Source: Gemmatimonadota bacterium (lineage in GTDB: Bacteria; Gemmatimonadota; Gemmatimonadetes; Longimicrobiales; Gaopeijiaceae). Taken from it: 35,323 nt of DNA. Below, piece after piece: positions 1-35,323 of this stretch (position 1 is the first letter of the stretch; each line of letters opens with the position of its first letter). The DNA is taken from the NCBI GenBank assembly GCA_028873845.1, contig JAPPNO010000109.1:1-35323 (forward strand), written 5' to 3'. The notes beneath the pieces are model-generated. The model saw only the letters and a list, made by a program, of their open reading frames with translations, did no database searches and was not told where the DNA came from. The position numbers and the translations under genes were made by a program.

Positions 1-2
1 GG

Positions 3-398
3 TGGAGGGCCAAGCACGAGAAGACCGGATACGAGCACACCACGCCCGTGACCGGCGAGGCAATCGCCGCCTTGGAGCAGGCGCGAAGGATGAACCCCGG
101 AGACGGGGACGCCCCGGTGCTGCCCTCGTCGCACGATCCCTCCGTGTGCGCGACCCGCTGGATGAGCCGCACATGGTGGGACAAGGCCGAGAGGCTGGCC
201 GGGCTGGAGAAGAAGCGGGGAAGCGGCTGGCACTCTCTCAGGCGCAAGTTCGCGTCCGATCTCATGGACCAGCCTCTGAAGGTGCTCTGCGAACTCGGCG
301 GCTGGAAGGACGCCAAGACGGTCCTCCAGTGCTATCAGAAAGCGGACGAGGACCAACTGCGGCAGGCGCTCGCGAACCGCAGGAGACTCCGCGCCTGA
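3..398 (+). CDS. Tyrosine recombinase/integrase, C-terminal catalytic part (5' end outside window)
   Basis: This frame is open from the left edge and ends with TGA at 396-398, so only the C-terminal ~131 residues of a site-specific tyrosine recombinase are present. Visible family motifs are the HxxR box (HSLRRKF) about 52 residues before the end of the visible part, then LGGW with the conserved Trp, and the nucleophilic Tyr in LQCYQ. The enzyme class cuts and rejoins DNA through a 3'-phosphotyrosine in a tetramer. The first catalytic Arg lies upstream of the window. A diverged second copy follows at 474-1004 in the same orientation, and the short sequence after the stop is repeated after that copy, so the two arose by tandem duplication. 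Whether this first copy is intact cannot be judged here. An integron- or phage-type role cannot be told from this fragment. Confidence 0.85.
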   Translation, partial: WRAKHEKTGYEHTTPVTGEAIAALEQARRMNPGDGDAPVLPSSHDPSVCATRWMSRTWWDKAERLAGLEKKRGSGWHSLRRKFASDLMDQPLKVLCELGGWKDAKTVLQCYQKADEDQLRQALANRRRLRA

Positions 399-405
399 TC
401 CGTTC

Positions 406-973
406 AGCGGGAGTCAATCGACGGGAGTCAGGACCGGAAATCCCATAAGTCCAACGCTCACAGCAAGATGTAATTTTGTGAGCACCTGTCCGGGCACCGG
501 ATCGGCGCGATCCGCCAACTCAGGTGGTCCGACGTGGACATGGGAACCGGGGTCATTCGGTGGCGCGCGGAGCACGAGAAGTCGGGCTTCGAGCATCGGA
601 CGCCGGTGACCGACGAGGTGCTCGGTGTCTTGGAAGAGGCGCGCAAGGAGTACCGGCGGACCGACGACGCGCCTGTGTTGCCCGCGCCCAGGGACCCCGC
701 GAGGAGCATGAGCTACACGGTGGCGCGCTACTGGTGGGAAAAGGCGGAGAGGCTCACCGGGCTGGAGCGCAAGCGTGGCAGGGGCTGGCATTCGCTGAGG
801 CGGAAGTTCGCCTCCGACCTGATGGACCAGCCACTCAAGGTGCTCTGCGAGTTGGGAGGCTGGAGGACGGCACAGACGGTGCTCCAGTGTTACCAGAGGG
901 CCGGCGAGGAGCGGCTCAAGAAGGCGCTCGACGAGCGTCCGCGGGTCACCTCCCCCGGTTTAGCGGGAGTCAA
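406..973. repeat. Direct repeat flanking the recombinase copies
   Basis: The 12-base sequence AGCGGGAGTCAA occurs at 406-417, just after the stop of the first recombinase copy, and again at 962-973 at the end of the second copy. Weaker similarity continues for about 35 bases after each. With the coding similarity, this defines a duplicated unit with a period of about 556-558 bp. It may simply be the duplicated 3' flank, or it may include a recombinase target site. Confidence 0.6.
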
Positions 974-1004
974 AAGGCGGGAATCGCGCCCGCAAATCAC
1001 GTAA
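474..1004 (+). pseudogene. Second, N-terminally truncated tyrosine recombinase copy
   Basis: The frame opens just after an in-frame TAA at 471-473 and reads directly into the catalytic domain: SGHRIGAIRQL supplies the first catalytic Arg, HSLRRKF the HxxR box, LGGW the Trp and LQCYQ the Tyr. The catalytic signature is complete, but the N-terminal core-binding domain that such enzymes need is absent. The first usable start would be GTG at 534, inside the domain and after the first Arg. The protein is closely similar to the product of 3-398 throughout. The stop corresponding to the first copy has been lost, and the frame reads on through the duplicated 3' flank (AGCGGGAGTCAA) to TAA at 1002-1004, adding about 20 residues. 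It is most likely a non-functional remnant of a tandem duplication; a stand-alone catalytic domain is less likely. Confidence 0.75.
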
Positions 1005-1253
1005 CTTCAAGCAAGGCAACTGGAAACAATCCTGTGACCTCATGACATTATGTGAACCGCAGTTGACAATCCACGCGTGCAGGATGGAAGTGGACCATCT
1101 CTCGGACGCCGATCTGGAGGATGTGGTCCTTCACGAGGGTGCCTCGCGACGGAATTCGGCGGGGCCGCAATTGGGCCGCAACCGGGTATCGACGGACCGA
1201 TCGATCCGCCGTAGCTTTCGAGGTCATTCCGGCTGACAGGAGGTACCTCGCCG

Positions 1254-2624
1254 ATGCACCCACCACACCACCGATTCGCCACCACTTCACTCGTGGCCGT
1301 CGCGGTGCTGACCGCTTGCGACGACCCCGATCCGGTCGCCCCGGAGCCGGCGCCCACCACGATCGAAGTGGTCGCGGGTGACGGCCAGCGGGCCGTTCAG
1401 GGCCTGCCGCTCGAAGACAGCGTGATCGTCCGGGTGCTGGACCAGGATGGGCGAGCCTTCTCCGGCGCCGAGATCACCTTCACACCGGGCCCGGGCCACG
1501 GTCAGGTCGACTCCGCTTCGGCCACAACCGGCGAGGACGGCCGGGCCACCGCCTTCTGGACCCTCGGCTCCGATCCCGGCGACCAGACCCTGAACGTCGC
1601 GGCGGGCGAGGCCTCCGCCAGCGTCGGTGCGACGGCGCTGGACCTCGAGGCCGAACTGGACGTGGTTTTCGCCCCCCCTTCACAGGCCGAGATCGATGCG
1701 GTTGGAGCCGACTGGGCCGCTCGCGACGTCTCCGCCACCGGCGTGCGGGTTGAACTCACCGAGCCGCTGTCGCTGGTGGGATCGCCCGCCACCCTGAGGA
1801 TCATCTCGCATACGGTCACCGGAGCCCGCCACTACGGGGCCATCGTCGTTCCCGACGGTGCATCCGAGGAGAGTCTGCACGTCCTGGCGTACCTGCACGG
1901 TGGCGACGGGGGCGTTTCGGTGGAAGACCTGCAGTTCGTCGCCCTGCCGCTGGGCGAGTTGCGCGACAGCTTCGTGTACGTGGTTCCGTCCTTTCGCAGC
2001 GAACCGCTCAGGCACGACGGGCAGAGCTGGATCTCGGAGGGCGCGTCGAGCCCGTGGGACTACGACGTGGATGATGCGATCGCGCTCATCACCGTCGCCT
2101 TCGAAACCACGCCGGAGGCCAGACCCGGTGGCTACAGCGTCATCGGCGGCAGCCGGGGCGCCGGGGTGGCCCTGCTCGCGGGGGCCCGGGACGAGCGGAT
2201 CCGGAGAATCGTCGGCTTCTACGGCCCCACCGACTTCTACGACGACTGGGTGCGCGAGATCGTGCGCGAGGCGGCGCTCCGCATGCCGCGCAATCTCCCC
2301 GGGGTCACCCACCTCGACTCCACGGTGGTGCAGCCCTTCATACGGGGTGACCGCGGGCCCGCCGACGTTCGACTGGAACTGGCGCGCCGCTCCTCGGTCC
2401 TCTTCGCGGCCGGCCTGCCGGCGGTCCAGCTCCACCACGGCACGATCGACCAGGTCGTCTCCGTGTCGCAAGCCGAATCGATGATCCGGACCATGGAGGC
2501 GCTGGGACGCGGGCCGCCCGACTTCGAGGCGTACATCTACGAGGGCGGGGGGCACGACTTCCTCAGTTTGCAGGAGGCCATCCAGCGCGCCGTCGAGTTC
2601 GTTTCGCGGGAGTTCGGGGGATAG
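1254..2624 (+). CDS. Ig-like domain plus alpha/beta hydrolase lipoprotein
   Basis: The 456-residue product starts with a lipoprotein signal (hydrophobic stretch, lipobox LTAC, Cys22), followed by DDPDP, so it is probably anchored to a membrane facing the periplasm or outside. Residues ~35-110 resemble a bacterial Ig-like domain of the invasin type (VRVLDQDGRAFSGAEITF, then TGEDGRATAFW). Residues ~170-455 are an alpha/beta hydrolase of the S9-peptidase/esterase kind, with nucleophile Ser300 in GGSRG, Asp399 in HGTIDQVV and His434 in GGGHDF. The catalytic triad is therefore complete; the substrate (ester or peptide) is unknown. The start is supported by AGGAGG at 1238-1243, 10 bases before ATG. 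It stands alone, convergent with the amidohydrolase operon 43 bp downstream. Confidence 0.85.
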   Translation: MHPPHHRFATTSLVAVAVLTACDDPDPVAPEPAPTTIEVVAGDGQRAVQGLPLEDSVIVRVLDQDGRAFSGAEITFTPGPGHGQVDSASATTGEDGRATAFWTLGSDPGDQTLNVAAGEASASVGATALDLEAELDVVFAPPSQAEIDAVGADWAARDVSATGVRVELTEPLSLVGSPATLRIISHTVTGARHYGAIVVPDGASEESLHVLAYLHGGDGGVSVEDLQFVALPLGELRDSFVYVVPSFRSEPLRHDGQSWISEGASSPWDYDVDDAIALITVAFETTPEARPGGYSVIGGSRGAGVALLAGARDERIRRIVGFYGPTDFYDDWVREIVREAALRMPRNLPGVTHLDSTVVQPFIRGDRGPADVRLELARRSSVLFAAGLPAVQLHHGTIDQVVSVSQAESMIRTMEALGRGPPDFEAYIYEGGGHDFLSLQEAIQRAVEFVSREFGG

Positions 2625-2667
2625 CGGTCCGCGGACAGGGTCCCCCCGGCACCCGTCCGGGCCGCAA

Positions 2668-4041
2668 CTACATGATCACCCGCCGCATGAATTGCCGAAC
2701 CTTCTCCATGTACTTCTCGAAGAAGTACTTCTGGATGTCCATCATGTCCAGCTCGCGGCCCTGGATGTAGGCCTGCTCGATGTCGCTGGTCATGTCGAGC
2801 GGCGTTCCGGTCGTGATCAGGAAGGTCGCCTGCTTGCCCGGCTCCAGGGAGCCGACGCGGTCGTCGAGCCCGAGGAACTGTGCCGGGTTGATCGTGACCG
2901 CTTTCAGCGCCTCTTCCTCGGGAAGCCCGAAGGCGACCGCCACACCCGCTTCGAAGGGCAGCCGGTTCGAGTACAGCGACCCCGAGCCGCCGGAAATCGC
3001 GAAGCGCACGCCCGCCTCGTGCAGACGCGCGGGCATCGAGTATGCGCCGTCGTAGCCCTCGTATTGCCGGCCGGGTCCGGACATCGTCGAGGTCAGGATC
3101 ACCGGTATGTCCTCGGCGACCAGGCGGTCGGCGACATGGATGGCGTCCCGTCCGCCGCGGATGACGATGCGGAGATCCTCCTCCTGCGCCCAGGTGATGG
3201 CGTCGCTGATCTGTGCCGCGCCGTCGGCCGCGACCACGACGGGGAGATCACCGTCGATGACCGGCATCATGGCGGCGTAGCGCGAGTCGCTGCGCACCTC
3301 CTCGCCGGCGGCGACCGCGTCGCGATAGGCCCGCGCCTCCGCGAAGAAGTCCTTCAGCTGCTGGACCTGCTCCTCGTAGCTCGGCGGATCCTCCTGCGGG
3401 CCGAACCTGAAGCCGCGGAACCCGCGGAAGGCGCGGCGGTTGGGGTTGGGCCAGTTCACGTTGAGCGCCGCGGCCGACTGCATCGACATCTCTTCCCAGC
3501 TCCACCCCTCCAGGGCCATCGCGGAGGACATGCCGGAGACGAGTCCGCCGCCGGGAGTCGTGAGCGTGGTGAGCACGCCGGCCGAGCGCGTCGTGCCGAT
3601 ATGGCGGCTCTCGGCGTTCACCGCGATGTCCGCACGCACGTTCGGATTGAAGTCGCCCAGTTCGTTGGTGTCGTTGGATACGTCGACCGCGCCGATCTCG
3701 GCGATCCCCACCGTGCTGTAGGCGTCGATGAGACCGGGGTAGATGTGTTTCCCCGTGGCGTCGACCACGCGGGTCCCGGCCGGAATGTCCACGTCGGCGC
3801 CGATCGCGGTGATCAACCCGTTCTCCAGGAGGATCGTCCCGTTTTCGATGACACCGCTGGTGACGGTATGGATGGTGGCGCCGACCAGCGCAACCGGCTC
3901 GGACTGCGGGGGCACCGTCATTCGGACCTGGGCTCCCAGGATCGCCGGCGCCATCGCCCACAGGACCGCCACAACCGCCGTGGCCCTGCACCCGACCCCC
4001 GGGAGGGATCTCTTCGTCGCACTTCGCTGTGTCGTCGTCAT
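2668..4041 (-). CDS. Amidohydrolase-family secreted protein, metal site degenerate
   Basis: The product has 457 residues with a signal peptide ending near AILGAQ (about residue 37). The amidohydrolase frame is recognisable at both ends: NGTILLENGLITAIGADV, then TGKHIYPGLID, and near the C-terminus VGSLEPGKQATFLI. The metal-binding HxH that should follow GLID is replaced by Y108 and T110 (GLIDAYST), and the usual HxD near the end is replaced by FAISGGSGSL. Catalysis by the standard binuclear mechanism is therefore unlikely; a binding or partner role for the upstream enzyme is an inference. Its ATG overlaps the stop of the upstream gene by four bases (ATGA at 4038-4041), so translation is probably coupled. 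The start was chosen for this overlap and for the signal peptide directly after it; the frame stays open further upstream without family similarity. Confidence 0.85.
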   Translation of the reverse strand: MTTTQRSATKRSLPGVGCRATAVVAVLWAMAPAILGAQVRMTVPPQSEPVALVGATIHTVTSGVIENGTILLENGLITAIGADVDIPAGTRVVDATGKHIYPGLIDAYSTVGIAEIGAVDVSNDTNELGDFNPNVRADIAVNAESRHIGTTRSAGVLTTLTTPGGGLVSGMSSAMALEGWSWEEMSMQSAAALNVNWPNPNRRAFRGFRGFRFGPQEDPPSYEEQVQQLKDFFAEARAYRDAVAAGEEVRSDSRYAAMMPVIDGDLPVVVAADGAAQISDAITWAQEEDLRIVIRGGRDAIHVADRLVAEDIPVILTSTMSGPGRQYEGYDGAYSMPARLHEAGVRFAISGGSGSLYSNRLPFEAGVAVAFGLPEEEALKAVTINPAQFLGLDDRVGSLEPGKQATFLITTGTPLDMTSDIEQAYIQGRELDMMDIQKYFFEKYMEKVRQFMRRVIM

Positions 4042-7000
4042 CGGTTGGTCTCCGTCTCGGCATTCCGGCCGCCGCCGCCCTCGATGGACAGGATGGCCTG
4101 GATGAGTTGTCTGCGTTCCTCCGCGACCCGGTCCCGCATGGCCGCGTCCTCCTCGAGCGAGAAATAGCGGCGGCCATCGACCCATGTCTGCTCGGCCCGC
4201 GTGAACTGCGAAAGCGGGTCGCCGCTCCAGATCACGAAATCGCCGTCCTTGCCCGGCTCCAGCGAGCCCACCCGGTCGTCGATCGCCATCGCCCGCGCCG
4301 ACCCGATGGTCACCGTGGACAGCGCCTGCTCGGGCGTCAGCCCCGTGCGCAACAGCTTGCCCGCCTCCCAGTTCATCCGGCTGGCGATCTGGCTGTTGTC
4401 GGAGTGCAGCGAAGTGACGACCCCCGCCTCGATCAGGATTCGTGCGTTGTACGCCGTCGCGTCGTAGGCTTCGAGCTTGAAGGCGCCCCAGTCGCTCCAC
4501 ACGACCGCGGCCACACCTGAAGCGGCGAGCTCCGGCGCGATCTTGTATGCCTCGACGCCGTGCTGCAGCGTCTGAACCCTGAAGCCGAACTCCTCCGCAA
4601 GGCGAACGAGCGCGAGGAACTCGTCCGCGCGGTAGCCGTGCGACGAGATGAGCAGCTCCTGGTCCAGGATGTCGAGGATCGCCTCCATGCGCAGGTCGCG
4701 CCGCGGGGGAAGTCCCTCCCCGGTCTCCTCCCACCTCTGCCACTCACGCTCGTAGTCGCGCGCGGCCATGAAGTGATCGCGGATGATCTCCTGCGTTCCC
4801 ATGCGGGTGTCGGGGTAGCGTCCCTGACGCCGTTTCGGGTTCTCGCCCAGGGCGAACTTCACCGTTCGGGGCGCGTTCTCCAGCTTGAGATCCTCGGGCA
4901 GCGAACCCCAGCGCATCTTCACGAAGACGTTCTCGCCCCCGATCGGGTTCGCGGAACCGTGCTTGATGTGCGCGGTGGTGAGCCCGCCGGCCACCTGCCG
5001 GTACATCCAGATGTTGTTGTGGGTGACGACGTCGCCCATTCGCACCTCGGGGACGATCGCGAAGCCGCTTTCGTTCACGGCGCTCACGCCCGAATGAATG
5101 TGCGGGTCGATCAGTCCCGGGGTGACGTGCTTCCCCGTGGCATCGATCTCGACCGCGCCGCGGGGGGCATCGAGGTCCATTCCGACCGCTTCGACCGTCC
5201 CCGCGCGAACCAGCAGGTCGGCGCCTTCCAGCGTGCCCCGCGGGCCCTGGGTCCAGACGGTCGCGTTGCGTACGACCACCGCGGCGGGCTGCTCCGGGAT
5301 CGAGGACCGGCCGTAGTCCATCATCGGCCGGATGAACGGCAGGTCGATCTCGGGCACGTCCATCGCCACGGTACCGCGCTCCCGGCCCTCGAAGCCCTCG
5401 GTGCGGGTGCCGCGGAAGGAGGGGTCCGCCCCGTTCGGCAGCGATGTCCAACCGTAGAATTCGTCGCCCCGCACGGAGCCCGACAGGAGCGCCATGCCCT
5501 GGTAGCCGAGCACCTCGCCGTTGAAGCGGGCGTCGATCCGACCGGTCTCCGCGACCGCCCTGGCCGAAGCGAGATCGACCCGCGCGCCGCCGGGCAGCTC
5601 GGGGCCGGTGCTGGCTATGTCGAGGTAGCCCCGCAACCGGTTCAGCGAACCCTCGAGCACCAGGACGGCGTCGAAGCCCCACTCGTCATCCGAAGCGATC
5701 TCCCAGGTTCCCCTGGGATCGATCTGGGCCGGGCGGGTGATCCCGTAGACCCTTCCACGCACCCACACATCGCGAACCGTGGCCTCCTCGGTCAGCAGGT
5801 CGCCCTCGCTGACGATCAGGTTGGCCACCTTGCCCTCGGCGATGGTCCCGTGCGTGCGATCGATTCCGAGCCAGGCGGCCGGTGTCGTGGTGAGCGCGGC
5901 CAGGGCGTCGTCCGCCGAGAGCCCCCGCGCCACCGCGATCCGCAGATTGGGCAGAAACTCGTTCAGCGACGAAAGGCCGTCCGTGGTGATTGCGAAGCCG
6001 ACCCCGGCATCCGCCAGCTGCGCCGGGCCGGTCGGCGCCAGGTACCAGTGGCGCAGGTCGGCGAGCGAGGCATCGAGCGCCGCCCCCGGATAACCCACGT
6101 CCGGGGCGTCCGGGAAGTCCAGGGGCACGATCAGCGGTTCGCTCCGGGTCCGGAGCACGTCGATGATCCGGTATTCCTCACCGTTGCCGCGGTACCAGGC
6201 CTGAAGCCCGAACTCCGACGCCAGGGTGTGGGCCCGGAGATACTCCTCCTCTCCGCGGGTCTCGAAGACCACCGGCTGACCGCCCTGCACGACATCGTCG
6301 AGCGCCGCGAGGGCTTCGCTCGTCTCCGGGGGGAGGAAGGCGCGCCCGCTCGATTCATACGCTTCCCACGCGCGCATGTACCAGTCCGCATCCATGAGCG
6401 TCTGCTTCATGAGCGCGATCGTGCCCATCGCGGAGTTCGGGTACGACCCGCCGAGCTCGAACGAACGCTGGAAGCCGATCGACTGCGCGATATCGGGCCG
6501 CAGCACCCGCTCTCGAACGCCTTCGTCCCCCAGGCTGACCAGCGAGGCCGTGCCCCGGAAGATCCCCTCCTTCGGAACCGCCAGCGCCGCGCCGAAGCCC
6601 TGCGAGCGGAGCGCTGCCCGGCGTTCCTCGTCGTCGGCCAGGTTCCGGGTGGTCGAGAACCACGCCCGCACCTGCGGGTTCCAGTGCGTGGGTCCGATGT
6701 CCCCGCCCTCCGGCACCGCGCCCATCTCCAGATCGGCGTGCGCGTCAATGAAGCCCGGGTAGACGGTGAGCCCGTCGAGGTCCCATACCCGCGCCCCGGC
6801 CGGCGCGTCCGTTCCTCGCCCGACCGACTGGATGAGGCCGTCGCGGATCACGATCGTTGCGTTGTCCAGGACCTGACCCGGCCCGGTCACGACCCTGGCT
6901 CCCACCAGGGCGTGGTAGCCCGTGCCGTTGTCGCGCATGCCCTCGACCGGCTGGGTCCGGCTCGCCTGCTGAGCCTCGGCGCCCGTCGCCAGGACAAACG

Positions 7001-7046
7001 CAAGGCCCAGCGCGACGGGACCCGGAGTGAATGGTGTCGCCTTCAC
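4038..7046 (-). CDS. Large secreted amidohydrolase with two tandem amidohydrolase domains
   Basis: The 1002-residue product begins at GTG (7046-7044), preceded by an AAGGGGGT-like ribosome site, and has a signal peptide ending around GAEAQ (residues ~1-25), so it is periplasmic or secreted. Residues ~45-450 form a first amidohydrolase domain that has HAD (H103, D105) instead of HxH after GFID, and a late ITTDG. Residues ~450-600 form a beta-rich linker. Residues ~600-980 form a second domain with all metal ligands visible: H649 and H651 in GLIDPHIHSG, H803 in SSHGYR, H829 in LQHGVEAY and D883 in LHSDNS. Only the second domain looks fully active. The imidazolonepropionase/dihydroorotase-like superfamily hydrolyses cyclic amides or peptides; the substrate here is unknown. 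The next gene is coupled through a 4-base overlap. Confidence 0.88.
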   Translation of the reverse strand: MKATPFTPGPVALGLAFVLATGAEAQQASRTQPVEGMRDNGTGYHALVGARVVTGPGQVLDNATIVIRDGLIQSVGRGTDAPAGARVWDLDGLTVYPGFIDAHADLEMGAVPEGGDIGPTHWNPQVRAWFSTTRNLADDEERRAALRSQGFGAALAVPKEGIFRGTASLVSLGDEGVRERVLRPDIAQSIGFQRSFELGGSYPNSAMGTIALMKQTLMDADWYMRAWEAYESSGRAFLPPETSEALAALDDVVQGGQPVVFETRGEEEYLRAHTLASEFGLQAWYRGNGEEYRIIDVLRTRSEPLIVPLDFPDAPDVGYPGAALDASLADLRHWYLAPTGPAQLADAGVGFAITTDGLSSLNEFLPNLRIAVARGLSADDALAALTTTPAAWLGIDRTHGTIAEGKVANLIVSEGDLLTEEATVRDVWVRGRVYGITRPAQIDPRGTWEIASDDEWGFDAVLVLEGSLNRLRGYLDIASTGPELPGGARVDLASARAVAETGRIDARFNGEVLGYQGMALLSGSVRGDEFYGWTSLPNGADPSFRGTRTEGFEGRERGTVAMDVPEIDLPFIRPMMDYGRSSIPEQPAAVVVRNATVWTQGPRGTLEGADLLVRAGTVEAVGMDLDAPRGAVEIDATGKHVTPGLIDPHIHSGVSAVNESGFAIVPEVRMGDVVTHNNIWMYRQVAGGLTTAHIKHGSANPIGGENVFVKMRWGSLPEDLKLENAPRTVKFALGENPKRRQGRYPDTRMGTQEIIRDHFMAARDYEREWQRWEETGEGLPPRRDLRMEAILDILDQELLISSHGYRADEFLALVRLAEEFGFRVQTLQHGVEAYKIAPELAASGVAAVVWSDWGAFKLEAYDATAYNARILIEAGVVTSLHSDNSQIASRMNWEAGKLLRTGLTPEQALSTVTIGSARAMAIDDRVGSLEPGKDGDFVIWSGDPLSQFTRAEQTWVDGRRYFSLEEDAAMRDRVAEERRQLIQAILSIEGGGGRNAETETNR

Positions 7047-7223
7047 GGAATTACCCCCTTGTCGGTACTGTAACCAGAACGCTCGTCAACCGATAACAAA
7101 TACCACCCATCCCGGAACCTCTCAAGGTCGAACGCCCTCCTCGGGCCACGTCCACGGGGGCTTCGCGCCGCACCGGCGGAGCGGAAGTGGGGCGATTCCG
7201 TCCACGGGCTGACGGCGGACCGG

Positions 7224-7667
7224 CTACGGCGCGCGCCGCTCCTCCACGCGAACCGTCACCAGGTCGTTCGCACGGTACTGCCGATGCCGCACCGACGCGG
7301 CGTAGTGCGAGAGCAGCCGAAGCGACATCTCCCGCGCGTCGGCGGGCACGCCCCCTTCCCGGATCATCCCCATCTCCTCCTCGAGGTTCGCCCCCTGGGG
7401 CGCCGCCAGAAAGTCGATCACCGCGTCGTTGCCGTCGTTGCGCGCCGCCACCCGGAGCCTTCGAGCGCCCCCGGCGGCCCCTTCACCACGCTCCACCAGG
7501 TTCAGCAGCGTCTCCTCGCCCGCCGCACAGAGCCGCCGGGTCGCGTCCTCGTCCCACTTCATGCGCGCCGCGAATTCCCGCAGGAATTCCTCGAGAACTC
7601 GCCGGACGCCCGCATCGAGTGACATCTCGACGTTCCCGCGCCGGGACAACCACCTGCCGAGGCTCAC
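7224..7667 (-). CDS. Small GHKL/HATPase_c_2-like protein (soluble copy)
   Basis: The 147-residue product has GTG at 7667-7665, with an in-frame TAG 12 bases upstream of the start codon, so no longer start exists. It is a clear paralogue of the product of 7755-8267: both share a FLRxFAxxMKW stretch, CxAxEExxxxLV, AAPQGxNLEExMGMI and LRLLxHYAxSVxHRQY. In the family recalled here, such modules sit at the C-terminus of NCS2 xanthine/uracil permeases and resemble the GHKL ATP-binding fold of anti-sigma kinases. The EETLLN stretch could be the N-box with its Asn. No clear DxGxG box is seen, so ATP binding is uncertain. It lacks the membrane segment of its paralogue but keeps the linker that follows that segment (GRWLSRRGN versus GKWRSSRQN). 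An internal ATG at the MSLDAG position is an alternative start. Confidence 0.7.
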   Translation of the reverse strand: MSLGRWLSRRGNVEMSLDAGVRRVLEEFLREFAARMKWDEDATRRLCAAGEETLLNLVERGEGAAGGARRLRVAARNDGNDAVIDFLAAPQGANLEEEMGMIREGGVPADAREMSLRLLSHYAASVRHRQYRANDLVTVRVEERRAP

Positions 7668-7754
7668 GAGGCGCGGCCCCTACCGGTCCGTCTGCGGACC
7701 TTCATGAGCACCAGGGGAGGCGATGCGCCGGACAACGAACCTTTCCACCGGCCC

Positions 7755-8267
7755 CTACCGCGACCCCTTCACCCGCACCGTCAGCAGGTCGATCGCGTGG
7801 TACTGCCGGTGGCTCACCGACGAGGCGTAGTGGCGCAGGAGGCGAAGCGACAGGTCGCGGCCGCTCACCGGCGTGTCCCGGTCCCTGATCATCCCCATCT
7901 GTTCCTCGAGGTTGGTCCCCTGGGGCGCGGCCATGAACTCCATCTCGGCCGCCTCGCCGTCGCGCCGGACGGCCACGCGCAACTGCCTGTTGACGGGGTT
8001 CGCAACACCCTCGTCCTGCCTGACCAGACTCATGAAGGCCTCTTCCGCCGCCGAGCAGAGTCGCTCGGTCGAATCGTCGTTCCACTTCATCTTGCCGGCG
8101 AAATCGCGCAGAAACGCATCGAGCCTGGGGCGCACGCCGACATCGAGCTCCATGTCGATGTTCTGCCGGCTCGACCTCCACTTGCCCCACCCGAAGAAGA
8201 CGGTGACGATGACGTAGAGGAGCACGACGACGGCACCGATGCCGATGGCGAGCCACAGCAGACTCAC
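7755..8267 (-). CDS. Membrane-anchored GHKL/HATPase_c_2-like protein
   Basis: The 170-residue product starts at GTG 8267-8265 and begins with one strongly hydrophobic segment (residues ~3-25, LWLAIGIGAVVVLLYVIVTVFF), followed by a basic linker and then the same domain as its neighbour at 7224-7667. The orientation is probably N-terminus out and domain in the cytoplasm, by the positive-inside rule (WGKWRSSR after the segment). In the putative N-box the Asn is Ser (EEAFMS), so nucleotide binding may be lost. The frame stays open upstream to about 8432 but contains no ATG or GTG, so GTG 8267 is the best start although its ribosome site is weak. A promoter-like pair lies about 160 bases upstream, separating it from dapD. 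The 87-base gap to the soluble copy suggests co-transcription. The function is unknown. Confidence 0.7.
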   Translation of the reverse strand: MSLLWLAIGIGAVVVLLYVIVTVFFGWGKWRSSRQNIDMELDVGVRPRLDAFLRDFAGKMKWNDDSTERLCSAAEEAFMSLVRQDEGVANPVNRQLRVAVRRDGEAAEMEFMAAPQGTNLEEQMGMIRDRDTPVSGRDLSLRLLRHYASSVSHRQYHAIDLLTVRVKGSR

Positions 8268-8413
8268 GCCGCCGGAGCCGGGTTCCTGGGCCAGGAGGTG
8301 GCCCGAATTCTCAAGGAAGTAGATGGGAGGACTCTCGCGCTGGGATCCGGGGGGACGATTGGCGACCGGCGTGGAGAGGCCGTCGGCGTGGGGGCCCGGG
8401 ATCGGGTGAAGTT

Positions 8414-8441
8414 GGTGGGTGGCAGGGCAATTCTACCCACC
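8414..8441. repeat. Inverted repeat overlapping the -10 element
   Basis: GGTGGGT (8414-8420) and ACCCACC (8435-8441) form a perfect 7-base inverted repeat with 14 bases between the arms. The right arm covers one end of the TAGAAT -10 hexamer, so the repeat could be an operator or an RNA hairpin at the start of the transcript. It has no run of T after it, so it does not look like a terminator for dapD. Confidence 0.35.
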
Positions 8442-8458
8442 TCACGGATACCCGACAA
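8430..8458 (-). promoter_or_regulatory. Sigma70-type promoter for the GHKL-like pair
   Basis: On the minus strand, TTGTCG (8458-8453) is followed after exactly 17 bases by TAGAAT (8435-8430). These match the -35 consensus at 4 of 6 positions and the -10 consensus at 5 of 6. It lies after the dapD stop and would give a leader of roughly 155 bases before GTG 8267. Confidence 0.4.
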
Positions 8459-8503
8459 GGTGGGTTGCGACCGGGACCCGGCGTCAACCGGCACCCATGT
8501 CCG

Positions 8504-9337
8504 TCAGCGGAGCAGGTCCTCCAGCCGGATGCGCTCGCCGGTGCGGTCGTCGCGGTACTTCACGATCACGGGTGCCTGCAGCGACAGGTTCCACTCGCGT
8601 CCGGGCCCGTTGCCGATGGGCCGGGAGCCCGGCACGACCACCGCCCCTTCGGGAATGACCAGGGGACCGTCGTCGGCGGCGCGGATGACGTCGCCGCGGG
8701 CGATATCGAAGACGGGCGTCGAGCGCGTGATGATGACGCCCGCACCCAGCACCGCCCCCCGCTTCACGATCGCGCCCTCGTAGATGCCGCAGTTGCCGCC
8801 GACCAGCACGTCGTCCTCGATGACCACGGGGAGCGCGCCGACCGGTTCGAGGACGCCGCCGATCTGCGCCGCCGCGCTGATGTGGCAGCGCCGGCCGACC
8901 TGCGCGCAGCTGCCCACCAGGGCGTGCGAGTCGATCATGGTGCCGTCGCCCACCCACGCGCCGACGTTGACGTACATGGGGGGCATGCAGGTCACGCCCC
9001 GTCCCAGGTACGCGCCCTCGCGCACGGCCGAGCCGCCCGGGACCACGCGCGTTCCGTCCCCGGGGGAGGAGGTCTTCGGGGGGAAGGTCGACTTGTCGCT
9101 GAAGTGGAGGAGGCCGTCGCCGAGTTCGTACCGGGCCAGGGTGCCGAGGCGGAATCCCAGCAGGATCCCGCGTTTCACCCACGCGTTGACGCGCCAGCCG
9201 TGCGGGGCGGAGGGGTCGGGTTGGGCGGCGCGGACCCGGCCCGCGTCGAGGCGGTCGCGGAAGTCGGCGAAGAGGTCGTGGTCGCCCGGAAGGGGAGTCG
9301 GGCGGGCGAAGGCCTCGTCGATTCGGCGGGCGATCAA
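8504..9337 (-). CDS. dapD: 2,3,4,5-tetrahydropyridine-2,6-dicarboxylate N-succinyltransferase
   Basis: DapD transfers succinyl from succinyl-CoA to tetrahydrodipicolinate, the first committed step of the succinylase branch of diaminopimelate/lysine synthesis in the cytoplasm. The 277-residue product has the family's length and its left-handed beta-helix hexapeptide repeats (GAYLGRGVTCMPP, VNVGAWVGDGTMIDSHALVGSCAQVG, IEDDVLVGGNCGIYEGAIV), then GAGVIITRSTPVFD. The only sensible start is TTG at 9337-9335: the frame has a TAG 21 bases upstream of it and no ATG or GTG in between, and the first residues (IDEAFARP) match the usual N-terminus. It is the last gene of the asd-dapB-dapA-dapD run, 49 bp after dapA, and that gap carries a palindrome. 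The weak start codon may limit its translation. Confidence 0.93.
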   Translation of the reverse strand: MIARRIDEAFARPTPLPGDHDLFADFRDRLDAGRVRAAQPDPSAPHGWRVNAWVKRGILLGFRLGTLARYELGDGLLHFSDKSTFPPKTSSPGDGTRVVPGGSAVREGAYLGRGVTCMPPMYVNVGAWVGDGTMIDSHALVGSCAQVGRRCHISAAAQIGGVLEPVGALPVVIEDDVLVGGNCGIYEGAIVKRGAVLGAGVIITRSTPVFDIARGDVIRAADDGPLVIPEGAVVVPGSRPIGNGPGREWNLSLQAPVIVKYRDDRTGERIRLEDLLR

Positions 9338-9372
9338 GAGAGGGCCACCATATGTATACTACAGATGACATT

Positions 9373-9392
9373 TTGTAATGTTTGCATTACAA
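9373..9392. promoter_or_regulatory. Palindromic operator-like site between dapA and dapD
   Basis: TTGTAATG (9373-9380), TTTG, CATTACAA (9385-9392) is a perfect 8-base inverted repeat with a 4-base centre. It includes the dapA stop codon and lies about 36 bases before the dapD start, in an AT-rich island within GC-rich DNA. A TATACA -10-like hexamer lies between it and dapD on the minus strand (9358-9353), without a good -35 partner. The low GC content and lack of a T-run argue against an intrinsic terminator; a regulator-binding site is the preferred reading. Confidence 0.45.
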
Positions 9393-10298
9393 TTTCACCG
9401 AATCCATCACCTCACGCACACGCCGCTGGTTGTCCGCGCTGACCGCGGTCAGCGGAAGGCGGCAGTGGCCCTCCAGCAGCCCCATCTCGGCCATCGCGAA
9501 CTTCACGGGTCCCGGGTTGGTCTCGAAGAAGTTGGCGTCCATGAGAGGCAGCCAGCGCGCGTGCACGGAACGAGCGCCTGCGAAGTCCCCCGCCAGACAG
9601 AGGTCGCAGAGTTCGGCCATCGGCCCCGGAATCTGGTTGGAGACCACCGAGATCACGCCGTGCGCTCCCAGGGCCATCGCGGGCAGCGCGGCGGCGTCAT
9701 CGCCCGAGAGGACCGCGAAGTCCGCCGGGACCGACCGGACGACCCGCGCCATCTGCATGATGTCGCCCGCGGCCTCCTTGACGGCCGCCACACCGGGGAT
9801 CGTGGCCAGACGCGCGAGTGTTTCGGGAGTCACGTTGATGCCGGTGCGGCTGGGCACGTTGTAGACGACGATGGGCAGGCTCGTGGCCTCGGCGACCGCC
9901 GTATAGTGGAGGAAGAGGCCGTCCGGGGTGGGCTTGTTGTAGTACGGGGTGACGACGAGGAGTCCGGCGGCCCCGGTGCCCTCCAGCGACCTGGCCAGCG
10001 CGGCCACTTCGCTGGTGTCGTTGCCGCCGCAGCCGGCGACGACCGGGACCGCCCCGTCCGCCGCCTCCACGGTCAGCTCCGCCACCCGCACCTTCTCCCG
10101 GCGGTTGAGGGTGACGCCCTCGCCGGTGGACCCGCCCGGCACCAGAAAGTGGATCCCGGCCGCCACCTGGCGGCGCACCAGGGCGCGAACGCGCTCCTCG
10201 TCGATTGCCCCATCGGCCCGAAAGGGTGTAACCAGGGCGGTTCCGCATCCATGGAGCCAGGGCAGTTCCCGCGCGGCTGTTTCGTTTGTGGCTGTCAT
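9387..10298 (-). CDS. dapA: 4-hydroxy-tetrahydrodipicolinate synthase
   Basis: DapA condenses pyruvate with aspartate semialdehyde as a Schiff-base aldolase, the branch point into lysine/diaminopimelate synthesis. The 303-residue product contains GGSTGEG (pyruvate-binding loop), TPYYNKPTPDG, VVYNVPSRTGIN with the catalytic Tyr and substrate Arg, and AAVKEAAGD with the Schiff-base Lys. The length is close to the family's usual ~290-300. The ATG at 10298-10296 was chosen because it overlaps the dapB stop in an ATGA; the frame also continues upstream without similarity. Downstream, the gene ends in the palindrome at 9373-9392. The product of the upstream asd gene is its substrate, so the four genes form a coherent pathway block. 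Confidence 0.95.
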   Translation of the reverse strand: MTATNETAARELPWLHGCGTALVTPFRADGAIDEERVRALVRRQVAAGIHFLVPGGSTGEGVTLNRREKVRVAELTVEAADGAVPVVAGCGGNDTSEVAALARSLEGTGAAGLLVVTPYYNKPTPDGLFLHYTAVAEATSLPIVVYNVPSRTGINVTPETLARLATIPGVAAVKEAAGDIMQMARVVRSVPADFAVLSGDDAAALPAMALGAHGVISVVSNQIPGPMAELCDLCLAGDFAGARSVHARWLPLMDANFFETNPGPVKFAMAEMGLLEGHCRLPLTAVSADNQRRVREVMDSVKL

Positions 10299-11056
10299 CG
10301 GCTGTCTTCGATGGATGAACCGTCCCCCACGACCACCCGGTCCCAGCACTCAGCGAAATCGTACACGCCGGGGCGGCCGTGGATCCAGTGTGCGGCGGCG
10401 ATCGCGCCGCGTGCGAATCCGGCACGCGAGCGCGCCGTGTGGCGGAGCTGCACGGTGTCGGCGGCCGAGTCCCACTGGAGTTCGTGGGTACCGGGTACGT
10501 GGCCGGTGCGTTGACTGGTGACGTCGATTCGGCCGGTCCACCCCGAGGCGCGGACCTTGTCGATCAGGCGCAGCGCGGTTCCTGACGGGGCGTCGCGCTT
10601 GCCGCGGTGGTGCGACTCGAAGGCGGCCAGGTCGTAGCCGTCCAGGCGGGAAAGGACGAGGGCGGCGTGCGCCGCGATGCGGTAGAAGGCGTTCACCCCG
10701 ACCGAGAAGTTGGCCCCGTGTACCAGGCCGATCCCTGCCGCGGCCGCCCGCGCCAGAAACTCCGCGCGCCGCTCGTCCCACCCGGTCGTGCCGACCACGG
10801 TGTCGACGCCGAGGTCGCAGAGGCGCTCGAGGTTGCCGGACGCCACCGCGGCCGCGGTGGAAAAATCGATGGCCACGTCGGCATCGCGTAGCGACGCAGG
10901 GGTCAGCCCGGCCGCGTTCCGGTTGTTGGAACCGTTCAGCCTCAGGACCACCTCGGCGCTGTGCTCCGGGGCCAGCTCCTCGATCAGATGTCCCATCCGC
11001 CCGTGGCCCACAAGTGCGATGCGCAGCGGGGTCCGGGGTCGAGAGTCAGACCCCAT
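10295..11056 (-). CDS. dapB: 4-hydroxy-tetrahydrodipicolinate reductase
   Basis: DapB reduces the DapA product with NAD(P)H to tetrahydrodipicolinate, which DapD then uses. The 253-residue product has the Rossmann motif VGHGRMG at its N-terminus, DFSTAAAV, GTTGW, ANFSVGVN and the catalytic-site motif ESHHRGKRDAPSGTA, then the C-terminal RAGFARGAI. The start was placed at ATG 11056-11054 because the recognisable fold begins shortly after it; this start lies 11 bases inside the end of asd. The frame is open further upstream, so a longer N-terminus is possible but lacks family similarity. The stop overlaps the dapA start by four bases. These overlaps suggest coupled translation from a single mRNA. 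Confidence 0.94.
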   Translation of the reverse strand: MGSDSRPRTPLRIALVGHGRMGHLIEELAPEHSAEVVLRLNGSNNRNAAGLTPASLRDADVAIDFSTAAAVASGNLERLCDLGVDTVVGTTGWDERRAEFLARAAAAGIGLVHGANFSVGVNAFYRIAAHAALVLSRLDGYDLAAFESHHRGKRDAPSGTALRLIDKVRASGWTGRIDVTSQRTGHVPGTHELQWDSAADTVQLRHTARSRAGFARGAIAAAHWIHGRPGVYDFAECWDRVVVGDGSSIEDSR

Positions 11057-12170
11057 CGCCCTGCCAGGCCGGCGCCTTCCGGTTGCGCTTGCCGCACCGG
11101 GCCCGCGCATCCGGTGCCAGCCATTCCCCCGCCATCAACACCTCGGCGTTCAACACCGCCGCCCCCGCCGCGCCCCGGATCGTGTTGTGCCCGAGGGCCG
11201 CGAACTTGAGGCCCAGCAGCGGACATTCGCGCACCCTGCCCACCGTGACCGCCATCCCGCCGCCCGCCATGGCGTCGCGGCGCGGCTGCGGACGGGCAGT
11301 GCCCTCGGCCACCCGAACCGGCCGCCGCAGCGCGCTCGGAAGCAGCATTTCCTGCGGGGGTCCGCGGAAGGCCGCCATCGCTTCCCTCGCCTGTGCCGGC
11401 GAAGGCGCCTCCTCCAGTTCCACCGAAGCGCACACCAGGTGCCCGTCGACGGTGGGGACCCGGTTGCAGTGTGCGCTCACCGTCACCTCCGCCGGCTCCA
11501 CCCTCCCCCCCCGCCGCTCCCCCAACAGCTTGCACGTCTCCACCGCCAGCTTCTCCTCCTCGCCCCCGATGAACGGCACCACATTGCCCAGCATGTCGAC
11601 CGCGGCCACTCCGGGATACCCGGCGCCGCTCACGGCCTGCAGCGTGGTCACCAGTACGCGCCGAATGCCGAAGGCGCGGAGCGGCGCGAGGGCCATGGTC
11701 AGGGTGATGGTCGAGCAGTTGGGGTTGGTCACGATCGCCCCGGGCCAGCCCCGCTCCCGGCGCTGGTGCACAACCAGCTCCAGGTGGTCCGGGTTCACCT
11801 CCGGGATGACGAGCGGGACATCCGGGTCGAGGCGGTGGTTGCGCGAGTTCGACACCACGAAGTGCCCGGCGCGCGCGAACGCCCGTTCGATCCCTCCCGC
11901 CACTGACGCGTCCATGGCCGAGAAAACCAGTTCGGGGCAGTCGGCCGCGGGCGCCGCGGCCTCCACCGGCATTCCGGCCACACCCTCGGGCATCGGGCGG
12001 TCCTGGACCCAGCGTGCGGCTTCGGCGTAGCTCCGGCCCGCGCTCCGCTCGCTCGCGCCGAGCCAGGCGAGCCGGAACCAGGGGTGGCCCTCGATCATCA
12101 GAACGCACTGCTGGCCCACCATGCCGGTGGCGCCCAGCAGGCCGACCCGTACGGGAGTCGTGGAAGTCAT
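11046..12170 (-). CDS. asd: Aspartate-semialdehyde dehydrogenase (archaeal/fungal-type)
   Basis: The enzyme reduces beta-aspartyl phosphate to aspartate semialdehyde with NADPH, feeding lysine, threonine and methionine synthesis. The 374-residue product has the N-terminal GLLGATGMVGQ Rossmann loop, the active-site Cys in VTNPNCST, VSGAGYPGV, IGGEEEKL and the catalytic His region SAHCNRVP. The length and NPNCST context fit the archaeal/fungal-type subfamily rather than the classical enteric one. The ATG at 12170-12168 directly precedes TSTTPVRVGLLG, so the start is secure although no good ribosome site is seen. It heads the dapB-dapA-dapD run and overlaps dapB by 11 bases. It follows the propeller gene by 79 bp, with a hairpin between them. 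Confidence 0.93.
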   Translation of the reverse strand: MTSTTPVRVGLLGATGMVGQQCVLMIEGHPWFRLAWLGASERSAGRSYAEAARWVQDRPMPEGVAGMPVEAAAPAADCPELVFSAMDASVAGGIERAFARAGHFVVSNSRNHRLDPDVPLVIPEVNPDHLELVVHQRRERGWPGAIVTNPNCSTITLTMALAPLRAFGIRRVLVTTLQAVSGAGYPGVAAVDMLGNVVPFIGGEEEKLAVETCKLLGERRGGRVEPAEVTVSAHCNRVPTVDGHLVCASVELEEAPSPAQAREAMAAFRGPPQEMLLPSALRRPVRVAEGTARPQPRRDAMAGGGMAVTVGRVRECPLLGLKFAALGHNTIRGAAGAAVLNAEVLMAGEWLAPDARARCGKRNRKAPAWQGDGV

Positions 12171-12225
12171 GAAGGTCGTGTACGTTCGGCCGGCGGAGGC
12201 GTTTCAGGCGCGCACCGGGGGGCGG

Positions 12226-12249
12226 GGAGACGCCATGCCGCGCGTCTCC
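12226..12249 (-). terminator. Hairpin after the propeller gene, possible weak terminator
   Basis: GGAGACGC (12226-12233) and GCGTCTCC (12242-12249) are perfect 8-base arms with an 8-base loop, placed immediately after the stop codon of the gene ending at 12250 on the minus strand. There is no following T-run, so it may be a 3' end stabiliser or a Rho-dependent site rather than an intrinsic terminator. It separates the propeller gene from asd. Confidence 0.3.
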
Positions 12250-14331
12250 TCAACTGATCGGCCGGGTCCGCGGCACCAGCCGCGCCGACCACAGCCCGGA
12301 GTTCGTGTCGGAGAAGTAGATGCGCCCCTTGAACGGCATGACGCTCCACGCCATCGGCGAATTGGGCACGTACCCGGCCGGGTCGAAGGCCTTGAAGACC
12401 GAGATCTCGCGCCCCTGCGTGTACAGGTTCCCCATCAGCTCCCCCGAAACGTCCACCAAGCGGACGCCCCCCTCGTAGTAGGCCTGGTAGAGGATGTCGT
12501 CCTCCACCCAGATGTTGTGCGTGCCGTACTCGGGGACCTCGTACCGGGCCACCATCTCGGGCGCCTCCGGGTCGGAGAAGTCGATGATCTGGATGTAGCC
12601 CTGCGTCGCCAGCGGGATGCCGTGCATTCCGGTCTCGGGATCGTACGGCAGCTGGTACGACCCTCGCCCCTGCCCCGGCCCCTCCCACGCCAGACCGCGC
12701 CGCGACATGATCTCGTCGCCCACGAAGACGTAGTGCTTCCCCGTCGACTCCGAGATGTACGGGAAGACGGCATGCGTGCCCCCCGTCGGCAGCGGATAAC
12801 TGCTCACGAAGACCGGGTTCTCGGGAGACCCTCCCCAGCCCCCGTGCCCCACGTCCACCACCACCAGCCCGTTCTCCCACTCCGCCGAATACGCGAGCCC
12901 GTCCATGACCCAGACGTCGTGGAGGCGGCTGTCCGGATGATTGTACTCGCCCACATGGCGCGGGTCGTAGATGTCGCTCACGTCCAGAATCACGTACTTG
13001 TCGCCCCCCGCCAGCGCGAAGACGTGGTCGTCGGTAGGGAAGGCGTTGTGGACCCCGCCGGTCAGGCCGTGGTCGGTGACCTCCGCCGCGATCACCGGGT
13101 GCGCCGGGTTGGCCAGATCCAGGATGACGACCCCGTTGCGCCGGTCGGACGCTCCCTCGCGCGTCATCGTCGCGTAGCGGCCGTCAGGCGACACCTTCAT
13201 GTCGTTGACCGAGCGCGCGTCGACCTGGATCGAATCGGTCTTGAAGATGTTGGCCGGATCGGTCACGTCCCACACGAACCCGTAACCGTCGGAGCGCTTG
13301 GCTCCGGTCACCGCGTAGTCGCGCCCGTCCAGGCCCTCGAAGACCCAGAAGTCGGTGGTTCGGACCCGCTGTTCGCGCCCGTGGCCGTGGATCTCGAGCT
13401 GCTGGACCACGTCGCGAGGGACGACCTCGATGGTGGTGCGCGCGGCGAGCGGACCGGCGTGGGCCACCACCGTGTGGAGTCCGGGAAGGTCCGCGACGAA
13501 ATGGCCGCCGTGCAGCTGGGCCGTGGCGGCCGGGGCGATCGTGCCGGGCGGTGCCTCGTAGGAGTGCGACCACTCGACGGGAACGCGGTCGAGGAGCCGG
13601 CCGCTCTGGTCCCGCACCTCGGCGCCGAAATCGACGACGTCGCCGGTGCGGGCGCGGGGGACGCCGCCGGTGATCGTCAGGGTGGTGGCCGTGAAGGGAT
13701 CGGCGGTGAGGGTGGCCGCGCCTTCCACGCCGCCGACCGTGGCGGAGATGGTGGCCCTGCCCGGGGCCGACGCCGTCACCCGCCCGAAGCGATCGACCGC
13801 GGCGATTCCGGGAGTCTCGCTGCGCCACTCGACCTCCGGACCGGGACGTTCGCTCCCGTCTTCGTGCTCGGCCCGGACCCCAAGCCGGATCGTGGTTCCC
13901 ACCAGGAGGCGGTGGTCGGTCAGCGGAGTGACGACCACCCTCGCGACCGCAGGCCAGTCGATGCGGACCGGCACCCTGACCATGACCGCCTCGCCCGCGG
14001 GAGGACCGCCGCCCTGAACCAGCGTCGCGATCAGCGCATAGTCCCCCGCCGCGAGCGCGGTGACGACTCCCTGCCGCACCCGCAGCGCCGAGCGCAGGCC
14101 CACCAGCCGCACGGGAGGGGCGTCCACCTGTGCCCCGGAACGGGTCACCCCCGTGATCTTCACCTCGATTTCGTCGCCGACCCGCATGGTCAGCTCGGCG
14201 GGTTCGGCTACGAGCTTCACGATCGGGTCGTCGCCGGTCTGGGCGTGGAGGGGGGAGGTGGCGGCTGCAGCCACGATCACCGCTGTCAGAGCGAGGAATG
14301 CGAGGCGGACGAACTGGGAGGATCTGGACAT
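12250..14331 (-). CDS. Secreted Ig-like/LVIVD-type beta-propeller protein
   Basis: The 693-residue product has a signal peptide (residues 1-30, ending SPLHA) and is exported. Residues ~35-350 contain Ig-like stretches, including a typical BIG2 segment ([25 protein letters not shown]). Residues ~360-690 hold repeated LVIVD-like propeller motifs ([67 protein letters not shown]). Such proteins occur on bacterial surfaces and probably bind rather than catalyse; no active-site motif is visible. The start ATG 14331-14329 has AGGAG about 7 bases upstream and is directly followed by the signal peptide; the frame continues upstream without similarity. A near-palindromic site with two ACGT cores sits 33 bases upstream. 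Confidence 0.85.
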
Positions 14332-14743
14332 GGTGGCTCCTTCCGGGCCGATGGTCCGAACAAACCCTAACGTTACGTCAGGGTCGGGGCGCCAGGATCG
14401 AAGAGAGTGGCGCTCCTGCGGCGGCAATCCCGGTTCGGAAGTTGCGGCCGATTCGCCGGCCAGACAACGCCCGCCACCGACCGCCCGGCGACACCCGCAC
14501 CCGCGACGCCCCGCAGCATGTCCCCAAAGACCAGCCAATGCACCGGACTACACGGCGTATCGGCTCACCGGCCCCTCGCAGCGAGCCGGCGCACCTTTGC
14601 ACGTCCGAAGGCGACCGTCCACAGGTCCCGCGACACTGGACACGAAAGCCGCCCGTATCCACACTATCGGACACGGGGCGTCCACCGCTCCGCTCCACAT
14701 CCGGTCACGCGGCCCTTCACCCACCACCCCAACCCATCCCACC
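14332..14743. other. Divergent intergenic region, 412 bp, no gene
   Basis: The region lies between the propeller gene (-) and the aldolase gene (+), so it must hold promoters for both. No convincing -35/-10 pair was found. The only clear structure is the palindrome at 14365-14383. The open frames across it have no signal, motif or ribosome site and look like chance frames in GC-rich DNA. Confidence 0.5.
14365..14383. promoter_or_regulatory. 19-bp near-palindrome with two ACGT cores
   Basis: CCCTAACGT, T, ACGTCAGGG is a palindrome with a single mismatch (A/C) and a one-base centre. It lies 33 bases before the start of the propeller gene, where a promoter or operator is expected. Paired ACGT cores recall sites of MerR-family regulators such as LiuR, but those have different core spacing, so the regulator is not assigned. 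Confidence 0.4.
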
Positions 14744-15805
14744 ATGCCCGCATCCACCAGCATCCCCGACCTCCTCGGCACCGAAGCCGAAGACCTCCTC
14801 ACCTATCGCGCCACGGGCTTCCGTCGCGACCAGCTCCACCTCCCGGGACCCGACTTCGTCGACCGGGTGGTCGCGGGAACCGACCGGAATCCCCAAGTGC
14901 TCCGCAGCATGCAGCAGATTCTCGGCCACGGCCGCCTGGCCGGAACCGGATACGTCTCGATCCTCCCCGTCGACCAGGGGATCGAGCACTCGGCCGGAGC
15001 TTCCTTCGCCCCCAATCCCGTCTACTTCGACCCGGGCAACATCTGCGAACTGGCCGTGGAGGGAGGGTGCAACGCGGTCGCGTCCACGCTCGGCGTGCTG
15101 GGCTCCGTATCCCGCCGCTACGCACACCGCATCCCCTTCCTCGTCAAGCTGAACCACAACGAACTGCTCACCTACCCCAACCGCTACGACCAGGTCATGT
15201 TCGCGAGCGTGCAGCAGGCGTGGGAGCTGGGGGCGGCGGCGGTGGGCGCGACGGTCTATTTCGGGTCCGACCAGGGGATGCGCCAGCTGCAGGAGGCGTC
15301 CGAAGCCTTCCAGATGGCGCACGAGCTGGGCATGGTGACCGTGCTGTGGTGCTACCTGCGCCAGTCCGCCTTCAACACCGGGGGGAAGAACTACCACGCG
15401 GCCGCCGACCTGACCGGACAGGCCAATCACCTCGGCGTCACGATCGAGGCCGACATCGTCAAGCAGAAGCAGGCCGAGCTGGACGGGGGCTACCGCGCGG
15501 TCGGGTTCGGCCGCACCCACGACAAGGTCTATTCGGACCTCGTGCCCGGCGCGCATCCGATCGAGATGACGCGCTACCAGGTCGCCAACTGCTACATGGG
15601 GCGGGTCGGGCTGATCAACTCGGGCGGCTCGAGCGGGGACAACGACTTCGCGCAGGCGGCGCGCACGGCGGTGATCAACAAGCGGGCCGGCGGGATGGGG
15701 CTGATCTCGGGGCGCAAGGCGTTCCAGCGCCCGATGTCCGAGGGTGTGAAGCTGCTCAACCTGATCCAGGACGTGTTCCTGGACGAGTCGATCGGGGTGG
15801 CGTAG
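14744..15805 (+). CDS. fbaB: Class I fructose-bisphosphate aldolase (DhnA/FbaB type)
   Basis: The 353-residue product is a Schiff-base aldolase of the archaeal/bacterial DhnA type, which splits or forms fructose 1,6-bisphosphate in glycolysis and gluconeogenesis. Visible are [22 protein letters not shown], a VTVLWCYLR strand, the [12 protein letters not shown] stretch with the likely Schiff-base Lys, and the phosphate-binding [14 protein letters not shown] near the C-terminus. The length fits this subfamily. ATG 14744 was chosen because it directly precedes the conserved region; no Shine-Dalgarno sequence precedes it (the bases before it are C/A-rich), so translation may be leaderless or poorly SD-dependent. 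The frame is open further upstream without similarity. Its last 214 bases are also covered, antisense, by the long surface-protein frame ending at 15592. Confidence 0.92.
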
Positions 15806-18800
15806 GGGAAGCCGGCGTATGCGGAGAGGGCGCCCGACCGTCCTCCCGGGAAGGTGAGCGATACGACCCCGGCATCGTCCTCGTCCACCTCCTGTCCGGT
15901 ACTCACCGTCAGCGGCAGGTCCGGGGACCGCGTGAGCACATACCCGTGGTGAACCGGACGGACCTCGCCCCTGAAACCTGTGAATTCCTCCCCGGACGGA
16001 ATCCCCGGCAGAGCTCCGATGTCCACGGAAACCGATCCGGCTCCCAGCGCCGCCGGCGTGACGGTGACCACCGCGCTTCGTAGCGCACCGGTCGGGATCG
16101 TCACTGTGCCGTCGCCACCCGACGAGCCACCGTCAACAACGAGGGAGATCCTGATGGGGAATGGCGCACCGGTCGAAACGGCGGCCTGAAGCTGGCCGGA
16201 ACCCGGAGACGTCAGGGCAACCTCGATCTGCACGGGATCGACGTCATTGCCGTGGAGCCACAACGCCCGCAGCGACGACAGGCCATGAAAGACCCCGTCG
16301 GGAAGCTCATCGAGGTTGTTGTCGCTGAGCAGGAGTACGCTCAGCGCCGTTGTGCCGGCAAACAGATCGGGCGACAGCTCGCTCAGGCCGGCGTTGCTCA
16401 GATCCAGTTGCCGCAAACTCGAGAGATCGCTGAACACACCTTCGGGCAGCCTCCCGAGTTCGTTGCCCTCCAGCGTGAGGGCGGCAAGCGAAGTCATCCC
16501 CGAGAACAGGTCATCGGGCAGCGTGGTAAGTCCGCTTTCATACAAGTACAGGGATTCCAGCGACGACAACCCGGAGAATACGCCGGGCTGCAGCGTTGCA
16601 TAGTCGTTGCCTTCCACATAGAGCCACGTCAGCGAGGGCAGTCCCGAGAACAGTCCCGATGGCAGCGACGTGAGTTCATTGTGGCTGAAATTCAATTCCT
16701 GGAGGCCGGTCAGCCCCGAGAACACGTCCGCCGGCAACGACTCCAGCCTGTTGTAGGACATGAGCAGGACTTGCAATGACGACAGCTCCGAGAAGACATC
16801 CGACGGCAGTCCCGTCAACCGGTTTCCGTATAGGTGCAGCCGTGAGAGTCCGGCAAGGCCGGCGAAATCGCCGGATCTCAGGGATGTGATGCCCTTGTTT
16901 TCAAGTGACAGGCGGGAGATCGATGCGAGTTGATTGTCGGTAACCGCCGCACAGTCGCCGGCCCCCAGGACCTCGAGGATCCCGCTGCGCACGGCGCCGG
17001 TACGATCGCAAATGGGCGACGGATTGCCCGGCTCGATCACGGTCACGCCGAAGTCCAGCCTTGCGGCCAGCCCTGCCGGGTCGCGCCCTGTGATCTCTAT
17101 TGTGGCATCACCGGGTCCCACCGCGTCCACCGCCACCTCGCTCCCCGACACTCTCGCTGTGACGACAGCCGGGTCGGAACTCGCGGCTGTGAAGACCAGC
17201 CCGTCGTTGTCCGGGTCGACCAGGTAGCGCGCGGCGTCGACTGTGGTCGAATCGCCTTCGTTCAGGGTCCTCGCGGCGACCGCGGCGACCACCACGGGGG
17301 AGCGGTTCGTCCCGGACGCCTCGAGGACGGTTACCGTGAATTCGCGCGTCGCGCTCAGCCCTTCCGGGTCACTCGCCGTGATCGCGAGGGTCGCCGCACC
17401 TACTGCCGCCGCACGCAACCGCACCGTGTCCCCCGACACCGTCGCCCTGGACACGGCAGTGTCCGAACTCGTCACCGAGAAACGCAACGGATCGCCATCG
17501 GGATCCGAAAAGCGGGAACCGACGCCCAGCGTCCTGAAGTCGCCCTCCTCCATCGTCTGCCCCGGGATCCGCCCCACCACGGCCGGAGCACGGTTCGCAC
17601 CTGTGCCGGACCCACCCGACGCCTGCACCTGCACCCCGAATTCATGCTCCGCGGACAATCCTCGCCCGTCCCGTCCCACGATCGTCACGGTCGCGGCCCC
17701 TTTCCTCACGGCCCGCACCAGGACCTCGTCTCGCGACACCCATGCCTTCGCCACCGCCGGATCCGAACTCGCCGCCTCGAAGGCCAGGGTGTCGCCATCG
17801 GGGTCGGTGAAGTGTGGCGAGGGATTCAGCCGGCGGATTCCGGATTCGACAACGCGGACCACGGGGAGCCGGCCGAGTGCCAGGGGTGCACGGTTGGGGA
17901 CGGTCACACCGAAAGTCCGGCTGGCGGCGAGGCCTGCCGGATCGGTGGCCGTGATCGTCACGGAACTCTCGCCCCTCGCGACCGCCGCCACGGTCAGGGA
18001 CGGTCCATCGAGCGAAACCCGGGCCACCGCGGCGTCGAAGGATGTGGCCTCGAAGGCCAGGGTGTCGCCATCGGGATCCGTGAAGAAGGAGGGCAGCGCG
18101 AGTCCCACGGAGTCGCCAACCTCGACCGTTTGCCGCTCGATCGTGCCGACGGGACGCGGGGGACGGTTGCGTACGGTCACGGCAAGTGATTGCACGGCCT
18201 CGAGGCCGTCCGCATCGGCGGCGGTGACCGTCACGCCGGCCTTGCCCCGCGCGACGGCCGCGATGGTCATGGAGCCGTCGGCAACCGCGACGTCAACCAC
18301 CGTCGAGTCGGAACCGGCCGCCGACAGGGTCAGGCGGTCGCCGTCGGGATCGCTGAACCGGGGCGCCAGGTCGATCTGCACGGTGTCTCCCGGGTCGGCG
18401 GTCCAGGAGGGGATCGCGCCAACCGCGACCGGCGCCCGGTTCGGCACGGTTGCGGTCATGTCGCGGGCGATGGCCAGCCCCTCGGGGTCGCTGGCCGTGA
18501 TCGTGACGGCTGTTTCGCCTTTGGCCGCCGCCGTGATCGTCATGGTGGACCCGTTGACGGAGGCCCCCGCCACCAGGGTGTCCGATGCAGCCGTGTAGGA
18601 GAGCGGGTCGCCGTCGGGATCGCTGAAGAGGGGCAGGAGGTCGAAGACGGCGGAATCGCCGACCTCGATGGTCCGCGGCAGTATCGTGCCCTCCGCCACC
18701 GGTCCCCGGTTCGGCACGATCACCGGGAACGTGTGCGCGGCGACGAGCCCTTCCGTGTCGGTGGCCGCGATCGTTACACCCGCCTCGCCCTTCGCGATCG

Positions 18801-19908
18801 CGGCGATCGTGACCGTCCCACCCTCCACCGCGGCGCCGACCACGGTGGAGTCCGACGTCTCGGCCGCGTAGACCAGCGTGTCACCGTCGGGGTCGTCGAA
18901 GAGGGCCGGCGCGTCCAGCTCCGCGGATTCTCCGACCCGCACCGTATCGGTCGCGACGGCGCCCACGGCGACCGGCGGCCGGTTCGGGACCGTGACAACG
19001 AAGTCGAGCGCCGCCGCCAGACCCTCCGTATCGGCCGCGGTCACCAAGACGGTCGCCGTGCCCTTCCCGAGCGCCGCCACCCAAACCGTGCCCCCCGATA
19101 CCGAAACCGCGAGACGCCGCGGGTCGGAGACAGTGGCGGCGAAGCTCAGCGAATCTCCGTCCGGATCGCTGAAGTGGCCGGCAACATCCTGGACCACCGT
19201 GTCCCCCACTTCCACCGTTCGCGCCCGGATCGAGTCCACCGCGACCGGCCCCCGGTTCGGAACGGTGACCGCGAAGTCCTGCGTGGCGGACAATCCGCCC
19301 GGGTCGGTCGCAGTGACCACCACGACGGCCGTCCCCCTGGCCCGCCCTTCCACCGTGAACCCGGTGCCGATCCCGCTGACCCGAGTCACGCTCGTGTCGG
19401 AAGAGAGCGCCCCGTAGCTCAGTTCCTGTCCGTCCGGCTCCGCGAAGTACCCGCTCACGTCGACTGTCGCGGACCCCCCGGCGGAGACCTCGAGCGGCGG
19501 GATGGTCCCGACAGGAGCGGGACTGCGGTTCGGCACGATGACCCTGAAGCGCGTCGCCCCCGTCAGTCCGCTCACATCCGTCGCCACGACCGAAACCGTC
19601 GAGCTGCCGGGCGCCAGCCCCGCGATCGCCAGCGTGGCTGCCGAGGCCCGGGCAGAGGCCACAGCCGGATCCGATGTGGTGGCCGAATACCGAAGAATGT
19701 CGCCGTTCGGGTCATCGAAGCATGCCTGGACCGTCGCCGCCTCCCCGACATGGACGAACTGGTCGGCAATGCTGTCGCATGCCACGGGCGGCTGCGGGTT
19801 CTCGCAGGCAAAACACGCCACCGCACCGGCCACCGCTGCCCAGGGACGAACGTTGCATCGGCACGGCGTCCAACGCCGCACCCCTGCCCTTTGTACTTGT
19901 GCCGACAT
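15592..19908 (-). CDS. Giant surface lipoprotein: ten cadherin-like repeats plus ten leucine-rich repeats
   Basis: The 1438-residue frame starts with a basic N-terminus, a hydrophobic stretch and a possible lipobox ending at FAC, so it is probably a lipoprotein exposed outside. Residues ~40-945 hold ten tandem ~90-residue repeats, each with a VGD or EGD turn, an FSDPDGD calcium-type loop, a VTITAxDPEGL strand and a VPNRxP linker, the pattern of bacterial cadherin-like/Ig-fold repeats. A short Cys-containing cap ([21 protein letters not shown]) leads to ten 24-residue leucine-rich repeats of the form LxxLxLxxNxLxxLPxxVFSGLSS. A beta-rich tail follows. Roles in adhesion or protein-protein contact are inferred. 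The last ~71 residues are encoded antisense to the aldolase gene and have no similarity to the rest; the true stop may have been lost or shifted. Confidence 0.85.
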
Positions 19909-20271
19909 GCTGCTGCCTTCCCCTTCGACCGACCGGGTGAGTGTCTTTCATTCATCGGGTAGCCACAGCAAAACGCCAAATGCTACAACATTATCCGCCC
20001 TGATTCCAGTGGGTGTCCGTATCTCGCTCGTATCTCGCCACATCAATCGCGGGAGGGCCGCCTTCTTTCAATCGGCACCGGCAGAGGTCCGGGCGCATCT
20101 TCCTGGCGGATGCAACGGTGTATGCGGACAACACATTTGCATACAACAATGCATGCACCAGTCGGTTTACATAACGAACCTTGAAACCCTGACGCCGCAC
20201 CTTGCGCGAGTGCCCAATCCAAACTCAACGGAAACGGAGGCCAGGGCCGGTCCGCCCGCTCCCGGACACGC
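19909..20271. other. Intergenic region, 363 bp, lower GC, no gene
   Basis: This stretch lies upstream of the giant lipoprotein (-) and downstream of the acetyltransferase gene (-). It contains a GATAAT -10-like hexamer on the minus strand (19994-19989) without a good -35. It also has an 11-base tandem near-repeat beginning CGTATCTCGC (20018-20028, 20029-20039) and an inverted repeat TGTATGC/GCATACA (20119-20125, 20139-20145). No convincing coding frame is seen. Confidence 0.45.
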
Positions 20272-20784
20272 TCAGCCGATCCCCGCCACCCCGCTCCGCC
20301 GCTCCATCAGCACCACGTCCCGCCACCGGCCATCGTGGAACCGGCCGAGCCGCTCATGGGTTCCCAGAACGCGAAAACCACACTGTTCAAAGATTCGGAT
20401 CGAGGCTCCGTTTTCGGGAAAGATGCCCGCTTGCAGCGTCCAGATCCCCTTCTTCTCGGTCTCCTCCACGAGTCTGCGCAGGAGTCTCCCCCCCACCCCC
20501 TTTCCGCGCGCGAACTCCCCCATGTAGATCATGACCTCCCGCACCCCCGCGTAGACCGGGCGCTTCGAGACCGGGCTCAGACCTGCGTATCCAGCGACCT
20601 TGCCGTCCACCTCGGCAACGATCCGGCACTCCGGACTTCGGGCCGCGTCCCAGCTATCCCAGTCGGGGACCTCGGTCTCGAAGGTGGCGTCGCCCGACTC
20701 GATCCCCTGACGGTAGATCTCCGCCATCGCGGGCCAATCCCGGGGCGTCATCGCGCGAAAATGCACATCCGACACCACATCCAC
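20272..20784 (-). CDS. GNAT N-acetyltransferase, phosphinothricin acetyltransferase-like
   Basis: The 170-residue product fits the Pat/Bar-like GNAT family, which moves acetyl from acetyl-CoA to an amine; members acetylate phosphinothricin, methionine sulfone or similar amino-acid analogues. Motifs visible are FRAMTPRDWPAMAEIYRQGI at the N-terminus, GYAGLSPVSKRPVYAGV, the acetyl-CoA P-loop RGKGVGGRLL and the C-terminal NGASIRIFEQCGFRVLGTHERLGRFHDGRW. The start GTG 20784 lies 7 bases after the stop of the upstream VOC gene, so the two are probably co-transcribed; a GGAGGAGG stretch in the end of that gene may serve as a distant ribosome site. The real substrate cannot be told from sequence. 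Confidence 0.88.
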   Translation of the reverse strand: MDVVSDVHFRAMTPRDWPAMAEIYRQGIESGDATFETEVPDWDSWDAARSPECRIVAEVDGKVAGYAGLSPVSKRPVYAGVREVMIYMGEFARGKGVGGRLLRRLVEETEKKGIWTLQAGIFPENGASIRIFEQCGFRVLGTHERLGRFHDGRWRDVVLMERRSGVAGIG

Positions 20785-20790
20785 CGGCTG

Positions 20791-21567
20791 CTACGCCCCG
20801 TCCTCCTCCCCGCCCACGGTGGCGTGCACCGCGAACGCGATCCCCTGCGGATCCATGCACTGCGCGATCGTGTCGCCCCCGGGCACCTCCATCGGCCCGT
20901 TCAGGATCTGCCCACCCGAGGCCTTCACCGTCTCCACCGCCGCGTGCACGTCCGGCACCCGCACGTAGAGCAGCCAGCCGGGCGCGGGCATCCCCGGCGG
21001 CCCGTTCATGATGCCCCCCAGGGGGTGCCTTCCCCCGCCGAAGGTCTGGTAGAACCCCATGTCGCCCATGTCCATGCGCGCCGTCGCCTCCCAGCCGAAC
21101 ACCTCGGAGTAGAAGGCCCACGCGGCGTCTGCGTCGGTGGTCGCGAGTTCGTGCCAGGAGAATTCCCCCAGCTCCGGGGGCCCGTCGTGGCCGGCGGCGT
21201 CGCCTTCCGGCTCGATGACCGCGATCACTCCGCCCTGCGGGTCCGCGATCACCGCAAAGCGCCCCACCTCGGGCACGGCCATCTCGCCCATGATGCTGCC
21301 ACCGAGGTCGCGCACCTTCGCCATCGTCGCGTCGAGGTCCGGCGTGGAGACATAGGCCAGCCAGCAGGGAGGAACGTCCGGCGCCGGCAGGTCCATCAGG
21401 CCGCCGACCGGCATCTCGCCGTTCATCCACATCTCGTAGGGCATTTCGCCGCCGTCCCACATGCTGGTGCCCCAGCCGGTGATTTTCGGATAGAAATCGC
21501 GGGCCGCATCCGTGTCGGTGGTCATGATTTCGTGCCAGGAGAAGCGTCCCAGGGGTTTGTCGGACAT
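20791..21567 (-). CDS. Two-domain VOC (glyoxalase/bleomycin-resistance fold) protein
   Basis: The 258-residue product has two tandem vicinal-oxygen-chelate domains, each starting with a near-identical stretch: FSWHEIMTTDTDAARDFY (residues ~7-24) and FSWHELATTDADAAWAFY (~128-145). Each is followed by a VGGLMDLP- or LGGIMNGP-type loop and by a strand ending in DPQGxxxAV. The His of SWHE could be a metal ligand. Members of this superfamily include lyases, dioxygenases and drug-binding resistance proteins; the substrate is not evident. ATG 21567-21565 (MSDKPLG) was preferred over the longer frame because family similarity starts there. It is followed at 6 bases by the GNAT gene; both could belong to a detoxification pair. 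Confidence 0.87.
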   Translation of the reverse strand: MSDKPLGRFSWHEIMTTDTDAARDFYPKITGWGTSMWDGGEMPYEMWMNGEMPVGGLMDLPAPDVPPCWLAYVSTPDLDATMAKVRDLGGSIMGEMAVPEVGRFAVIADPQGGVIAVIEPEGDAAGHDGPPELGEFSWHELATTDADAAWAFYSEVFGWEATARMDMGDMGFYQTFGGGRHPLGGIMNGPPGMPAPGWLLYVRVPDVHAAVETVKASGGQILNGPMEVPGGDTIAQCMDPQGIAFAVHATVGGEEDGA

Positions 21568-21821
21568 GGTGGTCGTGTCGTCTTTCGTTGGGGGTGCGGG
21601 GGTTGCGCCGGATCGGCGAGCCCGAATTCTAAACGCGGGGGGAAGGGGCGCCAACGGGTCGACCGGTCACAAGCCGTGGTCCGGGCCGCCCGGGAGGGCG
21701 GAGCCGTACGCGCGGAAGCGCCGGGCGTGCGGAGGCCCCCGACTGGCGCGAGGTTGCCGCCCGGGAGAACATTGAGGTACGCCTCGTGTTGGCCCCAACC
21801 GAACAGCAGGAAGGTCTGAAG

Positions 21822-23422
21822 ATGAAAAAGCAAAGGTGGATCCCGGCGGCTGCGATCCCCGCACTCCCCACCCTGGCAGCGCTTCTCACGCTCACCCCCT
21901 TTCCGGGCGCGGCCCAGAACTTCGGATCGGTGGACTTCCCCACGTCAGGAGCCGCCGAAGCGCAACCGCACTTCGAGGCCGGTCTCCTGTTGCTCCACAA
22001 CTTCGAGTACGAGGACGCGGCCATCCGGTTCCGGCGGGCGCGTGAGATCGACCCGGGCTTCGCAATGGCGTATTGGGGCGAAGCCAGACCCACAATCACC
22101 CGATCTGGATGCAACAGGACCGCGACGCGGCGCTGGCCATCCTGCAGCAGTACGCCCATACCCCCGCCGAGCGCCTCGCGCGGGTCCCGACCGAGCGCGA
22201 ACGCGACTGGTTCGAGACCGTCGAGGTCCTATACGGCGACGGCCCCAAGCAGGAGCGCGACTTCCGCTACCGCGACGCCATGCGCCGCCTCTCGGAGAAG
22301 TACCCGGACGACCACGACGCCGCCGCCCTCTACGCCCTCTCCCTCCTCGGCACCGCGCACGACGGCCGCGATTTCGCCATCTACATGAAGGCCGCCGCCG
22401 TCGCGCAGCCCGTCTTCGAGGCCAACCCGCTGCACCCCGGCGCCGCGCACTACATCATCCACGCCTTCGACGACCCCGTCCACGCGCCGCTCGGGCTACC
22501 CGCCGCGCGCGCCTACTCCGAGATCGCGCCGGACGCCTCGCACGCGCAGCACATGACCTCGCACATCTTCGTGGCCATGGGGCTATGGGACGATGTGGTG
22601 ACCGCGAACGTGCGCGCCCGCGACGTGCAGAACGCGGGGCTGGAGCGGAAGGGGCGGCGGGCCAACGCGTGCGGGCACTATACGTCGTGGCTCCACTACG
22701 GTCATCTGCAGCAGGGGCGGCTGAAGGACGCGGCCGCGGGGATGGAGGCGTGCCGGGAACGCATGGCCGACGGGCCGACGCGCGGCGAGGCCGGGTACTT
22801 CGTCAACATGCGGGCCCGTGCGGTGATCGACGGGGGGGACTGGGGGGCGGGGGGAGCGATCGCGGCCGATCTGGACGCGTTTGCGGACCTGGGGTTGCCG
22901 TACGACTTCGTGGACGCGCTGGCCGCGCTCAGGACGGGTGACGCCGAGGTGGCCGCGCGGCTGAGGTCCCGCTACGGAAAACCCGAAGACGAGCGAGATC
23001 CCCGGCGCGGCATCCTGCTCCTCGAGCTGGACGGGCTGATAGCGCTGGCCGACGGCGACAGCGAGGCCGGGATCGCGCTCCTGGAGGAGGCCGCCGCGCG
23101 CGAAGAGGCTCTGCCGTACGAGTTCGGCCCGCCGGCGACGCTCATGCCGCCGCACGAACTCCTCGCGGCGGAGCTGGCCGCGCTGGACCGCCACGCGGAG
23201 GCACGCGCCGCCTGGGAGGAGCAGCTCGCGCGCACCCCGAAGCGCACCCAGTCGCTTCTGGGACTGGCGGGCACCGCCATGGCGCTGGGCGACGAGGTCG
23301 CGGCGCGTGAGGCGTACGCCGTGCTGGCGGAGGTGTGGGGCGGGGCGGATGCGGGTGTTGCGGTCCCGGCACGTTCCGGCAAGTCCGGAAACTTCATTCC
23401 CTGGCCATCGTATGCCAGGTAG
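21822..23422 (+). pseudogene. Secreted TPR-type protein gene with a -1 frameshift
   Basis: The gene begins at ATG 21822 after AGGAAGG (21808-21814). It encodes a signal peptide (MKKQRWIPAAAIPALP, ending near GAAQ) and then a TPR-like start (FEAGLLLLHNFEYEDAAIRFRRAREIDPGFAMAYWGEA). At 22086-22087 the frame breaks: adding one base there restores WGEA-M-THNHPIWMQQDRDAALAI and the frame then runs to TAG 23420-23422. The restored protein has ~534 residues with repeated helical hairpins (DDHDAAALYALSLLG, HAQHMTSHIFVAMGLWDDVVTANVRARD, PHELLAAELAALDRHAEARAAWEEQLAR). Proteins of this kind are exported and of unknown function. Both sides keep strong codon bias, so the lesion is recent or a sequence error; the same strand continues with a beta-barrel gene 36 bp on. 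Confidence 0.8.
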
Positions 23423-23458
23423 CCCGCATCCCATTCATCCGATCACGTGAGAAAAGCA

Positions 23459-24100
23459 ATGAAGAACTACCTTGCCGTTCTGGCCGCACTCGCCCTCGCC
23501 ACACCCCTCGCCGCCCAGACATCGTTCGGTGTCCGGGGGGGCATGACGCTCAGCACCCTCGTCGCATCGGAGGAGGACGATGAGGTCGAGGTGTCCTACA
23601 CGACCGGCTACCATTTCGGTGTCACCGCGTCCCTGGGGAGCGGAGGACCCGGACTTCTCCTGTCCGCCGCATATGCGCAGCGGGGAGCGGCACTGACTCT
23701 GGGCCTCCCGGGATTGGATTTCGGAGAAGACTCCGAGTTTGACCTGACGGTCGACCTGGCCTACGTCGACATTGGCGCGATGGGGAAAATCCCGATCGGC
23801 ACGGGACCCTATCTGCTCGCCGGCCCCACCGTGGGTCTCAGGATTGCCTGTTCAACAGCGATTGCCGGCCAGGGAGTCAATCTGACCGCGGATTGCGGGG
23901 AGGGAATGGAAGATGACCCGTACAAGACCTTCGACTTCGGGGTCTCGGGAGGTGCCGGAATGTCCTTCGGCGCGGGCGGTCGCGGCGTGGTCGTCGAGGC
24001 GCTCTACGGATTCGGTATCCTGAGCATCGTGGACGGAGGAGACGATACCGTCAGGAATCGTGGCTTCACGATTCGGGCCGGGGTGGACTTCGGACGGTAG
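23459..24100 (+). CDS. Outer-membrane beta-barrel protein
   Basis: The 213-residue product has a signal peptide (MKNYLAVLAALALATPLAAQ) and then alternating amphipathic beta strands rich in Gly and aromatic residues (TSFGVRGGMTLST, YHFGVTASLGSGG, GLLLSAAYAQRG, DLAYVDIGAMGKIPIG, PYLLAGPTVGLRI, FDFGVSGGAGMSFG, VVVEALYGFGI, GFTIRAGVDFGR), typical of small eight-stranded outer-membrane barrels (OmpA/PorT-like). Two Cys residues (in IACST and ADCGEG) flank one loop and could form a disulfide. ATG 23459 was chosen, with a GAGAAA-like site upstream; GTG 23447 is a possible earlier start. It follows the frameshifted TPR gene by 36 bp and may be in its transcript. No enzymatic motif is present. Confidence 0.8.
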   Translation: MKNYLAVLAALALATPLAAQTSFGVRGGMTLSTLVASEEDDEVEVSYTTGYHFGVTASLGSGGPGLLLSAAYAQRGAALTLGLPGLDFGEDSEFDLTVDLAYVDIGAMGKIPIGTGPYLLAGPTVGLRIACSTAIAGQGVNLTADCGEGMEDDPYKTFDFGVSGGAGMSFGAGGRGVVVEALYGFGILSIVDGGDDTVRNRGFTIRAGVDFGR

Positions 24101-24188
24101 CACGTACCACGGCCCTCCTCGTCCACCGCGGCCAGGACATCGGGACTTCCCGCGATCACGCGTAGAGCCAGGGCATCCTCCGCGCCGA

Positions 24189-25346
24189 TCAGTTGATCGA
24201 AAGCCCGGCCAGCAGCTCCCGCGCCGCCCCACCCAGACTCGTCCGCCCCCGGTTGTAGTTCCGCAGCAGCACCACCGTCAGCCCCGTGGCGGGCTCGAAG
24301 AGGAGGTGCGCCGTGTACCCCGAGACCGATCCGCCGTGACCCGCGAAGACCCGCCCGTCCACGGTGGTGATGGAGAAACCCAGCCCGTAACCCGACTCCG
24401 GGTCCTCGGGGGTCTGCACCGACAGCACCTCGGCGCGCATCGCATCACTGAGCAGCGACCGTCCACCCCGCCCCATCACCCCTGCGGCGAAGGCGGCCAT
24501 GTCGTCCACCGTCGAGTACACGCCGCCGTTGGGCACCTTGTACCCCCGGCCCGCGTGCTCCAGCGCCGGCTGCTCGGTGTTCACCCGGCCGTCACGGCCA
24601 TTGGCGTGCCCACGCGAGAGCCGCGGTTGCAGGGCGTCGCCGATCACGAAGGTGCTGCCGGTCATCCCCAGCGGCTCGAAGATGCGCGACTCGACCTGCT
24701 CCATGAACGGTTCGCCGGCGGCCCTCTCCAGGCCGAACCCCAGAATGCCGAATCCGATGTTCGAATAGGAATACTCCGTCCCGGGCGGGGAGCGGTACCC
24801 TGTGGTGGGAATGGACTCCAGGATCCGCGCCGTCCACTCCTCGATGGGTCCGGTCGCGGCGCCGGGCAGCCCGGGCTCCCGCGCGAAACCGGCGGTGTGA
24901 CTCGCCACCTGCCGCAGCGACGGATCGGCCCCCTCCGGGCGGTCTTGCATTTCCCCGATTTCGGGGACGAGGCCGGCGAGGGGGGTCTCCAGCGTGAGCG
25001 TGCCGGCGTCGGCAAGGACCGCCATGAGCACCGCGGTGACGGACTTCGAGATCGAGCCGGTCCGGTAGATGGTCTCGCGAGTGGCGGGCACTCCGGCCTC
25101 CGGATCCGCCCATCCGTACGCCCCCGACCAGAGGACTGCGCCGTCGCGGGCCAGCGCCACGGTGATCCCGCCCACACCGTCGGCTTCCACGTCCGCCGAA
25201 ATCTCTTCGCCGAAGGCCTCGAGCGCCGGAAGCCACTGGCCGGGCAATCGAGGGCCGTCCGGCGCGGCACAGCCCGCCAGCGGCACCAAGACCAGGATGA
25301 CCACCGCCACCCCTGGGGCCGGTGCCCACACGCGGTTTCTGCACAT
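24189..25346 (-). CDS. Serine hydrolase lipoprotein, class C beta-lactamase fold
   Basis: The 385-residue product is a lipoprotein (hydrophobic VVILVLVPLAGC, Cys26 as lipid site). It has the class C beta-lactamase/esterase/D-amino-peptidase signature: S98-I-S-K101 as SxxK, Y194-S-N196 as YxN, and H337-G-G339 as the third motif. The long family has acyl-enzyme chemistry on peptides, esters or beta-lactams; it is not evidence of antibiotic resistance by itself. ATG 25346-25344 is preceded by GAGGAG (about 9 bases). It points toward the barrel gene (convergent, 88 bp between) and faces away from sixA (203 bp between). The leader region carries a 17-base tandem repeat. Confidence 0.9.
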   Translation of the reverse strand: MCRNRVWAPAPGVAVVILVLVPLAGCAAPDGPRLPGQWLPALEAFGEEISADVEADGVGGITVALARDGAVLWSGAYGWADPEAGVPATRETIYRTGSISKSVTAVLMAVLADAGTLTLETPLAGLVPEIGEMQDRPEGADPSLRQVASHTAGFAREPGLPGAATGPIEEWTARILESIPTTGYRSPPGTEYSYSNIGFGILGFGLERAAGEPFMEQVESRIFEPLGMTGSTFVIGDALQPRLSRGHANGRDGRVNTEQPALEHAGRGYKVPNGGVYSTVDDMAAFAAGVMGRGGRSLLSDAMRAEVLSVQTPEDPESGYGLGFSITTVDGRVFAGHGGSVSGYTAHLLFEPATGLTVVLLRNYNRGRTSLGGAARELLAGLSIN

Positions 25347-25432
25347 CGGGCATTCTCCTCGCGTCGCACGTTCTTGTGGCGGACGGTCTTGCGCTGTCCC
25401 GGACCCGGCCCCCACCCCACAGCCGCCGATTC

Positions 25433-25466
25433 CGCGACGCAACCTGCCACGCGACGCAACCTGCCA
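25433..25466. repeat. 17-bp perfect tandem repeat, two copies
   Basis: CGCGACGCAACCTGCCA occurs at 25433-25449 and again, without a gap, at 25450-25466. It lies in the region upstream of both the serine hydrolase gene (-) and sixA (+). It may be a replication-slippage duplication or a paired protein-binding site. Confidence 0.7.
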
Positions 25467-25549
25467 TTGCCTGGCCCCGCATGCAATCATAGGCTATCCG
25501 GTTCGTCCCACGGCGAGTCAGGGACACCACGACCAGGACTGGAGGCCAC

Positions 25550-26062
25550 ATGCGCCGTCTGCTGCTCGCACGGCACGCGAAGTCGAGTTGGGGCGACCCG
25601 AGCCTCGCGGACCACGACAGGCCGCTCAACGCGCGGGGACGCCGCGCCGCGCCACTCGTCGCCACAGCCCTCGCCGAGCGCGGCTTCGCCCCGGACACCG
25701 TCTATTCCAGCAGCTCCTGCCGCACCCGTGAGACCTGGGAGCTCATGGCGGCCCGATTCACCGGCCGGACTCACGTCGAGTTCCTCCCGGAACTGTATCT
25801 CGCTCCACCGCGGGCGGTGCTCAGGACCATCGCCTCCGTGCCTTCCGCGACCGAGACGCTGATGGTCCTGGGCCACAATCCCTCGACCCACGCCCTCGCC
25901 GCCTACCTGTCCCGAACCGGCAACCAGGACCAGCGCGACCGCATCATCCGCTCCTTCCCGACCGGCGCGGTCGCGGTGATCGAACTGGACGGCGACGATT
26001 GGGGCGACGCAGGAGAAGGCGGGGAACTGCTCGACTACATCATTCCGCGGTCGCTCGGCTGA
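25550..26062 (+). CDS. sixA: SixA-type histidine phosphatase
   Basis: The 170-residue product belongs to the histidine phosphatase superfamily (phosphoglycerate-mutase-like) and is closest to SixA, a small enzyme that removes phosphate from phosphohistidine in signalling proteins. The catalytic RHx motif is R8-H9 (LLLARHAKSSW), the second Arg pocket is in SSSCRTRET and the second His is H109 in LGHNPS. The length is near SixA's ~160. ATG 25550 has GGAGG about 5 bases upstream. It precedes the PPK2 gene by 118 bp on the same strand; a link between phosphate signalling and polyphosphate is tempting but only an inference. Known SixA partners (Arc/PTS-type phosphohistidine domains) are not in this window. 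Confidence 0.9.
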   Translation: MRRLLLARHAKSSWGDPSLADHDRPLNARGRRAAPLVATALAERGFAPDTVYSSSSCRTRETWELMAARFTGRTHVEFLPELYLAPPRAVLRTIASVPSATETLMVLGHNPSTHALAAYLSRTGNQDQRDRIIRSFPTGAVAVIELDGDDWGDAGEGGELLDYIIPRSLG

Positions 26063-26180
26063 GTTGGCCGGCTAACCGGCACCGACCTGACCGACCGCAA
26101 CCGCCCCCACTCATCTTTCGCCCGCCCGCTCCGCCCTTAAGTTGGAATCGATGCTGAGCAAGATCATTTGGAGACGACGA

Positions 26181-27062
26181 ATGACAGGCGATATCCCCAG
26201 CCCCACCGACCACGGCCCCGAGACCATCCGGCGGGTCTTCCAGGAGGGCGTCTACCCCTACACGACGAAGATGAAGCGGCGCGAATACGAGCGGCAGAAG
26301 TCCGAACTCCAGGTCGAACTGCTCAAGGTGCAGCGCTGGGTCAAGAACTCGGGGATGAAGGTCGTCATCCTGTTCGAAGGCCGGGACGCGGCGGGCAAGG
26401 GCGGCACGATCAAGCGCTTCATGGAACATGTGAACCCCCGGGGCGCGCGCGTCGTGGCCCTGGACAAGCCCAGCGACGTTGAACGCGGGCAGTGGTACTT
26501 CCAACGCTACGTCCAGCACCTGCCCACGGCCGGCGAAATGGTCCTCTTCGACCGTTCCTGGTACAACCGGGCCGGGGTCGAACGGGTCATGGGCTTCTGC
26601 ACCGGGCAGGAGTACCTCGAATTCCTGCGCCAGTGCCCCGAGCTGGAACGCATGCTCGTCAACAGCGGCATCCTGCTCTTCAAGTTCTATTTCTCGGTGT
26701 CGAAGCAGGAACAGGCGCACCGCTTCGACAGCCGCAAGACCGACCCGCTGAAGCAGTGGAAGATCTCTCCGGTCGACATTGCATCGCTCGACAAGTGGCC
26801 CGACTACACGCAGGCCAAGGAGGCGATGTTCTTCTACACGGACACCGCCGACGCGCCCTGGACCGTGATCAAGTCGGACGACAAAAAGAGGGCGCGGATC
26901 GCCGCCATGCAGTCCTTCCTGAGCAGGCTGGAATACCCGGACAAGGACACCGGGGTGGTGACCGGCCCGGACCCGCTGATCGCCGGATCCGCGACGCGCG
27001 TGGTCAGCCGCGACGAACCGATGGCGGGGGCGGCGGGCGGGTCGGAGGGCGGAGCGGACTGA
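26181..27062 (+). CDS. ppk2: Polyphosphate kinase 2 (PPK2)
   Basis: PPK2 enzymes transfer phosphate between polyphosphate and nucleoside diphosphates or monophosphates. The 293-residue product has Walker A at residues 66-75 (EGRDAAGKGG), Walker B FDRSWYNRAG around D124, and the lid module QEQAHRF. It appears to be a one-domain PPK2; class I use (nucleoside diphosphates) is likely but not provable here. ATG 26181 was chosen because GGAGA lies about 7 bases upstream and because the typical start region follows; ATG 26151 and TTG 26142 are in frame upstream. The end is Gly/Ala-rich and probably disordered. The gene is convergent with the beta-barrel gene at 27124, 61 bp away. Confidence 0.93.
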   Translation: MTGDIPSPTDHGPETIRRVFQEGVYPYTTKMKRREYERQKSELQVELLKVQRWVKNSGMKVVILFEGRDAAGKGGTIKRFMEHVNPRGARVVALDKPSDVERGQWYFQRYVQHLPTAGEMVLFDRSWYNRAGVERVMGFCTGQEYLEFLRQCPELERMLVNSGILLFKFYFSVSKQEQAHRFDSRKTDPLKQWKISPVDIASLDKWPDYTQAKEAMFFYTDTADAPWTVIKSDDKKRARIAAMQSFLSRLEYPDKDTGVVTGPDPLIAGSATRVVSRDEPMAGAAGGSEGGAD

Positions 27063-27123
27063 GCCCCCGGGGATCCCCGCGGCGTTGGGGCGGCGACGCA
27101 GGGGGTTTCCGCAGGCCGCCGGC

Positions 27124-27954
27124 TCAGAACCAGCGGACCAGCCCGATGGTCATTCCCAATTCCCGCGCTGCCATGCTCGATCGGACCGTGACGCCCACGT
27201 CTTCGAAGGGCGTGGTCCACTCCTCCAGGGCGTGTCCGCGGTAGCGTGCCTCGACGCGGAAGGAACTTCGCTGCCCCAACCGCCTCTCGATCCCGGCCCC
27301 GGCAACCCAGATGAACGAGTCCGAGTCGCGATGCTCGGTGCCCGCCGCGTATTCCCGGCAGGGCTCCGGCGAGAAACAACCGCGGTAGTGGTTGGTAAAC
27401 CGCATATCGGCGAAGTGTGCCCCCGCGAGCGCGTACACGCCGCCTCCCCGGGCGCGTAGCCCCTCCGGACTGCCGCCCAGCCTGACGGAGACCCCGTACT
27501 CGACCCGCTTGGCGTAGGTCCAGCTGTCGGGCCAGCTCTCTCCCAGCTGGCGCCGGTCCGGCGAACTGCCCACTCCGGTGAACTGACCGTTCGTCCTGCC
27601 GCGATTCAGCGCGACGCCGAGATCGCCCTCCAGGAACCAGGAATCCCCGGCGAGCGGCACGCGATACCCCACGGCCCCGCCGATTCCGAAGGTGAGCGCG
27701 CTGCCCGACGCCTCGTCGTGATACACCTTCCCCCGCCTCGGCTCGGGGACCAGGGTGTTGGGCGCCGTGTTGTCGACGGTCTTCTGCATCGTCGCGCCGA
27801 GGCTGCCCGTGGGGAGGGCCACCCGGAGGAAGAACCCGCGCCTGGGGGCGGGATCCCTTTGCGCGTGTGCGGGGACGGCCCAGCCCGCAAGCACCGCGGC
27901 GACTGCGGCACAGGAGAGGGAACGCAACGCCCTTCGCGGCCGATGCCGGTTCAT
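27124..27954 (-). CDS. Outer-membrane beta-barrel protein ending in Trp-Phe
   Basis: The 276-residue product has a signal peptide (RALRSLSCAAVAAVLAGWAVPAHAQ) and amphipathic strands (GFFLRVALPTGSLGATM, ALTFGIGGAVGYRVPL, WFLEGDLGVALNRG, VEYGVSVRLGG, GGVYALAGAHFADM, FIWVAGAGIERRLG, SSFRVEARYRGHAL, LGMTIGLVRWF). The C-terminal Phe is the usual BAM-complex recognition signal. Two Cys (CFSPEPC) lie in one loop and may form a disulfide. ATG 27954-27952 has GGGAGA about 6 bases upstream. It is a different family from the barrel at 23459, with no clear alignment. It runs convergent to the PPK2 gene and divergent from the M20 peptidase gene. Confidence 0.82.
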   Translation of the reverse strand: MNRHRPRRALRSLSCAAVAAVLAGWAVPAHAQRDPAPRRGFFLRVALPTGSLGATMQKTVDNTAPNTLVPEPRRGKVYHDEASGSALTFGIGGAVGYRVPLAGDSWFLEGDLGVALNRGRTNGQFTGVGSSPDRRQLGESWPDSWTYAKRVEYGVSVRLGGSPEGLRARGGGVYALAGAHFADMRFTNHYRGCFSPEPCREYAAGTEHRDSDSFIWVAGAGIERRLGQRSSFRVEARYRGHALEEWTTPFEDVGVTVRSSMAARELGMTIGLVRWF

Positions 27955-28160
27955 GCCGATTCTCCCATTGCAATTCGAATCCGGAACAAAGCAACCACCT
28001 ACGCGACTACGGTACCGGCGCGACCCTCGCATGTCCATCCGTCCACGCGGCGCCCCCTGTTACTTTCCACGGGCGGTCCGCCACGAAACAACCCCGCAGG
28101 CCGGCCGGATCCCCCCCGGACCGTTGCGAGGCACCCCCGACCCTCTCCGGAGCCATCCTC

Positions 28161-29462
28161 TTGCCACGACCCGTTCCTCTCGCCACTGCCCTCCTCCTCG
28201 CGATCATGTCCCAACCGAACGTCAGCGCCCAGGTCTCCGTTTCCGCCGACTACGTCCGCGAGGTGAACGATCTGGCCGCCAATCCGCTGGTCCGCAACTC
28301 CTTCCAGGTCATCGAGGGACTGGACGCGTGGGCGCTGGAACGCCTCGTCGAGCTCAACGAAATCCCGGCGCCTCCGTTCATGGAAGAGGCGCGCGGCCGC
28401 CGCTTCGCCGAACTGCTGGCCGAATGCGGTGCCGATTCCGTGTGGACCGACGCGGAGGGCAACGTGTTCGGGCTGAGGCGGGGACGGCACGGCGAACGCA
28501 CCGTCGCGCTGGGCGGCCACCTGGACACCGTCTTCCCGGAGGGCACCGATGTGACCGTGCGGCAGCGCGGCGACACGCTCTTCGCACCCGGGATCGGCGA
28601 CGACGCGCGCGGGCTGGTCGTCGTGCTGGCCGTCCTGCGGGCCATGGTGGAGGCGGAGGTCGAGACCGGGGACGACATCGTGTTCGTGGGCGTCGTGGGG
28701 GAGGAGGGGCTCGGGGACCTGCGCGGCATGAAGCACATCTACCGCGATCCGGCGGCCGGCCCGGACGCGTGGATCGAGGTGGACGGCGGGGGGCTGGCCG
28801 GGCTGGTGACGATGGGACTGGGCTCGGTGCGCTACCGGGTCACCTTCAAGGGCCCGGGCGGGCACTCGTGGGGCGCCTTCGGCGTGGCCAACCCGGCCCA
28901 TGCGGTGAGCCGTGCGGTGAGGCACTTCCAGGACGTGGCCGACACGCTGACGCGGAGCGGTCCCCGAACCAGCTACAACGTGGGGCGGATCGGTGGCGGC
29001 ACCTCGGTGAACTCGATTCCGGCCGAGAGCTGGGTCGAGGTCGACATGCGCTCGGTGAGCCCCGAAAGCCTCTCCCGCATCGAGGGGGTTTTCCTCGCGG
29101 CGATGGACCGGGCGCTGCAGGAGGAGAACTCCCTGCGGCGCGACGGCCCCGCGCTGACGGTCGAGAAGCTGAAGATCGGGGACCGGCCGTCGGGGGAGGG
29201 GGACCCCCACGCGCCGCTCGTGCAGCGCGCCCTGGCCGCGACCGCGCACTTCGGGGTGCGGGGGCAGCTGCGCCGCTCGTCGACGGACTCGAACATTCCG
29301 ATCGCGCTCGGGATCCCGGCCGTGACGATCGGGCGGGGCGGGGTCGGGGCGGGCGCGCATTCGCCAGGGGAGTACTGGGTGAACGTGGACGGGCACCTGG
29401 CCATCCAGAGGGCACTGCTGCTGCTGGTGGCGGAGGCGGGGGTGGGCGGGGTGGTGCCGTAG
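28161..29462 (+). CDS. Secreted M20-family metallopeptidase
   Basis: The 433-residue product has a signal peptide (PRPVPLATALLLAIMSQPNVSAQ) and the M20 zinc peptidase fold. Candidate metal ligands are H120 in GGHLDTV, the bridging Asp in GIGDDARG (147/148), E181-E182 in VGEEGLGD, D208 in EVDGG and H400 in GAHSPGEYW; the dimerisation lid starts near GPGGHSWGAF. Family members cleave C-terminal residues from peptides or deacylate amino acids; it is exported, so it is not the cytoplasmic DapE of the lysine pathway. TTG 28161 is chosen as start because GGAG lies 9 bases upstream (28148-28151) and a signal peptide follows at once; ATG 28206 is an alternative but cuts into the signal. Upstream frame extension has no family similarity. 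Confidence 0.86.
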   Translation: MPRPVPLATALLLAIMSQPNVSAQVSVSADYVREVNDLAANPLVRNSFQVIEGLDAWALERLVELNEIPAPPFMEEARGRRFAELLAECGADSVWTDAEGNVFGLRRGRHGERTVALGGHLDTVFPEGTDVTVRQRGDTLFAPGIGDDARGLVVVLAVLRAMVEAEVETGDDIVFVGVVGEEGLGDLRGMKHIYRDPAAGPDAWIEVDGGGLAGLVTMGLGSVRYRVTFKGPGGHSWGAFGVANPAHAVSRAVRHFQDVADTLTRSGPRTSYNVGRIGGGTSVNSIPAESWVEVDMRSVSPESLSRIEGVFLAAMDRALQEENSLRRDGPALTVEKLKIGDRPSGEGDPHAPLVQRALAATAHFGVRGQLRRSSTDSNIPIALGIPAVTIGRGGVGAGAHSPGEYWVNVDGHLAIQRALLLLVAEAGVGGVVP

Positions 29463-29579
29463 CGGAAGGCGTGTCCGGCGAACCGCCTGGAATCCGGGCG
29501 GGAACCGGCTGATTCGGCGGTTTCCGATGCACGGACGGCCAAGGAGTATACTATCAGAGAACTTGCTGTATCGATTTAT

Positions 29580-29602
29580 GATATATATTATATCTATATA
29601 TC
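29580..29602. repeat. AT-only inverted repeat before a possible start
   Basis: GATATATA (29580-29587), TTATATC, TATATATC (29595-29602) forms a perfect 8-base inverted repeat in an island of almost pure A/T within GC-rich DNA. A TATACT hexamer lies nearby at 29548-29553. It may be a promoter or operator region for the downstream lipoprotein gene; no -35 partner is clear. Confidence 0.4.
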
Positions 29603-29737
29603 GTGGAAACACGGCACGCGATGTCCATGGAACTGGAGCAACCCCTCATGCCGACGCTTCCAACCGTGCAATCGACCGCGGATCCATCGCCGCCCGCGCG
29701 CTGCGGGGGGAATTCCGCCGGCCCCGGAGCGCCGATC

Positions 29738-31954
29738 GTGAGGCGGTCCGCCGGCGGCGCGGCCCGACCCCCGGCGAAAGCAATCATACTCCTCTTCGCC
29801 CTGTTCGCAGGAGTGTCATGCGGTGGCGGGCGGAGCGACGACCCGGACGCCACTCTGCGGCGCGACTCGGCCGGCATCGCCATCGCCGATAACCAGGCGG
29901 GCGACCGTCCCTTCCACGGGCGGATCGTGCACGTGGCCGACCTGGTGACGCCGGACGGCGCGCTCTCCCCGCGTCCGTGGGGCGTCCGGGCGCACCGGGC
30001 CACCCAGCGCGTGTTCGTGGCGGACGGGGCGGGGAGGCGGGTCGCCGTCTTCGATGCCGCGGGCGGATTTGTCGGGGAGCTTGGACGTGCCGGAGAGGGA
30101 CCCGGCGAGTTTCAGCTTCCCAGCGCGCTCGCGGTGGAGGAATGCAACCGCGAATCCTGTCACGGACTGCCCGGCCCGGCGGAAGTGCTCGTGGTGCTGG
30201 ACTCGCGGCGCGGCGTCCTGAGCCGCTGGTCGGCCAGCGGTGAATTCCTGGGCGAGGAGCGCGCGCCGGCGGACTACTGGGGACCCGGGTTCGCCGTCGG
30301 CCGCGACTACTTCGCTACCGTTACCTCCAGCAACTCCTCCAGCAGCCCCCCCGGCGGTTCCTCCGGCAGCGCGGGGATGGGGATCGCACAGCGGCTGGAA
30401 GTGCGCACGGCGGAGGGAAGCCGGGTTATCCACGAAGTCTCCTACGAAATGACGCTGATGGAGCTCCCCTGCGCGACCATGCCCGCGCCGAGGATCTTCG
30501 CGCCGGAAGTCGTGTGGGCGCACGCGGGCGACAACTTCTACTACCTGAACGGTCCCGGCTACCGCATCGACGTCTGGTCCGATGGTGCGCCGGCGATCAG
30601 TTTTCGGCGCCCGATCGGGCCGCTCGCGGTTTCACGCCCGATGGCGGCGATGGCCGCCCGGACCGGTTCGGGTCCGTACGGAGCGTTCATGAGGCAGTGC
30701 GGCATCTCGGCGGAGGAACTGGTCGACGCGGTGGGATACGAGGAGGAGCTGGCGCCGGTGATGGGACTGGCGGTGGATCCCGGGGGCCGGTTGTGGGTGG
30801 CCCGCAGGGGTAGCGGACCTGCCCCCGAGGCCATCGACATCCTCGGTCCCGAAGGCGATTACCTGGGGACTCTGACCGCGGGCGTTCTTCCGGTCGCGTT
30901 CCTCTCCGCGTCGAGCTTCGTCGGCGTGCGCCTCGAATCGTCCACGGGACGGGTCCTGGCGTCGATCCACGATGTGCGGGGCGATGCGTTACCGGTCCCG
31001 GGGCGGGATCGGGTCATGCCTGGGCGGCAAGCATCAAGGCCGCGACCGAGCGAGGAAGCTGCGCGGGACGGGGCGGACGACCCGCGGGAAGACGCCGGCG
31101 CCGCTCGCCCGCCCGCCCCGAACCCGGCCGGGCTGCGCGAATTCCGGGATTGCCCGGCCTGCCCGCTCATGGTCGAGCTGCCGCGCGGACGCTACACGAT
31201 GGGAAGGGCGGTGGGGGAGGAGGAGCGAACGGGGCATGACAGGGACCCGAACCGGCCGCAGCGCACGCGGGACATCGAGAGACCTCGGCTCGAGGTCGAT
31301 ATCGCCTACCCGTTCGCACTGGGAAAGTACGAAGTCACCTTCGACGAATGGGACCATTGCGTTGACGAAGGCGGCTGCGGCTACAGGCCCACCGATCGGG
31401 GGTTTGGCCGGGGGGACCGGCCCGTCATCCATGTTTCCCGCCTGGATGCCGAGGAATACCTGGCATGGCTCAGCGAGGCCACGGGGCAACCGTACCGGCT
31501 GCCGTCGAGCGCCGAGTGGGAATACGCCGCGCGCGCCGGCACGACCACCGCCCGCTGGTGGGGCGATGAACTGGGGACCGGAAGGGCGGTCTGCGACGGG
31601 TGCGGCAGCCGCTGGGACGATCGTTCGACCGCGCCGGTGGGCTCCTTTCCACCCAACCCGTGGGGCCTGCACGACATGCTCTCGAACGTGTCCGAGGTGG
31701 TCGCCGACTGCTGGCACGAGAGCTACGTCGGCCACCCGACCGACGGATCGCCGAGACTGGAGGCGCCGCCGGGCTGGCCCGACGGGGAATGCATGCGGGC
31801 CACCTGGCGAGGGGGCGCCTGGTCCTTCTTCGCCTGGACCGTTCGGGCTGCGACCCGTGGCGGCGGGAACATGGATCTCGGGTATCGAGGCGATCATCCA
31901 AGGGCCGGGGGGAGTCGTGGGTTTCGGGTGGCGAGGGCGGTGGAGCCGGGCTGA
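29738..31954 (+). CDS. Six-bladed propeller lipoprotein fused to a formylglycine-generating-enzyme-like domain
   Basis: The best start is GTG 29738: GGAG lies 8 bases upstream (29726-29729), and the frame then gives a textbook lipoprotein signal (basic start, IILLFALFAGVSC, Cys28). The 738-residue product has a six-bladed/NHL propeller at ~55-425 (GRRVAVFDAAGGFVGELGRAGEGPGEF, LVVLDSRRGVLSRWSASGEFLGE, GLAVDPGGRLWVARRG) and a charged Pro/Ala-rich linker (~430-470). An FGE/SUMF1-type domain follows at ~475-738 (LPRGRYTMG, GKYEVTFDEWDHCVDEGGC, RLPSSAEWEYAARAGT, GLHDML, RGGAW, GFRVARA). The two Cys that copper-dependent FGE uses near RGGAW are absent (SFFAWTV), so sulfatase activation is unlikely. 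Its propeller resembles the fragment at 32077-32304. An upstream ATG at 29648 is less likely. Confidence 0.84.
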   Translation: MRRSAGGAARPPAKAIILLFALFAGVSCGGGRSDDPDATLRRDSAGIAIADNQAGDRPFHGRIVHVADLVTPDGALSPRPWGVRAHRATQRVFVADGAGRRVAVFDAAGGFVGELGRAGEGPGEFQLPSALAVEECNRESCHGLPGPAEVLVVLDSRRGVLSRWSASGEFLGEERAPADYWGPGFAVGRDYFATVTSSNSSSSPPGGSSGSAGMGIAQRLEVRTAEGSRVIHEVSYEMTLMELPCATMPAPRIFAPEVVWAHAGDNFYYLNGPGYRIDVWSDGAPAISFRRPIGPLAVSRPMAAMAARTGSGPYGAFMRQCGISAEELVDAVGYEEELAPVMGLAVDPGGRLWVARRGSGPAPEAIDILGPEGDYLGTLTAGVLPVAFLSASSFVGVRLESSTGRVLASIHDVRGDALPVPGRDRVMPGRQASRPRPSEEAARDGADDPREDAGAARPPAPNPAGLREFRDCPACPLMVELPRGRYTMGRAVGEEERTGHDRDPNRPQRTRDIERPRLEVDIAYPFALGKYEVTFDEWDHCVDEGGCGYRPTDRGFGRGDRPVIHVSRLDAEEYLAWLSEATGQPYRLPSSAEWEYAARAGTTTARWWGDELGTGRAVCDGCGSRWDDRSTAPVGSFPPNPWGLHDMLSNVSEVVADCWHESYVGHPTDGSPRLEAPPGWPDGECMRATWRGGAWSFFAWTVRAATRGGGNMDLGYRGDHPRAGGSRGFRVARAVEPG

Positions 31955-31987
31955 CCCTCCCTTGCGCCAGGAGTCACACACCTGATC

Positions 31988-32017
31988 GACAACCACTTCA
32001 TTGACAACCACTTCATT
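31988..32017. repeat. 15-bp perfect tandem repeat, two copies
   Basis: GACAACCACTTCATT occurs at 31988-32002 and directly again at 32003-32017. It lies in the short gap after the propeller-FGE gene. It is probably a slippage product, or a remnant of decay next to the propeller fragment. Confidence 0.7.
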
Positions 32018-32076
32018 GCTTCCCCTTTCTCACACGCTTCCAACCGAGTACCTTCCGGCCCGCCATCCTCTTGCGC

Positions 32077-32304
32077 TCAATTAACCTCAAGCGGCACCCG
32101 CTTCACCACCACCGTCTCCACCCCCAGCTCGTCCTTTTCGATGAATGCCACCAGACCGTCGGGGCCAAAGGCGGCGGGGATCCCGGTCGCGCCGGTACGG
32201 TAGCTGCCCACATACCGGCCCGCCATGTCCAGCACGTCGATGGGACCGACACTTACCGGTCCGTCGCCGCGCCGAAGCACCCAGATCATGCCGTTCCCGG
32301 CCAT
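32077..32304 (-). pseudogene. C-terminal remnant of a six-bladed propeller protein
   Basis: The 75-residue frame from ATG 32304 to TGA 32077 resembles the last propeller strands of proteins like the one at 29738-31954. [10 protein letters not shown]...[17 protein letters not shown] matches LWVARRGSGP...IDILGPEGDYLGTLTAG of that gene. A further [16 protein letters not shown] segment follows. Upstream of the ATG the frame has unrelated AT-rich sequence and soon a stop (TAG at 32352-32350), so the rest of the protein is missing. It is read convergent to the gene at 29738. It is therefore a leftover of a second propeller gene, not a functional small protein; a genuine 75-residue gene is the less likely alternative. 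Confidence 0.6.
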
Positions 32305-32645
32305 ATGATGCCCTAACTCTTTATCCCCCTTCGCGTTATCAGAATACTCCTAATAACCGGTATTACTCTCGGTAACTCCCCCACCTCAGAACACGGGCCG
32401 CTGCCACTCGTACAGCAGCCCACCGACACCTCTCCACTTGGCTCGACCTCCCATCATCCAGCACCCATCCTCGCGTCCATCCCGCCCGCCACCAAGGATC
32501 GAAACTCCTCCCTACACCTCCATTGCCGTCCTGCAGACTAGTACCACGCGTTTCCTGGGACTTCGCCTAGGAAACGGGGCGCCTTCGGCGCAGCCAGGTC
32601 GTAGATTGACGGAGGCTGGGGAGATCAGACGAAAGGCAGAGTGCG
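32305..32645. other. Intergenic region, 341 bp, with AT-rich part and two hairpins
   Basis: The left part is AT-rich (CTAATAACCGGTATTAC around 32350-32365) and has no gene. The right part holds two adjacent stem-loops at 32550-32575 and 32579-32591, then about 55 bases to the start of the broken gene at 32646. No ribosome site stronger than AAAGG is seen before that start. Confidence 0.5.
32550..32591. repeat. Two adjacent hairpins upstream of the broken unnamed gene
   Basis: GTTTCCTGGG (32550-32559) pairs with CCTAGGAAAC (32566-32575) over 10 bases with one G-T wobble and a 6-base loop. Directly after, GCGCC (32579-32583) pairs with GGCGC (32587-32591) around a TTC loop. Two hairpins in a row before a mobile-looking gene could be an element end, a transcript leader structure or a weak terminator of the preceding region. 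Confidence 0.5.
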
Positions 32646-34305
32646 ATGGGCGGAACGGGCGATTCCGGTGGCGTCCTCTTCGAAGGATTTCTGGACGGCA
32701 GTTACGACTGCGTGGACCGCGTGGTACTGCGCGCGTACTTCCAGCTCGGCCAGCGAGCGCCGGGGTTGCGGATGTGGTGGCGGCGCTGGCAGGGATCGGA
32801 CGAGGGGCTGAACAACACGCGGCTCATGCGGGTGGCGGGGCGCTTCTCCCGCCGGGTGAAGGGCTGGGCGAAGGGCGCGGGCGTACCGGTCGTGTACAGC
32901 AAGAGCGGAGAACGGAACGAGGATCTGGCCGGGGACTTCGTTCCCGACGCCCCGGACTTCGAGGGTGTGTTCGCGGTCATCGTGCGCCGGGCGCCAGGCA
33001 ATGTCTGGGACGTCGAACACACGTCCGACGGGCGGATCCGGCGGATCAAGCGAAAGGTGCCGAGGCCGTGGGTGAATCACTACGCCTTCCACATCGTGGA
33101 CCGCGACTGGGGCCACATGATCATCCGCTTCTGCCCCCACCCGCCGTTCAACGCGCTGGTGATCCTCAACGGCCATGAGTGGGTGGCCAAGGAGGCGGAG
33201 CGCCGGCAGCTTACCTTCACGAAGCAGGACAACTGCTTCACCGAACTATCCAACGCCCCGGATTGGGCCTTGTCGCAGATGCCTTGAGTTCTCCCGAGAG
33301 CTCTGTAAGGCGCTTGGTCCAGGCCCCGGAGCGTTGGATCTACTCGGCGGTGCTGTGCTTCGCGCTGGACGTCGCCGACCAGGAGCGGACGGGGTTCCTC
33401 TACCACTCCTCCCTCTTCCAGGCCGAGTACAGCCGCAACCTGCTCTTCACGAGCGGCCAGAAGATGGACCGGGTCTTCAGCGCCCTGATCGACCGCGTCC
33501 GGGGCCCGCTGGACCTGCGCACCGTGAAGACCCTCTTCGGACGCCGGCAGCGTCCGCGGCGACACAAGGGGCAGCCGCGAGCTCCGGTCGTGGAGGTCTC
33601 GCTCGAGACACCTCAGTTCGATCTGACGATCCTGCGCATCCGCTTCAGGCGCCTGGTGCTGAAGATCTACACGAAAGGCGAGCGAGTGCTGCGTATCGAG
33701 GCCATGGCGCACAATGCCCGCGATCTGGGTTGTCGGCTCGGGGCGTCGCACTTCCCCGAGGCGGTCGAGGCGCTTCGGCAAATGGTCGACTGCTTCATCG
33801 AAGTGCTCGACTGCCTGGACACGACCTTCATCGATGCAGGGCTGCTCGACCGGCTCCCCCGCCCGGGCCGCCTAGGCGCCGTCCGCGTCGGCGGCATCGA
33901 CATCAATCGTCCTCGTGCCCGTGCCGTCATGGAGGCCCTCCTCGCGCTCTCGACGAACCCGGCCGGGTTAACGTCCTCGGAGCTCGCTGCCAAGGTCGCC
34001 CGGCTCCTCAATGACGAACGGTACTCGCCAAGCCGTGCCGCCTACGACCTCAGGAAGTTCCGCTGCAAGGGGTTGGCTGCCAGGATCCCGCGTTCACGCC
34101 GATACCGCGTGGGCACCTCGGCCCTACGCGCCATGGCGCAGCCCTCCTCCTGCTCCGCGACAAGGTGGTCTGCCCACTCCTCGCCGCGGCATCCACGTCC
34201 AGCCGAGCGCCTGGACCCCGAATCACAAGCGCCCTGGACCAACGCTACGCCGCTGTTCATCACGAAATGCGAAGCCTCTTCAACACCGTCGGTATCGCCG
34301 CCTGA
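32646..34305 (+). pseudogene. Unnamed recurrent bacterial family gene, broken by two frameshifts
   Basis: Three frames together give one protein of ~550 residues. The first part (32646 to ~33260) ends in NHYAFHIVDRDWGHMIIRF, HPPFNALVILNGHE and FTKQDNCF. A one-base loss near 33260 is needed to continue into LGLVADALSSPES...ERWIYSAVLCFALDVADQERTGF and EYSRNLLF. A second loss near 34136-34140 is needed to reach ALLLLRDKVVCPLL...RYAAVHHEMRSLFNTVGIAA, ending at TGA 34303-34305. The second part contains LFGRRQRPRRHK and a winged-helix-like C-terminus (TSSELAAKVARLL...SPSRAAYDLRKFRCKGL, RSRRYRV). I recognise the NHY...DRxWG...LNGHE pattern as recurrent in many bacterial genomes but cannot name a function. 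DNA binding is suggested by the basic and helix-rich C-terminus only. Confidence 0.7.
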
Positions 34306-34960
34306 CCCGCATCCTCAACTTTTTCACGATGCTTAGCCCGCAAGCGGCCTAATCGCGAACAGCGGGGAAGATAATAGCTCGAGTCCTGTCCAACGGTGCC
34401 TCATACCGGCGCTATGGCCCTGGGGAGACCGTGGGGCCGTGGGGACCGTGGCAGAGCGAATGCCGACCCTTCCGGCCCATGAAATTGGTCGAGGTCGAGG
34501 CAGGGGAAGAGCGACTCAGCCAGCTGAATCCTACTCACGGCGCTCACGACCCCCCCTGCCGCGGTACGGCCCTCACCGGCCCCCCACGGCCCTCCCAACC
34601 CCCTATGACGCTCCAGAGTCCTCTAGGAGTGCCCCACGGCCCTCACCAGCCCCCCAGGGCCGTGGCAGAGCCTAGGGCCGCGGCCCTCCAGGCCCTCCAG
34701 CCCCCCCGCGGCCCCCAGAGCCCACCAGGGCCGCCTACCGAACGTAACACCGGCTCCCGCAGCCCGGCCCCCACCCTATTGCAGCAGCTGAGCTTGAGCC
34801 GCTCACGAACCGTTCCATACCGAACCAGAGCAAGCCCACGGCCCTCCCGACTCCCCCACTACGGCGGGCGACCCGGGGGTACGAATCCAGTCCGCAACCC
34901 CCGGGCCACCCAGCACCGCCCACACCCTCAACTACCGATTCTCCAAGCGTTTGTAACGCT
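34306..34960. other. C-rich, partly repetitive non-coding stretch, 655 bp
   Basis: No convincing gene is seen. From about 34550 to 34740 the plus strand is strongly C-rich, with repeated CGGCCCTC-type motifs and many runs of 4-7 C, so the minus strand could form G-quadruplexes. A 21-base sequence starting ACGGCCCTCACC and ending CCCCCCA occurs at 34566-34586 and 34636-34656 with one mismatch. CCGTGGCAGAGC occurs at about 34444 and again at about 34660. Confidence 0.55.
34566..34656. repeat. 21-bp imperfect direct repeat, 70 bp apart
   Basis: Copies lie at 34566-34586 and 34636-34656, differing at one position (G versus A at base 13). A partial third copy of the core ACGGCCCTC follows the first at 34586. 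The region is C-rich and otherwise featureless. Confidence 0.6.
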
Positions 34961-35245
34961 CTACGGGCGCGAGGTGGGCCGGGCAGCGCCCCACGTCAGG
35001 CCCGCAAGGCCCAGTATCGCCAAGGCCGGTTCCCAAGGTACGCCAGTCTGCTCCACCGGAAGCGATATCTCGGCTGTTCTCATGCCGAGGCCGGGAAGCT
35101 CGACCCTCGTGAAGCACGTAGCGGCCCGCTCCGCGACGAAAGCATGGGCCGCATTATATGCGTCTTCACTCTGCGCCCTAAGCTCGCCAAGATCGTTGCT
35201 CGAGTACTCTCCCTCCTCCGAGGCGTGCGAGCTTTCGTGAGTCAT
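34961..35245 (-). CDS. Small hypothetical protein with a hydrophobic C-terminus
   Basis: The 94-residue frame from ATG 35245-35243 to TAG 34961 is not recognised. The N-terminal half is acidic and helix-prone (HESSHASEEGEYSSNDLGELRAQSEDAYNAAHAFVAERAATCF), the middle is beta-like (TRVELPGLGMRTAEISLPV) and the C-terminus has a hydrophobic run (EPALAILGLAGLTWGAA) that might be a tail anchor. Third-position GC is high but lower than in neighbouring core genes, which fits recent arrival or a chance frame. No good ribosome site is seen; TTG 35257 would add four residues. It lies in a non-core-looking region and has no visible partner. Confidence 0.35.
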   Translation of the reverse strand: MTHESSHASEEGEYSSNDLGELRAQSEDAYNAAHAFVAERAATCFTRVELPGLGMRTAEISLPVEQTGVPWEPALAILGLAGLTWGAARPTSRP

Positions 35246-35323
35246 GATTTCGCCCAAGGGCGGGGCGTACCTAGGAGTCTGCGCCGCAGAAAACCGCGAC
35301 CGCTATCTTTAGGGGAGTCGAAG

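Follow-up and report, generated by a model that had tools for sequence, protein, structure and literature searches.

The locus analyzed here raises the question of whether a lipoprotein signal, a six-bladed propeller and an FGE-type (SUMF1-type) domain can belong to one genuine protein and, if so, what such a domain may do when the two cysteines used to make formylglycine are missing. The window (the whole stretch of DNA analyzed, 35,323 nucleotides) lies on contig C46 of a 4.05 Mb genome that is 96.5% complete. The gene occupies a single frame on the + strand (29603-31954, 783 aa), with a GTG at 29738 as the likely start. The first-pass annotation had read this frame as lipoprotein signal, propeller and FGE-type domain, the last of them lacking the catalytic cysteines near RGGAW and with GNVWEWV changed to SNVSEVV. 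Coordinates and motifs were borne out, the lipoprotein signal as a probable one, and the features are as follows.

29580-29602 (no strand assigned): 23-bp imperfect palindrome GATATATATTATATCTATATATC, a predicted PadR operator; agrees with the box that precedes padR in the relatives' linked operons
29738-29821 (+): probable lipoprotein signal MRRSAGGAARPPAKAIILLFALFAGVSC, from the sequence; Cys73 of the long frame at 29819-29821
29855-30982 (+): six-bladed NHL/DUF5128-type propeller, aa about 85-460 (Pfam PF17170, AlphaFold2, Foldseek)
30983-31138 (+): charged Pro/Ala/Glu-rich linker, aa about 461-512 (in-frame lengths in homologues; weakest constraint)
31139-31939 (+): FGE-fold (C-type-lectin-like) PvdO-like domain, aa 513-779 (PF03781, model, VIA, cysteine tally)
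31682-31702 (+): SNVSEVV in place of GNVWEWV, aa 694-700 (identical in 11 of 11 fused genus orthologues)
31802-31840 (+): TWRGGAWSFFAWT region, the FGE counterpart being SxLCxxxYC; both catalytic Cys absent and loop 3 residues shorter (alignment A2)

A domain search, which the first-pass annotation had proposed, placed both modules above the Pfam cut-off: FGE-sulfatase PF03781 at aa 520-756 (134 bits, cut-off 23.3, E=8.9e-39) and the DUF5128 six-bladed propeller PF17170 at aa 114-184 (26.1 bits, cut-off 22.9). The lipobox AGVSC, ending at Cys73, fits at positions -1 and -2 and has an atypical Gly at -3; the position of the hydrophobic stretch and of the Cys is conserved in relatives.

Elsewhere in the window, a lone 75-aa C-terminal fragment adjoining the fused gene (32077-32304, - strand) ends like the propeller lipoproteins and seems, from its sequence, to be a relic of a further propeller gene. 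At the left end of the contig there is a tandem pair of phage-integrase-family C-terminal fragments (3-398 and 534-1004, + strand). Besides, a 1438-aa protein (15592-19908, - strand) carries cadherin/Big-type Ig domains followed by leucine-rich repeats; judging by these domains, the sponge-type bacterium has here a surface architecture like that of eukaryotes. We take the bacteria bearing the fusion to be of sponge origin from the names of the metagenome bins (RHO1, SB066x).

Conservation and origin of the fusion

The first-pass annotation did not know this fusion as a standard architecture. Whole-genome searches with the window protein as query and with an 18-sequence profile (A1) recovered a single open frame holding both modules, propeller and FGE domain, from 34 genomes of two families of the class Gemmatimonadetes. 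Specifically, 11 belong to the genus of the window, 8 to its sister genus g2, 1 to g7 and 14 to family f7 of the same class (13 from g85 and 1 from g124); a few fused copies are truncated at a contig end or disrupted (G017, G200, G002). Identity to the window protein was 64-93% in the genus orthologues and about 50% in g2. Full-length fused frames in this number of genomes exceed chance by far. The fusion is thus real and no one-off, being conserved in two families of one class. Literature searches on this architecture, on FGE-sulfatase proteins of sponge symbionts and on propeller lipoproteins of Gemmatimonads gave no description of the fusion. One frame of about 1000 aa (997-1010; L042:1757-4750) has the order propeller-FGE-FGE.

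An erroneous joining of two separate genes near 31020-31140 in sequencing or assembly, as the first-pass annotation had allowed, might be argued from the unfused propeller (3944-5419) and FGE (5525-6403) neighbors at L060 of the same genome, but it is so improbable that we regard it as ruled out, given the 34 genomes with one-contig assemblies among them (G033: 4,472,315 bases, 1 contig) and a linker that shows no visible signal peptide and takes at least nine lengths, from 24 to 59 aa and always in frame, among the 18 fused homologues. Selection was estimated by comparing the window gene with those of G031, G033 and G027. The FGE part gave dN/dS values of 0.09-0.13 and the propeller 0.22-0.32, and the linker had the highest value of the three parts in the pairs compared. 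Both domains are under purifying selection.

The tree gathers the fused domains and 7 unfused ones into a single clade of 41 (support 98/96), and the sister of this clade is the caspase-FGE branch of Burkholderiaceae. The fused label requires at least six changes on the FGE tree, indicating that splits and/or repeated fusions have occurred; some of the changes may be losses. The unfused genes lying side by side at L060 are a plausible precursor state. One copy, in G011 (L015, contig C41), lies inside the f7 clade and is nearly identical to the f7 copies, although its genome belongs to the family of the window; it may reflect horizontal transfer or a stray or contaminating contig in the bin. 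In the sister branch, a Pandoraea gene (L044:4438-6708) joins a caspase (Peptidase_C14) to an FGE domain of the PvdO-like type.

A PvdO-like domain with other cysteines

In the full-length AlphaFold2 model the propeller was good (pLDDT mostly 70-95) and the FGE part poor, because its alignment was shallow. Foldseek matched the propeller best to NHL domains (E about 1e-11), namely those of Thin, Brat and the TRIM proteins, and to BF0058 of Bacteroides. A model of the FGE domain built on an alignment of 65 domains reached a mean pLDDT of 90 and a pTM of 0.92. The first-pass annotation had suggested comparing such a model with human FGE. The FGE fold was indeed matched, and PvdO was nearer: PvdO (5hha) was the top structural match, with a VIA Z of 33.2 and 38% identity over 242 residues, versus 26.3 for human FGE (26-27 for FGEs in general); TvpA and PorK (Z 26.6) were also among the matches. 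By sequence profile PvdO again came first (E=4e-64).

We have examined the columns of the catalytic pair in alignment A2. All seven catalytic FGEs (L081-L087) have Cys there, and none of the 58 PvdO-like domains does, whether among the 34 fused or the 24 other ones; the loop after RGGS is 3 residues shorter in the PvdO-like domains. The fused proteins have eight other invariant cysteines (aa 517, 520, 586, 592, 664, 667, 703 and 730 of the window protein). Seven of these recur without exception in the other 24 PvdO-like domains, and the catalytic FGEs conserve none of the eight. The PvdO-like domains form a branch separate from the catalytic FGEs with support 100/100. Since the pair is absent throughout and other cysteines are invariant, we regard them as a separate branch and not as a decayed FGE. 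The pair is therefore missing, as first annotated, without having been lost. Decay of an FGE is ruled out, the whole branch being without the pair and the domain under strong constraint. As far as its sequence tells, the FGE part cannot use the two-cysteine mechanism of FGE. The window genome has three PF03781 genes, none of them with the catalytic pair, and at its 96.5% completeness gave no match to the sulfatase family PF00884, for which 10 of 14 control genomes were positive.

The change of GNVWEWV to SNVSEVV is likewise real. Being fixed in all 11 genus orthologues, SNVSEVV is a trait of the lineage, and the first reading has to be amended to a lineage-specific divergence under selection that preserves the acidic residues of the motif region. 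Actually, other domains carry variants of the same region (GNVSEL, GNVTEW, GNAREW, SNVTEW, SNVSEW), and the acidic residues 186 and 193 of the window domain are kept in nearly all of the 65 domains. We take these two positions to correspond to D/N293 and E300 of FGE.

The closeness to PvdO gives the main rival to a non-catalytic role. The FGE-fold domain could be a periplasmic oxidoreductase that oxidizes a small molecule with a metal or a partner protein, the propeller recruiting or positioning the substrate. PvdO is the best match in both sequence and structure, also lacks the FGE pair and is still required for the oxidation of dihydropyoverdine (PMC6206403). An enzymatic role is possible because this closest solved relative is required for an oxidation. 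However, PvdO showed neither activity nor a detectable cofactor after purification (PMC6206403), the predicted genes adjoining the fused genes examined included no biosynthetic cluster, and the GNVWEW region, invariant in catalytic FGEs except for one Q, is altered in the fused proteins. On balance we consider this reading unlikely, but a serious one.

A linked padR operon and its box

In G209 (L068) and G011 (L015) the fusion is the fourth gene of a tight operon, following padR, a HAAS-like helical membrane protein and a protein of about 122 aa that resembles the MotA/TolQ/ExbB core. In g2 the padR, HAAS-like and ExbB-like genes lie downstream of the fusion. In four species (G013, G015, G020, G023) the ExbB-like part is itself fused in frame ahead of lipobox, propeller and FGE domain. 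In two such frames (L037:5608-8109 and L009:1108-3630) a MotA/ExbB-like segment with three transmembrane helices precedes the lipobox, an odd place for a lipobox, within a multi-TM protein. With few exceptions, such as contig edges, the 24 strongest ExbB-like matches in the class are at FGE or propeller/FGE loci.

The linked PadR is a clear Pfam match in the relatives (E 1e-24). The helical membrane protein stays below the HAAS cut-off (E=0.022), and its gene is coupled to padR in the manner set out for HAAS-PadR systems in PMC11237479, where they are presented as a membrane-stress alternative to two-component systems. The ExbB-like protein exceeds the PF01618 cut-off of 22.9 in L043 (31.0) and is below it in L037, L009, L015 and L068. 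The fused gene does not adjoin the padR operon in the window species or in several close relatives; the window genome carries its padR/HAAS-like/ExbB-like trio on contig C20, where it follows another propeller lipoprotein.

A 23-bp palindrome, GATATAAAGATnATCTTTATATC, is located in front of padR in the relatives. When its consensus GATATAWAKATNATMTWTATATC was searched with up to 3 mismatches, the window contained one match (29580-29602), directly before the fused gene, and 100 shuffles contained none. This is also the only consensus site at that threshold in the 4.05 Mb genome. Upstream of padR in the relatives the box gives 23/23 matches, and the C20 padR operon of the window genome has no clear standard box (best score 15/23). 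Within g85, 12 of 17 genomes carry the box site, each of them together with the fused gene; of the five g85 genomes without the box, G302 has the fusion on a contig that stops short of padR. In a sample of the family, the box was present in 3 of 58 genomes, namely the window genome, G016, where it stands in front of a propeller-padR operon, and G051, which has two sites, one of them next to an ExbB-like gene. The linkage to the padR operon is thus lost in the window gene, and a padR-type box is kept. PadR probably binds at 29580-29602, which we treat as a predicted operator.

The operon brings in a more speculative alternative, in which the fused protein is a GldK/PorK-like structural part of an energized envelope machine, an FGE-fold lipoprotein working with a MotA/ExbB-like proton-channel subunit and the propeller serving as TolB-like adaptor. 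One of the top fold matches is PorK, the NCBIfam GldK model matches weakly, a MotA/ExbB-like protein is in the operon or fused, and conserved cysteines give GldK, an FGE-fold lipoprotein, its disulfide tethering (PMC12635249). Against it, the GldK score is 50.1 bits for a cut-off of 350, the linked ExbB-like protein is minimal and below the Pfam cut-off in most copies, no ExbD/MotB-like partner was seen in the linked operon, and the ExbB-like protein of the window genome is on another contig. We find it doubtful. Scarcely credible is a target of a diversity-generating retroelement with a hypermutated C-terminus binding varied ligands: the variable proteins TvpA, TaqVP and Mtd have the same fold and FGE-type targets are known (PMC10907252), but the C-terminal region is conserved among orthologues under purifying selection, and no reverse transcriptase (RVT_1) was found in the window genome (96.5% complete) with control genomes positive, which rules it out for this genome as far as it is assembled.

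Proposed role and comparison with known systems

Conservation of the fusion in 34 genomes and its tie to a membrane-signaling operon point to an uncharacterized envelope binding or sensing protein and not to an artefact. We favor, with middling confidence, an envelope lipoprotein controlled by PadR/HAAS in which both folds bind, sense or scaffold and no formylglycine is made. This reading builds on what was observed directly: the fusion and its conservation, both folds, the absence of the cysteine pair across the branch, the operon linkage of the relatives and the box. The propeller and the PvdO-like domain would be held on one envelope-lipoprotein chain by a flexible linker, both offering extracytoplasmic surfaces for binding or assembly through which something at the cell surface is sensed or scaffolded, and the lipoprotein would act together with the small ExbB-like membrane protein. 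PadR would bind the 23-bp palindrome and set expression in response to its HAAS membrane partner. The FGE-fold domain would make no formylglycine, and in the window species the gene may have moved off its operon with the same operator retained. The non-catalytic envelope binding module of the first-pass annotation is thereby plausible. Part of the association could be chance, given how hugely the propeller family has expanded in these genomes.

The conserved domain architecture and the operon are new and the folds are known; on present evidence this is no new kind of system. It would be a long shot to see here an energized envelope complex distinct from type 9 secretion, built in sponge-associated Gemmatimonadota from an FGE-fold lipoprotein and a MotA/ExbB-like channel under PadR/HAAS control with a propeller adaptor; in four species a single polypeptide holds the channel-like, propeller and FGE-fold parts. 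FGE-fold domains are routinely annotated as sulfatase-modifying enzymes, and the fused branch warns against reading them as sulfatase activators. The architecture is interesting because it is testable: one box, one regulator and one lipoprotein give a handle on the role of a large non-catalytic PvdO-like group at the surface of these sponge-metagenome bacteria.

Among named systems, PvdO of Pseudomonas (5hha; NF051459) shares the FGE fold, the N-terminal DCxxCP and DCW...C cysteines, the lack of the catalytic pair and export. However, it is a stand-alone protein of pyoverdine clusters, whereas the fused domain sits on a propeller lipoprotein linked to PadR/HAAS/ExbB-like genes, and the window protein scores 129.9 bits against the NCBIfam equivalog cut-off of 500. 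SUMF1/FGE (PF03781) has the same fold (Z about 26) and most of the scaffold, and differs in its C336/C341-type pair; the fused domain has the shorter loop and the eight other cysteines, and its genome the lack of a sulfatase match. GldK/PorK of type 9 secretion and gliding is an FGE-fold lipoprotein too, and the relatives also have a proton-channel-like gene adjacent, but the equivalog cut-off is far from reached, GldK has no propeller and no T9SS partner was identified here. The HAAS-PadR systems (PMC11237479) likewise pair padR with a helical membrane partner through overlapping genes and are tied to other membrane domains; here the partner falls below the HAAS cut-off, and the available part of that study does not describe an ExbB-like protein with a propeller/FGE lipoprotein as effector. 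The caspase-FGE fusion of Burkholderiaceae (L044), a sister branch of the FGE domain, has an N-terminal Peptidase_C14 where the window protein has its propeller. Finally, the DUF5128/NHL propeller lipoproteins, with many paralogues in these genomes, share the propeller fold and the GxGEGPGEF signature; the usual one stops after the propeller, whereas the window protein continues with a linker and the FGE-fold domain.
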